Shown: positions 1 through 47,168 of the stretch, in pieces
How the letters are laid out: every line of letters starts with the position of its first letter
Position numbering within the stretch: the stretch's first letter is position 1
Source: Myxococcales bacterium
GTDB lineage: Bacteria > Myxococcota_A > Polyangia > GCA-2747355
NCBI GenBank assembly: GCA_020431405.1
Contig: JAGQIK010000371.1
Location: 1-47,168, forward strand
DNA: 47,168 nt
Reading direction: 5' to 3'
Made by a program: the position numbers and the translations under genes
Notes under the pieces: model-generated
Told to the model about the DNA's origin: nothing
Seen by the model: the letters and a program-made list of their open reading frames with translations, nothing else
Database searches by the model: none

Positions 1-42
1 CGCCCGCAGGCCGCCAGCCTCCCATCCCGTCAATAGCCCAGC

Positions 43-134
43 CGCGCCCGAACGCGCCCGAACCACCAACGCACGAGGCGTCCTCCGACGCTCGCGCTGC
101 GCCCGCTCCGCCCCCCGTCCCCCGTCCCCCGTCC
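43..134. repeat. Non-coding edge with short tandem repeats
   Basis: The first 161 bases hold no convincing gene on either strand. They contain a perfect tandem copy of a 10-mer (CGCGCCCGAA at 43-52 and 53-62) and about three tandem copies of a 7-mer of the type CCCCGTC between 111 and 134. Such C-rich slippage repeats are common in intergenic DNA of high-GC genomes. No function is inferred. Confidence 0.6.
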
Positions 135-141
135 GCGGCCG

Positions 142-162
142 GCGTTCACTGCCGTAGAACGC
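142..162 (-). terminator. Possible hairpin at the end of the Omp85-like gene
   Basis: GCGTTC (142-147) and GAACGC (157-162) form a 6-bp perfect stem with a 9-nt loop that begins at the TAG stop of the minus-strand barrel gene. There is no T-tract after it, so intrinsic termination is only a guess. Confidence 0.3.
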
Positions 163-2081
163 TAGAACACCTGGCCGAAGCTGAGCGAGATCCAGGTGCC
201 GAAGCTGCCGCGGCCGTCGGCGTTGATGGGGAAGCCGAGGTCGATGCGCAGCGACTCGCGGTCGAACTGCGGGAAATGGCCTCGGGCGCCGATGCCGACG
301 CTTTGGCGCCAGGCGAAGGGCACGTCGCGGTTGCTGGGCTGCCAGTCGCCGTAGGTGGCGCCGCCGTCGTAGAAGACGACGAAGCCGAGGTGCAACGTGA
401 AGAGGTTGATGGGGTCGCTGCGAAACTCGGCGTTGACGCGCAGCAGGTCGCGGCCGCGGAAGAGGTCGTTGGTGTAGCCGCGCAGGCCGCTGTCGCCGCC
501 GAGCGAAAAGAAGCTGCGGTTGAGATCCTCGCGGCGATAGAGCCAGACGATCTGCGTGTGCAGGCGGCCGATGAGCAGCTTGGGCGTGATGTTCTTGGCG
601 CCGAGCTCGATGCGGTTGTTGACGAACGGCCCGCTGAAGCCGGGCTCGTCGTCGAGGTGCGGCTGATAGCGCGTCTGCGCGATGGCCGAGACGGTGAGCA
701 GGTCGCCGCCGAAGCTCCAGCGGTACGACGCTTCGGCGGACAGCGTGATAAACGCGGCGCGGCCGCTGACGACGTTCTGGCCGAAGTTGGCGACCAGGTC
801 GAGGCTGGGGCCGAGCGAGAAGTCCTCGCTCAGCGCGAACGACGTCACGTTGCGCAGCCGCACGAAGCGGGTGGTGCGGATCGCGTAGCCGACAAAAAAC
901 GTCACCGCGCTCTCGCTGCGCGGAAGCGTCAGGCGCGCGTGCTCGTCGAGCACGTCCTGTTCGAAAGGCAGCGAGTCGGGCAGCGTGTACTGCACGCGAT
1001 AGGCGCTGAGGCCCCACGAGATGTCGTGTTTGATCGCGTGGCCGAAGCGGCGCGTGAACGAAAGCTCGCTACGGAAGATGCGTCGCTCGATGGCGATGGG
1101 CACCAGCACGGCGGCATCTTCGCCCTCGAGGGGAGAGCGGATGCGCCCCGTGGTCGGGTCGCGCAGGTAGGCCTGATGAAAGAAGCCGACGTTGCCGTCC
1201 GAGCCCTGCACTAGGTCGCGATAAGGTGTCGTGCGAACCGACGCGCTCCAGGCGAAGGCCCACGGCGTGGCCAGCGAGAACAGCGGTCGCGAGAGCGAAA
1301 CTCCGGCCTCGACGCCGATCACCGAGCCGCTCGAGCGCGTGTCGCGATCGCACCAGACGTTCTCGGTGGCGCCGATGCTGCCAGCGCACGGCACCGAGCC
1401 GTTGATCACCAGATCGAACGTCTCGACGAGCCGCAGCCGAGTCCCCCAGACGCGCGGGTCGACGTAGCGCTGCCCGAGGGCGACGTGATCGCGAAGCACG
1501 CCGCCGTTGAAGTTGAACTGCTGAAAGCGCGCGTGCAGGCTGACCTGCTTGTTGCGGCCGAGGAAGTTCTGCTCGGTGGGCGTGAAGTCGATCAGCTTCA
1601 CGAGCTGTCCGGTCATCGAGAAGATGATGTTGAAGCGGATGCTCCAGAGGTCCTTGGTCACCACCATCAGGATCACGTGACCGGGCTTCTTCGACTTGCA
1701 CGCCACCGTGCGCGCCACGGCGAGGATGAACAGCCGGCGCAGGTTGCGTTCGGTCTCGTAGATGCGCGCCTGCTCCCAGCGATCGCCCGCGCGTTTGAGC
1801 AGCTCCTGGCGGATGATGTACTCCTTGGTCTTGACGTGGACCACGTTGAGCAGCGACGGCCATGGGTCGCTCTTGGCGATGATGTCTTCGCGCACCACCA
1901 CGACGCGCTCGATGATCTTGCCCTCGGGCTGCGGCTCGCGCGTGAGCCCGGTTTTGCCGAGCGCCCATTGGATCAGCTCGCGCTCGTACTTCTTGCGCAC
2001 GTCGAGCGCGTGCGCGCTGTGCTCGCAGGCGCGGCTCGCGAGCAGCGCGACGACCAAAGTGAGGAGCAGGCGAAGTGGCAT
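162..2081 (-). CDS. BamA/TamA-type (Omp85) outer-membrane protein
   Basis: This 639-residue protein is predicted to be an outer-membrane beta-barrel of the Omp85 superfamily. I chose the ATG at 2081 because it opens directly onto a Sec signal peptide (MPLRLLLTLVVALL, then a likely cut near HSAHA). The longer frame to 2144 only adds a non-signal leader. After the signal comes a POTRA-like region, recognisable by alternating hydrophobic strands around ERVVVVREDI and an arm of the type QELLKRAGDRW. The C-terminal two thirds show alternating barrel strands, the lid-loop motif GLRGY (equivalent of the VRGF motif of BamA), and a terminal Phe typical of barrel assembly signals. The POTRA region is short for BamA, so this is more likely an accessory Omp85 protein than the essential BamA. 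It is divergent from the gene at 2176. Confidence 0.85.
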   Translation of the reverse strand: MPLRLLLTLVVALLASRACEHSAHALDVRKKYERELIQWALGKTGLTREPQPEGKIIERVVVVREDIIAKSDPWPSLLNVVHVKTKEYIIRQELLKRAGDRWEQARIYETERNLRRLFILAVARTVACKSKKPGHVILMVVTKDLWSIRFNIIFSMTGQLVKLIDFTPTEQNFLGRNKQVSLHARFQQFNFNGGVLRDHVALGQRYVDPRVWGTRLRLVETFDLVINGSVPCAGSIGATENVWCDRDTRSSGSVIGVEAGVSLSRPLFSLATPWAFAWSASVRTTPYRDLVQGSDGNVGFFHQAYLRDPTTGRIRSPLEGEDAAVLVPIAIERRIFRSELSFTRRFGHAIKHDISWGLSAYRVQYTLPDSLPFEQDVLDEHARLTLPRSESAVTFFVGYAIRTTRFVRLRNVTSFALSEDFSLGPSLDLVANFGQNVVSGRAAFITLSAEASYRWSFGGDLLTVSAIAQTRYQPHLDDEPGFSGPFVNNRIELGAKNITPKLLIGRLHTQIVWLYRREDLNRSFFSLGGDSGLRGYTNDLFRGRDLLRVNAEFRSDPINLFTLHLGFVVFYDGGATYGDWQPSNRDVPFAWRQSVGIGARGHFPQFDRESLRIDLGFPINADGRGSFGTWISLSFGQVF

Positions 2082-2175
2082 CAGCAGCGAGAAGAACCAA
2101 GAGTATCGCTGGTTAGGGCGCCCAGCGCTACGGCTCGCGAGCACGCGCCGTTCGCGCTAGACTGTGCGAGCACCT

Positions 2176-2856
2176 ATGAAGAAGCCGCCACGCAGCGGGT
2201 TCGCCGACTATCAGGGCGACCTCGAGCTCGACATGCCGGAGGGCACTCGGCCTTCCGAGCTCGAGAAACAGGACCGCAATCGCGCGCCGACCGCGTCCAC
2301 CTGGTCGCCGCCCGCGCGAGAGGATGATCGAGCTTCGCAGGCCGCGGCGATCCGCCGCAGCGTGCCCGACCCGCCCAAGCGCGGCGGCTTTCCCTGGCGC
2401 GCGTTCTTCGCCTTGCTCTTCCTCGGCGGCCTCGGCGCCGGCGGCTACTGGGGCTACTGTCGCTACAAGGTCAGCGACATGGAGTACCAGTTCGGCCAGG
2501 CCTCCCACGATCTCAAGCAAGCGCTGCTCCGCAAGAACAAGACCGTCACGCCGGCCGACATCGACGACGTGGTCAACGAGCTGGCGGGCAAGACCAACAT
2601 CGAGATCGACAAGACCAAGCTCAAGATCGTCATCGAGCCGCTCGACGGCGCCAACCGCAAGCGCCTGCCTGCCATCGCGCAGACGGCGCTGTCGATGGCG
2701 GCGAAGGTCAGCAACCACCGCGCGCCGCGCTGGTTTGTCGGATTCAGCGGCCGCTTTCGCGCCAAGCACGGCATCGCCAAGAAGATCTTCTTCTTCGAGC
2801 GCTACACGTGGTTCGACTGGGCGCAGCCCGACGGGGCCGCACCGACGTCGCGCTAG
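2176..2856 (+). CDS. Single-pass membrane protein of unknown function
   Basis: This is a 226-residue protein that I do not recognise. A charged, Pro-rich N-terminal segment of about 70 residues is followed by one hydrophobic helix (about residues 76-93, rich in Gly and Leu). A soluble C-terminal part of about 130 residues is Lys-rich and mixed alpha/beta in character. The topology would place the C-terminal part outside the cytoplasm. The ATG at 2176 is preferred over an in-frame GTG at 2164. It starts 94 bp from the divergent barrel gene and ends 3 bp before the VOC gene, so the two plus-strand genes are probably co-transcribed. Confidence 0.7.
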   Translation: MKKPPRSGFADYQGDLELDMPEGTRPSELEKQDRNRAPTASTWSPPAREDDRASQAAAIRRSVPDPPKRGGFPWRAFFALLFLGGLGAGGYWGYCRYKVSDMEYQFGQASHDLKQALLRKNKTVTPADIDDVVNELAGKTNIEIDKTKLKIVIEPLDGANRKRLPAIAQTALSMAAKVSNHRAPRWFVGFSGRFRAKHGIAKKIFFFERYTWFDWAQPDGAAPTSR

Positions 2857-2859
2857 CCG

Positions 2860-3294
2860 ATGAGCGACGCCGGCGCCAACGTCTCCACCAACACCGCGAG
2901 ACCGCCGCTGGGCGGCGTGCTCGAGACGGTGCTCTACTACGACGACCAAGACGCCGCAGAGCGCTTCTACAGCGACGTGCTCGGCATGCGCCTGCTCGGC
3001 AAGGAGCCGGGCCGCAGCCTCTTTTACCGCGCCGGACCGAGCGTGTACCTGCTGTTCGACGCCAAGCTGACCGAGGTGGCGGGCAGGCTTCCGCCACACG
3101 GCGCGCGCGGCTGCATCCACACCTGCTTCGTCGTGGCGCGCGCCGACTACGAGCGCTGGAAGCGCTACCTCGTCGAGCAGGGCGTCGAGGTCATCTCCGA
3201 GGTCGAGTGGCCGCGCGACGGCCAGAGCTTCTACTTTCACGACCCTGCCGGAAATCTGCTCGAGATCGCCAACCAGGACATTTGGCCCGAGTAA
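2860..3294 (+). CDS. VOC superfamily (glyoxalase/dioxygenase-like) protein
   Basis: This 144-residue protein has the paired beta-alpha-beta-beta-beta modules of the vicinal oxygen chelate superfamily. The first module is ETVLYYDDQDAAERFYSDVL followed by GMRLL. The second begins at GCIHTCFVV and ends with the typical strand SFYFHDPAGNLLEI. His and Glu residues at the usual metal-ligand places (CIHTC and LLEIA) are kept, so it may bind a divalent metal. Substrate cannot be told from sequence; VOC members include glyoxalases, dioxygenases and antibiotic-binding proteins. The start lies 3 bp after the membrane-protein stop, and the end is 5 bp from the convergent VWA gene. Confidence 0.85.
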   Translation: MSDAGANVSTNTARPPLGGVLETVLYYDDQDAAERFYSDVLGMRLLGKEPGRSLFYRAGPSVYLLFDAKLTEVAGRLPPHGARGCIHTCFVVARADYERWKRYLVEQGVEVISEVEWPRDGQSFYFHDPAGNLLEIANQDIWPE

Positions 3295-3299
3295 CGGCG

Positions 3300-4787
3300 C
3301 TACTTCTGGCACTGGGCGATGTCGAGCACCTCGGGTGACGTCCAGCCGGCGAGCGCGCCGCGGCAGCGAAACGTCGCGGTGGTTCCCACGGGCGCCTCCT
3401 CGCGGCGCAGGATCTCGAAGCCGTAGGGCGGCGAGCCGTTCTTGCCGCACTCGGCGCGCGGCACGATGCGCCAGCAGGGACACGTCTCGCCGCACGAGGT
3501 GTTGTTCGGATCATCGAACTGCGCCGGCGCGCAGCGCGCGAGCGCCGTCTGCGCGCCGTCGGGTGCGACGTCGGTGACGGTGCAGCTGGCCTGCTGCAGA
3601 CAGCTTTGCTGACAGGCGGCGCCGCTCGCCGCGGGACCGAGCGCGTCGCCGGCGCGGCAGACCAAACCGCCGTTGCCGTCGAGCAGCGCGCCGGGCACGC
3701 ACTGTCCGCCGAGGTTGGCGACGATGCGCTCGCCGAGCCGCGCTAGCGGCGCCGAGAAGTCGCCGCTGCAGATGCTGTCGAAGCTGCCCTCCTTGTTGAA
3801 GGCCTTGGAGAAGGCCTCCAGGCGCAGCGCCGGCTTGGCGTCGTCGTTGCCGGGGCAGGGCGAGACGAGGTCGGCTTGCTTGTCGTCAGCGCCGTAGCGC
3901 ACCTCGATGCGGCCGGTGGGTGTGGCGATGTTGGCGACGATGGTTCGCCCCTGCGGCTTGAGACGCTTGAAGAACTCGACGTAGCGCGTCTGCACGTCGT
4001 GAAGGTAGTCGCTGCGCGGCGTGCACTCGGTGCGCGGCCCCGAGACGGTGCGGTCGTTGATGTTGCAGGTGAAGCCGAACTCGAAGCAGCGAAACGAGTG
4101 CAGCGGGCCGAGCGGGCCCGTGTGCGCCTCGGAGTAGAGCGTCGCGTTGTGCGCCGAGCAGTCGTCCTCGTCGGTGATGAAGACCAGCACCAGCCGCGCG
4201 CCGGGGCGCAGGAAGCCCGGGTTGATGTTCAGCTCGGGGTCGAGCGCGCGGCGCGCCGCCTCGAGCTGCTGCTCGAAGCCGCAGCCGCTGGTGCCGACCT
4301 TGGCCATACAGCTGAAGGCGTCCTTGACGCGCTGGATCGGGTCGCCGCTGCCAGGGATGTTGGTTTGATTGCTGTCGGGATCGTAGGTGATGTAGGCGTC
4401 CGTCGGAAGCGACGCGCCGCACGTCGTCGGCCGGCGAAGGCGCGCGCCGTCGCCGTTTTGGCTGCAGCGGTCGAGCCCGCCCCCCGGCACGCCGAGGTCA
4501 GGCGTGATCACGCCGATGTGTACGTTGGGCAGGCGGTTGCCGAGCTCGGGCACGCGCAGCGCTTCGATCAGCTGCGGGAAGTTCTTGGCTAGCGCGGCCT
4601 GCTCGTCGTCCATCGAGCCCGAGCTGTCGACGATGAAGAGGATGTCGACGTCCTTGTCGAGCGCCTGCGCGTAGCGCCTCTGCAGCTCGACGACGGTCAC
4701 GCCGCGCGTCTCGTCAAAGGGGCGGCCGACGCAGCTGACGGCGATGGCGAGAGACAGGACGACGACGACCAGGCGGGCTTGAAACAT
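3300..4787 (-). CDS. VWA-domain lipoprotein
   Basis: This is a 495-residue protein. The start at 4787 follows a good AAGGAG site 7 nt upstream and opens a lipoprotein signal (hydrophobic run to AIAVSC, Cys19); the longer frame up to 5006 lacks this. A von Willebrand A domain follows, with a complete MIDAS DxSxS (Asp54, Ser56, Ser58 in IVDSSGSMDDE) and later a conserved ITDEDDCS strand. The C-terminal 150 residues are rich in Cys, which suggests disulfides and an extracytoplasmic site. Similar VWA lipoproteins are frequent in Myxococcota, where their partners are largely unknown. It converges with the VOC gene and is divergent from the PilZ-like gene. Confidence 0.85.
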   Translation of the reverse strand: MFQARLVVVVLSLAIAVSCVGRPFDETRGVTVVELQRRYAQALDKDVDILFIVDSSGSMDDEQAALAKNFPQLIEALRVPELGNRLPNVHIGVITPDLGVPGGGLDRCSQNGDGARLRRPTTCGASLPTDAYITYDPDSNQTNIPGSGDPIQRVKDAFSCMAKVGTSGCGFEQQLEAARRALDPELNINPGFLRPGARLVLVFITDEDDCSAHNATLYSEAHTGPLGPLHSFRCFEFGFTCNINDRTVSGPRTECTPRSDYLHDVQTRYVEFFKRLKPQGRTIVANIATPTGRIEVRYGADDKQADLVSPCPGNDDAKPALRLEAFSKAFNKEGSFDSICSGDFSAPLARLGERIVANLGGQCVPGALLDGNGGLVCRAGDALGPAASGAACQQSCLQQASCTVTDVAPDGAQTALARCAPAQFDDPNNTSCGETCPCWRIVPRAECGKNGSPPYGFEILRREEAPVGTTATFRCRGALAGWTSPEVLDIAQCQK

Positions 4788-4957
4788 CGCGGGCTCCTTG
4801 CGCTGAAGGCCAATACGACGGCCGAGCAGAGCAAGGACAATGCCGCCGCGGAAAAACTGCGAAAGCACAGCGGACGCTGTATGCGCCGTGCACACGCGCT
4901 CGCGCAGCGCGGCAACGCGGTTGTCAAATTTCACGCCTCGTGATGGTGCGTCGAAAA

Positions 4958-4986
4958 TTTGCCCGAGATCTAACGCTCGCTTTGAA
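4958..4986 (+). promoter_or_regulatory. Weak promoter candidate before the PilZ-like gene
   Basis: TTGCCC and TTGAAT lie 17 bp apart in the AT-richer part of the 237-bp divergent region between the VWA lipoprotein and the PilZ-like gene. The match to the sigma-70 consensus is modest. A possible AGGAG site is at 5009-5013. Confidence 0.25.
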
Positions 4987-5024
4987 TGGCTATGTCGCCC
5001 GGACAAACAGGAGCAGATGGACCG

Positions 5025-5369
5025 ATGTCAGAGCGTGCCAACCTAAACCTCTCGCCCGAGCTCTTTGGACGGCGCGTGGCCTACGGCGCCTGGGTCGATG
5101 GGGCCGGCGACGACGGCCAGCCGGCCTTCTTCCTCGCCGAAGCCCTCACGGACGACGGCGTGCTGCTGCGCACCCCGCGGCCGCTTCCCAGCGGCGCGCG
5201 CCACGGCGTGCAGCTGCTGGTGGAGAACGAGGCGCGCGTCTTTCAGATCGAGGCCGAGGTTGGCGAGGGCTTCGACGGGCGCTCCAATCTGCGCTTCGTC
5301 GATCTCGACGACGACGGCCGGCAGTTCATCAGCGAGCTGCTGGCCGAGGCGCACAGCTTCGACGCCTAG
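5025..5369 (+). CDS. PilZ-like domain protein, non-canonical
   Basis: This is a small 114-residue cytosolic protein. The start at 5025 is preferred over 4986 because AGGAG lies 11 nt upstream (5009-5013). The strand pattern (FFLAEALTDDGVLLRTP, then a Gly/His turn, VQLLVENEARVFQIEAEV, and LRFVDLDDDGRQFISELL) resembles the six-stranded PilZ barrel with its C-terminal helix. The c-di-GMP signature is missing: there is no clear RxxxR, and the D/NxSxxG turn reads LTDDG. If it is PilZ, it probably does not bind c-di-GMP. The family call rests on pattern only. Confidence 0.55.
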   Translation: MSERANLNLSPELFGRRVAYGAWVDGAGDDGQPAFFLAEALTDDGVLLRTPRPLPSGARHGVQLLVENEARVFQIEAEVGEGFDGRSNLRFVDLDDDGRQFISELLAEAHSFDA

Positions 5370-5407
5370 TCCGTTGGCGGCCGCGACCTGAGGCGCTCGG
5401 CGGGTGC

Positions 5408-5413
5408 TAAGAT
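5408..5413 (+). promoter_or_regulatory. Extended -10-like element directly before the DUF362 gene
   Basis: TGCTAAGAT, with hexamer TAAGAT at 5408-5413, sits 6 nt before the ATG at 5420. If used as a -10 element, the transcript would be nearly leaderless. No good -35 is seen. A similar TGCTA element recurs before 36435 and 40555. Confidence 0.35.
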
Positions 5414-5419
5414 CCCGCC

Positions 5420-6943
<1,524 letters not shown>

Positions 6944-6955
6944 GATAGATGTAGA

Positions 6956-7447
6956 TCAGCGCGAGGCGAGCGAGGCGTCGCCGCTCTCGAGCAGCGCCCG
7001 GCGAGCGCGGTAGCGTTGCTCGCCGAAGAAGAAGGCGCCCACGCAGGGGTGATAGGGCAGCGAGACGCTCGTGCCGTTGACCACCAGGTCGGTGGAGGCG
7101 CCGACGGGCACCGTGCGGTGCCGGCCCTTGAGGTGGTACTGCACGTAGGCCACCACCTCGCCGCGCAGCGCCGGCGCGCGCTTGTAGAAGCGCTCGACGA
7201 GCCGCGACAGCGCTACGGTCTCGACGCTGCGCAGCTTGAAGATCGCGTCGCCGTTGCTGTTGACCGACGTGTCGGTGGTCGGCTTGGGCTGGTGTGCCGT
7301 CTCGAAGTACGACTGCAGCTTGCAGACATCGTGAAAGAAGGCGGCGCGCACGGCGCGCTGATTCCACTCGTGGCTGTCTTTGAGCGTGGGGCCGCAGCCG
7401 GTCGCCGTGAGGGCTAGCGCGAGGCCGAGAGTGAATGCAGGGCGCAT
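6956..7447 (-). CDS. Hypothetical lipoprotein
   Basis: This is a 163-residue protein of unknown family. The start at 7447 is supported by an AGGAGG site just upstream and opens a lipoprotein signal, MRPAFTLGLALALTATGC, with the lipid-modified Cys at 18. The mature part is about 145 residues, mostly mixed alpha/beta, with two further Cys (HDVCKL and YHPCVG) that could pair. It faces the periplasm or sits on the outer membrane. It shares a 299-bp divergent intergenic region with the sigma-54-driven gene at 7747. Confidence 0.75.
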   Translation of the reverse strand: MRPAFTLGLALALTATGCGPTLKDSHEWNQRAVRAAFFHDVCKLQSYFETAHQPKPTTDTSVNSNGDAIFKLRSVETVALSRLVERFYKRAPALRGEVVAYVQYHLKGRHRTVPVGASTDLVVNGTSVSLPYHPCVGAFFFGEQRYRARRALLESGDASLASR

Positions 7448-7604
7448 GGATCTCCTCCTGCTCTCGTGATCGGCGGCGAGACGCGCGCATTGAGAATCGA
7501 AGAGGCGGCCACTGGAGACGCTGGTAACGACGGCCGCCAGACAGTGCGTTCGCTTTTCAGAGGCCTGACAGAACGCATCTGGCAATTGTCATGTGGTTTC
7601 CGCG

Positions 7605-7620
7605 TGGCACGGCCGTTGCT
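7605..7620 (+). promoter_or_regulatory. Sigma-54 (-24/-12) promoter
   Basis: TGGCACGGCCGTTGCT matches the sigma-54 consensus TGGCACG-N4-TTGCW at every defined base, with GG and GC at the correct spacing. Transcription would start near 7631, giving a leader of about 115 nt before the ATG at 7747. Two palindromes centred on CAATTG flank it: TGGCAATTGTCA at 7580-7591 (one mismatched pair) and AGCAATTGCT at 7666-7675 (perfect). The 299-bp gap holds no gene besides these signals. Confidence 0.8.
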
Positions 7621-7746
7621 CTAGTGTCGGTCGCGTCCGAGAGACGCTCCTAACGAGAAACAGCGAGCAATTGCTGCGACTTACGTCGCGGCCATGGATT
7701 GGCTTGCACCACAAACAAGGCAGCCGAGCTGCCTAGGAGACCGACA

Positions 7747-8241
7747 ATGAAGACCATCGCGACCAAACTGAGCCTGCTGACCATCATCGCTTTCGGGATC
7801 GGCTTCGCCACGCCGTCCTTCGCCGAGCCGCAAGCGAAGGCGATTAAGCCGCACCAGATGGCGCGCCACATCGTCAAGACGCGCGCGACGCAGCTTTGGC
7901 GCGGCACCAAGCGCGTGCTGAACACCACCATCGGTCGGCCGCTGCGTTACGTCGTCAACAACCCCGGCAAGACGCTCGGCGTCGCGGTGCCGACGGCGCT
8001 GCTGACGGCCACGGCCGTCTCCCCCGAGTTCCGCGAGGCTGCCGTGCACGCCATCCAGGCCGGCGCCGACCTCGTCAAGATGCCGATCCAGTACGTCGGC
8101 AGCGTGATCAAGGCGCACCCCGTGGCCAGCACGGCCATCGGCACCACCCTCGGCGCGCTCGCCAGCGGCATCGGCTGGGGCACCAAGGGCTACAACCGCG
8201 GCCTCAAGGCGGCCAAGGGTGAGGCGGCGCCCATCAAGTAA
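7747..8241 (+). CDS. Small secreted protein of unknown function, sigma-54 driven
   Basis: This is a 164-residue protein that I do not recognise. The ATG at 7747 follows AGGAG with good spacing and opens a clear Sec signal peptide (MKTIATKLSLLTIIAFG, likely cut after PSFA). The mature part is basic and has Gly/Ala-rich hydrophobic stretches: TLGVAVPTALLTATAV, and later STAIGTTLGALASGIGWGTK. These could be membrane-interacting helices or a glycine-zipper-like segment. A perfect sigma-54 promoter lies upstream and two strong hairpins lie downstream, so it is probably a single-gene unit switched on by an enhancer-binding regulator. It could have an envelope or developmental role, but this is inference. 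Confidence 0.7.
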   Translation: MKTIATKLSLLTIIAFGIGFATPSFAEPQAKAIKPHQMARHIVKTRATQLWRGTKRVLNTTIGRPLRYVVNNPGKTLGVAVPTALLTATAVSPEFREAAVHAIQAGADLVKMPIQYVGSVIKAHPVASTAIGTTLGALASGIGWGTKGYNRGLKAAKGEAAPIK

Positions 8242-8260
8242 GGCGCGAGCATGACCCCGC

Positions 8261-8289
8261 GCGGTCAGCGACACGCGTCGCTTGACCGC
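8261..8289. terminator. Bulged 12-bp hairpin after the sigma-54 gene
   Basis: GCGGTCAGCGAC and GTCGCTTGACCGC pair over 12 bp with a single bulged T and a 4-nt loop. It lies 20 bp after the stop at 8241 and just before a second perfect hairpin. There is no T-run. Confidence 0.5.
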
Positions 8290-8293
8290 CACC

Positions 8294-8330
8294 AAGGCGC
8301 GGCCTGTCCATCGCGACACGGCCGCGCCTT
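8294..8330. terminator. Bidirectional terminator between convergent genes
   Basis: AAGGCGCGGCC (8294-8304) and its exact reverse complement (8320-8330) form an 11-bp stem around a 15-nt loop. The stem ends AA/TT on both sides, so either strand could use it. It lies between the stops at 8241 (plus) and 8338 (minus). Confidence 0.65.
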
Positions 8331-8337
8331 CGTGCGT

Positions 8338-9105
8338 TCAGAGGCTGTCGACGGGCCTGCCCGAAGCGAGCACTCCGCTGTCGTAGACGCCGCGCGAGAT
8401 CAGCTTGCCGCTCTTGTCGTACTGCACCCACACGCCCGTGCGCTGGTTGTTGTCGAAGCTGCCTTCGATGCGCACGCGGCCGTTGGGGTGGTAGCCGATC
8501 CAGCGGCCGCTGCGCTTGCCCTGCTCGTAGTTGCCGACCACCAGCTTGCGACCGAGCAGCGACCACCACGTGCGCTTGCCGTGCATCTTGCCGTGCTCGA
8601 AGTAGCTCTCGTCGCGCGCGCGACCGGTGGGCCAGAACTCGGTGCGTTTGCCGTGCAGCTTGCCCTTCTCGAAGCGCCCCTCGGCGCGGCGTTTGCCGTT
8701 TTCGTAGAAGCTGACCCAGCGCCCTTGCGCCTTGCCGTCGTCGAAGCTGCCGAACGACTTGCGCGCGCCGGACTTGTACCAGACCGTCCACACGCCGTGC
8801 TTCTTGTCGCGCTTGTACTCGCCGGCGAGCCACTTCTTGCCCGATGGGTAGTAGCTCTGCCAGGGGCCGTTCTTGATGCCGGCGCGCGTGCGGCACCACT
8901 GCACGGTGCCCTTATCGGTGCGCCGTTTGTCGAATGAAGCGCCCGACGGGCACTTGGCGAACTCGCCGTCCTCGGTGATCTGCGGGCCGGTGCTCACGCG
9001 CACGCGGCCGCAGCTCGTCAGCGCGATCGACGCCAGCGCGATCAGCGGCAGCGCGACGGCGCCGCTGATGCAGCGTCGTGCGAACGCTTTGTGCGTGGGC
9101 GGCAA
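8338..9105 (-). CDS. MORN-repeat lipoprotein (YwqK/MORN_2 type)
   Basis: This is a protein of about 255 residues with a lipoprotein signal (ALPLIALASIALTSC) and about seven tandem repeats of roughly 23 residues built as GxWxxYyxxGkkxxxGxfxxgkxxG (for example HGVWTVWYKSGARK and QGRWVSFYENGKRR). This is the MORN_2 repeat, a beta-hairpin array often annotated as YwqK-family antitoxin although most members have no proven toxin partner. No ATG or GTG fits. The TTG at 9105, with GAGGA about 11 nt upstream, is the best start and lies 17 bp after the glyA stop, so the gene is probably co-transcribed with glyA. It is surface or periplasmic. Confidence 0.75.
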   Translation of the reverse strand: MPPTHKAFARRCISGAVALPLIALASIALTSCGRVRVSTGPQITEDGEFAKCPSGASFDKRRTDKGTVQWCRTRAGIKNGPWQSYYPSGKKWLAGEYKRDKKHGVWTVWYKSGARKSFGSFDDGKAQGRWVSFYENGKRRAEGRFEKGKLHGKRTEFWPTGRARDESYFEHGKMHGKRTWWSLLGRKLVVGNYEQGKRSGRWIGYHPNGRVRIEGSFDNNQRTGVWVQYDKSGKLISRGVYDSGVLASGRPVDSL

Positions 9106-9122
9106 GTCCTGGCGCGTCCTCG

Positions 9123-10388
<1,266 letters not shown>

Positions 10389-10415
10389 GTCGCGCTCCTT
10401 GAGGGGCTTCGGCGG

Positions 10416-10444
10416 ACCATAGCGAGGGACGGAGCCGCTCGCAA
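10416..10444 (-). promoter_or_regulatory. Sigma-70-type promoter of glyA
   Basis: Reading the minus strand, TTGCGA (10444-10439) and TATGGT (10421-10416) are spaced by 17 bp. The start of transcription would fall near 10410, about 20 nt before the ATG. No glycine riboswitch fits in this short leader. Confidence 0.5.
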
Positions 10445-10476
10445 TCGCGCTGCGCTCGCGCGAGTATGGGCCGGCG

Positions 10477-12489
10477 ATGGACCGAGCAAAGATCGAAAAG
10501 GAGGCGGCGCGCCTCGTCAAACCCTTCCCCTGGGAGGCGCTGCGCGCGACGCTCGACGGCGAGCCGAGCCTCTTTGACGTCGACGGCCAGTGGCACTCGC
10601 ATCACCACGGCCGGCCGCGCCCGCTACGGCGCGACACGCCGTGCTTCTCGGGCGAGGCGATGCTCGCCGCGGCGCAAGCCTGCGCCTACCTGGCGATGGT
10701 GCTGCCGCCCGATGACCGCTGGCGAGCGGCGCTGCCGGCGCTCTTCGAGCGGGTTCACGCGCGCATGCGCAACCCCGAGCTGCTCTGCTACGCCGGCTTC
10801 TGGGAGCGCAAGCAGAAGATCGGCGGCGAAAAGTACGTGCCGCCCGGCTTCGAGAAGTACCCGCATCACCACGGCGCCGACAACGGCGTGCTGGTCTCGT
10901 GTCACGGGTATCTGTACTTTCGGCCGGCGCGGCTCGCCGCCGTCGCAGACGAGGCCGAGCGCGCGCGACACGTCGGCTTCATCGAGACGGTGCGGCGGCG
11001 CGAGCGCGGCGATCGCTACGGGGCGTTCCTCGCGCTGCGCAGCGAGGGGCTCGCGCGTCTGCTGAGCAGCGCGGCGCGCGCCGAGGGCGGCTATCACGCC
11101 GACCCTCGCGTCAGCGTGCCGGAGCTGGTCGAGGGCGTAGCGACCCAGCTGTCGCTGGGGCGCGACGCGGCGACGCTCTACCTGCAGCTGCTGGCGCTCG
11201 TCGACTGCACGGACCCGTGGCTGCGCACGGTCAACGGCTGGAAGTCGGCGCAGCTCAAGCGCGCCGCGGGCGAGCTGGTGGCGGCGGGCTTGGCGCGCGA
11301 GGAGGCGATGCCGCGCGCCGGACGCAAGGTCGTGCTGCCAGGGCCGTGGGAGACGGGCGCGCCGCCGGATCCAGCCAGCGAGCGCTTCAAGCTGGCGCTC
11401 TACGAGGCCGAGATCCTACCCAGCGGCGATGTCTTCTCGCCGCTGTCGCGCCTGCTGCCGCTGCGCCCGCTGGCGGAGCTGTTCGCGCAGGCGTGGGCGC
11501 TAGTGGCGCGCGGCGAGGGGCCCGACGCCGAGCTCGCGCTCGATCGCTCCGAGGCGCAGTGGATCGACGAGATCCGCGCCGCACCCGACGACGACACGCC
11601 GCGCATCGTCTACGCCGATCGGCTCACCGAGGGCGGCGATCCGCGCGGCGAGATGATCGCGCTGCAGTGCCGGCGCGCGCGTCTCGAGCGCGGCGAGGCG
11701 CTCGACGGCGTCGAGGATCCAGCCGGCGAGCTCGCCCGCGTCAAGGCGCGCGAGGCCGAGCTGCTCGAGCAGTATGGCGGCGCCTGGAGCGCGGCCGTGC
11801 ACCCTTACATCGTGCGCTTTTTGATGGCGCGCGGCTTCATCGATCAGATCACGGTGCGCATGCCGGCGTTTCACAAGCACGCCGCCAAGGTCGTGGCCGC
11901 GCTGCCGCTGCTGCGCGCGCTCGAGCTCGAGCACAACACGGGCGTGGGGCCCATCCCGGCCAAGCACATCGAGTTGCTCGCGAGCTGCGACGCGCTCGGC
12001 AGCTGCATCGAGCGGCTGGACTTCACCGCCGACCAGTACCTGGCCAACGTCGAGAGCCTCGCACGTCTGCTCGAGGCGCCGTTTATCGGGCGCCTGCGTT
12101 GGCTGCGCATCGGCGCGCATCGGCGTGGGCGCGGCGTGGGGCTCGACGGCGCGGCGATGATCGCCGACTGCGAGCGGCTCGGCGAGCTGCGCCACCTCGA
12201 TCTCGGCGGGCAGCGGCTCGGCATGCGCGGCAGCAAGCGCCTCGTCAGCTCGCCGCACCTCGGCAAGCTCGAGGTGCTGCGGCTGCCGTTCAACAACATC
12301 AAGGTCGGCGCGGCGCGCTCGCTGCTCGCCGCGCTGGAGGAGGGCGCGCTGCCCGCGCTGCGACGGCTCGAGCTCGCCGACGAGATCGAGAGCCCTTGGG
12401 GCGTGCCGAGCGACGTCGCGTATCAGGCCAACGAGATCCCGCGGGCGCTGGTGGCGCACATCGAGGCGGTGTTGAAGGCGCGTGGTTGA
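10477..12489 (+). CDS. TIGR02996-domain protein with C-terminal LRR-like repeats
   Basis: This is a 670-residue cytosolic protein. The first 340 residues form a domain I do not recognise; they include a His-rich patch (WHSHHHG) and a segment that could be a winged helix. Near residue 350 is a clear TIGR02996 motif, reading WIDEIRAAPDDDTPRIVYAD, then RLTEGGDPRGEMIALQC. This motif is known chiefly from Myxococcota and Planctomycetes and usually precedes repeats. The last 230 residues contain leucine-rich segments (LRALELEHN, LRHLDLGG, LEVLRLPFNN, LRRLELAD) that match leucine-rich-repeat strands. A role as a protein-binding scaffold is the usual inference; no enzyme signature is seen. It is followed 13 bp later by the exonuclease/GIY-YIG gene. 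Confidence 0.75.
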   Translation: MDRAKIEKEAARLVKPFPWEALRATLDGEPSLFDVDGQWHSHHHGRPRPLRRDTPCFSGEAMLAAAQACAYLAMVLPPDDRWRAALPALFERVHARMRNPELLCYAGFWERKQKIGGEKYVPPGFEKYPHHHGADNGVLVSCHGYLYFRPARLAAVADEAERARHVGFIETVRRRERGDRYGAFLALRSEGLARLLSSAARAEGGYHADPRVSVPELVEGVATQLSLGRDAATLYLQLLALVDCTDPWLRTVNGWKSAQLKRAAGELVAAGLAREEAMPRAGRKVVLPGPWETGAPPDPASERFKLALYEAEILPSGDVFSPLSRLLPLRPLAELFAQAWALVARGEGPDAELALDRSEAQWIDEIRAAPDDDTPRIVYADRLTEGGDPRGEMIALQCRRARLERGEALDGVEDPAGELARVKAREAELLEQYGGAWSAAVHPYIVRFLMARGFIDQITVRMPAFHKHAAKVVAALPLLRALELEHNTGVGPIPAKHIELLASCDALGSCIERLDFTADQYLANVESLARLLEAPFIGRLRWLRIGAHRRGRGVGLDGAAMIADCERLGELRHLDLGGQRLGMRGSKRLVSSPHLGKLEVLRLPFNNIKVGAARSLLAALEEGALPALRRLELADEIESPWGVPSDVAYQANEIPRALVAHIEAVLKARG

Positions 12490-12502
12490 GGGCTGAACGA
12501 AT

Positions 12503-14065
12503 GTGCAGTATCGTGACGCGGTGGGGCTGCTGAGCGAGCTTCCTGTCGTCGTTGTCGACTGCCAGACCAGCGGGTCGCGCGCGGGTGATGACCACGTGAT
12601 CGAGCTCGGCTGGGCGCGTGCACCCGGCGGCGCCGTGAGCGCGTCGCTCGTGGCGCTGCCCGACGGCGAGAAGCTGCCGCGCCGCATCGAGCGCATGGTG
12701 GGGGTCGACAACGCGGCGCTCTCGCGGGCGCCCGACGCGTGCTCGGTCTTCGCGCGCTTCGAAGCGGACCTCGCCGATGCCGCGGCGCTGGTCGCGCACG
12801 TGGCGCGCTTCGAGCGGCCGTTTCTGGCGGCGCTCGCCGCGCGCTGCGAGCGGCCCTTCGAGCACGAGCTCGTCTGCACGCACGCGCTCGCCGTGCGGCT
12901 CTTGCCCGCGCTCCCGCGGCGCGGCTTGCGCGCGGTGGCGGGTTATCTCGGCTACGCGCTCGACTGCGAGCTCAAGCGCGCGGCGGCGCACGTCGAAGCG
13001 ACGCAACACGTCTGGCGCGAGCTGGTGTCGCGCCTCGAAGACGAGCACGGTGTGACCACGCTCGAAGGCCTGCGCGACTTCGTTGCGCGCACCAAGGCGC
13101 GGCCAACGGGCCGTCACACGCCGCTTCAGCGCGAGCGCCGGCTCGCCTTGCCCGACGCGCCGGGCGTCTACGAGCTGCTCGGCGCGCGCGGCGAGGTGCT
13201 CTACGTCGGCAAGGCCACCTCGCTCAAGGCACGCGTGAACAGCTACTTCCGCACGCGCAAGCTGTCGGGCGGGGGAGGGCGCGAGCAGCGCGTGGCCGAG
13301 CTGCTCTGCCAGGTGCACGACGTGCGCGTGCACGAGACGCCCTCGGCGCTCGAGGCAGCGCTACACGAGTGCGAGCTGATCCGCGCGCATCGCCCGCCCT
13401 ACAACGTGCACCTGCGCGCCGGCGACGACGAGACCGTCGCCGAGGTGAAGGTGCTGGGCGAGACCGTCGCGCCGCTTTCGTCGCCGCGCAGCGCGGAGCG
13501 ACTGCAGCGCGTGCTCGGCGCGCTCGAAGGCGACCTCGACGCGACGCTGGCGCTCTTGTGGCGACGCGACGCCGACGAAGCGACGCGCGCGATCGTGCGC
13601 GAGGCGCTGCAGCAGCTGGTCGAGCGCCACGTGCACCCCAGCGTCCCGGCCGCCGTGTGTCTGCTGCGTGCGGTGCGTCCGCTCGACGCGCCCGCCCGCG
13701 GCGACGACGCGGGCGACGCTGATGCCGACGCGCCGGCCGCCGGCGACGACGACGACCTGCCTACCGTCGAGGGCGTGCTCGAAGCGCTCGAGGAGGCGAT
13801 GCAGACCGCCGCTCGCCAGTGGCGGCGCGCGCGCTGGATCGCCAGCCTCGAGCAGGCGCGCCTGACGTTCCGCGATCCCAAGCGCGACGTCGAACGCACC
13901 CTCGAGCTCGGCGAGCCGTGTAGCGACCGCGCCGCCTACGATCGCCTCAGCGTGCTCACCGCCGAGCTCAAGCGCCTCGCCGCCAGCGGCGCGACGCTGG
14001 CGCTGCACACCGCCGAGCGTCGTTACGACGCGCGCGCCCTCGCGCGCCGCCTGCGCTGGGTCTAG
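12503..14065 (+). CDS. DnaQ-like exonuclease / GIY-YIG (Cho/UvrC-type) fusion, exonuclease site eroded
   Basis: This is a 520-residue fusion. Residues 14-175 are a DEDDh-fold domain and residues 215-305 are a UvrC/Cho-type GIY-YIG nuclease, with PDAPGVYELLG, EVLYVGKATSLKARVNSYF and the catalytic-Glu helix LEAALHECELIRAHRPPYN. The last 200 residues include an acidic linker and a helical tail. Fusions of this kind are thought to act in nucleotide-excision-type repair. The GIY-YIG site looks intact. The exonuclease site does not: motif I reads D19-C-Q21 instead of DxE, motif II ends in Glu104 instead of Asp, and motif III reads H163...Q168 instead of HxAxxD. The start is GTG at 12503; another GTG at 12521 is possible. 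Confidence 0.85.
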   Translation: MQYRDAVGLLSELPVVVVDCQTSGSRAGDDHVIELGWARAPGGAVSASLVALPDGEKLPRRIERMVGVDNAALSRAPDACSVFARFEADLADAAALVAHVARFERPFLAALAARCERPFEHELVCTHALAVRLLPALPRRGLRAVAGYLGYALDCELKRAAAHVEATQHVWRELVSRLEDEHGVTTLEGLRDFVARTKARPTGRHTPLQRERRLALPDAPGVYELLGARGEVLYVGKATSLKARVNSYFRTRKLSGGGGREQRVAELLCQVHDVRVHETPSALEAALHECELIRAHRPPYNVHLRAGDDETVAEVKVLGETVAPLSSPRSAERLQRVLGALEGDLDATLALLWRRDADEATRAIVREALQQLVERHVHPSVPAAVCLLRAVRPLDAPARGDDAGDADADAPAAGDDDDLPTVEGVLEALEEAMQTAARQWRRARWIASLEQARLTFRDPKRDVERTLELGEPCSDRAAYDRLSVLTAELKRLAASGATLALHTAERRYDARALARRLRWV

Positions 14066-14083
14066 CGCCTCGCAGCCGGTCGC

Positions 14084-14095
14084 GTCTCATGAGAC
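14084..14095. promoter_or_regulatory. 12-bp perfect palindrome upstream of the secreted protein gene
   Basis: GTCTCATGAGAC is perfectly self-complementary and lies in the 131-bp gap between 14065 and 14197. It may be an operator for a dimeric regulator; there is no further support. Confidence 0.3.
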
Positions 14096-14196
14096 ATCGG
14101 CGGGCGCGCTCCAGTCCTCTCGCACCCTTAGAGCACCGATCCTCCAGGCACAGCGCTTGAAATGAGCGGCCGCGCCAACCCCAAGGAGGTGCTCAC

Positions 14197-15813
14197 ATGC
14201 AAAGCTACTCGCGCCGGCGCGCGCTCTCGCTCGCGGTCCTGCTCGCTGTCTCCCTGCTGCCCGTCGTCGCATCGGCCCAGCTCGGCGGCATCGGCGGCGG
14301 TTTCGGCGGCACCATCAACAACACCACCGACGTCAACGTCGCCAACGCGGCGCAGTCACGCCACCTGCCGCGCGCGAAGCACGACTCGCACACGACGCTT
14401 CTGCCCTACCACAACAAGCAGACCATCTCGCTCTACGCCTGGACTCGCAAGGGCCTCTCGGTGCGCACCATCGACAGCGACGGACGCAAGTGGGATGACT
14501 GGAGACACCTCGGCAACAACGCCGACAACCCGCCGCTTTACAGGCTCGACCAAGACGATCCGCAGAACACGCCGGCCGGCGGCGGCATCGACACCGGCCT
14601 GGTGGTGCGCGACGCGCTCGGCGCGAGCAGCGACCACCAGCTCTTCTTCGGCTACTCCACCTCGCAGCTGACCGCCGTCAGCCTGGTGCGCCGGCCCCTC
14701 GGCGGCGCCGCCACGTTCACGCGCTTTCTCCCGCCGACCAACAGCACGCTGACTCCGTCGCTGAACCTCGGCGCGTGGCGCAGCTTCAGCGCGCAGGCGG
14801 CGATCTACACCAGCGACAACCGCCTCGAGCACATCTTCGGCAGCGGCATGATCGACGGCGCACCGCGCTCGCTGGCCTACAACTGGGTCACCAGCGCGCC
14901 GCTGGTGGAGCTCGAGCGCACGCAGAGCGGCAACACGCGCGTAGTCAGCCACGGCACGCCATCGGGCGTCGCGCGCGTGCGCATGGGCCCCGGCAGCGCG
15001 ACGGTCGTCACGCACCGGCTGGTGACCAATCCTGATGGCGGCGCGTGCTGCGATCCGGTCAAGTCGAGCTGCGAAGGACAGACGCCGTGTTACGGCCTGG
15101 CGCGCAGCTACGTCTTCGTCACCGCCGACTCCACATACGACGCGCCCACCGATCTGACCACCAACGGCTCCACGGTCTACATGCGCACGCGCCCAGAAAA
15201 CGGCAGCTGGAGCTGGAGCTCGCTGGGCGCGCCCACCACGCGTCACACCTATGGGGCGCCGACCGTCGCGACCTACTTCAGCGCCAACCCCCTCTCGGGC
15301 GGCACCGGCCAGCTCGCGTTGTTCGTCACCGCGTTCGACGAGCGGGCCAATCGCTACAAGCTCTACCGCAATCACCACAACGGCAACGGCTTCCAGGGCT
15401 GGGTCGACGTCGGCCGCCCGTCGGACATCCCCAGCGACGTGCCCTTCGAGCTGACCACCGCGCTGGTCTGGTACCAGGGCAACAAGTTCGACTGGAGCGC
15501 GCTGCGTATCGAGCTCTACGGCCACTCCAGGGCCAAGAGCGGCGCGCCCGCCAAGCTCGTGCATTACCGCTGGAGCGGATCGACTTGGTACTGGGCGCCG
15601 AGCGTCGCCGACCCGCGCGGCGGCTCGCTGCGCACCGAGAGCGCCGCGGCGCTCGACCAGAGCAGCTACCAGCGCGTCTCGGCCTTCGCCCGCGCCGACA
15701 GCGGTCACGTCTTCGAGTACGTGCTCACCAGCAGCAGCGCCAGCCCCAGCGCGACCTTCACGCTCAAGGACCTCTCCTTCGAGCCCAAGTTCAAGCTCAT
15801 CACGTATCCCTAG
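14197..15813 (+). CDS. Large secreted protein, probably propeller-like
   Basis: This is a 538-residue exported protein. AAGGAGGTG lies just before the ATG, and a clear Sec signal peptide ends at VVASA|QL (about residue 27). After a Gly-rich linker, the mature protein is almost all beta, with recurring blocks ending in W-x-W/W-x-x-L/V-G, such as KWDDWRHLG, SWSWSSLG and GFQGWVDVG. These resemble the blades of lectin-like or sialidase-like beta-propellers, but I cannot assign a family. Two Cys (ACCDP) and a third (SSCEG) cluster near residue 290. It is probably extracellular or outer-surface. It converges with the beta-helix lipoprotein gene, leaving 13 bp. Confidence 0.7.
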   Translation: MQSYSRRRALSLAVLLAVSLLPVVASAQLGGIGGGFGGTINNTTDVNVANAAQSRHLPRAKHDSHTTLLPYHNKQTISLYAWTRKGLSVRTIDSDGRKWDDWRHLGNNADNPPLYRLDQDDPQNTPAGGGIDTGLVVRDALGASSDHQLFFGYSTSQLTAVSLVRRPLGGAATFTRFLPPTNSTLTPSLNLGAWRSFSAQAAIYTSDNRLEHIFGSGMIDGAPRSLAYNWVTSAPLVELERTQSGNTRVVSHGTPSGVARVRMGPGSATVVTHRLVTNPDGGACCDPVKSSCEGQTPCYGLARSYVFVTADSTYDAPTDLTTNGSTVYMRTRPENGSWSWSSLGAPTTRHTYGAPTVATYFSANPLSGGTGQLALFVTAFDERANRYKLYRNHHNGNGFQGWVDVGRPSDIPSDVPFELTTALVWYQGNKFDWSALRIELYGHSRAKSGAPAKLVHYRWSGSTWYWAPSVADPRGGSLRTESAAALDQSSYQRVSAFARADSGHVFEYVLTSSSASPSATFTLKDLSFEPKFKLITYP

Positions 15814-15826
15814 CACTCGCCCCAGG

Positions 15827-17662
15827 CTAGCGCGGCCCGTAGCTCGGCGCGGCCGCCCCCTGCTCCAAGGCGCCCAGATCGGGCGCAGCCCCCGCGTAGC
15901 CATCGTTGACGTTGGCGATGACCTCGCCCACGTCCACCGCCGCCGAGCCGGCGCGCAGGCGCAGATCCTGCGGCGCCTTGGCGGGGAAGGGGCTTTGCGG
16001 CAGCGCGATAGTGGCGGCAAATACGCCGAGGTCCACCTGCACGGCGTGCGCCTCGCTGGTCTTGCTGCGAAGCTCGGCGAAGCTGCTGAACGTCGTCGAG
16101 CCGATACGCCCGCTGTTGTTGCTGTTGGTCGAGCCGAAGCCGTCGTAGTCGTAGCTCCCGTCGGATGCCGCGTCGGGCAGCCAAACGACGCGCCCGCTGC
16201 CGCTCGACCAGCCGTTGAAGGTGCCGCCGGGGCCGCCGATGAAGAGGTTGTTGCGAAACAGCTGGCGTGCGTGTGCGCGGCCAGCGGTGATGGCCAGCGC
16301 GTCGCCCTGCTTGACGATGGTGTTGTGCAGCACCACGTCGCCGACGCTGCCGCGATAGAGCTTGAACGCGGCGATGTAGACGTTGCTGTAGACGACGTTG
16401 CGGATGAAGTAGGTTGGCCCGCCGAGGCCCGGCTGCGAGCTCATGGCGATGAAGACGTTGGTGAAGCGGTTGCCGATGACGCGGCAGTTGTGAGCGCAGA
16501 AGTCGGCTTCGACGCCGTCGTCGGCGGCGCGGTCGATGTCGTTGGCGATGATGTCGATGCTGTATTGATCGACCGCCTCGCTGTCCTCGAGCAGCGAGAT
16601 GTTGTCGCGGCAGCCGCTGACCTTGTTGTGCTCGACGACGTGTCCGGGGCCGGTGAGCAGAATGCACTCGCCGTTGTTCTGCCCGCTGGCGCCGAGGGCC
16701 GCCTCGTTCCAGGTCGTCGGCCCGCTGACGACGTTGTCCGCGATGTAGGCGTCCTCGGCGCGCTTGTAGGCGCCGATGCCGTCGAACTGGGCGACCGCGG
16801 TGACCGTGTTGTGCGTGATCGTGACGCGCTTGGAGAGGCCGAAGCGGATGCGGTTGGCCTGCAGACCCACGACGTGGACGTATTGGCGCGAGCGGGCGTC
16901 GACGGTGCCAGCGACGGTGACGGTATCGCCCGCCTTGGCGCGCACCACGATCGGCTTGCCCTCGCTGCCGTCGCGCTGCAACACGAAGCTCTGGTAGCTG
17001 CCGGCGCCGAGCTCGATGATGTCGCCGGGCTGAGCCGATGACAGCGCGGCGCCCAGCGTCGCCGGGGTGACGGAGACCACGCGCGCGCCCGCCATCGGCT
17101 GCGGCACCGGCCGCGTGGTGACCTCCCGTCGCTCGATGGCGCAGCCGCCGTCGGGGTCGCGCAGCCAGAGCTCGATCTCGTAGGTCGTGCCGGGCTCGAG
17201 GCCGAAGATGCTGCCCGAATGCCGGTTGCCCCACGAAAAGCCCTCGTTGCTGCCGGCGGGCACGCGGCGCAGCGCCATCGCGAGGCGCCACGCGTTGCTA
17301 CCCTTTTTGCGGTAGCGCGCTTGCACGTGACCGTCGGCGTTGGCGTCGCCCTCGATGGCCCACTCGACGGTGGCGTTGCGCAGTGTCGGGTGCGGCGTCG
17401 TCACGGCGCCGGCGATGGTGCCGTCGGGCAGCGAGCCTTGTGCGGGCAGACCGCTGCAGCTCGGCTCCTCGCCGCTCGACATGTCGGCGCCGTCGATAGT
17501 CGTGTCGCTCGGCGGCTGCGCGCCGTCGCTGTCGGCGCCCACATCGAGCGCACGCCCGTCGTGCCGGCCAACGTCGCTGTCGGCGCCCGGCGCGTTGCTG
17601 TCCGAGCAACCGCCAGCGAGCAGCGCCGTCAGCGACAGCAGCAGAATGGCAGCCTGTCTCAT
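15827..17662 (-). CDS. Right-handed parallel beta-helix lipoprotein
   Basis: This is a 611-residue protein. The start at 17662 follows GGGAGG and opens a lipoprotein signal (LLSLTALLAGGC, Cys19) followed by a disordered linker of repeated Asp/Ser/Gly (for example VGADSDGAQPPSD), typical of Myxococcota surface lipoproteins. A fibronectin-III-like segment (LEPGTTYEIELWLRDPDG) precedes the beta-helix core, recognised by repeated rungs of the type VTITHNTVTAV, AYIADNVVSG, HVVEHNKVSGC and CRVIGNRFTNV. The end (RAGSAAVDVGE...PDLGALEQG) is the closing signature common in such proteins. The family includes polysaccharide lyases, but no catalytic set can be assigned. Confidence 0.85.
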   Translation of the reverse strand: MRQAAILLLSLTALLAGGCSDSNAPGADSDVGRHDGRALDVGADSDGAQPPSDTTIDGADMSSGEEPSCSGLPAQGSLPDGTIAGAVTTPHPTLRNATVEWAIEGDANADGHVQARYRKKGSNAWRLAMALRRVPAGSNEGFSWGNRHSGSIFGLEPGTTYEIELWLRDPDGGCAIERREVTTRPVPQPMAGARVVSVTPATLGAALSSAQPGDIIELGAGSYQSFVLQRDGSEGKPIVVRAKAGDTVTVAGTVDARSRQYVHVVGLQANRIRFGLSKRVTITHNTVTAVAQFDGIGAYKRAEDAYIADNVVSGPTTWNEAALGASGQNNGECILLTGPGHVVEHNKVSGCRDNISLLEDSEAVDQYSIDIIANDIDRAADDGVEADFCAHNCRVIGNRFTNVFIAMSSQPGLGGPTYFIRNVVYSNVYIAAFKLYRGSVGDVVLHNTIVKQGDALAITAGRAHARQLFRNNLFIGGPGGTFNGWSSGSGRVVWLPDAASDGSYDYDGFGSTNSNNSGRIGSTTFSSFAELRSKTSEAHAVQVDLGVFAATIALPQSPFPAKAPQDLRLRAGSAAVDVGEVIANVNDGYAGAAPDLGALEQGAAAPSYGPR

Positions 17663-17709
17663 CGATTCCTCCCCAACCCCGATCGCGCCCGCGCGCGACG
17701 CGCGTTGCG

Positions 17710-19503
17710 CTACTCGAGCTGGGCGCGCAGGGCTTCGAAGCGGCGCAGCATCTTGCTCTTGCCGTCGGCGTCGCGCACTTCGGCGCGGATGTCCTCGGGC
17801 AGCATGTCGGCTTCGGTGCACTCGAGGATCGCGGCCAGCTCCTGCAGGCGCTTCTCGGCGTCCTCCGCCGAAGGGATGAAGTTCTCGAGCGCCGAGGCGA
17901 TGTCTTCCTTACTCAGCTCGCGCCGGCCGTCGAGCAAGGCGAGGCGCTTGGCGCGGCCGACGACACCTTCGATGTCGGCGCCGGAGAGCTTGAGGTCGCC
18001 GAGCGGCGGCACCAGCTCGTCGCTGATCGCGACGCCGTTCTTCTTGCCCATCACGATGAACATCTGGCGCAGCTCTTGTTCACCCTGCGGGTAGAACAGC
18101 GCGATGTGCACCTCGGCGCGCCCCTGGCGCTTGAGGTCGATGGGCAGGCGGTCGGGCCGGCAGGTCATCAGAAACCAGATGATCTTGCCGCGGTACTTGG
18201 TGTTGCCCATCTGCTGCGCGATCTGGGCGAAGACGCGGTTGCTGGTGCCCGAGTCGCCGCCGGCCTCGCGGTTGCCGAGCGCCGCGTCGGCCTCGTCGAT
18301 GACCACCGACACGGGACCCATCACGCGCAGCACCTTGAGGATCTTCTCGAGGTTGCCCTCGGTCTCGCCGACGTACTTGGATCGGAAGTTGAGCAGCTTG
18401 ATCGTGGGGATGCCCACCGTGCCGGCGTAACACTCGGCGAGGAAGCTCTTGCCGGTACCCACCGGCCCGCTCATCAGGTAGCCCATCGGCGCCGCGTCGA
18501 GGTGCCCTTCGCGGATTAGCCGCGCGTCCTCGCGCAGTCGCTTCTTGGCGGCGTCGTGCCCGACGACCATGTCGAGCTCGTGCTCGGGCTCCACCAGCTC
18601 GACCATGCCGGCGCACGCCGACTCGATGAGCTCCTTCTTGTCGTCCTTGAGCGAGTCGAGGGTGATGCGATCGCCGGTGCGGATCGCGCTCATCATCAAG
18701 CCCTGCACGTCGACGAGCGTCAGCCCCGCTGTCAGGCTGGCTAGGTTGTCCGGCGTGACCTCCGAGATCTCGGAGAAGTCGCGCCCGGCACGCATCCAGT
18801 CGATGAAGGCCAGTCGCTCGGTGCGGTCGGGCAATCCGCGCTCGACACGCTGCACGTGCGCCGAGCTGACCACCGCCTCGCTCACGTCCGAGGCCTTCTC
18901 GCTGAGCAGCACGAACGAGAAGTTGACGCGCTTGATGTACGGGTTGCGCGCCCAGTTGAGCACCGTCACCAGGTTGGCGGCGAGGTTCTCCGACGTGTGC
19001 GCCACCGACGTGCGCGGCAGCAGCAGGTGCGCGAAGTCGACGATCACCGCCACCGAAGGGCGCTCTTCCTCGCGCTTGCCGACGAGCATCAGCTCGACGT
19101 AGGCATTGAGCAGGGCCAGCACCTTCGTCGGGTCGCGCGGCATCTTGCGCCGGTCGCCGATGTGGCGGTCCATGTGGCGGTTCATCTCGGCGAGGCGGTC
19201 TTTGTCCTCGCCGGTGAGCGGCCGCGGCGGGCGCGACATGTCGTAGTACAGCACCAGGTCCCAGGCGCCGAAGAGCTGGCTCGCCAGGAACTCGCTGAGC
19301 ACCATGTAGCGCGTGTCGTCGTTGCCGCTCGCGCCCGGCTTGCTGAGCCCGGCCGACGCGCTCTCGCGCGGGCGCTCGACGCGCACGAGGTCATCGACGT
19401 TGCCGGTGATGAGAAACGTCGAGGTGTTGCCGGCGTAGTAGACGCGGCCCAGCTCGGCGGCCCACTCGGGCCACCACGACGGAAAGACGCTGTCTCTGCT
19501 CAT
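17710..19503 (-). CDS. AAA+ ATPase with Ycf46-like two-part architecture
   Basis: This is a 597-residue cytosolic ATPase. The C-terminal half is a normal AAA+ module: Walker A GPVGTGKS (346-353), Walker B VVIDEADAAL (400-409), a sensor-1-like strand FLMTCRP, and an Arg-x-x-Arg finger region (LKRQGR, 457-462). The N-terminal half looks like a worn-out P-loop domain. It has a Walker-B-like strand (VAVIVDFAHLLLP, 151-163) and a FVLLS strand but no Walker A, then a linker with the TAGLTLVDVQ helix. This order matches Ycf46-type proteins of cyanobacteria. The match is by architecture, not by search. It is divergent from the TerB-like gene, 32 bp apart, with no clear ribosome-binding site and a -10-like TATGAT close to the ATG. 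Confidence 0.8.
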   Translation of the reverse strand: MSRDSVFPSWWPEWAAELGRVYYAGNTSTFLITGNVDDLVRVERPRESASAGLSKPGASGNDDTRYMVLSEFLASQLFGAWDLVLYYDMSRPPRPLTGEDKDRLAEMNRHMDRHIGDRRKMPRDPTKVLALLNAYVELMLVGKREEERPSVAVIVDFAHLLLPRTSVAHTSENLAANLVTVLNWARNPYIKRVNFSFVLLSEKASDVSEAVVSSAHVQRVERGLPDRTERLAFIDWMRAGRDFSEISEVTPDNLASLTAGLTLVDVQGLMMSAIRTGDRITLDSLKDDKKELIESACAGMVELVEPEHELDMVVGHDAAKKRLREDARLIREGHLDAAPMGYLMSGPVGTGKSFLAECYAGTVGIPTIKLLNFRSKYVGETEGNLEKILKVLRVMGPVSVVIDEADAALGNREAGGDSGTSNRVFAQIAQQMGNTKYRGKIIWFLMTCRPDRLPIDLKRQGRAEVHIALFYPQGEQELRQMFIVMGKKNGVAISDELVPPLGDLKLSGADIEGVVGRAKRLALLDGRRELSKEDIASALENFIPSAEDAEKRLQELAAILECTEADMLPEDIRAEVRDADGKSKMLRRFEALRAQLE

Positions 19504-19511
19504 AGCCGAGG

Positions 19512-19542
19512 ATCATAGCGGTATAGTCCCCCGCCATGACAA
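19512..19542 (-). promoter_or_regulatory. Promoter candidate for the AAA+ gene
   Basis: On the minus strand TTGTCA (19542-19537) is followed after 19 bp by TATGAT (19517-19512), 8 nt before the ATG at 19503. Both hexamers are good but the spacer is long. The transcript would start at or near the start codon, so it may be leaderless. Confidence 0.4.
19522..19527 (+). promoter_or_regulatory. -10-like element for the TerB-like gene
   Basis: TATAGT lies 8 nt before the ATG at 19536, leaving no room for a leader with a ribosome-binding site. The divergent AAA+ promoter overlaps the same 32 bp, so the two genes may compete for, or share, control. Confidence 0.4.
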
Positions 19543-19961
19543 CCTTCTCACTGGACCGCCTGGTCAGCGCCTTCAAGTCCGAACCGCAGCTCGAGGCCGC
19601 CGCGCAAAGCGAGCGCGAAGCGCTGGTCGACCTGATGGTGTGGACGATGTACGTCGATCGCCACATCGCAGCGCCCGAGCAGGCGGAGATCGAGCGCGCC
19701 GCATCGGAGCTGCCCTGGACCGACGGGCGCGGCGTCGACGCCTTCATCAACGCCTCGATGCGCCGCAGCCGAGACGTGCTCGGCAACGCCGAGGCCGAGG
19801 CGCGCTACCTCGCCACCATCGCCGCCAAGCTCGAGAGCGATGTCTCGCGCCGGCGCGCCTACGACGCCTGCGCCTGCGTCGCCGCCATCGACGGCGAGGT
19901 CTCGCCCGAAGAGCACGAGCATCTCGCCAAGGTCGCCGAGGCGCTCGACATCACGCCGTAG
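19536..19961 (+). CDS. TerB-like (tellurite-resistance TerB fold) protein
   Basis: This is a 141-residue all-helical cytosolic protein. Two acidic helix-loop modules resemble the TerB fold: the first is around ALVDLMVWTMYVDRHIAAPE and the second is ACVAAIDGEVSPEEHEHLAK, with the typical D-G-x-[IV]-x-x-x-E pattern. TerB domains bind metal and act in Ter-type envelope or phage-stress systems, often near AAA+ ATPases and membrane partners, although many stand-alone copies have no known role. Here it is divergent from the Ycf46-like ATPase and 9.4 kb from a PspA gene. It converges with the polytopic membrane gene, leaving 13 bp. Confidence 0.75.
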   Translation: MTTFSLDRLVSAFKSEPQLEAAAQSEREALVDLMVWTMYVDRHIAAPEQAEIERAASELPWTDGRGVDAFINASMRRSRDVLGNAEAEARYLATIAAKLESDVSRRRAYDACACVAAIDGEVSPEEHEHLAKVAEALDITP

Positions 19962-19974
19962 GTCGACGCTGCGG

Positions 19975-21549
19975 TCAGCGTGCGCGCCCGCCGGCAGGTG
20001 TCTTGACGGCGGGCTGCGGGTGGTTGATGCGATAGAGCGCGAACCAGCCGCTCTCGCGCTCGAGCACGACAAACCCCGCGCCGCCCGGCAGCACCTTGGG
20101 TGCCCCCTGTTTGGGCGGCTTGCGCACCGTGAGCACGAAGTCATAGCCGCGCGCGTGCTTGTAGTAGCGAAACTTGTGGGGCTCGTCGTAGTCGGGCGGG
20201 GAGGGCAGCGACGTCTTGTGCGCGATGGGGATGACCTCCTTGGCGATCAGGCCGTCGGAGGTGCGCCCGCCGCGGAGGATCTCGACCAGGCTCGTGGCGT
20301 GCAGCAGGTTGTTGGTGCGGTACGGGCCGGCGGTCAGCGTGTAGTGCAGCACCAGCACGCGCTTGCCAGATGGCATGCTCTCGACGAGGTTTTCCAGCGG
20401 CCGGATGACGCGATCCACCGTGCGGAAGCCGCGAATGTGGCCGATGCCGTGTATGCCGCTGGCGACGATGGTGGGTACGAGCAGCGTTGCCCACAGCCGG
20501 CCGCGCAGCGAGACCGGCGCGGCGACGATCATCATCAGCGCCGCGGGAAACACCAGCCGCGCCGCCGTGGACCAGTGATAGAAGGGCTCTTTGATGCCAC
20601 GCGGCAGCAGCAGGAAGGCCGTCAGCAGGCCCAGCAAGCAGATCGTCAGACAAAGGTTGGTGCGGTCGCCCCGCCGGCCGAGACGCTGCGCGGTTAGCAA
20701 CGCCACGAGCAGCGTCGCGCCGGCCCACACCAGCGTCTCCGTATCGCGGCCATCGACGCGCGTGTCGTTGAGCCAGCGCAGAAAAGTGCTGACCTTGGCT
20801 TCGATCTTGTCCCAGTCGCCGCGGAAGCTGTGTCGCCCGCCTGCGGCTTGAAGGGTCCAGTAGGCGGCGATACCGAGCGCCGGCAGCACGGGCGCCGTGT
20901 GTCTGAGAAGCCGCCGCCAGTTGACGGTGGTCATCAGCAAGATCACCGGTCCCGTCACGGCGAAGGTGAAGAAGCCGGCGACATGGCTGAAGTAGAGCGC
21001 GATGGTGAGCACGCCGAGCAGCACCGCGCGCCCGATGCTCGGCCGCGAGAGGTCCCACTTGAGCGTCGCCATGCAGAACAGCGCCAGCGGGATCGAGATC
21101 GCGTTGGGCGTGAACCCGGCGATGATCACCGGGTTGTAGACCAGCGGAAAACACAGCAGCGCGAGGCGCTTGTCGCGTCCGAAGACGGCGAGCATCGCCA
21201 GCACGGATAACGGCACGGCCAGGGCGTAGATGATGAGGAACAGCCGGTTGGCGAGCTGCAGCGGCATCACCGTCGACAGCGCGCGCACCACACCGTAGTA
21301 GGTCAGATACGGCGTGGCCTTGACCTTGAGCTGATAGTCGCGGTTCGCCTTGGGATCGGCGCTGAGCGCCTTCCAGATGCTGATCACCTTCACGTGCGCG
21401 AGGTTGTCCTGCAGCGGTGGATACTTGGTGACCACCATCGGCAGCGCGTAGATCACCGTCAGCACCGTCATCGCGACCACGAAGAACCAGTCCGTGCCGC
21501 TGTCCTTCAAGCGACGCACGAGCTTGGCGATGGCGACGGGGACCTTCAC
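19975..21549 (-). CDS. Polytopic inner-membrane protein, GT-C-like
   Basis: This is a 524-residue protein with about ten hydrophobic helices over the first 400 residues and a soluble C-terminal tail of about 120 residues. The loop after helix 1 reads PPLQDNLAHV. An Asp followed by His in this first outside loop is the pattern of GT-C-fold glycosyltransferases of the ArnT/PMT type, which use lipid-linked sugars. The match is weak and a sugar-transfer role is only inferred. It starts with GTG 9 bp after the ferritin-like gene, so it is the third gene of the unit that begins at 22643. No Shine-Dalgarno is seen, consistent with translation coupled to the gene before. Confidence 0.6.
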   Translation of the reverse strand: MKVPVAIAKLVRRLKDSGTDWFFVVAMTVLTVIYALPMVVTKYPPLQDNLAHVKVISIWKALSADPKANRDYQLKVKATPYLTYYGVVRALSTVMPLQLANRLFLIIYALAVPLSVLAMLAVFGRDKRLALLCFPLVYNPVIIAGFTPNAISIPLALFCMATLKWDLSRPSIGRAVLLGVLTIALYFSHVAGFFTFAVTGPVILLMTTVNWRRLLRHTAPVLPALGIAAYWTLQAAGGRHSFRGDWDKIEAKVSTFLRWLNDTRVDGRDTETLVWAGATLLVALLTAQRLGRRGDRTNLCLTICLLGLLTAFLLLPRGIKEPFYHWSTAARLVFPAALMMIVAAPVSLRGRLWATLLVPTIVASGIHGIGHIRGFRTVDRVIRPLENLVESMPSGKRVLVLHYTLTAGPYRTNNLLHATSLVEILRGGRTSDGLIAKEVIPIAHKTSLPSPPDYDEPHKFRYYKHARGYDFVLTVRKPPKQGAPKVLPGGAGFVVLERESGWFALYRINHPQPAVKTPAGGRAR

Positions 21550-21558
21550 GAGGCAACG

Positions 21559-22320
21559 CTAGCGGCGCAGGTTCTCGCGGCGGAGATTCTCGCGCAGCTG
21601 CTCGGGCGGGATGCCGAACTCGGCGAAGCCCGGCAGCAGCACGTTGTCGAGCGCTTGATCGAAGAGCTCGCGCGACTCGCCCGGTCGCAGCGCGCCGTGG
21701 CCGGCGAGGAGCTCGTCGGCGTGCTCGAGGGCCGTCGGGCGGCGCACGCCGAGCCCGCTGCGGTAAAGCGCGAGCATGCCGGGCAGCCTCTCGGCGAGGG
21801 CACGCACGCGGTCCGGCGAGCGGTGCGCGTCGAACGCGAGGTAGGCCCAGCCGAGGCGCGAGTGGCGGATGTCGTGGGCGAGAAAGAGCTCGTGCACGGC
21901 GCGGATCGGCGCGTCGGCGGCGCGCTCGAGCATCGTCTGCAGGTAGACGCAGGCGACGCTCTCGCTGATGGCGCACATCAGCACCGCGCCGAAGAGGGCG
22001 CGCTCCTCGACGGTCGCGTCGGCGTAGCGCGGCATGTCGGCGAAGGGCTTTGGCTCGGGCGCGGCGCCGCCCGAGTAGAGCTCGACAAAGCGCCCGCAGA
22101 TGGCGGCGTGCTGCGCCTCCTCGTCTGCGGCGGCGGCGGCGGCATCGACCAGCTCGGCGCTAGCGCCCGCCGCGCGCCACTCGCCGTGCAAGCGCTCGAA
22201 GGCCTTGGCAGCGCCGGCTTCGTTGTATTGGCGGTAGGCCCACACGCGCGCCAGCTCGGCGCGCAGCTCGGCGGGCAACGCGGGCGCGGTGGATTCACGC
22301 CACGGGATCTCGTGAGCCAC
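21559..22320 (-). CDS. Ferritin-like (four-helix di-iron) protein
   Basis: This is a 253-residue, mainly helical protein. Three helices carry residues spaced as in ferritin-like di-iron carboxylate proteins: ADEEAQHAAICGRF (E..H), CAISESVACVYLQ (E) and FLAHDIRHSRLGWAYL (D..H). A first ligand helix (RQYNEAGAAKAFERLHGEW) has Glu residues too, so an iron or manganese centre is likely. Function within the superfamily (oxidase, hydroxylase or storage) cannot be told. It starts with GTG only 8 bp after the stop of the small lipoprotein gene and ends 9 bp before the membrane-protein gene, so the three are a tight operon. Confidence 0.75.
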   Translation of the reverse strand: MAHEIPWRESTAPALPAELRAELARVWAYRQYNEAGAAKAFERLHGEWRAAGASAELVDAAAAAADEEAQHAAICGRFVELYSGGAAPEPKPFADMPRYADATVEERALFGAVLMCAISESVACVYLQTMLERAADAPIRAVHELFLAHDIRHSRLGWAYLAFDAHRSPDRVRALAERLPGMLALYRSGLGVRRPTALEHADELLAGHGALRPGESRELFDQALDNVLLPGFAEFGIPPEQLRENLRRENLRR

Positions 22321-22328
22321 GCGTGCGA

Positions 22329-22643
22329 TCAGCCGGTGATGTCGGCGCCGATGTCGGTGGGAGCAGGGCCGACGCGCGGCACGTCCGTGCCACTGTCCAC
22401 CGCTCCACTGTCCACCGTGCTGTCGAAGTTGGGCGCGTCGCCGATGCGCGGCACGTCGATGGTGCTGTCGCCGGGCGAGGGCCCGATGCGCGGCACGCTG
22501 ATGTCAGCGGCGCCGATACGCGCCACGTCTCCCGGCGGCGCCGGCGAGTCCGAGCAGCCGATGGTGACCTGCGTGGCGATGACGCCGCCGCCGAGCGCGG
22601 CGCCGCCGATGACGAGGTTGCGAAACAGCTTCTTCCAGTTCAT
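22329..22643 (-). CDS. Small lipoprotein with VPRIG repeats
   Basis: This is a 104-residue protein. The N-terminal hydrophobic stretch ends in a lipobox-like VTIGC (Cys30). The rest is disordered and built on an imperfect repeat with core VPRIG and Asp/Ser/Pro spacers: VARIGAADIS, VPRIGPSPGDS, VPRIGDAPNFDS and VPRVGPAPTDI, about four units. No fold is expected; it may tether or space something at the envelope. It is the first gene of the trio with the ferritin-like and membrane proteins and lies 108 bp downstream of the zinc-ribbon gene. That gap holds a triple 14-bp repeat. Confidence 0.7.
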   Translation of the reverse strand: MNWKKLFRNLVIGGAALGGGVIATQVTIGCSDSPAPPGDVARIGAADISVPRIGPSPGDSTIDVPRIGDAPNFDSTVDSGAVDSGTDVPRVGPAPTDIGADITG

Positions 22644-22719
22644 GCGGGCATCTTCGCATATCGCGAACGGGCTGGCGCCGGCCTTGTGCCTCCCTGGGCG
22701 CTCCTGCCGCTAGGCGAGC

Positions 22720-22761
22720 CCCGCTAGTCGAGGCCCGCTAGTCGAGGCCCGCTAGTCGAGG
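22720..22761. repeat. Three perfect tandem copies of a 14-bp unit over a stop codon
   Basis: CCCGCTAGTCGAGG occurs at 22720-22733, 22734-22747 and 22748-22761 with no gap. The TAG stop of the minus-strand zinc-ribbon gene lies in the last copy. The extra copies look like slippage duplications just past the stop, and each repeats that TAG. Confidence 0.9.
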
Positions 22762-24401
22762 GCTGCCCGTGCCTTGTCGAGCAGCTCCTGGTCCTCTTCG
22801 CGGGCCTTGGCGCTGGCGCGCACCAGCCGCCCGTCACGCGAGAAGACCTTCATCACGCCGCCGTAGCGGAAACAGTAGAGCAGCCCTTGCGGGCCACGGC
22901 CCAGCGCGAGGCGGCGCTCTTCGGCCATCGCGCCGCCTTCGAGCACGCTGCCGACGAGCGTCGATTGCTCGCCGTCGGGGCTGATGCGCAGCAGGCGCTT
23001 GCTGTAGACGTCGCCGACCTTGGCGTCGGCGATGACGTAGGCGTTGCCGTGCTCGTCACCGCACACGTCGTCGGGGGCGTTGCCCGCGATCTCGATACCG
23101 TAGTGCTTGTCGCCTTGGCGGCTGTAGCGTGCGATCGCCGAGTAGCGCATCAGGTAGTAAGTCCCGTCGAAGCCGACGGTGATATCGACGTTGAACTCGC
23201 GCAGCCGCTGGGGGCGATTTCGGATCTCTGAGAAGTAGCGGCCGCCGCCCGAGCCGCCGAAGAGGCGCTTGAAGAAGCCGGGCTTCTCGCCGCCGGTGAG
23301 CCAGAAATCCAGCGGCTCTCCGTTGGCGTCGAAGCGCCGCAGCACGTAGGTGCTGTGGTCATCGGAGTCGTCGCCACCGGCGAAGCCGTGCACGAGCAAC
23401 GAGCCGTCCTGGTCGCAGACGGCGGTGTAGGCGCCCTTGAGGCTGAACTGTCCGCTCGACGGCTGGCGCCCTCCGATGCCGCCGAGCTTGTCGACGTCGG
23501 CGCCGTCGACCGCGGAGAGCACGCGCAGCGAGTGCTTGTCGCGGGTCCACACGTAGATCCGGCTATCGTCGGCCGACAGAGACAGCCGCGTGTGCTCGCA
23601 GTCGACCTCGAGATCGTCGCGCTGCCAGCGCCGCTGTCCCCGAGCGTCGAGCGCCAGCAGCGCCTTCTCCCAGTGGTTGATCTCGCAGATCATGTACACG
23701 TTGCCGGCGGCGTCCCCGACGGCCTTGCCCACGCCGCTCCACTCGATGGGCGCCTGCGTCTCGTCGTACCAGATGTACCAGCGCTTCGACGTGGTCGCGG
23801 GGTGCAGCTTCTGCCAGACGGTGTCGGGTAGATAGCAGCTCGCCGAGCAGTAGGCGCAGGTTAGCGCGCGCTGCTCCGACAGCTCGAGCGCCCCACCGCA
23901 GCTCGGGCAGTTGATGCGCACGGCGGCGTGGCTGTCCTGGGCGACATTGACGGGCGCCGCGCCCGCCTGCGGCGTGCTGGGCAGCAGGTTGGCGTCCTCG
24001 CAGACGAGATGCGACACGCCGGGGAACGCCTCTCGGAAGTGCGCCGGCACGGGGCGGATGTGGCTGCGCTGTCCGGTCTGTGGATCGAAGATCACGCCGT
24101 CGTCGTCGGCGATGGCCAGCTGCATGTCCACGGGCGCCTTGGATTCGAAACGCGGCGCCTGCCGGCCCCACGTCACCTCGAAGGTGCGGCGGCCCATGAT
24201 CTTCGTCTGGTTGCCCTCGTTCTCGGCGTATCCCGGGGCCGCCTTGAACGCCTGGCCGAGCACCGTGTCCCAGTCGTCGAGGGTCATGCTGTTGGGCGTG
24301 CCGCAGTGGCTGCAGACGAGCTGGTCGACCAACGCGTTGACGGGGACCGGCTGGCTGCACGACTCGCAAACCGTGGTTGCTTCGATGGCTATGCCGATCA
24401 C
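22752..24401 (-). CDS. Double zinc-ribbon protein with C-terminal propeller
   Basis: This is a 549-residue cytosolic protein. Two zinc ribbons frame the first 190 residues: CESC (12-15) with CSHC (30-33), and CPSC (165-168) with CAYC (182-185). From residue 205 on the sequence is beta-rich with repeated blade motifs (GDAAGNVYMICEI, LSADDSRIYVWTR, CGDEHGNAYVIAD, LGRGPQGLLYCFR), as in NHL or PQQ-type propellers. Start is GTG at 24401 with AAGGAG 8 nt upstream; no ATG fits. It is the last gene of the pspA operon. Zinc ribbon plus propeller suggests a scaffold or sensor rather than an enzyme. I know of no named family with this architecture. Confidence 0.75.
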   Translation of the reverse strand: MIGIAIEATTVCESCSQPVPVNALVDQLVCSHCGTPNSMTLDDWDTVLGQAFKAAPGYAENEGNQTKIMGRRTFEVTWGRQAPRFESKAPVDMQLAIADDDGVIFDPQTGQRSHIRPVPAHFREAFPGVSHLVCEDANLLPSTPQAGAAPVNVAQDSHAAVRINCPSCGGALELSEQRALTCAYCSASCYLPDTVWQKLHPATTSKRWYIWYDETQAPIEWSGVGKAVGDAAGNVYMICEINHWEKALLALDARGQRRWQRDDLEVDCEHTRLSLSADDSRIYVWTRDKHSLRVLSAVDGADVDKLGGIGGRQPSSGQFSLKGAYTAVCDQDGSLLVHGFAGGDDSDDHSTYVLRRFDANGEPLDFWLTGGEKPGFFKRLFGGSGGGRYFSEIRNRPQRLREFNVDITVGFDGTYYLMRYSAIARYSRQGDKHYGIEIAGNAPDDVCGDEHGNAYVIADAKVGDVYSKRLLRISPDGEQSTLVGSVLEGGAMAEERRLALGRGPQGLLYCFRYGGVMKVFSRDGRLVRASAKAREEDQELLDKARAALD

Positions 24402-24468
24402 GCGCGCTCTCCTTCACCTTCGCTAACACTCAGATGCGGCGCCGCTGTCGGCGTCGCAGCGCTTCGCC

Positions 24469-25344
24469 TCAGGCGACGTCGAGCTCTTCGTCCATGAACG
24501 AGGGCGGGGGCGCAGACTCGGCGGTGATGCCCGAGATGAACTGCAGCTCGCTCATCGCCTTTTCGGTCTCGGCCATGCTCGCCGCCACGCCGTCGACCTC
24601 GTGGGTGATGAAGTCGGGGTCCTGGCGGTTGACCGCCATCTCGGCGATGGACGTGATCTTGGCGTCGAGGCGATCCGCCTCGAGCTGGATGAACTCGTGG
24701 TTCTCGCGCGCGCGCTGCAGGTTGTCGAGGCGCAGGTTGGCGCTGGCCAGCGTGTCGGCCAACGAGGCGCGGCGCTTGGCATCCATCGGCGAGTCGCTCT
24801 CCTCGCTGCCGAGGGCCTCGAGCTTGGCTTCGATCTCGGTGATGGAGGCACGGATCTCGCGCTCGTCGGTGCGCTGCAGGAACACCTCGAGCGAGCGCTT
24901 CGAATAGAGCAGCTTGAGAAAGACCCACAGCAGCTTGTTGACGCTCTCGATCTGCATCTGGTCGACGGTCGATATCTCGGGTTTGTCGACACCGTAGGCC
25001 AGCTGGCGCAGCTCGCGAGCGCGGCGGCGCAGCTCTTCGAAGCGCGCGCGCGAGCGCGGATCGAGCGCCTGATAGATCTTTTTCAGCGCCGGCTGCGTCT
25101 GCGTCTCGCTGGCCTCCTGGCGCGCCTCGCGATAGTCCTCGGCGTCGACGTACTTCTGGAACTTGCGATTGGTCGACATGCCGGTGAGGTAGGCGATCTC
25201 GCCGGCGGCGAGCAGCGGCAGCGCGATGTCGGCGTGTCCCGAGACGGCGGCCGCGATGGTGCCCGCTCCGAAGAAGAGCAGGTTCCAGTGGTTGAGAAAC
25301 GCCGTTTTGACGTACTCGAAAAAGCCGCGCTTCTTGGCTGCCAA
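24469..25344 (-). CDS. Two-TM coiled-coil membrane protein
   Basis: This is a 291-residue protein of unknown family. Two adjacent hydrophobic helices (about residues 19-35 and 38-55, joined by a tight turn) would form a membrane hairpin with both ends in the cytosol. The remaining 235 residues are charged and heptad-rich (for example ARFEELRRRARELRQLA and the stretch around ITEIEAKLEAL), giving a long coiled coil. The start is TTG at 25344 with AGGGGAG upstream; the first ATG-like Met comes only after the hairpin. It lies 14 bp after the ATPase stop, in the pspA operon. A membrane hairpin plus coiled coil could recruit PspA or the ATPase, which is inference. Confidence 0.65.
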   Translation of the reverse strand: MAAKKRGFFEYVKTAFLNHWNLLFFGAGTIAAAVSGHADIALPLLAAGEIAYLTGMSTNRKFQKYVDAEDYREARQEASETQTQPALKKIYQALDPRSRARFEELRRRARELRQLAYGVDKPEISTVDQMQIESVNKLLWVFLKLLYSKRSLEVFLQRTDEREIRASITEIEAKLEALGSEESDSPMDAKRRASLADTLASANLRLDNLQRARENHEFIQLEADRLDAKITSIAEMAVNRQDPDFITHEVDGVAASMAETEKAMSELQFISGITAESAPPPSFMDEELDVA

Positions 25345-25358
25345 CGTCTCGTGCTCCC

Positions 25359-26600
25359 CTATCGCTTAGCCTGCGGGAGATCCTGCTCGCGCTCGAGTCG
25401 ATCGATGGTGTCGCGCAGCTCGTAGACGACCTCCTGAAACGCCGGCTCGCGCTGCATCTCCATCGCCGGGCGATCCGGCGGCGGTACCTCGACCTCCTCG
25501 AGGATCGTACCTGGCGAGTTGGAGAAGAGGTAGACCCGGTCGCCGAGATAGACGGCCTCCTCGATGCTGTGCGTGACGAAGAAGATCGTCGCCTCCACCT
25601 CGCGCCACAGCGAGACGAGCAGATCCTGCATCTGCATGCGCGTGATCGGATCGAGCGCGCCGAAGGGCTCGTCCATCATGATGATGCGTGGCTTGAGGAT
25701 CAGCGTGCGCGCGATGGCGACGCGCTGCTGCATGCCGCCCGACAGCTGGTGCGGGAACTTGTCGGCGTCGTGGCGCACGGAGAGGCCCACCTTCTGGATC
25801 ATCTCCTCGGCCAGCACGGTGCGGTCCTTGCGACCCACGCCGCGACACTCGAGCCCGAAGGTGATGTTCTCGAGCACGGTGCGGTTGTCGAACGACGTGT
25901 AGCTCTGAAAGACCATGCCGCGGTCGGCGCCCGGGCCCACCACCGGCCGGCCCAGCACCTCGACGCGCCCGCGCGTGGCCGGATGCTGCGGCTCGAGCCC
26001 CGCGATGAGCCGCAGGATCGTCGACTTGCCGCACCCCGAGGGCCCCAGCACCGCGACGAGCTCGCCGAGCCCTTCCTTGTCGTCGACGACGAAGCTGACG
26101 TCTTTGATCGCCGTGAACGCCGAGCGCGTGCCGGCGTCGTAGGTCTTGGTGACGTTCTCGAAGAGCACCACCGGCGGCCGCCCCTTGGCCGTCTCCTTGG
26201 CCGCCTCCTCGAGCCGCTGCTCGGCGCGCTCCTTGGGTCGGCGAAAGATGCGCGCGAAGAAGCCAGGCTTGTCGTCCTCGTCCTCGCCCTCGTCTTCGTC
26301 CTCGGATTCGGATTCGGATTCGGATTCGTCCTCGGATGCGGATTCGTCCTCGGATGCGGTTTCCGTTTCGGCTTCGGCTTCGGCTTCGGCTTCGGCCTTC
26401 GGTTTTGCCTTCGGCTTCGGCGGCGGCTCGCCAGCCTCGGCGGCCTCGAAGGCAGCGAGGGCGTCGGCCATCTGCTCGGGCGTCGCCTTCGGCTCCTCCG
26501 GCTTCTTCTCCTCGGCCTTCGGCGCTTCGGCCTTCGGCGCTTCGGCCTTCGGCTCCTCGGCCTTCGTCGTCTCCTCGGCCTTCTTCGTCTCGTCGGCCAT
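25359..26600 (-). CDS. ABC transporter ATPase (NitT/TauT type) with acidic repeat tail
   Basis: This is a 413-residue protein. Residues 143-413 are a complete ABC ATPase: Walker A GPSGCGKST (186-194), Q-loop VFQSY, signature LSGGMQQR (286-293), Walker B IIMMDEPFGALD and H-loop THS (His344). This subfamily (SsuB/TauB/NrtD) powers import of sulfonates, nitrate, taurine and similar compounds. Unusually, residues 1-142 are a low-complexity tail: KAE/PKAE repeats, then EAEAEA, then a run of Ser/Asp/Glu, then a basic stretch (FFARIFRRPKERAEQR). The start at 26600 overlaps the permease stop as TGATG, so the two are translationally coupled. Confidence 0.93.
   Translation of the reverse strand: MADETKKAEETTKAEEPKAEAPKAEAPKAEEKKPEEPKATPEQMADALAAFEAAEAGEPPPKPKAKPKAEAEAEAEAETETASEDESASEDESESESESEDEDEGEDEDDKPGFFARIFRRPKERAEQRLEEAAKETAKGRPPVVLFENVTKTYDAGTRSAFTAIKDVSFVVDDKEGLGELVAVLGPSGCGKSTILRLIAGLEPQHPATRGRVEVLGRPVVGPGADRGMVFQSYTSFDNRTVLENITFGLECRGVGRKDRTVLAEEMIQKVGLSVRHDADKFPHQLSGGMQQRVAIARTLILKPRIIMMDEPFGALDPITRMQMQDLLVSLWREVEATIFFVTHSIEEAVYLGDRVYLFSNSPGTILEEVEVPPPDRPAMEMQREPAFQEVVYELRDTIDRLEREQDLPQAKR
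26304..26393. repeat. Hexamer tandem repeats encoding the acidic tail
   Basis: GGATTC is repeated four times at 26304-26327 (coding SE units on the minus strand), and GGCTTC is repeated four times at 26370-26393 (coding AE units). Longer imperfect repeats coding PKAEA follow up to about 26580. Replication slippage in such tracts may change tail length between strains. Confidence 0.85.
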
Positions 26601-27481
26601 CACTGCTTCTCCAGATAGGGGAACAGGTAGCGGCCGATGGCGTAGAGCAGTCGGTCGACGAGGAAGGCCAGCAGCGCGATCACCAGCGTGCTCAGGTAGA
26701 CGTGCTCGTAGAGCCCGCGCCGCTGCGAGACATAGATCAGCGTGCCGATGCCGGTGTCCTGATTGATGCCCTCGGCGAGGATGATGTAGCCGAAGCCGAG
26801 CCCGAAGAGCAGGCGGATCGAGGTCCAGATGCGCGGCATCGCCAGCGGCACGAGCACCTTGCGGATGATCTGCCAGCGCGAGGCGCCCAGCGTGTAGGCC
26901 GTGTCGAGGTACTTCTGATCGACGAGCATCACCGACGAGGTGGCGTCGAAGATGATGAAGCTGACCGTGGCGATGAAGATGAAGCCTGTCTTTTGCGACT
27001 CGCCCAGCCCGAACCACACCAGCGTGAGCGGGATCAGCGCCGCCACGGGCACGTTGCGCCCGAAGACCGTGATCGGCGCCAGGAAGGCGCGAAAGATCGG
27101 AAAGCAGCCCGCCATGATGCCGAGCGGGATGCCGAACAGCAGCGCCATGCCGAAGCCCTGCAGCACGCGCCACAGGCTGACCATCGCGTTGCGCGTCAGG
27201 GCGCGCTCGAACCACAGCGACTTGAACGACTTGATCGTGTCGGTGAGCGACGGCAGCTTGCCCGGCTCGACGATGCGCGACTCCACCGGCCCGGCGGTGA
27301 GCACGTACCAGGTGCCGAGGATGATGCCGAGGCAGGCGAGGGCGGCCAGCGCGCGCACCACGCCCGAGGGCTCGCGTCGCAGCTTGAAGAAGCCGGTGCC
27401 GGCGCTGCCGCCGTGCGGCTCTTCGAGCTCGTGAAGGTGCCGCTTCTTCTGTTCGCTAGTCGCTGGCCGCTTTTCGACCAT
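26600..27481 (-). CDS. ABC transporter permease (NitT/TauT type)
   Basis: This 293-residue inner-membrane protein has about six helices and the cytoplasmic EAA loop (YTLGASRWQIIRKVLVP) that docks with the ATPase. It belongs to the BPD_transp_1 group found in nitrate/sulfonate/taurine importers. An unusual charged N-terminal segment of about 42 residues (HELEEPHGG and so on) precedes helix 1. The start ATG lies 8 bp after the stop of the binding-protein gene, and its stop overlaps the ATPase start by one base. The single permease gene implies a homodimer. Confidence 0.93.
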   Translation of the reverse strand: MVEKRPATSEQKKRHLHELEEPHGGSAGTGFFKLRREPSGVVRALAALACLGIILGTWYVLTAGPVESRIVEPGKLPSLTDTIKSFKSLWFERALTRNAMVSLWRVLQGFGMALLFGIPLGIMAGCFPIFRAFLAPITVFGRNVPVAALIPLTLVWFGLGESQKTGFIFIATVSFIIFDATSSVMLVDQKYLDTAYTLGASRWQIIRKVLVPLAMPRIWTSIRLLFGLGFGYIILAEGINQDTGIGTLIYVSQRRGLYEHVYLSTLVIALLAFLVDRLLYAIGRYLFPYLEKQ

Positions 27482-27489
27482 GGGCCCGC

Positions 27490-29265
27490 TCAGCCCTGTT
27501 TTTCGAGCGGGTAGACCTTGACCTCGACGCGCCGGTTCTTGGCGTGGTTCATCGGGTCGTTTTCGTCATAGGGCTTCTTCCAGCCCATACCCTCCACCGA
27601 GAACTGGTTCGGGTTGAGCGACTTGAACTTCTTGACCAGCGCCTCCTTCACGGCGCGCGCGCGGTTGAGCGACAGCTCGCGCACGCCCGAGAACGGCACC
27701 TTGCCCTTCATCGACGAGTCGGTGTGGCCCTCGATGACGATGCGCGCCGCGCCGTACTGGCCGGAGAGCTTGCCGATCTCTTCCAGCAGGAACGGCACGT
27801 TGGGGTCGTAGAGGATCTGCTTGGTCTTGCCGTCCACCGTCTTGGTGACCATCTTCCGGATCTCCCAGCTGTTGGGATAGAAGTGGATCGTGATGGTCTT
27901 GGTGAGGATCTCGCCCGACTCGGCCTTGATCGTCGTCACCGACTTGGGCGTGAAGCGGACGTCGTACTCGTTCTTCTGGTTGGCGTACTTGGCGACCTTG
28001 CCGAGCTTCTTGATGATCGAGAAGTCCATCACCTTGTCGAAGCTGACCTTGTCGGCCGCCTTGACCTTGCCCATGCGCTGGTAGAGGTAGTAGGCCGTGT
28101 CCCAGGTGCGCTCGAAGTTGGCCGGGTTGTTCTGGTTCAAGAAGAACTCGCGGTTCTCGGCGTAGTTGGTGCTGTGCGCGTCGCCGAGCATGCCCATCGC
28201 TTCTTTGGCCGGCAGGTTGAACGCCTTGCCCATCAGCGTGGCGACCTTGGGCTTGTTGGTCGGATCCTTGAGGTCGATCATCGCGTCGAAGATGCCGCGC
28301 ACGATGCCTTCGAGGATCGGCTTGTGGTCTTTGGCGAAGTCGGCGCGCGCGAACCACACGTCGGCGATGAGCTTGTTGGCCGTCGCCGTCGAGACGATCA
28401 GCTTGTTGCCCTTGATCTTGGACAGGTTGTAGATGTCCGGCGCCCACGAGACGCAGGCGGCGATGTTCTTGTCGGCGTTGAACGCGGCGGCGGCCTGGAA
28501 GGCGTCGCCGGTGTACTTGAACTTGACCTCGGCCGGCTGCACGCCGGCGTTGATCAGCGCGTTGAGCAGGAAGAACTCGGACGGCGAGTTCTGCGCCAGC
28601 GCGATGGTCTTGCCGCGCAGGCCGTTGACGTTCTGCACGCCGCCGCGCGCGACGATGCCGTCACCGCCGTTGGACCAGTCCACCTGCTGATAGACGCGCG
28701 GCATGATGCGCGAGTCCTTGGAGAAGCCCTCCATCATCAGCGGGATCATGTCGAGCGTGGCCCAGCCGATGTGCACCTTGCCCGAGGCGTAGGCGTCGCG
28801 CATCTTGACCGGGTCGTCGATGAGCACCAGGTGCAGCTTGAAGGGCTTGCCGTTGCCGTCCTTCCAGACCTTGCCCGGCTTGAGCCCGTTGTTGGCGAAG
28901 ATGATCGGCGCCCAGCCGGCCCACACGTTGAGCGCGAACTTCACCGTGCGGCCCTTCATCTTGTCGTACTTGGAGATGCCCTTGACCGGCGGCAGCTTCG
29001 ACGACGCGACGAACTTGTACTCCTTGACCGTCGTGTGCGCCTTGCCGTCGGGCGCCTCGACGGACTTGCCGCTGCCGGCGGCGGTGCCCTTGTTCTTGCC
29101 GCGGATCTTGTCGAGGGCGTTCTTGTCGATCTTGGCGCTGGTGCCAGAGCCGGACCCGCCGCCCTTGGGCGCGAGGATGCCGGCCTTGTAGAGCGCGAAG
29201 CCTACGAGGCCGAGGATCACGACGACGACGATGACGTAGAACAGAGGCTTGGGCTTGCCTGCCAT
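27490..29265 (-). CDS. Membrane-anchored substrate-binding protein fused to an OmpA domain
   Basis: This 591-residue protein has three parts. Residues 8-28 form an uncleaved TM anchor (FYVIVVVVILGLVGFALY) without lipobox. After a Gly/Ser/Lys linker, about residues 105-430 form a NitT/TauT-type periplasmic binding domain (FALNVWAGWAPIIF, IGWATLDMIPLMM and CVSWAPDIYNLSK). About residues 455-590 are an OmpA-like peptidoglycan-binding domain with the ligand residues in place: GHTDS (513-517), LSLNRARAVKEAL and NRRVEVKV (577-584). So the binding protein is pinned between the inner membrane and the cell wall. OmpA-tailed binding proteins are known as annotations, but the function of the tail is unclear. 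It shares an operon with pspA, the permease and the ATPase. Confidence 0.9.
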   Translation of the reverse strand: MAGKPKPLFYVIVVVVILGLVGFALYKAGILAPKGGGSGSGTSAKIDKNALDKIRGKNKGTAAGSGKSVEAPDGKAHTTVKEYKFVASSKLPPVKGISKYDKMKGRTVKFALNVWAGWAPIIFANNGLKPGKVWKDGNGKPFKLHLVLIDDPVKMRDAYASGKVHIGWATLDMIPLMMEGFSKDSRIMPRVYQQVDWSNGGDGIVARGGVQNVNGLRGKTIALAQNSPSEFFLLNALINAGVQPAEVKFKYTGDAFQAAAAFNADKNIAACVSWAPDIYNLSKIKGNKLIVSTATANKLIADVWFARADFAKDHKPILEGIVRGIFDAMIDLKDPTNKPKVATLMGKAFNLPAKEAMGMLGDAHSTNYAENREFFLNQNNPANFERTWDTAYYLYQRMGKVKAADKVSFDKVMDFSIIKKLGKVAKYANQKNEYDVRFTPKSVTTIKAESGEILTKTITIHFYPNSWEIRKMVTKTVDGKTKQILYDPNVPFLLEEIGKLSGQYGAARIVIEGHTDSSMKGKVPFSGVRELSLNRARAVKEALVKKFKSLNPNQFSVEGMGWKKPYDENDPMNHAKNRRVEVKVYPLEKQG

Positions 29266-29350
29266 CGGGGAGCTCCTGCTGCAGAAGTGAACGGAACGTG
29301 AGAAAGAGGCCGCGGCCCGAAGACGTCTTGCAGAGAAGTCCTGCTATCGG

Positions 29351-29372
29351 GCCGCCGCTGCGCGACGGCGGC
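29351..29372 (-). other. GC-rich hairpin between pspA and the binding-protein gene
   Basis: GCCGCCG (29351-29357) and CGGCGGC (29366-29372) form a 7-bp stem with an 8-nt loop, 5 bp beyond the pspA stop. There is no T-run. It may reduce read-through and set a ratio between PspA and the transporter, which is a guess. Confidence 0.35.
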
Positions 29373-29377
29373 GCTGA

Positions 29378-30136
29378 CTAGTTGCCCTCTTGCACCTTGG
29401 CGGCTTCGCTGACGCCGAGCTGCTTGTCGCTGCTGCCGATGTCGGACGTCTCGGCGGTCTTGAGCCCCATCTCGACCTCGAACTTGCTGAGCAGGTCCTC
29501 GGCCATGGCCTCTTCCATGCGCTCTTCGGCTTCGATCTGCTCGATGCCTTCGTCGGAGAGGTCGGCCGCCACGCGCACCTTGGCGCGGTTGAGGTCGATC
29601 TTCTCCTGCACGATGTTCTCGAGCTCGCCGAAGTCGGTGGTGACGTCGAAGTTGAACGTGCGCGACAGCTGCGCGATCTCGGCCTCGGCCTCGCTCATCT
29701 TGAGGTCGGCCTCGTACTTTTTGATCTTCTCGCGAACGTCGGCCAGCTTCTTGGTCGCGTTCTTGATCTTCTTGACGTTGTTGTTGTACGCCTTCTCGTG
29801 CATCGAGAGCTGCTCTTCGTTCTCGGCGAGCTCGCTCTGATGCTTCTGCAGCTGGATCGCCAGCTGTCCCGCGGTGGCGCGATCGCCGACCTTGAGATAG
29901 GCGCGGATCTTCGCCTCGACCTGGGCGATGGCCTTCTTGTTGAGCACCACCTGGCGCTGCACCTTCTCGACCAGCGCGCGGTACTGCTCGAGGCCCTGCC
30001 GGCCGTCCTTCATCTGGTCGACGGCCCGGTCGTACTCGAGCTGCATTTGTGCGATGGGATCCTTGGTCCAGAACCAGTTCGCCATCTTGTTGAACTGCGC
30101 GCGGATGGAATTGCCCAGCTTGCTGAACGCGCCCAT
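29378..30136 (-). CDS. pspA: PspA/IM30 (ESCRT-III-like) membrane-stress protein
   Basis: This 252-residue protein is almost entirely charged coiled coil, as in PspA/Vipp1. It begins with an amphipathic helix (FSKLGNSIRAQFNKMANWF), the membrane-insertion element of this family, followed by the long hairpin helices (AIAQVEAKIRAYLKVGDRA, QKHQSELAENEEQLSMHEKA). A C-terminal extension of about 30 residues (SDIGSSDKQLGV) goes beyond the usual PspA length. Family members form rods and rings on stressed inner membranes and help keep the proton motive force. Start is at 30136 with GAGGGGG upstream. It heads the operon with the ABC module and has its own promoter in the 79-bp gap after the kinase gene. 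Confidence 0.88.
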   Translation of the reverse strand: MGAFSKLGNSIRAQFNKMANWFWTKDPIAQMQLEYDRAVDQMKDGRQGLEQYRALVEKVQRQVVLNKKAIAQVEAKIRAYLKVGDRATAGQLAIQLQKHQSELAENEEQLSMHEKAYNNNVKKIKNATKKLADVREKIKKYEADLKMSEAEAEIAQLSRTFNFDVTTDFGELENIVQEKIDLNRAKVRVAADLSDEGIEQIEAEERMEEAMAEDLLSKFEVEMGLKTAETSDIGSSDKQLGVSEAAKVQEGN

Positions 30137-30171
30137 GAAGACCCCCTCGTATAAACGCCGGTTTGGGCGGC

Positions 30172-30201
30172 AGTATAGCCACCTTGGGCCAGCGAAAACA
30201 A
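30172..30201 (-). promoter_or_regulatory. Promoter candidate of the pspA operon
   Basis: On the minus strand TATACT (30177-30172) is a strong -10 match. An upstream TTGTTT (30201-30196) lies 18 bp away and is a weak -35. A start near 30165 would give a 30-nt leader ending in GAGGGGG. No sigma-54 site is present, unlike the enterobacterial psp operon. Confidence 0.45.
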
Positions 30202-30215
30202 CGGCTCCCGGGGCG

Positions 30216-31748
30216 CTAGCAGGGCAGCGTCAGCGTGAACGTCGAGCCCTCGCCGAGGGTGCTCTGCACGTCGACCTGGCCGCCGTGGCTCTTGGCGACG
30301 GTCTGCACGATGGCGAGCCCCAGCCCGGTGCCGCCGCGCTCCACCTCGGTGGTGAAGAAGCGGTCGAATATCTTACGCTGGTTGGCTTCGCTGATCCCCG
30401 GTCCGAGGTCCGATATCGCCACCACCAATCGATGGGGCTTGTGGGCCAGGTCGATGCGCACGACGGCGTCTTCGGGGCTGACGCGGATCGCGTTCTCGAC
30501 GATGGCCACCAGCGCCGAGCGCAGGTGCGAGCGGTTGCCGTGGTAGGGCAGCTCGGCGTTGGCGCCGGCGACGACCACCTGGCAGCGGGCGCCGGTGGCG
30601 AACTGCTGGCCGACCTCGCGCACGAGCTCGGCGAGGTCGAAGGGCGCGCGCTGCTCGAGGGTCGCTTCGATGCGCGAGATCTCGAGGATGCGCGTCACCA
30701 GACGATCGAGGCGCTGGGTGTCGCTGAGGATGTTGGCGAGGAAGCGGCGGCGCACCTCGGGGTCGTCGCCGGCGTCCTCGAGCAGCTCCGCCGCGCCGCG
30801 GATCGACGTCAGCGGCGTCTTGAACTCGTGCGAGATGTTGGCCGCCATCTCGGAGATGTACTGCGCGCGCGTATCGAGCTGCTCGACCATCTGGCCGAAG
30901 GCGCGGTCGAGCTCGCCGATCTCGTCGGGGCGCTGGCTGGCGCTCAGCTTGATCGAGCGGTCGCCGGCGGCGATGCGCTTGGCGTCGCGCGTCAGGCGCG
31001 CCAGCGGGCGCGAGATGGTCCAGGCCAGAAAGAGCGTGCTCAGGATCGTCACGCCGAGGGCTACGGCGAGGATCGTCAGCAGCGTGCGCCGCAGCCGATG
31101 CATCGACTGGTGCACCGGCACCGTCGAGCGCGTGATGTAGACGGCGCCGAGCACGCGGCGTTTGTGCATGATCGGCATCGCGACGAACAGGTACACGCGC
31201 TGGATGCGCTCGTGGATGCGCGTGGCGGTGCCGAGCTGCCCTTTGAGCGCGGCGCGGATCTCGCGCCGGTTGTCGATCGGCCCTGGATTGGTCTTGCCGG
31301 GATGGCGCCGCTCGACCCGCCCGCGTGATCCGTAGAGCCAGCTGCGCACGGCGGGCTCGGGCCCCTCTGGCGGTCCTTTGCCATGCGAATCGGCGACGAC
31401 GGTACCCGATTTGTCTACCAGCCGGATCCGCATCCGCGTTCGCTTGGCCGCCGCCCGCAACGCCGGTCTCAGAAGACCGAAGCGCGGTCTGTCCAACGTG
31501 CCGATGCCGGTGCCCGTGCCCGTGCCCGCGCGCGCCCCGACGGTCTTCTCCAGCACGGTGCGCAACAGCTCCGCCTGGTGCTTCATGTCGCGCTCGAGCG
31601 AGCGCAGGCTCTCGCGCTCGTAGGTGCGCGCCCACTCGAGGCCGACCACCGGCACCAGCACGATCACGCCGTTGACTATCAACAAGCGCGTGCGGATGCG
31701 AACCAGCTCGGTGAGTAATCGGCGCCAGAAGCCGCCGCGTTCACTCAC
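30216..31748 (-). CDS. Sensor histidine kinase with HAMP domain
   Basis: This is a 510-residue inner-membrane kinase. TM1 (about 20-39) and TM2 (about 222-244) bound a periplasmic sensor of about 180 residues that contains a [10 protein letters not shown] slippage tract. HAMP (about 245-297) leads into the HisKA box ([11 protein letters not shown], His307) and the HATPase with N, G1, F and G2 boxes ([26 protein letters not shown]). All catalytic motifs are intact. GTG at 31748 overlaps the regulator stop by 8 bases, so the pair is translationally coupled. The stimulus is unknown. Its stop is 80 bp from the pspA start on the same strand, so it may control that operon. Confidence 0.92.
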
Positions 31749-32433
31749 TCGAGCGGGCCTTGTAGCCGAGGCCGTGCACCGTCTCGATGGGGTCGTAGCC
31801 GCACTTTTTGAACTTGGCGCGGATGCGGCGCACGTGCGTGTCGATGGTGCGGTCGGTGATGTGGTGATCGAGGCTGTAGACCTTCTCGACCAGCACCTGG
31901 CGCGTCATCACCTGGCCAGGGCGTGTCAGCAGCGACTGCAGCACGGTGAACTCGGTGACGGTGAGCAGGATCGCCTCGCCGCCGCAGCTGACCTCGTGGC
32001 GAGCCGGGTCGAGGCGCACCGGGCCGACCTCGAGCGGTCGCGGGGCGTCGTCCTCGGCGTCGGCGCGGCGCGCGCTGCCGCGGCGCAGCACGGCGCGAAC
32101 GCGGGCGACCAGCTCGCGCGGCGAGAAGGGCTTGGCCAGGTAGTCGTCGGCGCCCAGCTCGAGGCCGACGATGCGGTCGATCTCGTCGCCCTTGGAGGAC
32201 AGGAAGACCACCGGCAGGTCGGTGGTCTGACGCAGGCGGCGGCAGACCTCGATGCCGTCGAGCTCGGGCATCAGGATGTCGAGCACCACCAGGTCGATGC
32301 CGCCGCGCTGGGCGCGCCTCAGCCCGGCCTCGCCGTCGGCGCACAGCTCGACCGCGAAGCCCTCTCGCTCGAGAGCGAACTGCACGACCTCACGAATGTT
32401 CTTGTCGTCATCGACGACGAGGATGGTGGGCAT
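31741..32433 (-). CDS. OmpR-family response regulator
   Basis: This 230-residue regulator has a receiver domain with the acid pocket (VVDDD), phospho-acceptor Asp52 (LVVLDILMP) and Lys101 (LAKPFSP). A C-terminal winged-helix OmpR/PhoB domain follows (RTIDTHVRRIRAKF). The start at 32433 has GAGGAG 4-5 nt upstream and leads straight into the first strand. It partners the kinase gene, which overlaps its 3' end. Order and domain make-up are of the CreB/ChvI kind, but target genes are not known. Confidence 0.93.
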   Translation of the reverse strand: MPTILVVDDDKNIREVVQFALEREGFAVELCADGEAGLRRAQRGGIDLVVLDILMPELDGIEVCRRLRQTTDLPVVFLSSKGDEIDRIVGLELGADDYLAKPFSPRELVARVRAVLRRGSARRADAEDDAPRPLEVGPVRLDPARHEVSCGGEAILLTVTEFTVLQSLLTRPGQVMTRQVLVEKVYSLDHHITDRTIDTHVRRIRAKFKKCGYDPIETVHGLGYKARSSE

Positions 32434-32436
32434 CTG

Positions 32437-32465
32437 CTCCTCGCTGCGCGCGAGGGGCCAATATA
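32437..32465 (-). promoter_or_regulatory. Promoter and hairpin near the regulator start
   Basis: On the minus strand TATATT (32465-32460) is a good -10; no convincing -35 is seen. CCTCGC (32455-32450) and GCGAGG (32444-32439) form a 6-bp hairpin whose 3' arm overlaps the GAGGAG ribosome site (32442-32437). It might mask the site in mRNA. Confidence 0.35.
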
Positions 32466-32550
32466 ACGTCTCGGCGTGGGCCTGCACACCTACCAGGCTA
32501 GCGAGGGGATCTTGCAGCCCGGGGGCGGACTTATGGCAAGACCGTGACGG

Positions 32551-33270
32551 TCACTCCACCCGCACCAGCTCGCCTTCGGCCAGCGTCGCCACCAGGCGCG
32601 CCACGCCGTCGTCCACTGGCGCCGCGTCGGCGTGCTCGAACGTGACCATCACGCGATACTCGCCGCGCCCCCAGCGCGGGTAGCTGCCGATGCGCACGCC
32701 GTCGAGCGCGGCTTCGAGCTCGGCGAGCCGCACGGCGATGTGGCTCTCGCGCACGTCGAGGTACACGCGGCGCACGACCAACGGCGCGCCGCCGATGGTC
32801 GGCGCGATGGCGTCGATCTTGGCGGCGAAGATCTGCGGCACGCCAGGCAGGATGTAGACGTTCTCGAAGCGCATGATCGGATAGGGGCCGCCGCCGAGCA
32901 GCTGCGTGCCGTCGACGACCTCTGACATCTTGAGCGCCGGGTCATCGGGCGCGGCGCCGATCTCGCGCGTGAGCAGCGCGACGAGCTCCGGGTGGCGCAC
33001 CACCGGGCGGCCGAAGGCGGCGGCGATGGCGGCGACGGTGCGATCGTCGTGTGTCGGGCCCACGCCGCCCGAGGTGAAGACGTGGTCGAAGCGCTCGGCT
33101 TGGGCTTTGACCGCGGCGCCGATCTCCTGCGGGTCGTCGCCGATGACGATGATGCGACCGAGGCGCACGCCACGACGCGCGAGCATCGCGATGAGGTGCG
33201 GCGTGTTGGCGTCCTGCACCTTGCCGGACAGGATCTCGTCGCCGATGATCACGGCGCCTGCGGTCTGCAT
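32551..33270 (-). CDS. CinA N-terminal / MoCF-fold protein
   Basis: This 239-residue protein has the molybdopterin-binding (MoCF_biosynth) fold of CinA and related proteins: AVIIGDEILSGKVQDANT at the start, SGGVGPTHDD in the nucleotide loop, and the YPIMRFENVYILPGVPQIF segment. It lacks the CinA C-terminal deamidase domain, so it is the stand-alone type. Homologues have nucleotide or FAD pyrophosphatase activity in some organisms, including FAD-synthase-associated forms. Its start is ATG at 33270 and it stands alone between two signalling genes. Confidence 0.85.
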   Translation of the reverse strand: MQTAGAVIIGDEILSGKVQDANTPHLIAMLARRGVRLGRIIVIGDDPQEIGAAVKAQAERFDHVFTSGGVGPTHDDRTVAAIAAAFGRPVVRHPELVALLTREIGAAPDDPALKMSEVVDGTQLLGGGPYPIMRFENVYILPGVPQIFAAKIDAIAPTIGGAPLVVRRVYLDVRESHIAVRLAELEAALDGVRIGSYPRWGRGEYRVMVTFEHADAAPVDDGVARLVATLAEGELVRVE

Positions 33271-33334
33271 CGCGTGAGTCTACGTCAGCTGTGAGCCCGC
33301 GGCGACCTCGTGCTCGTGCTCGCGCGCGTGCTCG

Positions 33335-34822
33335 TCAGCCCGGGCTGCGGCGCGCGGCGAGCAGCCGCGCGAGCACCACCAGCAGGTCGTAGGGGCGGAA
33401 GGGCTTGCCGAGGAAGGCCGCGCGCGGCGGCAGCGCCTCGAGGTCGGTGGACTGGGCGCCGACAAAGCCCGAGGTCAGCACCGTCGGCACGTCGCTCTCG
33501 TCGAGCAGCGTCGAGCCGTAGCCGTCGGGCAGCAGCACGTCGCTGACGATCGCGTCGAAGCTGCCCTCGGACAGAAGCTGCCGGGCGGCGGCGAGCGTGC
33601 TCGTCGTAGACAGCTCGTAGCCGTGCATGCTGAGCGCGAACCCGAGCGACTGTCGCAGCGCCGCGTGGTCTTCGACGAGCAGCACGCGCGCGCCTTCGAA
33701 GCGCGGAGGGCGCTGTCTCAGCGGCGCGCCCTCGCTGTGGGAGCGGTCGAGCAGCGGGAGCTCGATCGTTACGGTGGTGCCTTCTCCGGGGCGCGATTCG
33801 AGCGCCACTTGTCCGCGCACCGCGGTGACGATGTCGCGCACCGAAGGCAAGCCCAGGCCCGTGCCGCGGTCGGCCGACTTGGTGCTGTAGAACGGCTCGA
33901 ACGCGCGCTCGGCGATGTCGGGCGCCATGCCCGCGCCCTCGTCGCGCACGGTCAGGCGCGCGACGGTGCCGTCGGTGCTGGTCTCGACGTGGATCGTGTC
34001 GCCGCTCGACGACGCATCCTGCGCGTTGGTGATCAGGTTGAGCAGCAGCTGGCCGACCTGCGCCGCGTCGAGCCCGATCCATGCGCCGCCGGCGGTCATC
34101 TTCACGCGCAGCCTCAGGTCATCGCGCAGCACGCGCCGCAGCACGGGGTCAAGTCGCTCGAGCTCGACGTCGAGACAGCACGCCTTGCCCTGCGCGACGC
34201 GCTTGCCCGAGAGGACCAGCAGCTGGTCGGTGAGGCCGCGCGCCTGCTCGGCGCACTGCAGGATCGTGTCGACGTGGTCGCGCTCGGCGGGCTCGGCGAG
34301 CTCGTCGAGCAGCAGGTCGGCCGAGACCATGATCGCCGAGAGCAGGTTGTTGAAGTCGTGCGCCACGCGACCCGCGAGCCGGCCGGCGGTCTCCATTCGC
34401 TGGCGCTCGTGCGCCATCGCCAGCGCCTGGCGCTGTCGCGTGATGTCTTGCACGGTGCCGAGGCTGCCGACGTGCTCGCCGCCGTCGTTGACGATGGCTT
34501 GCACGGTGGCGTGGACCCAGCGCTCGCTGCCGTCGTCGTGGCGCACCCGATACTCGACATCGATAACGCCGAGGTCGTGCTCGTAGGCGTGCACCGCGCT
34601 GCGCAGCATCTCGGCGTCGTCGGGGTGCACGCGGCGCGCCCAGCCGAAGCCGAGCATCGCCTCGCGCGTGCAGCCGAACATCGCCGCCAACGCGTGATTG
34701 GCGTAGATGCAGCCGCGCTCGGGGTGGTCTATGTAGACGCCTACTGGCGCGTCGCGCAAAACGTCATCGAGCAACGCGTTCCCGAGCAGATCCTGAAGCG
34801 CTTGGCGAAACTCCAACGCCAA
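33335..34822 (-). CDS. PAS hybrid histidine kinase with receiver
   Basis: This is a 495-residue soluble kinase. A PAS domain (about 12-130: PVGVYIDHPERGCIYANHAL, with PAC strands to VQDITRQR) leads to a HisKA box AHDFNNLL (His155), a HATPase (NLITNAQDAS, DEGAGM, GTGLGL) and a C-terminal receiver (VLLVEDH, Asp428 in VSDVLLPDG, Lys473 in LGKPF). No TM segments are seen, so it senses a cytosolic signal through PAS. The receiver has no output domain, so it passes phosphate to another protein or is self-regulatory. Start is TTG; 34822 and 34816 are both possible, and the latter has a better spaced GGGAG. It is divergent from the amidase gene. Confidence 0.9.
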   Translation of the reverse strand: MALEFRQALQDLLGNALLDDVLRDAPVGVYIDHPERGCIYANHALAAMFGCTREAMLGFGWARRVHPDDAEMLRSAVHAYEHDLGVIDVEYRVRHDDGSERWVHATVQAIVNDGGEHVGSLGTVQDITRQRQALAMAHERQRMETAGRLAGRVAHDFNNLLSAIMVSADLLLDELAEPAERDHVDTILQCAEQARGLTDQLLVLSGKRVAQGKACCLDVELERLDPVLRRVLRDDLRLRVKMTAGGAWIGLDAAQVGQLLLNLITNAQDASSSGDTIHVETSTDGTVARLTVRDEGAGMAPDIAERAFEPFYSTKSADRGTGLGLPSVRDIVTAVRGQVALESRPGEGTTVTIELPLLDRSHSEGAPLRQRPPRFEGARVLLVEDHAALRQSLGFALSMHGYELSTTSTLAAARQLLSEGSFDAIVSDVLLPDGYGSTLLDESDVPTVLTSGFVGAQSTDLEALPPRAAFLGKPFRPYDLLVVLARLLAARRSPG

Positions 34823-34838
34823 CTCCCGGTCGATAGGT

Positions 34839-34844
34839 TAGCGT
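34839..34844 (+). promoter_or_regulatory. -10-like TAGCGT before the amidase gene
   Basis: TAGCGT lies in the 50-bp divergent gap, 28 nt before the amidase ATG at 34873, with AAGGAA between them. The same hexamer occurs before the E1 alpha gene. No -35 is evident. Confidence 0.3.
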
Positions 34845-34872
34845 AGGCCGCCCGCGAGACGAAAGGAAGACC

Positions 34873-36363
34873 ATGGCGTTCCCCGAGTACGAGAGCTTCG
34901 ACGCGCTTGGCCTGGCCGAGCTGGTGCAGCGCGGCGAGGTCAGCGCCGCCGAGCTGGTGGAGGCCGCCATCGAGCGCATCGAGGCGCGCGACGGGCGCGT
35001 CAACGCCGTGGTGGTCAAGCTCTACGAGCGCGCGCGCGCACGCGCCGCCGGCGACATCGACCACGGACCGTTTCGCGGCGTGCCGTTCATCGTCAAGGAT
35101 CTCGAGCAGGCGATGGCCGGCGTGCCGACCAACAACGGCAGCCGCTTCTGGCAGGGCTACGTGCCCGAAGAGGACGGCGAGCTTTACCGGCGCTGGCGTG
35201 GCTCGGGCATCGTGACGGTGGCCAAGAGCAACACGCCGGAGCTGGGGCTGGTGCCCGTCACCGAGCCCGAGCTGTTCGGTCCGACCAACAACCCGTGGGA
35301 CCCCAGCGGGCAGCGCACAGCCGGCGGCTCGAGCGGCGGCTCGGCGGCGGCGGTGGCGGCGGGCATGGTGCCGATGGCCTCCGGCGGCGACGGCGGCGGC
35401 TCGATCCGCATCCCCGCCTCGTGCTGCGGGCTGTTCGGCCTCAAGCCGACGCGCATGCGCACGCCGCCGGGGCCCGTGGGCGAGCGCTGGGGTGGCTTCG
35501 CCATCGAGCACGTCATCTCGCGCAGCGTGCGCGACAGCGCGGCGATGCTCGACGCGACACATGGCGGCGAGCTCGGCGCGCCGTATCAGGTGCTGCCGCC
35601 AGGACGGCCGTTCCTCGACGAGGTCGGCGCCGAGGTCGGTACGCTGCGCGTGGGCTTTCACGACGAGCCGGTCTTTCCCGCCGAGGTGCATGCGGACTGC
35701 AAGGCCGCGGTGGAGGACGCGGCGAGCCTCTGCGAGCAGCTCGGCCACCGCGTCGAGCGCGTCTCGCCGCGCCACGACCAGAAGACGCTGGCGCTGGCAT
35801 TTCTGACCTGCGTTGCCGGGCACACGGCCGCAGGGCTGGCCGAGGCCGAGCGCGTGCGCGGCCGCCGCGCCAAGGCGGGCGACTGGGAGACCAACACCAA
35901 GCTGGTGGAGCTGCTCGGACGCGCGCTCAGCGCGGGGGATTTCGTCGCCGCCGAGAAGACGCTGCAGGACGAGACGCGCCGGCTGGCGCACGCGCTCGCC
36001 GACTACGACGTGATCCTCACGCCGACCCTCGGCCAGCCGCCCATCGCGCACGGCGCGATGAAGGCCGTCGGCGTCGAGCGCAAGCTGCAGGAGCTGGTGG
36101 CGCGCGCCAACCTGCCGGCGGCCACCAACCTGCCGGGCATGCTCGAGCGCGCGGTGGAGCGCGTCTACAACTTCATCCCGTTCACGCCGCTGGCCAACTT
36201 CACCGGCCAGCCGAGCATGTCGGTGCCGCTCTACTGGAACGGCGCCGGGCTGCCGGTGGGCAGCATGTTCACCGCGCGTTTCGGCGACGAGGCGGTGCTG
36301 TTCCGGCTCGCGGCGCAGCTCGAGCAAGCGCGCCCGTGGGCCGAGCGCCGCCCGCCGCTATAG
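34873..36363 (+). CDS. Amidase-signature family hydrolase
   Basis: This 496-residue cytosolic enzyme has the Ser-cisSer-Lys triad region of the amidase signature family. Lys75 lies in FIVKDLEQ, the cis-Ser in [14 protein letters not shown] (about 151-164), and Ser177 in [19 protein letters not shown]. Length fits GatA-like amidases, but no gatB or gatC lies nearby, so it more likely hydrolyses small amides than tRNA-bound Gln. A good AAGGAA site precedes the ATG. The gene is followed by the E1 alpha/beta pair 71 bp later, which may or may not be in the same transcript. Confidence 0.9.
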
Positions 36364-36369
36364 CTGTCA

Positions 36370-36398
36370 TACGGCGCCCGCGTGGCGGGTGCTAGCGT
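36370..36398 (+). promoter_or_regulatory. Possible terminator hairpin and -10 before E1 alpha
   Basis: An imperfect GCGCCCGC/GCGGGTGC hairpin (one G-T pair) is followed by TGCTAGCGT with hexamer 36393-36398, 36 nt before the ATG at 36435. It fits an amidase end plus a new start, but each part is weak. Confidence 0.3.
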
Positions 36399-36434
36399 GC
36401 GTTCGACCGAGCAACCATCGAGGAGGCGCAGCCG

Positions 36435-37478
36435 ATGCAGACGCACGGGCTAGCCGAGCTTTACCGCCAGATGGGGCGCGCGCGCGCGTTCGAGCTGGCG
36501 GTCGAGCGGCTGTGGCGACGGGGGCTGATCTCCGGCGAGATGCACCTCGGCACGGGCGAGGAGGCGGTGGCGGCGGGGGTCGTCACACAGCTTCGCGCCG
36601 GCGACGGGCTAGCGCTGACGCATCGCTGCTCGCCGGCGCTGGTGGTGCGCGGCGTGCCGCTGGTGCCGATGCTGCGCGAGATGCTCGGACAGTCCGACGG
36701 GCTGTGCGGCGGGCGCGCTGGGCACATGCACCTCTCGTCGCGCGAGCATCTGGTGGCGTGCTCCGGCATCGTCGGCGCTTCGCTGCCGCGCGCGGCGGGC
36801 TTCGCGCTGGCGGCCAAGCGGCTGCGCGAGGGCGCGGTGGGCGTCGCCTTCGCCGGCGACGGCGCGATGAACCAGGGCATGGCGCTCGAGACGCTCAACC
36901 TGGCGGTGGCCTGGTCGCTGCCGCTGCTGGTGGTCTGTATCGACAACGGCTGGGCGATCACCACGCGCGCGGGCAGCGTCACCGCCGGCGAGCTCGGCGC
37001 GCGCGCCGAAGCGTTCGGTTGGACCGTGGCGCGCGCCGACGGGCTCGAGGTCGAGGAGGTGCAGCGCGCGGCGTCGGAGCTGCTGGCGCGCTGTCGCAAG
37101 GGCAAGGGCCCAGCGCTGCTGCACGTCACCTGTCCGCGCATCGATGGCCACTTCCTCGGCGATCCGCTGCTCGAGCAGTCGCGTCACCTCACCGGCAGCG
37201 CCGCCAAGCAGACGTTGGGGCGCGTGATGTCGGCGGCGGTCTCATCGGGCGGCGGCGGCGCGCTGCAGCGCGCGGCGAGCATGGTCAAGATGGTTGGCAC
37301 CATGGCCAAGGCGCGCCGCGAGACGGGCCGCGGTGACCGCAAGGACCCGCTGCGCGTCGCGCATCAGGCGGTGAAGCGCGCGGGCGGCGCGGTGGACGTC
37401 ATCGACGCAGAGGTCGAGGCCGAGATCGCGAGCGCCGTCGAGCGAGCCCTCGCCGGCATCGAGGTGCGAGATGCGTGA
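36435..37478 (+). CDS. 2-oxoacid dehydrogenase E1 component, alpha subunit
   Basis: This is a 347-residue protein. The thiamine-diphosphate motif GDGAMNQG...CIDNGWAITT is complete, and GEMHLGTGEEAV and GGRAGHMHLS match the family. It belongs to the alpha/beta heterotetramer type of pyruvate, branched-chain or acetoin dehydrogenase; substrate cannot be decided. A GAGGAGG site precedes the ATG. Near residues 255-295 an atypical Gly-rich/basic insert (SSGGGGALQRAAS, and on to RETGRGDRKD) lies where the phosphorylation loop region normally sits. Its stop overlaps the beta start by 8 bases. No E2 or E3 gene is in the window. Confidence 0.92.
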   Translation: MQTHGLAELYRQMGRARAFELAVERLWRRGLISGEMHLGTGEEAVAAGVVTQLRAGDGLALTHRCSPALVVRGVPLVPMLREMLGQSDGLCGGRAGHMHLSSREHLVACSGIVGASLPRAAGFALAAKRLREGAVGVAFAGDGAMNQGMALETLNLAVAWSLPLLVVCIDNGWAITTRAGSVTAGELGARAEAFGWTVARADGLEVEEVQRAASELLARCRKGKGPALLHVTCPRIDGHFLGDPLLEQSRHLTGSAAKQTLGRVMSAAVSSGGGGALQRAASMVKMVGTMAKARRETGRGDRKDPLRVAHQAVKRAGGAVDVIDAEVEAEIASAVERALAGIEVRDA

Positions 37479-38490
37479 GCTGACTTTCGGCGAAGCGATC
37501 GACAAGGCCATCGAGGACGCGATGGCGCGCGACGCGTCGATCGTGCTCTGCGGCGAGGACGTTCCACTGCTGCGTCCGGCGCTCTACGCGCGCTTTGGCG
37601 CCGATCGCGTGCTGGCGGCGCCGATCTCGGAGGCGGCCTTTCTCGGTGCCGCCGCCGGCGCGGCGATGGCGGGCCTCAGGCCGGTGGTCGAGCTCTACAT
37701 GGTCGACTTCGTCGCCGTGGCGCTCGACGCGCTGCTCAACCACGCCGCCAAGCTGGCGAGCTTTTCGGACGGCGACTGGTCCTGTCCGCTGCTGCTGCGC
37801 GCGCCGTGCGGGGGCGGCTACGGCGACGGCGGCCAGCACGGCCAGACGCTGTGGGGCATGCTGGCCTCGATCCCGGGGCTGACGGTGGTGGTGCCGTCGA
37901 CGCCCGCCGACGCCTATGGGCTGACCACCACGGCGCTCGCGCACGACGGCCCGGTGGTGTTGCTCGAGCCCAAGCTGCTCTCGGCCGAGTGGCTCGAGTT
38001 TCTCGGGCGCGGTGGGCGCGAGACCATGACCTTCGACGTGCCCGCCGAGGGCGCGCGCGGTGCGGTGGCGCAGGCCGGCGAGGACGGCGCCGCGGTGCCG
38101 TTCGGTGCCGCCGCGGTGCGGCGCGCCGGCAGCGACGTGACGATCTGCTCGCTCGCGGTGGGCGTGCACCGCGCGCTGCAGGCCGCCGAGCGGCTGGGCG
38201 CGGAAGGCGTGAGCTGCGAGGTCATCGACCTGCGCTCGCTGCGGCCGCTCGATGTCGAGACGGTGGTCGCCTCCCTGCGCAAGACGGGCCGCCTGGTGGT
38301 CGTCGACGAGGACTATCGCGAATACGGCCTCTCTGGGGAGCTCGCCGCTGTGGCGCTCGAGGCCAAGCTCACGCCGCGCTTCGCGCGCGTCTGCGTCGAG
38401 GACACCTTGCCCTACGCGCGCGAGCGCGAGCTGGCCGCGCTGCCCAACGTCGCACGCATCTGCAGCGCCGCGAGCGCGCTGATGGCCTAG
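37471..38490 (+). CDS. 2-oxoacid dehydrogenase E1 component, beta subunit
   Basis: This 339-residue beta subunit pairs with the alpha gene just upstream, whose stop it overlaps by 8 bases (coupled translation). Its N-terminal half has the transketolase-like core (CGEDVP, PISEAAFLGAAAGAAMAGL, HGQTLWGMLASIPGLTVVVP). Its C-terminal half is the transketolase-C domain (DVTICSLAVGVHRALQAAE, EVIDLRSLRPLD, VVVDEDYREYG). Together with alpha it would decarboxylate a 2-oxoacid and pass the acyl group to an E2 lipoyl protein coded elsewhere. Confidence 0.93.
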   Translation: MRELTFGEAIDKAIEDAMARDASIVLCGEDVPLLRPALYARFGADRVLAAPISEAAFLGAAAGAAMAGLRPVVELYMVDFVAVALDALLNHAAKLASFSDGDWSCPLLLRAPCGGGYGDGGQHGQTLWGMLASIPGLTVVVPSTPADAYGLTTTALAHDGPVVLLEPKLLSAEWLEFLGRGGRETMTFDVPAEGARGAVAQAGEDGAAVPFGAAAVRRAGSDVTICSLAVGVHRALQAAERLGAEGVSCEVIDLRSLRPLDVETVVASLRKTGRLVVVDEDYREYGLSGELAAVALEAKLTPRFARVCVEDTLPYARERELAALPNVARICSAASALMA

Positions 38491-38552
38491 GGCAGCTGCT
38501 CGCGCGCGCTGTGGCTCGCCTCTCGGCGGGCATCGGCGGCATAATCGATGGT

Positions 38553-40505
38553 GTGAGGGCGACGTTTGGTAAGTTCGAGCTGCTCACGCGGCTCGCGCGC
38601 GGTGGCATGGCGGAGATCTTCGTCGCGCGTCAGCGCGGAGACGGCGGCTTCCAGCGCCTCGTCGTGGTCAAGCGCATCCTGCCGCACCTCTCGGACGAGC
38701 CGCGCTTCGTCGAGATGTTTCTCGAAGAGGCGCGCATCGCGGCGCTGCTCGATCACCCCAACGTGATCCCGATCTACGACGTCGATCGCGAAGGCGACAG
38801 CTACTACATCGCGATGCCCTACGTGGCCGGCCTACCGCTGGTCAAGGTGATGGCGGAGTCGAGCGCGCGCGGCTTCGGTCTGCCGCTCGAGGTGACCTGC
38901 AACGTGATGGCGCAGGCGCTGGCAGGGCTGCACTACGCGCACGAGCGCGTGGGCCTCGACGGGCTGCCGCTGTCGCTGGTACATCGCGACGTGAGCCCTT
39001 CGAACCTGCTCGTCAGCGAGCAGGGCCGCGTGCTGCTGCTCGACTTCGGCATCGCCAAGGCGCGCGGCGCCGCGCAGCGGCTCACCGAGACCGGCTCGCT
39101 CAAGGGCAAGCTGTCGTATATGTCGCCCGAGCAGGGCGCGGGCGAGCCGCTCGACCGCCGCTCCGACCTGTTCTCGCTCGGCATCATCTTCTTCGAGATG
39201 GCCGTCGGGCGGCGGCTCTTCGCGCGCAAGACCGACTTTCTGACGGCCAAGGCGATCTCCGAGGAGGAAGTGCCCGACCCGGAGGCGTCCGGCGTTCCCG
39301 GGCCGATCGCCGCCGTGATCCGGCGCGCGCTCGCGCGCGATCGCGACGCGCGCTTCGCCACCGCGCGCGCCATGCGCGAGGCGGTGATCGCCGCCAGCGC
39401 CGAGCTCGATCTCGACGATCCGACGGCGGGCGTCGCGACGTTCCTGCACGGGCGCCTCGGCGACTTGCTGGCGCAGCGGCGCGACGAGATCCAGGCCGCC
39501 GTCGACGGCCACGGCGCGGCGATGACGCTCGAGCAGCGCGAGGCGCCGACCTTCGCCGACGTGGGCTCGCGCTCGACGCGCGGCAGCAAGGTGCGGCGCA
39601 AACGGCGGCCGCTCGTCATCGCGGCGGCGGTGATGTCGCTGGTGGCGGCGGCGAGCGTGGTGGCGGCGGTGATCGTGCTGCGCATGCCGAACGGTCCGCC
39701 GCTGCGCTTCGCCGCAGCGCCGTATCTTCCGCGCGCGCAGATGCAGCGCGACCTCGGGCCGCTGATGAGCTACCTCGAGCGGCGCCTCGAACGGCCGGTC
39801 AAGCTGGTGCTGCCCGACACCTATGACCGCACGATCCAGTTGCTTCTGCGCGGCGAGGTCGACGTGGCAAACCTGCCGCCGTACGCATATTTGCGCGCGG
39901 TGCGTATGGCGCGCGCGAAGAAGCGCGGCGACGCGCGCGCGCTCGTCACGGTGGTAGCGGGCGGCGCGACCTCGTACGAGGGCTACTTGGTGGTGCGGCG
40001 CGAGGACCCGGCGAGCAAGCTGCTGCAGCTTCGCGGGCGGCGGGTGTGCTACGTCGACCGCGCGTCGACGAGCGGCTATCTGATCGCGCGCGTGCTCGTG
40101 CGGCGAAGCGGCTTCGACCCCGACCGTTTCTTCTCGTCGGCGCAGTTTTCGGGCAATCACCACCAGGCGCTGCGCGACCTGCTCGCCAAGCGCTGCGACG
40201 TGGCGACCGTCTACGCCGGGGCCTACCGGTCGGCCGACGCCGAGGGCATCGCGGTCGGCCAGACGCGCATCGTGGCGATCACACCGCCGCTGCCCTACGA
40301 CGTGATCGCGCCGGCGCCGGGGCTGCGCGCGGACGTGCGCCACGCCGTGCGGCAGGCGCTGCTCGGGTTTTCCCCCAAGCGCGAGCTATCGCGGGCGCGT
40401 CTGGGCCCGTCGATCCCGATCACGAGCTTCACGCCCACCCGCGAGCACGACTTCGACGAGCTTCGCCGAGAGCTCGCGGCGACCCGCGAGCAGGCACGCC
40501 AATAG
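38553..40505 (+). CDS. Transmembrane Ser/Thr kinase with PhnD-like sensor domain
   Basis: This is a 650-residue protein in three parts. Residues 7-285 are a eukaryotic-type kinase with Gly-rich loop [12 protein letters not shown], Lys40 (VVVKRI), Glu59, HRDVSPSN (144-151), DFG (164-166) and SPEQ (191-194); all catalytic residues are present. A basic stretch (KVRRKRRP) and one TM helix (about 353-376) follow. Residues 383-635 are a phosphonate-binding-like domain of the PhnD/SsuA type ([55 protein letters not shown]). The outside domain should bind a ligand and set kinase activity inside. Start is GTG at 38553; the longer open frame back to 37806 overlaps E1 beta and is not coding. Confidence 0.9.
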
Positions 40506-40519
40506 CGCTAAACGTGTGC

Positions 40520-40545
40520 TAGCTTCGGCGCGGCGAAGCAAGGAG
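40520..40545 (+). promoter_or_regulatory. -10-like element and hairpin next to the pyrR ribosome site
   Basis: TGCTAGCTT (hexamer 40520-40525) overlaps a hairpin, GCTTCG (40522-40527) with CGAAGC (40534-40539). The stem ends 1-2 nt before AAGGAG (40540-40545). In some bacteria PyrR binds RNA hairpins near pyr gene starts, so this could be its target, but the loop does not match a known PyrR site. Confidence 0.3.
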
Positions 40546-40554
40546 ACGGATATC

Positions 40555-41121
40555 TTGGCCCTTACCGAGATTCGCGAGCTGATGGACGGCGCGGCCATCG
40601 CGCGCGTTTTGCGCCGCATGGCCCACGAGATCATCGAGCGCGAGCAGGGCACCGATGACCTGGTGCTGGTAGGCATCTACTCGGGCGGCGTGTACCTGGC
40701 GGGTCGGCTGGCCAAGCACATCGGCGAGATCGAGGGGCGCGAGCCGCCGCGCGGCGCGGTGGATATCACCTTGTACCGCGACGATCTGTTCGAAGGGCTG
40801 CCGCGGCCTGTCATCGGCAAGACCGAGCTGCCGTTCCGGCTCGCTCACAAGAAGGTCGTGCTGGTCGACGACGTCTGCTTCACCGGGCGCACGGTGCGCG
40901 CCGCGCTCGACGCGCTCAACGACTACGGACGGCCGCACCGCGTGCGCCTCGCCGTGCTCGTCGACCGCGGGTTACGCGAGCTTCCGATCCAGCCCGACTA
41001 CGTTGGCTTGCGCGTCGAGACCGACGTCGATCAGAGCGTCAAGGTGCGCCTGGTCGAGAAGGGCGAACAGGATCGCGTGGTGCTGTTTCGCAAGGAACCC
41101 GACGCGCGAGGAGAGGGCTAG
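40555..41121 (+). CDS. pyrR: PyrR: pyr regulator / uracil phosphoribosyltransferase
   Basis: This 188-residue protein has the phosphoribosyltransferase fold with the PRPP loop [13 protein letters not shown], the YRDDLFEG motif and [13 protein letters not shown], all characteristic of PyrR. It can make UMP from uracil and, in many bacteria, binds pyr mRNA to lower expression. The TTG at 40555 is preferred because AAGGAG lies 10 nt upstream and the protein then starts as in other PyrR; an upstream in-frame GTG at 40516 would precede this site. It ends 2 bp before pyrB, so the pair is an operon. Confidence 0.95.
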
Positions 41122-41123
41122 CC

Positions 41124-42053
41124 ATGTTCTCCCAGCGTCATCTGCTCGACATCGAGAGCCTCAGCCGCGAGGACATCGTCACCGTGCTCGACCTCGCCGA
41201 GCGCTTCCGCGAGATCTCCGAGCGGCCGATCAAGAAGGTGCCCACGCTGCGCGGCAAGACCGTGGTCAACCTCTTCATGGAGCCTTCGACGCGCACGCGC
41301 TCGAGCTTCGAGGTCGCCGAAAAGCGCATGAGCGCCGACTCGCTCAACTTCTCCGCGTCGGGCTCGGCGACGAAGAAGGGCGAGACGCTGCTCGACACGG
41401 TGCGCAACCTGCAGGCGATGGCGCCGGACTTCATCGTGATCCGACACGCCTACGCCGGCGCGCCGCACTTCATCGCGCGCCACGTCGACGCCGCGGTGAT
41501 CAACGCAGGCGACGGCGCGCACGCGCATCCCACGCAAGCGCTGCTCGACTGCGCGACGATCCGCGAGCACAAGGGCCCCCTCGACGGGCTCGAGATCGCC
41601 ATCGTCGGCGACATCGCGCACAGCCGCGTGGCGCGCTCGGACATCTTCGCCTTCACCAAGCTCGGCGCCAACGTGCGTCTCTCGGGCCCGCGCACGATGA
41701 TCCCGCGCCACGTCGAGGCGCTCGGCGTGCGCGTCGAGCCCACGGTAGAGGCGGCGCTCGAGGGCGCCGACGTGGTGATGACGCTGCGTATCCAGGCCGA
41801 GCGGCAGGGCGGGCTTTGCCTCTTCCCGTCGACGCGCGAGTACGCGCGCACCTTCGGCATCAACCACCAGCGGCTGGCGCTGGCCAAGCCCGACGCCATC
41901 GTGATGCACCCGGGCCCGATCAACCGCGGCGTCGAGATGACGCCCGAGGTCGCCGACAGCGAGCGCTCGGTGATCCTCAGTCAGGTCACCCACGGCGTGG
42001 CGGTGCGCATGGCGGTGCTGTTTCTGTTGGCGGGATCGCCGCCGGTGGAGTAG
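41124..42053 (+). CDS. pyrB: Aspartate carbamoyltransferase, catalytic subunit
   Basis: This 309-residue enzyme joins carbamoyl phosphate and aspartate, the first committed step of pyrimidine synthesis. Key motifs are intact: [11 protein letters not shown] (Ser55-Thr-Arg57), Lys84 region [23 protein letters not shown] and [11 protein letters not shown]. It follows pyrR with a 2-bp gap. No pyrC or pyrI follows; the next 200 bp hold only an inverted-repeat element. Without an adjacent regulatory chain, control would come through pyrR. Confidence 0.97.
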
Positions 42054-42059
42054 CGGGGC

Positions 42060-42215
42060 GGCCTCGGGCCTCAGGCCTCGGGCCTCGGGTCGCACCGTAG
42101 GCTCGCGCTTCGCGCTTCGCAGCGCCGCGGCGGTCGCAAGCGTGCAGGGCTGCGAAGCGTGCATAGCGCTCGCAGGCACCCAGAACCCGAGGCCTGGGGC
42201 CCGAGGCCCGAGGCC
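42060..42215. repeat. Nested long inverted repeat built of GGCCTCGG units
   Basis: Two 31-bp arms (42060-42090 and 42185-42215) are imperfect reverse complements. Each is built from 7-8 bp units of GGCCTCGG type; the outer 13 and inner 10 or so bases match exactly. Inside the 94-bp loop, CGCTTCGCAGC (42113-42123) and GCTGCGAAGCG (42149-42159) form a second, perfect 11-bp stem. The element fills the gap between the convergent genes pyrB and the endonuclease. It could be a terminator or a dispersed genomic repeat. Confidence 0.8.
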
Positions 42216-42252
42216 GCAGTGGGCCGCGGTGCCGCGCCAGCGGCAGCGCCGC

Positions 42253-43125
42253 TCACTGCCAGAGGGGGACGCGTTCGATGATGCGGTCCTCGCCGAGCTC
42301 GGCGCAGAGCGCTTCGAGCTCGTCGCGTTTGGCGCCGCGCCAGCGCAGGTCGTCGAGCGACTCGGCGTGCGGCACGTCGGTGCGCAGCACGGCGAGCTGG
42401 CGGTAGAGGGCGGCGTCGTCGCGGCGTTCGGCGAGGTTCTGGGCGAGGGCCTCGGCGCCGCGCACCTTGACCGTCCATCGCGTGTGGTCGTCGGGGATGT
42501 TGTCGATGTGCTCGTAGACCGAGAGCACGGCGGCGGCAGACTTAGCGCCCCAGCGCGGGATGCCGGGGATGCCGTCGGCGCTGTCGCCGACGAGGCCCAG
42601 GTAGTCGGGCACGCTGCCCGGCGAGATGCCGAGCTTTTCGCGCACGCCGTCCTCGTCGATGATCTTGTTGCGCCGCCGGTCGAGCATCACGATGCGATCG
42701 CCGCGCACGCACTGCATGAGGTCCTTGTCCGGCGAGCAGAGGAAGATGCGCTCCACCTCGGGCGACTGGCCGTAGCGTGCGGCGCCGGTGGCGAGGCCGT
42801 CGTCGGCCTCGAACTCGATCATCGACCAGCAGGTGATGCCCAGCGCGCGCGTGGCGCGCTCGGCGAGCGGAAACTGCGCCCACAACAGCGGCTCCATGCC
42901 TTCGCCGGTTTTGTAGCCGTCGAACATCGCGTTGCGAAACGACTCGATCTGCGTGTCGTAGGCGCAGGCGATGTGCGTCGTGGTCTCCTCGCGAAGCAGC
43001 GAGATCAGCGTGCGCAGCAGCGCGCGCGTGGCGCCGACCTCGCGGCCGTCGGGGGCCTTGGCGTCGGGCGCGCCGAAGAACTGGCGAAAGAGCTCGTAGG
43101 TGCCGTCGACGAGGTGAACGAACAT
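42253..43125 (-). CDS. 5'-3' exonuclease / flap endonuclease-like protein
   Basis: This 290-residue protein resembles the stand-alone nuclease part of DNA polymerase I (FEN family). It has an N-terminal VHLVDGTYELFRQFFG, conserved acids in FEADDGLA and FLCSPDKDLMQCV, a GDSADGIPGIP segment, and helix-hairpin-helix RWGAKSAAAVL. Metal-binding Asp residues are in place. It would trim RNA primers or flaps. The start is ATG at 43125; the frame open to 43491 is an artefact over the next gene. It starts 10 bp after the stop of the metallopeptidase-like gene, probably in one transcript. Confidence 0.9.
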   Translation of the reverse strand: MFVHLVDGTYELFRQFFGAPDAKAPDGREVGATRALLRTLISLLREETTTHIACAYDTQIESFRNAMFDGYKTGEGMEPLLWAQFPLAERATRALGITCWSMIEFEADDGLATGAARYGQSPEVERIFLCSPDKDLMQCVRGDRIVMLDRRRNKIIDEDGVREKLGISPGSVPDYLGLVGDSADGIPGIPRWGAKSAAAVLSVYEHIDNIPDDHTRWTVKVRGAEALAQNLAERRDDAALYRQLAVLRTDVPHAESLDDLRWRGAKRDELEALCAELGEDRIIERVPLWQ

Positions 43126-43135
43126 GGCCCGGAGA

Positions 43136-43690
43136 CTAGCACCCGTCGTCGTCTTCGGTGGCGAAGAGCAGGTCTTGGTCGAGCGCGCGCGCGGCGGGCG
43201 CGGCGAGCGTGACGATCGCGCGCGTGCGGCGCAGGGCATCTTCGAGGTGCGGGTGCCACGGCGGCGTCGACGCGCGTGCGAGCGCGGCGCGCGCGGCCTC
43301 GTCGCCGGCGATAGGATCGTCGCCGAGCGCCTCGTAGAACGGGCGGTGCTCGGTGGTGGGCGCCAGCACGCGGCGCAGGCCGTGGCGGTCGGCGAGCGCC
43401 GCCTGCACGCGCAGCGCGGCGAGCTCGCGCGGGCGGTCGGCGTCGCTGACGTTGTCGAGTCCCCAGTCGGGCTCGCCGAAGGCGCTCGCACCTTCGACCA
43501 GCGAGTGACACAGCTCGTGAAAGATCATCTGCGCCAGGCAGTCGTCGGCGTCGAGTGTCGCCGCGGCGCCGATGGTGAGCGTGCCGCGCCCGTCGCTTGC
43601 GGCGTAGACCTCGTCGCTGCGCGCGACGCGCAGGCCCAGCGCGCGCGCGGTCGCGAGCCAGATCACGTCCAGTGGATCGGCGTAGCGCAC
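43136..43690 (-). CDS. HELCH metallopeptidase-like protein
   Basis: This is a 184-residue protein of unknown family with a zinc-metallopeptidase-type HExxH motif, HELCH (His58, Glu59, His62), in a helix reading MIFHELCHSLVEG. A third ligand (Asp or Glu about 15-25 residues on, as in WGLDNVSD or further) is not certain. No signal peptide or TM is seen, so it is cytosolic. GTG at 43690 is the start, with a G-rich site before it. The gene lies 41 bp after the kelch gene and is followed 10 bp later by the FEN-like gene. Confidence 0.65.
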   Translation of the reverse strand: MRYADPLDVIWLATARALGLRVARSDEVYAASDGRGTLTIGAAATLDADDCLAQMIFHELCHSLVEGASAFGEPDWGLDNVSDADRPRELAALRVQAALADRHGLRRVLAPTTEHRPFYEALGDDPIAGDEAARAALARASTPPWHPHLEDALRRTRAIVTLAAPAARALDQDLLFATEDDDGC

Positions 43691-43731
43691 GCCCCAAGGG
43701 GACTACGAAAGCGGGTGCGCTGCAAGCGCTG

Positions 43732-45228
43732 CTACTTGCCGCCGTTTGCGGTGAGCGGCGCGATCATCGCGCTCGTCGGGTCGCGCAGGTCGCCGAAGAA
43801 CGACGTGTTGAAGCCCGCCAGCACGCAGTGCTCGGACGCCAGCTCGCGCACCGTCTGACACGAGACAGTCTTCTTGCTCAGCTGCGCGGCGACGTGCTTG
43901 ATCGACGTCGGCTGGCCATTGCGCTCGGTGATGGTGGTCAGCTCGGCGCTCAGCGTCTGCTCGAGGATGCGCTTGATACGCGTGATGTTGGTCTCGTTGA
44001 TGAAGGCCAGCACGTTGCCGCCCCACTCTTGCCAAGCGCTCGGCGAGCCTTGGTGATGGCGCGTCATGATCGCCTTCTGCGCGGGCAGGTTGTCACCCTC
44101 GTACCAGGCGCCCTTTCGCAGCCGATAGATCTCGACGGCGGAGATCTGCGGGTCGATGCGTTGCGCCGAACCGGTCGGGCCGGTGCCGCCGCCGGCGACG
44201 ACGATCTCGGGGCCCTCCTTGGTGTGGCGCACGGCCACGCCGGGGTGCATGCGCGGGTTGTTGAGCTTGGTCGACGGCAGCCAGCAGCCGCGCGTCACGT
44301 CGTAGATGTCGACCTTCGCCGTCGGCGGCGAGAGCGTGGGGTCGCTGCCGAAGGGCTGCTCGGCGCCGCCGGCGAACACCAGGTAGCGCTTGCCTTTGAC
44401 CTTGTCCTCGGCAAACACGACGCTGCCGCCAAAGCGGGCGGTGGGCATCTCCTTGAGGCCGGGGAACTTGGCGTCGATCTCGGCGTCGCTCAGCCAGGCG
44501 CCGCGTTTGCCACCCTCGCACTTCTTGGAGCGATCGAAGACCTGCACGCGCTTGCTCGCGGTGTACGACTTGTCGTTGCCGATGCCGCCGGCGACGAGGA
44601 TGTAGCGACCGGCGCCGCCGACCACCGGCGAGACGGCGGGGTAGGGCATGTCGGGCAGCTTCTGGTGCGCCTTGGTGACACCGTCGACGATGAAGACGCG
44701 CTTTTGCGCCGTCGTGTAGATGCTGGTCGAGCCGGGGCCGTTGAGCGAGCCGCCGGCGACGACTAGCGTGCGCCCCACCGTGCCCGCGCCCTGCAGCATC
44801 AGCGCTTGGTTGCTCTGCGAGCCGCCGTGGGTCAGCTCGCGCGGCAGCGTGAGGTACGACAGGCGGCCGGTGCCGCGCTGGTAGTACTTGATCGTCGCCG
44901 CGTTGTTCTCCCAGCCGGCCACCACCAGCTCGGCGCGCTGCGAGAGACGGTTGAAGTGGTAGCTGCCGGCGAGCGGAAAGAAGACGCGGTTGGTCACGCC
45001 CGTGGCGTGCTGGTTGGTAGACAGCGACTGCGTGGTCAGCACGCTGCCGCGCTGGTGCGCGTCGCGATTGATCAGGCGCCACTTGGGTGCGAAGGGCGTC
45101 TTGCTGTTAGCGAGGTAGTGCTTGTCGTGCGCCTTGATGACCTGCTCGGGCGACGCCTGGGCGACGCCGCCGAGCAGCCCAACGAGCGCTAGCGCGGTGA
45201 TGATGCTGCGTTTGATGATGGTCTGCAT
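43732..45228 (-). CDS. Secreted kelch-repeat protein
   Basis: This 498-residue exported protein has a Sec signal peptide (MQTIIKRSIITALALVG, cut after VAQA). Several kelch-like blades follow, each with a paired Gly and a downstream aromatic: TLVVAGGSLNGPGSTSIY, YILVAGGIGNDKSYTASKR, YLVFAGGAEQPFG and EIVVAGGGTGP. They should form a beta-propeller. The last 120 residues differ and have three Cys. A GGGAGG site is 9 nt before the ATG. Kelch proteins of this kind are abundant in Myxococcota with unknown partners. A hairpin and an AT-rich -10-like site lie upstream. Confidence 0.85.
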   Translation of the reverse strand: MQTIIKRSIITALALVGLLGGVAQASPEQVIKAHDKHYLANSKTPFAPKWRLINRDAHQRGSVLTTQSLSTNQHATGVTNRVFFPLAGSYHFNRLSQRAELVVAGWENNAATIKYYQRGTGRLSYLTLPRELTHGGSQSNQALMLQGAGTVGRTLVVAGGSLNGPGSTSIYTTAQKRVFIVDGVTKAHQKLPDMPYPAVSPVVGGAGRYILVAGGIGNDKSYTASKRVQVFDRSKKCEGGKRGAWLSDAEIDAKFPGLKEMPTARFGGSVVFAEDKVKGKRYLVFAGGAEQPFGSDPTLSPPTAKVDIYDVTRGCWLPSTKLNNPRMHPGVAVRHTKEGPEIVVAGGGTGPTGSAQRIDPQISAVEIYRLRKGAWYEGDNLPAQKAIMTRHHQGSPSAWQEWGGNVLAFINETNITRIKRILEQTLSAELTTITERNGQPTSIKHVAAQLSKKTVSCQTVRELASEHCVLAGFNTSFFGDLRDPTSAMIAPLTANGGK

Positions 45229-45265
45229 TGTCGGGCCTCCCGTTGGCTGCCAGGCGGGAGAGCAG

Positions 45266-45332
45266 GAACTGGACCAACGTCCAGTTCGGCGCAGACAGGC
45301 CTATAATTCAAGGGATGTTGCGAGGACGCAAC
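45266..45332 (-). promoter_or_regulatory. Palindromes and promoter before the kelch gene
   Basis: In the 126-bp gap, GAACTGGAC (45266-45274) and GTCCAGTTC (45279-45287) form a perfect 9-bp palindrome with a 4-nt loop. A second one, GTTGCG/CGCAAC, spans 45317-45332. Between them on the minus strand lies TTGAATTATAGG, the most AT-rich stretch here, which fits a -10 region. The first palindrome would sit in the leader or act as an operator. Confidence 0.45.
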
Positions 45333-45354
45333 GGCAGTAGATTCCAGTGTGGCG

Positions 45355-47040
45355 TCATCGCCTCGTCGCGCTGCGGCAGCGCGAGCGCGGCCGCACGACG
45401 AGCAGCCCGAGCAGCAGCAGCAGCGGCAACGCGAGGTCCGCGGCGCCCGCCGTGGCGACGTTGCAGCCGCCGCGCATTTCGCCGCCCGACGCGGGCGCGC
45501 TCGGCCCGGGCGACGTCGGCGTGGTGGGCGTCGTCGGCGTGGTAGGCGTGGTCGGCGTGGTCGGCTCCGGCTCGGGCTGCGGCTCGGGCTCGGGCTGCGG
45601 CGTCTGGCCGCAGTCGGCCGGCACGTCGATGGTCAGCGAGAGCTTGATCGCGCCGTCGCCGGGGCCGCCCGAGTCGGCGAACCAGGTCACGCCCTCTTCG
45701 ACCACGCCGAAGGTCTCTTCGATGGTCTGCGCCTGGCAGTCGTCGGGCGCCTTGATGGTGAAGACGAAGCGCGCCGTCTCGCCGGGCTTGGCCGGCACGT
45801 CGGCGGCGGCCGGACGGTCGGGCGAGACCCAGCTGGCGTCGGCGAGCACGCTCTGGTGGTCGCGCGGCTTGCTGGTGCCGAGGTGCGTCTTGGCGCTCCA
45901 GCTCTTAGCGCCGGTGTTCTTCAGGGTCACGGTGACCGTGGCCGTCTCGCCGGGATGCAGCGACGCGGGCGCCTCGATCTTGGTCACCTCGGCGCGATAG
46001 TTGGGCGTGGGCGGCGGCGGCGGCGGCGTCACCGTGCCGTAGACGGTGATGTGCCACTTGGCTTTGACCTTCGCCCAGGTGTAGACGGCGCTCTTGCCGG
46101 CAGTGTTGGGGTAGGTCGGCTTGTTGCGGTCGCCGTAGGGGTCGTTGACGATCAGGCGCCCGTCGGACGTCGTTCCGCGCAGCGTGATGATGTGCCCGGC
46201 GCTGGTCAGCTGGGTCGAGAGCACGACGATCTTGCCCGCGGCGAGCTTGCTCTGCACCGCGGAGAAGGTGCTCGAGCTCGAGAAGTCGGACTTGAGGTCG
46301 TGCTTCTTGGCGTAGTCCTGCATGCGCCAGGCCCAGGCGGCGCCGTTTTCGGTGCAGTGGCCGTAGGCGCCGTAGGATGTCTTGCCGCTGGCGTCGCCCT
46401 GAGCGCGATCGAAGGTGTAGCCCTTGAAGGTGTACTTCTTGGCGATGTAGTTGCCGTAGTCGCTCACGTGCGAGCTCGGCACGCTGACCGTCACGGGCCA
46501 CTTGTCGAGGCGGTTGAAGTGCTGGATCGCCATCAGCGTCGAGGTCGGGCCGCAGGCCCAGTGCCCGTTGAAGCTGTTGGGGGTGTCGTAGACCTGGTGC
46601 ACGTAGGGCATCGACATCGACGACACGGCGGCGGTCTGACCGGCCGGCGCGGCGGGCAGGCCGCCGATCTTGACGGCGTTGCGCAACAGCTCGAGCGGCG
46701 GCGCGGGCGGCGCACCGGCGACGAGCGGGGCGGCGGCGGCGATGTAGCGCAGCGTTCCGGCTTCGAGGCGCGCAGCGTAGACGGCGCTGGCGCCCGCGAT
46801 GGGCTCGAGCTGACCGTTGTGCAACGCGACGTGCGCCAGCGCGCGCGCCGGCAGGTCGCCGCGGGTGTAGCGCGTCACGACGAGGCGCGCCCGGCTGTCG
46901 AAGCCGAGCACCTCGGCGATGTCGTCGGCGGCCGAGAGGCGCTCGCGGCGGCCGCGCGCGTCGACCGCCAGCAGCCGACCGGCGTAGCGCAGCGGGCCGG
47001 CCTCGCTCGCGCGCGGCGCCTCGCGCAGCGCCACCAGCAA
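45355..47040 (-). CDS. C39-family peptidase with Ig-like domain and MYXO-CTERM-like tail
   Basis: This protein of at least 561 residues is organised as follows: about 140 residues of unknown type; a papain-like C39 peptidase domain with catalytic Cys163 (HWACGPTSTLM), His283 (SAGHIITLRG) and Asp300 (IVNDPYGD); an Ig-like domain of the NBR1 kind (TVTVTLKNTGAKSWSAKTH); a PEPEP and TTP repeat stalk; and a tail of Gly-Gly-Cys526, a hydrophobic helix and Arg-rich end, as in MYXO-CTERM sorting signals. This implies export and surface sorting by a myxosortase. The start is uncertain: TTG at 47040 gives no signal peptide, and upstream to an in-frame TAG at 47157-47159 there is no ATG, GTG or TTG. A CTG start, a frameshift or an assembly fault is possible. 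Confidence 0.85.
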   Translation of the reverse strand: MLVALREAPRASEAGPLRYAGRLLAVDARGRRERLSAADDIAEVLGFDSRARLVVTRYTRGDLPARALAHVALHNGQLEPIAGASAVYAARLEAGTLRYIAAAAPLVAGAPPAPPLELLRNAVKIGGLPAAPAGQTAAVSSMSMPYVHQVYDTPNSFNGHWACGPTSTLMAIQHFNRLDKWPVTVSVPSSHVSDYGNYIAKKYTFKGYTFDRAQGDASGKTSYGAYGHCTENGAAWAWRMQDYAKKHDLKSDFSSSSTFSAVQSKLAAGKIVVLSTQLTSAGHIITLRGTTSDGRLIVNDPYGDRNKPTYPNTAGKSAVYTWAKVKAKWHITVYGTVTPPPPPPTPNYRAEVTKIEAPASLHPGETATVTVTLKNTGAKSWSAKTHLGTSKPRDHQSVLADASWVSPDRPAAADVPAKPGETARFVFTIKAPDDCQAQTIEETFGVVEEGVTWFADSGGPGDGAIKLSLTIDVPADCGQTPQPEPEPQPEPEPTTPTTPTTPTTPTTPTSPGPSAPASGGEMRGGCNVATAGAADLALPLLLLLGLLVVRPRSRCRSATRR

Positions 47041-47168
47041 GCGGCCGTCGGCGGCGACGCGCGGCGGCGCGAGCGCCTGGTCGGCGCGCGCGGTGGAGAG
47101 GCCGCGGGATGCGGCGAGGCCAGAGGACAGCAGGGCGTGGTGGAGGGGCAGAGTCTAGATCCCGGAGC

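Follow-up and report, generated by a model that had tools for sequence, protein, structure and literature searches.

The genes for a divergent PspA and for an ABC transporter with a wall-anchored solute-binding protein (SBP) are adjacent far beyond chance, and we put a probability of roughly 0.4 on their cluster encoding an ESCRT-III/Vps4-like machine for inner-membrane maintenance coupled to an amine-sensing ABC complex held in the cell wall. In the window, by which we mean the whole 47,168-nucleotide stretch of Myxococcales DNA that was analysed, five minus-strand genes are tightly packed: those for PspA (29378-30136, 252 aa), a TM-anchored, TauA-like SBP with a C-terminal OmpA-like domain (27490-29265, 591 aa), the permease (26600-27481), the ABC ATPase (25359-26603) and a 2-TM coiled-coil protein (24469-25344). 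All six ORFs that an earlier note on this DNA had placed on the minus strand within 22752-30136, the last being a double zinc-ribbon gene that follows the operon (22752-24401), are indeed there, and four of the gaps given for them (112, 8, 14 and 67 nt) agree with our measurements; the remaining one, reported as -1, is a 4-nt overlap (-4) between the permease and ATPase genes. Scanning for promoters and terminators gave one sigma-70-like site, inside the SBP gene, a number at chance level.

The evidence for a unit comes from a census of 47 distinct loci, defined by a binding protein of at least 45% identity. The divergent module PspA lies in the cluster at 37 of them, in seven phyla and always on the same strand as the ABC genes, and the earlier proposal that PspA, the wall-tethered binding protein and the importer-type transporter belong together thus holds well beyond a single genome. 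The linkage also outlasts reshuffling: the order is PspA-SBP-permease-ATPase-2-TM-AAA+ in Myxo- and Acidobacteria, PspA-AAA+-small partner-SBP-permease-ATPase-2-TM in planctomycete loci (L074-L077; the small partner has about 96 aa) and SBP-permease-ATPase-2-TM-PspA-AAA+ in L066. Such persistence over seven phyla, despite several rearrangements, argues against a mere hitchhiking of functionally unlinked operons that happen to share a region; the zinc-ribbon gene and the downstream genes of the window are passengers of precisely that kind, but for PspA and the transporter we disfavour the explanation and consider it highly improbable. Carriers of the cluster include culturable lineages, among them Paraliomyxa miuraensis (L068).

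The borders of the module differ from those first drawn. The zinc-ribbon gene, counted as a member by the earlier note, has no homologue in the related loci and its relatives lie elsewhere, unlinked, on other contigs; its zinc ribbons reach only HMM scores below the cut-off, and we rejected it as a module component. What had been left out is a conserved partner, a Cdc48/VCP-like double AAA+ ATPase (17710-19503, minus strand, PF00004), the gene of which adjoins the 2-TM gene in most relatives and in the window is displaced downstream, about 3.2 kb outside the tight run; it shares 57% identity (E 2e-215) with its counterpart in the L087 cluster. Twelve genomes that had shown no complete AAA+ gene next to that of the SBP (L066 having a divergent one only) were re-checked, and nine of them possess it, while G304 and G326 lack both the module PspA and the AAA+ gene. 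The Walker A motif is found in the C-terminal half of all 35 AAA+ orthologues and in the N-terminal half of none (0/35); judged by this motif, the N-terminal half is predicted to be inactive and the C-terminal half active. The domain search returned AAA and a weak AAA_lid_3 only, with no match to an MIT domain, and the nearest PDB sequences are VCP, Cdc48 and AFG2. Because this ATPase belongs to the cluster, a membrane-remodelling reading is plausible, with the AAA+ protein as the likely disassembly motor of PspA.

The module PspA is itself unusual. Its match to the PspA_IM30 HMM (PF04012) is above the gathering score, yet weak (E 2.4e-10; 40.8 bits vs 33.9), and a profile of the module proteins matches Vipp1/PspA structures (E 2.3e-5), which places it in the PspA/IM30 family and the ESCRT-III superfamily. 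The module proteins form a clade apart from canonical PspA, a canonical-type copy of which is encoded elsewhere in the same genome (G000:C695), and a C-terminal K-x-L-G-P-A tail is present in 36 of 37 module proteins (mean of 1.1 after shuffling) vs none of six canonical ones; the window protein carries DKQLGVSE, that is, K-x-L-G. Pairwise distances of PspA correlate equally well with those of the AAA+ protein and of the 2-TM protein (r 0.92 for each), as do those of the latter two with each other (0.95), and PspA correlates less closely with SBP, permease or ATPase (0.76-0.78); although all of these values mix shared ancestry with coevolution, the divergence of the 2-TM protein, AAA+ and PspA runs in parallel. 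No gene accompanies those of the ABC transporter more constantly than that of the 2-TM protein, which lies near the SBP gene in 17 of 24 strong matches from a search of 284 genomes. Its AF2 model is a long helical bundle (pLDDT 90), and no Pfam family scored above cut-off across 31 members, nor was there a match to Snf7. Homology to PspA or Snf7 was thus not detectable (hhalign probability 0.7% against PspA), although the protein sits where the TM-bearing Snf7 homologue of a published operon (below) would be expected. We rejected a BAR-like identity, for which the best Foldseek hits, eisosome Lsp1/Pil1 and BAR domains, reached only E 0.08 and TM 0.3; the best VIA hits, designed helical bundles at Z 9.4, are within the chance range for such folds.

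From these features, a mechanism can be sketched. Polymers of the module PspA would form at the inner membrane, on its cytoplasmic side, and be disassembled by the AAA+ ATPase through a grip on the conserved tail, the 2-TM protein docking the pair to the permease and ATPase. The SBP, whose TM helix would fix it in the inner membrane and whose OmpA domain would attach it to peptidoglycan, may bind a small periplasmic solute, probably one with an amine group, and activate the ABC ATPase whenever wall and membrane are within mutual reach, such that uptake or occupancy of the solute would set where and when PspA acts. Gene content, linkage, domain folds, intact ATPase motifs and the conservation of pocket and tail are what the sequences show; the physical coupling, the contact between tail and AAA+ protein, the class of ligand and the direction of the signal are what we conclude from them. 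A bolder version, which we think rather unlikely, has the ESCRT-III/AAA+ machine gated by the wall-tethered complex, with a periplasmic amine triggering remodelling only at membrane-wall connections and the tail being a bacterial counterpart of the ESCRT-III motifs read by Vps4.

The sensory part of the proposal depends on the binding protein, and two rivals have to be weighed against its features. HMM matches identify OmpA (7.5e-12) and NMT1 (1.8e-4) domains, and in the AF2 model (mean pLDDT 90) the binding domain resembles TauA (Foldseek E 1.6e-15; VIA Z 27.7) and the OmpA part the corresponding domain of TagL (VIA Z 15.9). Between the N-terminal TM helix and the binding domain runs a long, flexible linker of low confidence (residues ~30-75), which, like the overall layout of helix, linker and OmpA domain known from MotB, PomB, TssL and ZorB, would suit a transport-silent sensor or mechanotransmission complex of the FtsEX or MotB type, one in which membrane-wall distance or tension drives ATP-dependent PspA remodelling and ligand binding is secondary. 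In alignment with TauA, for which ligand residues were taken from PMC6906117, Glu106, Trp176 and Asp205 correspond to D202, W274 and D302, and the sulfonate-side positions differ, Gly79 being replaced by the invariant D172 and Thr132 by Pro228. By this alignment, the pocket retains the amine-side acids and tryptophan of TauA, but places an invariant aspartate where TauA holds the sulfonate, and the ligand is probably small, periplasmic and amine-bearing. Few positions are invariant across 43 sequences with identities as low as 25%, and those of the cleft are among them, a constancy that a mechanical role would not need; since the conserved pocket argues for a bound small molecule, ligand gating is more likely than a purely mechanical role, and we regard the latter as a distinctly unlikely account.

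The same pocket fits, on the other hand, an ordinary high-affinity importer of a small zwitterion or amine, its receptor tethered to the wall so as to stay close to the permease, with PspA and AAA+ protecting the membrane around a proton-leaking or abundant assembly. The set of transporter parts is complete: the permease (BPD_transp_1, PF00528, E 6.1e-21) is TauC/SaoP-like and the ATPase (ABC_tran, PF00005, E 5.1e-27) TauB-like, with its catalytic motifs present in the sequence. Moreover, L079, L144 and the more distant subtypes L043-L046 have SBP, permease, ATPase and 2-TM protein but neither PspA nor AAA+, and PspA is therefore not essential to the transporter. However, no catabolic genes were seen travelling with the cluster, and the OmpA tail, the 2-TM protein and the AAA+ ATPase are unneeded for import and nevertheless conserved across phyla; simple import is the least unlikely of the competing explanations, though in our view still somewhat improbable. 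The proteins miss the equivalog cut-offs for taurine importers (TauB 211.8 of 357 bits, TauC 107 of 342, TauA 33.5 of 490), and the permease falls below those of its nearest NCBIfam models, SaoP and TauC. The acidic stretch earlier described as a tail of the ATPase is real but lies at the opposite end, as an acidic, low-complexity extension that takes up about 140 aa at the N-terminus; the relatives lack it, and homology to them starts near residue 142.

Three further neighbours were considered. Immediately upstream of pspA lie a histidine kinase gene identified by Pfam (30216-31748, minus strand) and its paired OmpR-type response regulator (31741-32487, minus strand), both in the same place in one same-order genome (G312, L141; 55% and 64% identity) and the kinase not conserved elsewhere; in the same-family G310, a different, divergently oriented sensor gene occupies the position. 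We rejected the two as parts of the module and regard them as candidate regulators, the kinase being lineage-specific. A TerB-domain gene (19536-19961, plus strand; PF05099, E 1.1e-6) is divergent from the AAA+ gene and a possible accessory; BLAST found no relative in the close loci, but in L042, a locus of a distant subtype, the gene after that of the AAA+ protein likewise encodes a TerB domain. A defence system was rejected as well, the similarity being generic only, to the AAA protein IetA and the MotB-type OmpA protein ZorB.

The earlier note took the cluster for a candidate undescribed system, but Ravi et al. 2024 (PMC11237479) already describe an operon (example OGG56892.1) that encodes PspA together with Snf7-like proteins bearing TM segments, a double AAA+ ATPase with an inactive N-terminal domain, ABC ATPase, permease and PBPB-OmpA, and likewise propose a link between membrane remodelling and solute transport. 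The shared components are PspA, the double AAA+ ATPase, the ABC ATPase and permease, the SBP with OmpA and a TM-bearing coiled-coil protein; the latter is called Snf7-like in that paper, whereas our 2-TM protein has no detectable Snf7 or PspA homology, and in the window the AAA+ gene is displaced from the operon. The available text gives the operon a few sentences, without experiments or phyletic counts, and does not mention the ~96-aa partner, the tail motif or the pocket features; within the literature as available, it is the only mention of the PBPB-OmpA association, the main text of the pspA-neighbourhood paper PMC9239133 being without OmpA. New here are the module PspA clade with its tail, the in-step divergence of PspA, AAA+ and 2-TM protein and the pocket pattern. 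According to PMC11237479, how assembly is controlled in PspA homologues that lack an associated AAA ATPase is not known; the module offers a well-delimited pair of AAA+ and PspA, the latter with a short conserved tail, relevant to the disassembly of PspA polymers, and in its SBP a concrete candidate for a receptor that directs such a machine to its site of action.

Compared with known systems, the module has a PspA family member in common with the canonical Psp system (PspFABC), but one of a divergent clade; PspB, PspC and PspF are not found in the cluster, the neighbours of pspA being the kinase and regulator genes and the ABC genes. The binding-domain fold, the permease and ATPase families and the amine-side acids and tryptophan of the pocket are shared with the sulfonate importers TauABC and SsuABC, from which the SBP departs by its OmpA wall anchor, its TM helix and the invariant aspartate at the Gly79 position. 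The wall anchors MotB, PomB, TssL and ZorB likewise combine an inner-membrane helix, a linker and an OmpA-like peptidoglycan-binding domain, whereas in the module SBP the helix is separated from the anchor by a domain for solute binding, and there is no ion-channel partner. ESCRT-III proteins carry C-terminal MIM motifs. Unlike Vps4, the module AAA+ protein is Cdc48/VCP-like in sequence; its N-terminal AAA half is predicted to be inactive, it gave no match to an MIT domain, and it is encoded alongside an ABC transporter. The likeness to the Snf7-Vps4 and CdvB-CdvC pairs lies in a predicted ESCRT-III superfamily polymer protein with a conserved C-terminal tail, accompanied by a classical AAA+ ATPase.

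The gene set around pspA is a real and widely conserved module. A scan of genome contigs with the binding protein recovered 36 loci, mostly at 55-71% identity, from Myxococcota, Acidobacteriota, Planctomycetota, Verrucomicrobiota, Gemmatimonadota, Ca. Hydrogenedentota and Ca. Riflebacteria, and searches of the phylum and its relatives added further loci. We counted over 47 non-redundant loci with a binding protein at least 45% identical (L036 and L037 are contigs of one genome). In 37 of the 47, the cluster includes the module PspA, encoded on the same strand; the median gap between the aligned parts is about 109 nt. The adjacency of pspA and the OmpA-tailed binding-protein gene reported in the earlier note thus extends beyond this genome to several phyla. 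Among the other ten loci, five are truncated by contig ends (L036, L056, L058, L082 and L084), and for five a module-type PspA is encoded elsewhere in the assembly (genomes G009, via L037, G348, G349, G350 and G306); G030, G288 and G347 have a distant PspA only. Assembly searches of G304 and G326 with the module PspA profile gave no PspA at E 1e-6, and genome searches of these two found neither the module PspA nor the AAA+ protein. In a Ca. Riflebacteria locus (L083:9818-14060), pspA is flanked by two SBP-OmpA genes.

In the window, part of a draft genome of 11.2 Mb and complete as a contig, the six minus-strand ORFs at 22752-30136 lie where the earlier note had placed them, and the intergenic gaps of 112, 8, -4, 14 and 67 nt differ from its values only in the third, given there as -1. 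HMM scans confirmed the domains of PspA (PspA_IM30), of the binding protein (NMT1-type, with an OmpA domain at its C-terminus), of the permease (BPD_transp_1) and of the ABC ATPase. No family matched the 2-TM protein above the cut-off, and the zinc ribbons scored below it. A second, canonical-type PspA is encoded on a different contig. The acidic stretch ascribed to the ATPase (25359-26603, minus strand) exists, but as an N-terminal extension and not a tail: the first ~140 codons are K/E/A-rich and of low complexity. Relatives lack this extension, including same-order L141, where the homology regions of permease and ATPase are only ~84 nt apart.

The borders, on the other hand, had been drawn wrongly, taking in a zinc-ribbon gene that is unlinked elsewhere and missing a double AAA+ ATPase. 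Across Myxococcota and Acidobacteriota the order is PspA, SBP/OmpA, permease, ATPase, 2-TM coiled coil, double AAA+ (~590 aa) and a ~96-aa protein. The AAA+ orthologue of the window (17710-19503, minus strand; 57% identity with the L087 protein, E 2e-215) lies outside the tight run, with the zinc-ribbon gene and three others in between; in same-order genome G312 (locus L141) it is still near the 2-TM gene, and in same-family genome G310 it is on another contig. The zinc-ribbon protein is a passenger, since no related locus holds a homologue and its relatives sit on other contigs. The three intervening genes (19975-22643, minus strand), without Pfam hits, encode a polytopic membrane protein of 524 aa, a protein of 253 aa and an Asp/Pro-rich one of 104 aa. 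A TerB-domain gene (19536-19961, plus strand) is divergent from the AAA+ gene, and in the distant subtype L042 such a gene likewise stands directly behind AAA+. The ~96-aa protein, which belongs to no Pfam family, is conserved in 20+ loci (e.g., L085:15852-16142); we did not find its gene in the window. Two-component genes directly upstream of pspA recur in G312 (55% and 64% identity) and not elsewhere, and are therefore a lineage-specific regulator at most.

The set stays together while its order differs between groups, being PspA-AAA-small-SBP-perm-ATP-2TM in planctomycete loci L074-L077 and SBP-perm-ATP-2TM-PspA-AAA in L066; the PspA-ABC linkage is read as functional rather than inertial, and mere hitchhiking of neighbouring genes is very improbable. 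Between L066 and the window, the binding protein and ATPase are 65% identical, compared with 29% for PspA and 31% for AAA+, as if the latter two, divergent together, had been exchanged jointly. Over 27 loci, pairwise distances, taken descriptively with shared ancestry included and no species-tree control, correlate at r 0.92 for PspA with AAA+ and with the 2-TM protein and at 0.95 for AAA+ with the 2-TM protein; those of PspA with the binding protein, permease or ATPase are weaker (0.76-0.78). The ABC genes are accompanied most faithfully by the 2-TM protein: of its 24 strong matches in 284 genomes of the phylum, 17 lie within ~3 kb of a binding-protein match. In distant loci L043-L046, SBP-perm-ATP-2TM is retained together with a different coiled-coil gene, and PspA is absent; L042, which L039, L047 and L048 resemble by clustering, has these four genes plus PspA, AAA+ and TerB. 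At the pspA position of L043, L044, L045, L046 and L040, a distant subtype that retains the SBP-OmpA, permease, ATPase and 2-TM genes and in which no PspA was detected, lies a gene for a soluble coiled-coil protein of ~260 aa (start like MSMLKKFGEFFVTIESDD). The 2-TM protein also adjoins a PspA at G180:C210:5272-6970 and G077:C105:2386-3897, contigs on which the binding-protein search found no match, a hint that these two may occur without an ABC partner or with one that has diverged further.

Module PspAs match Vipp1/PspA structures by profile (E 2e-5) and form a moderately supported tree clade, on long branches, apart from the canonical PspAs of their own genomes. Their helical core is followed by a variable linker and then, in 36 of the 37, by [KQ]-x-[LM]-G within the last 35 residues, in most cases as K-x-L-G-P-A. 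Shuffled sequences gave a mean of 1.1 and a maximum of 5, and the motif is absent near the C-terminus of all six canonical PspAs. The closest solved sequences to AAA+ are VCP/Cdc48/AFG2; all 35 orthologues have Walker A in the C half, and none has it in the N half. The catalytic motifs of the module are intact. The 2-TM protein is modelled well (pLDDT 90) as a long, purely helical bundle with two helices in the predicted membrane part, for which fold searches returned unspecific matches only. We propose as the most likely reading, with a probability of roughly 0.4, that PspA polymers would form on the inner membrane and be taken apart by AAA+ through the tail, and that the 2-TM protein would dock both to an ABC complex with a wall-tethered receptor, which would bind a small amine; control would run from the solute to PspA. 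A plain tethered importer with PspA and AAA+ as membrane-protection accessories is a somewhat less likely alternative to this docked disassembly.

The binding protein is likewise modelled well (pLDDT 90), with a single TM helix at its N-terminus, joined through a disordered linker to a TauA-like domain and an OmpA domain. The TauA-like fold is close to TauA itself (Foldseek E 1.6e-15; VIA Z 27.7 over 290 residues, rmsd 3.5), and the OmpA domain resembles that of TagL of type VI secretion (Z 15.9). The published ligand residues of TauA include Glu106, Trp176, Asp205, Gly79, which holds the sulfonate, and Thr132 (PMC6906117). Mapped by alignment (residue offset 21), the first three correspond to D202, W274 and D302, which are strictly or almost strictly conserved across 43 sequences with identities as low as 25%, whereas Gly79 is replaced by an invariant D172 and Thr132 by P228. 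Such a pocket suggests a real ligand bearing an amine and no sulfonate; a mechanosensor silent in transport seems improbable.

The system had been put forward as a candidate undescribed one, a claim that fails, as operons of PspA, TM-bearing Snf7-like proteins, double AAA+ with an inactive N-terminal half, ABC ATPase and permease, and PBPB-OmpA are noted by Ravi et al. (PMC11237479); we take the two systems to be the same on the match of their parts. Their Snf7 label for the TM protein, if the same protein is meant, is not supported by our tests. To the earlier description our analysis adds the tail motif, the pocket change, the coupling of PspA, AAA+ and the 2-TM protein, and the counts, which together make the module directly testable.
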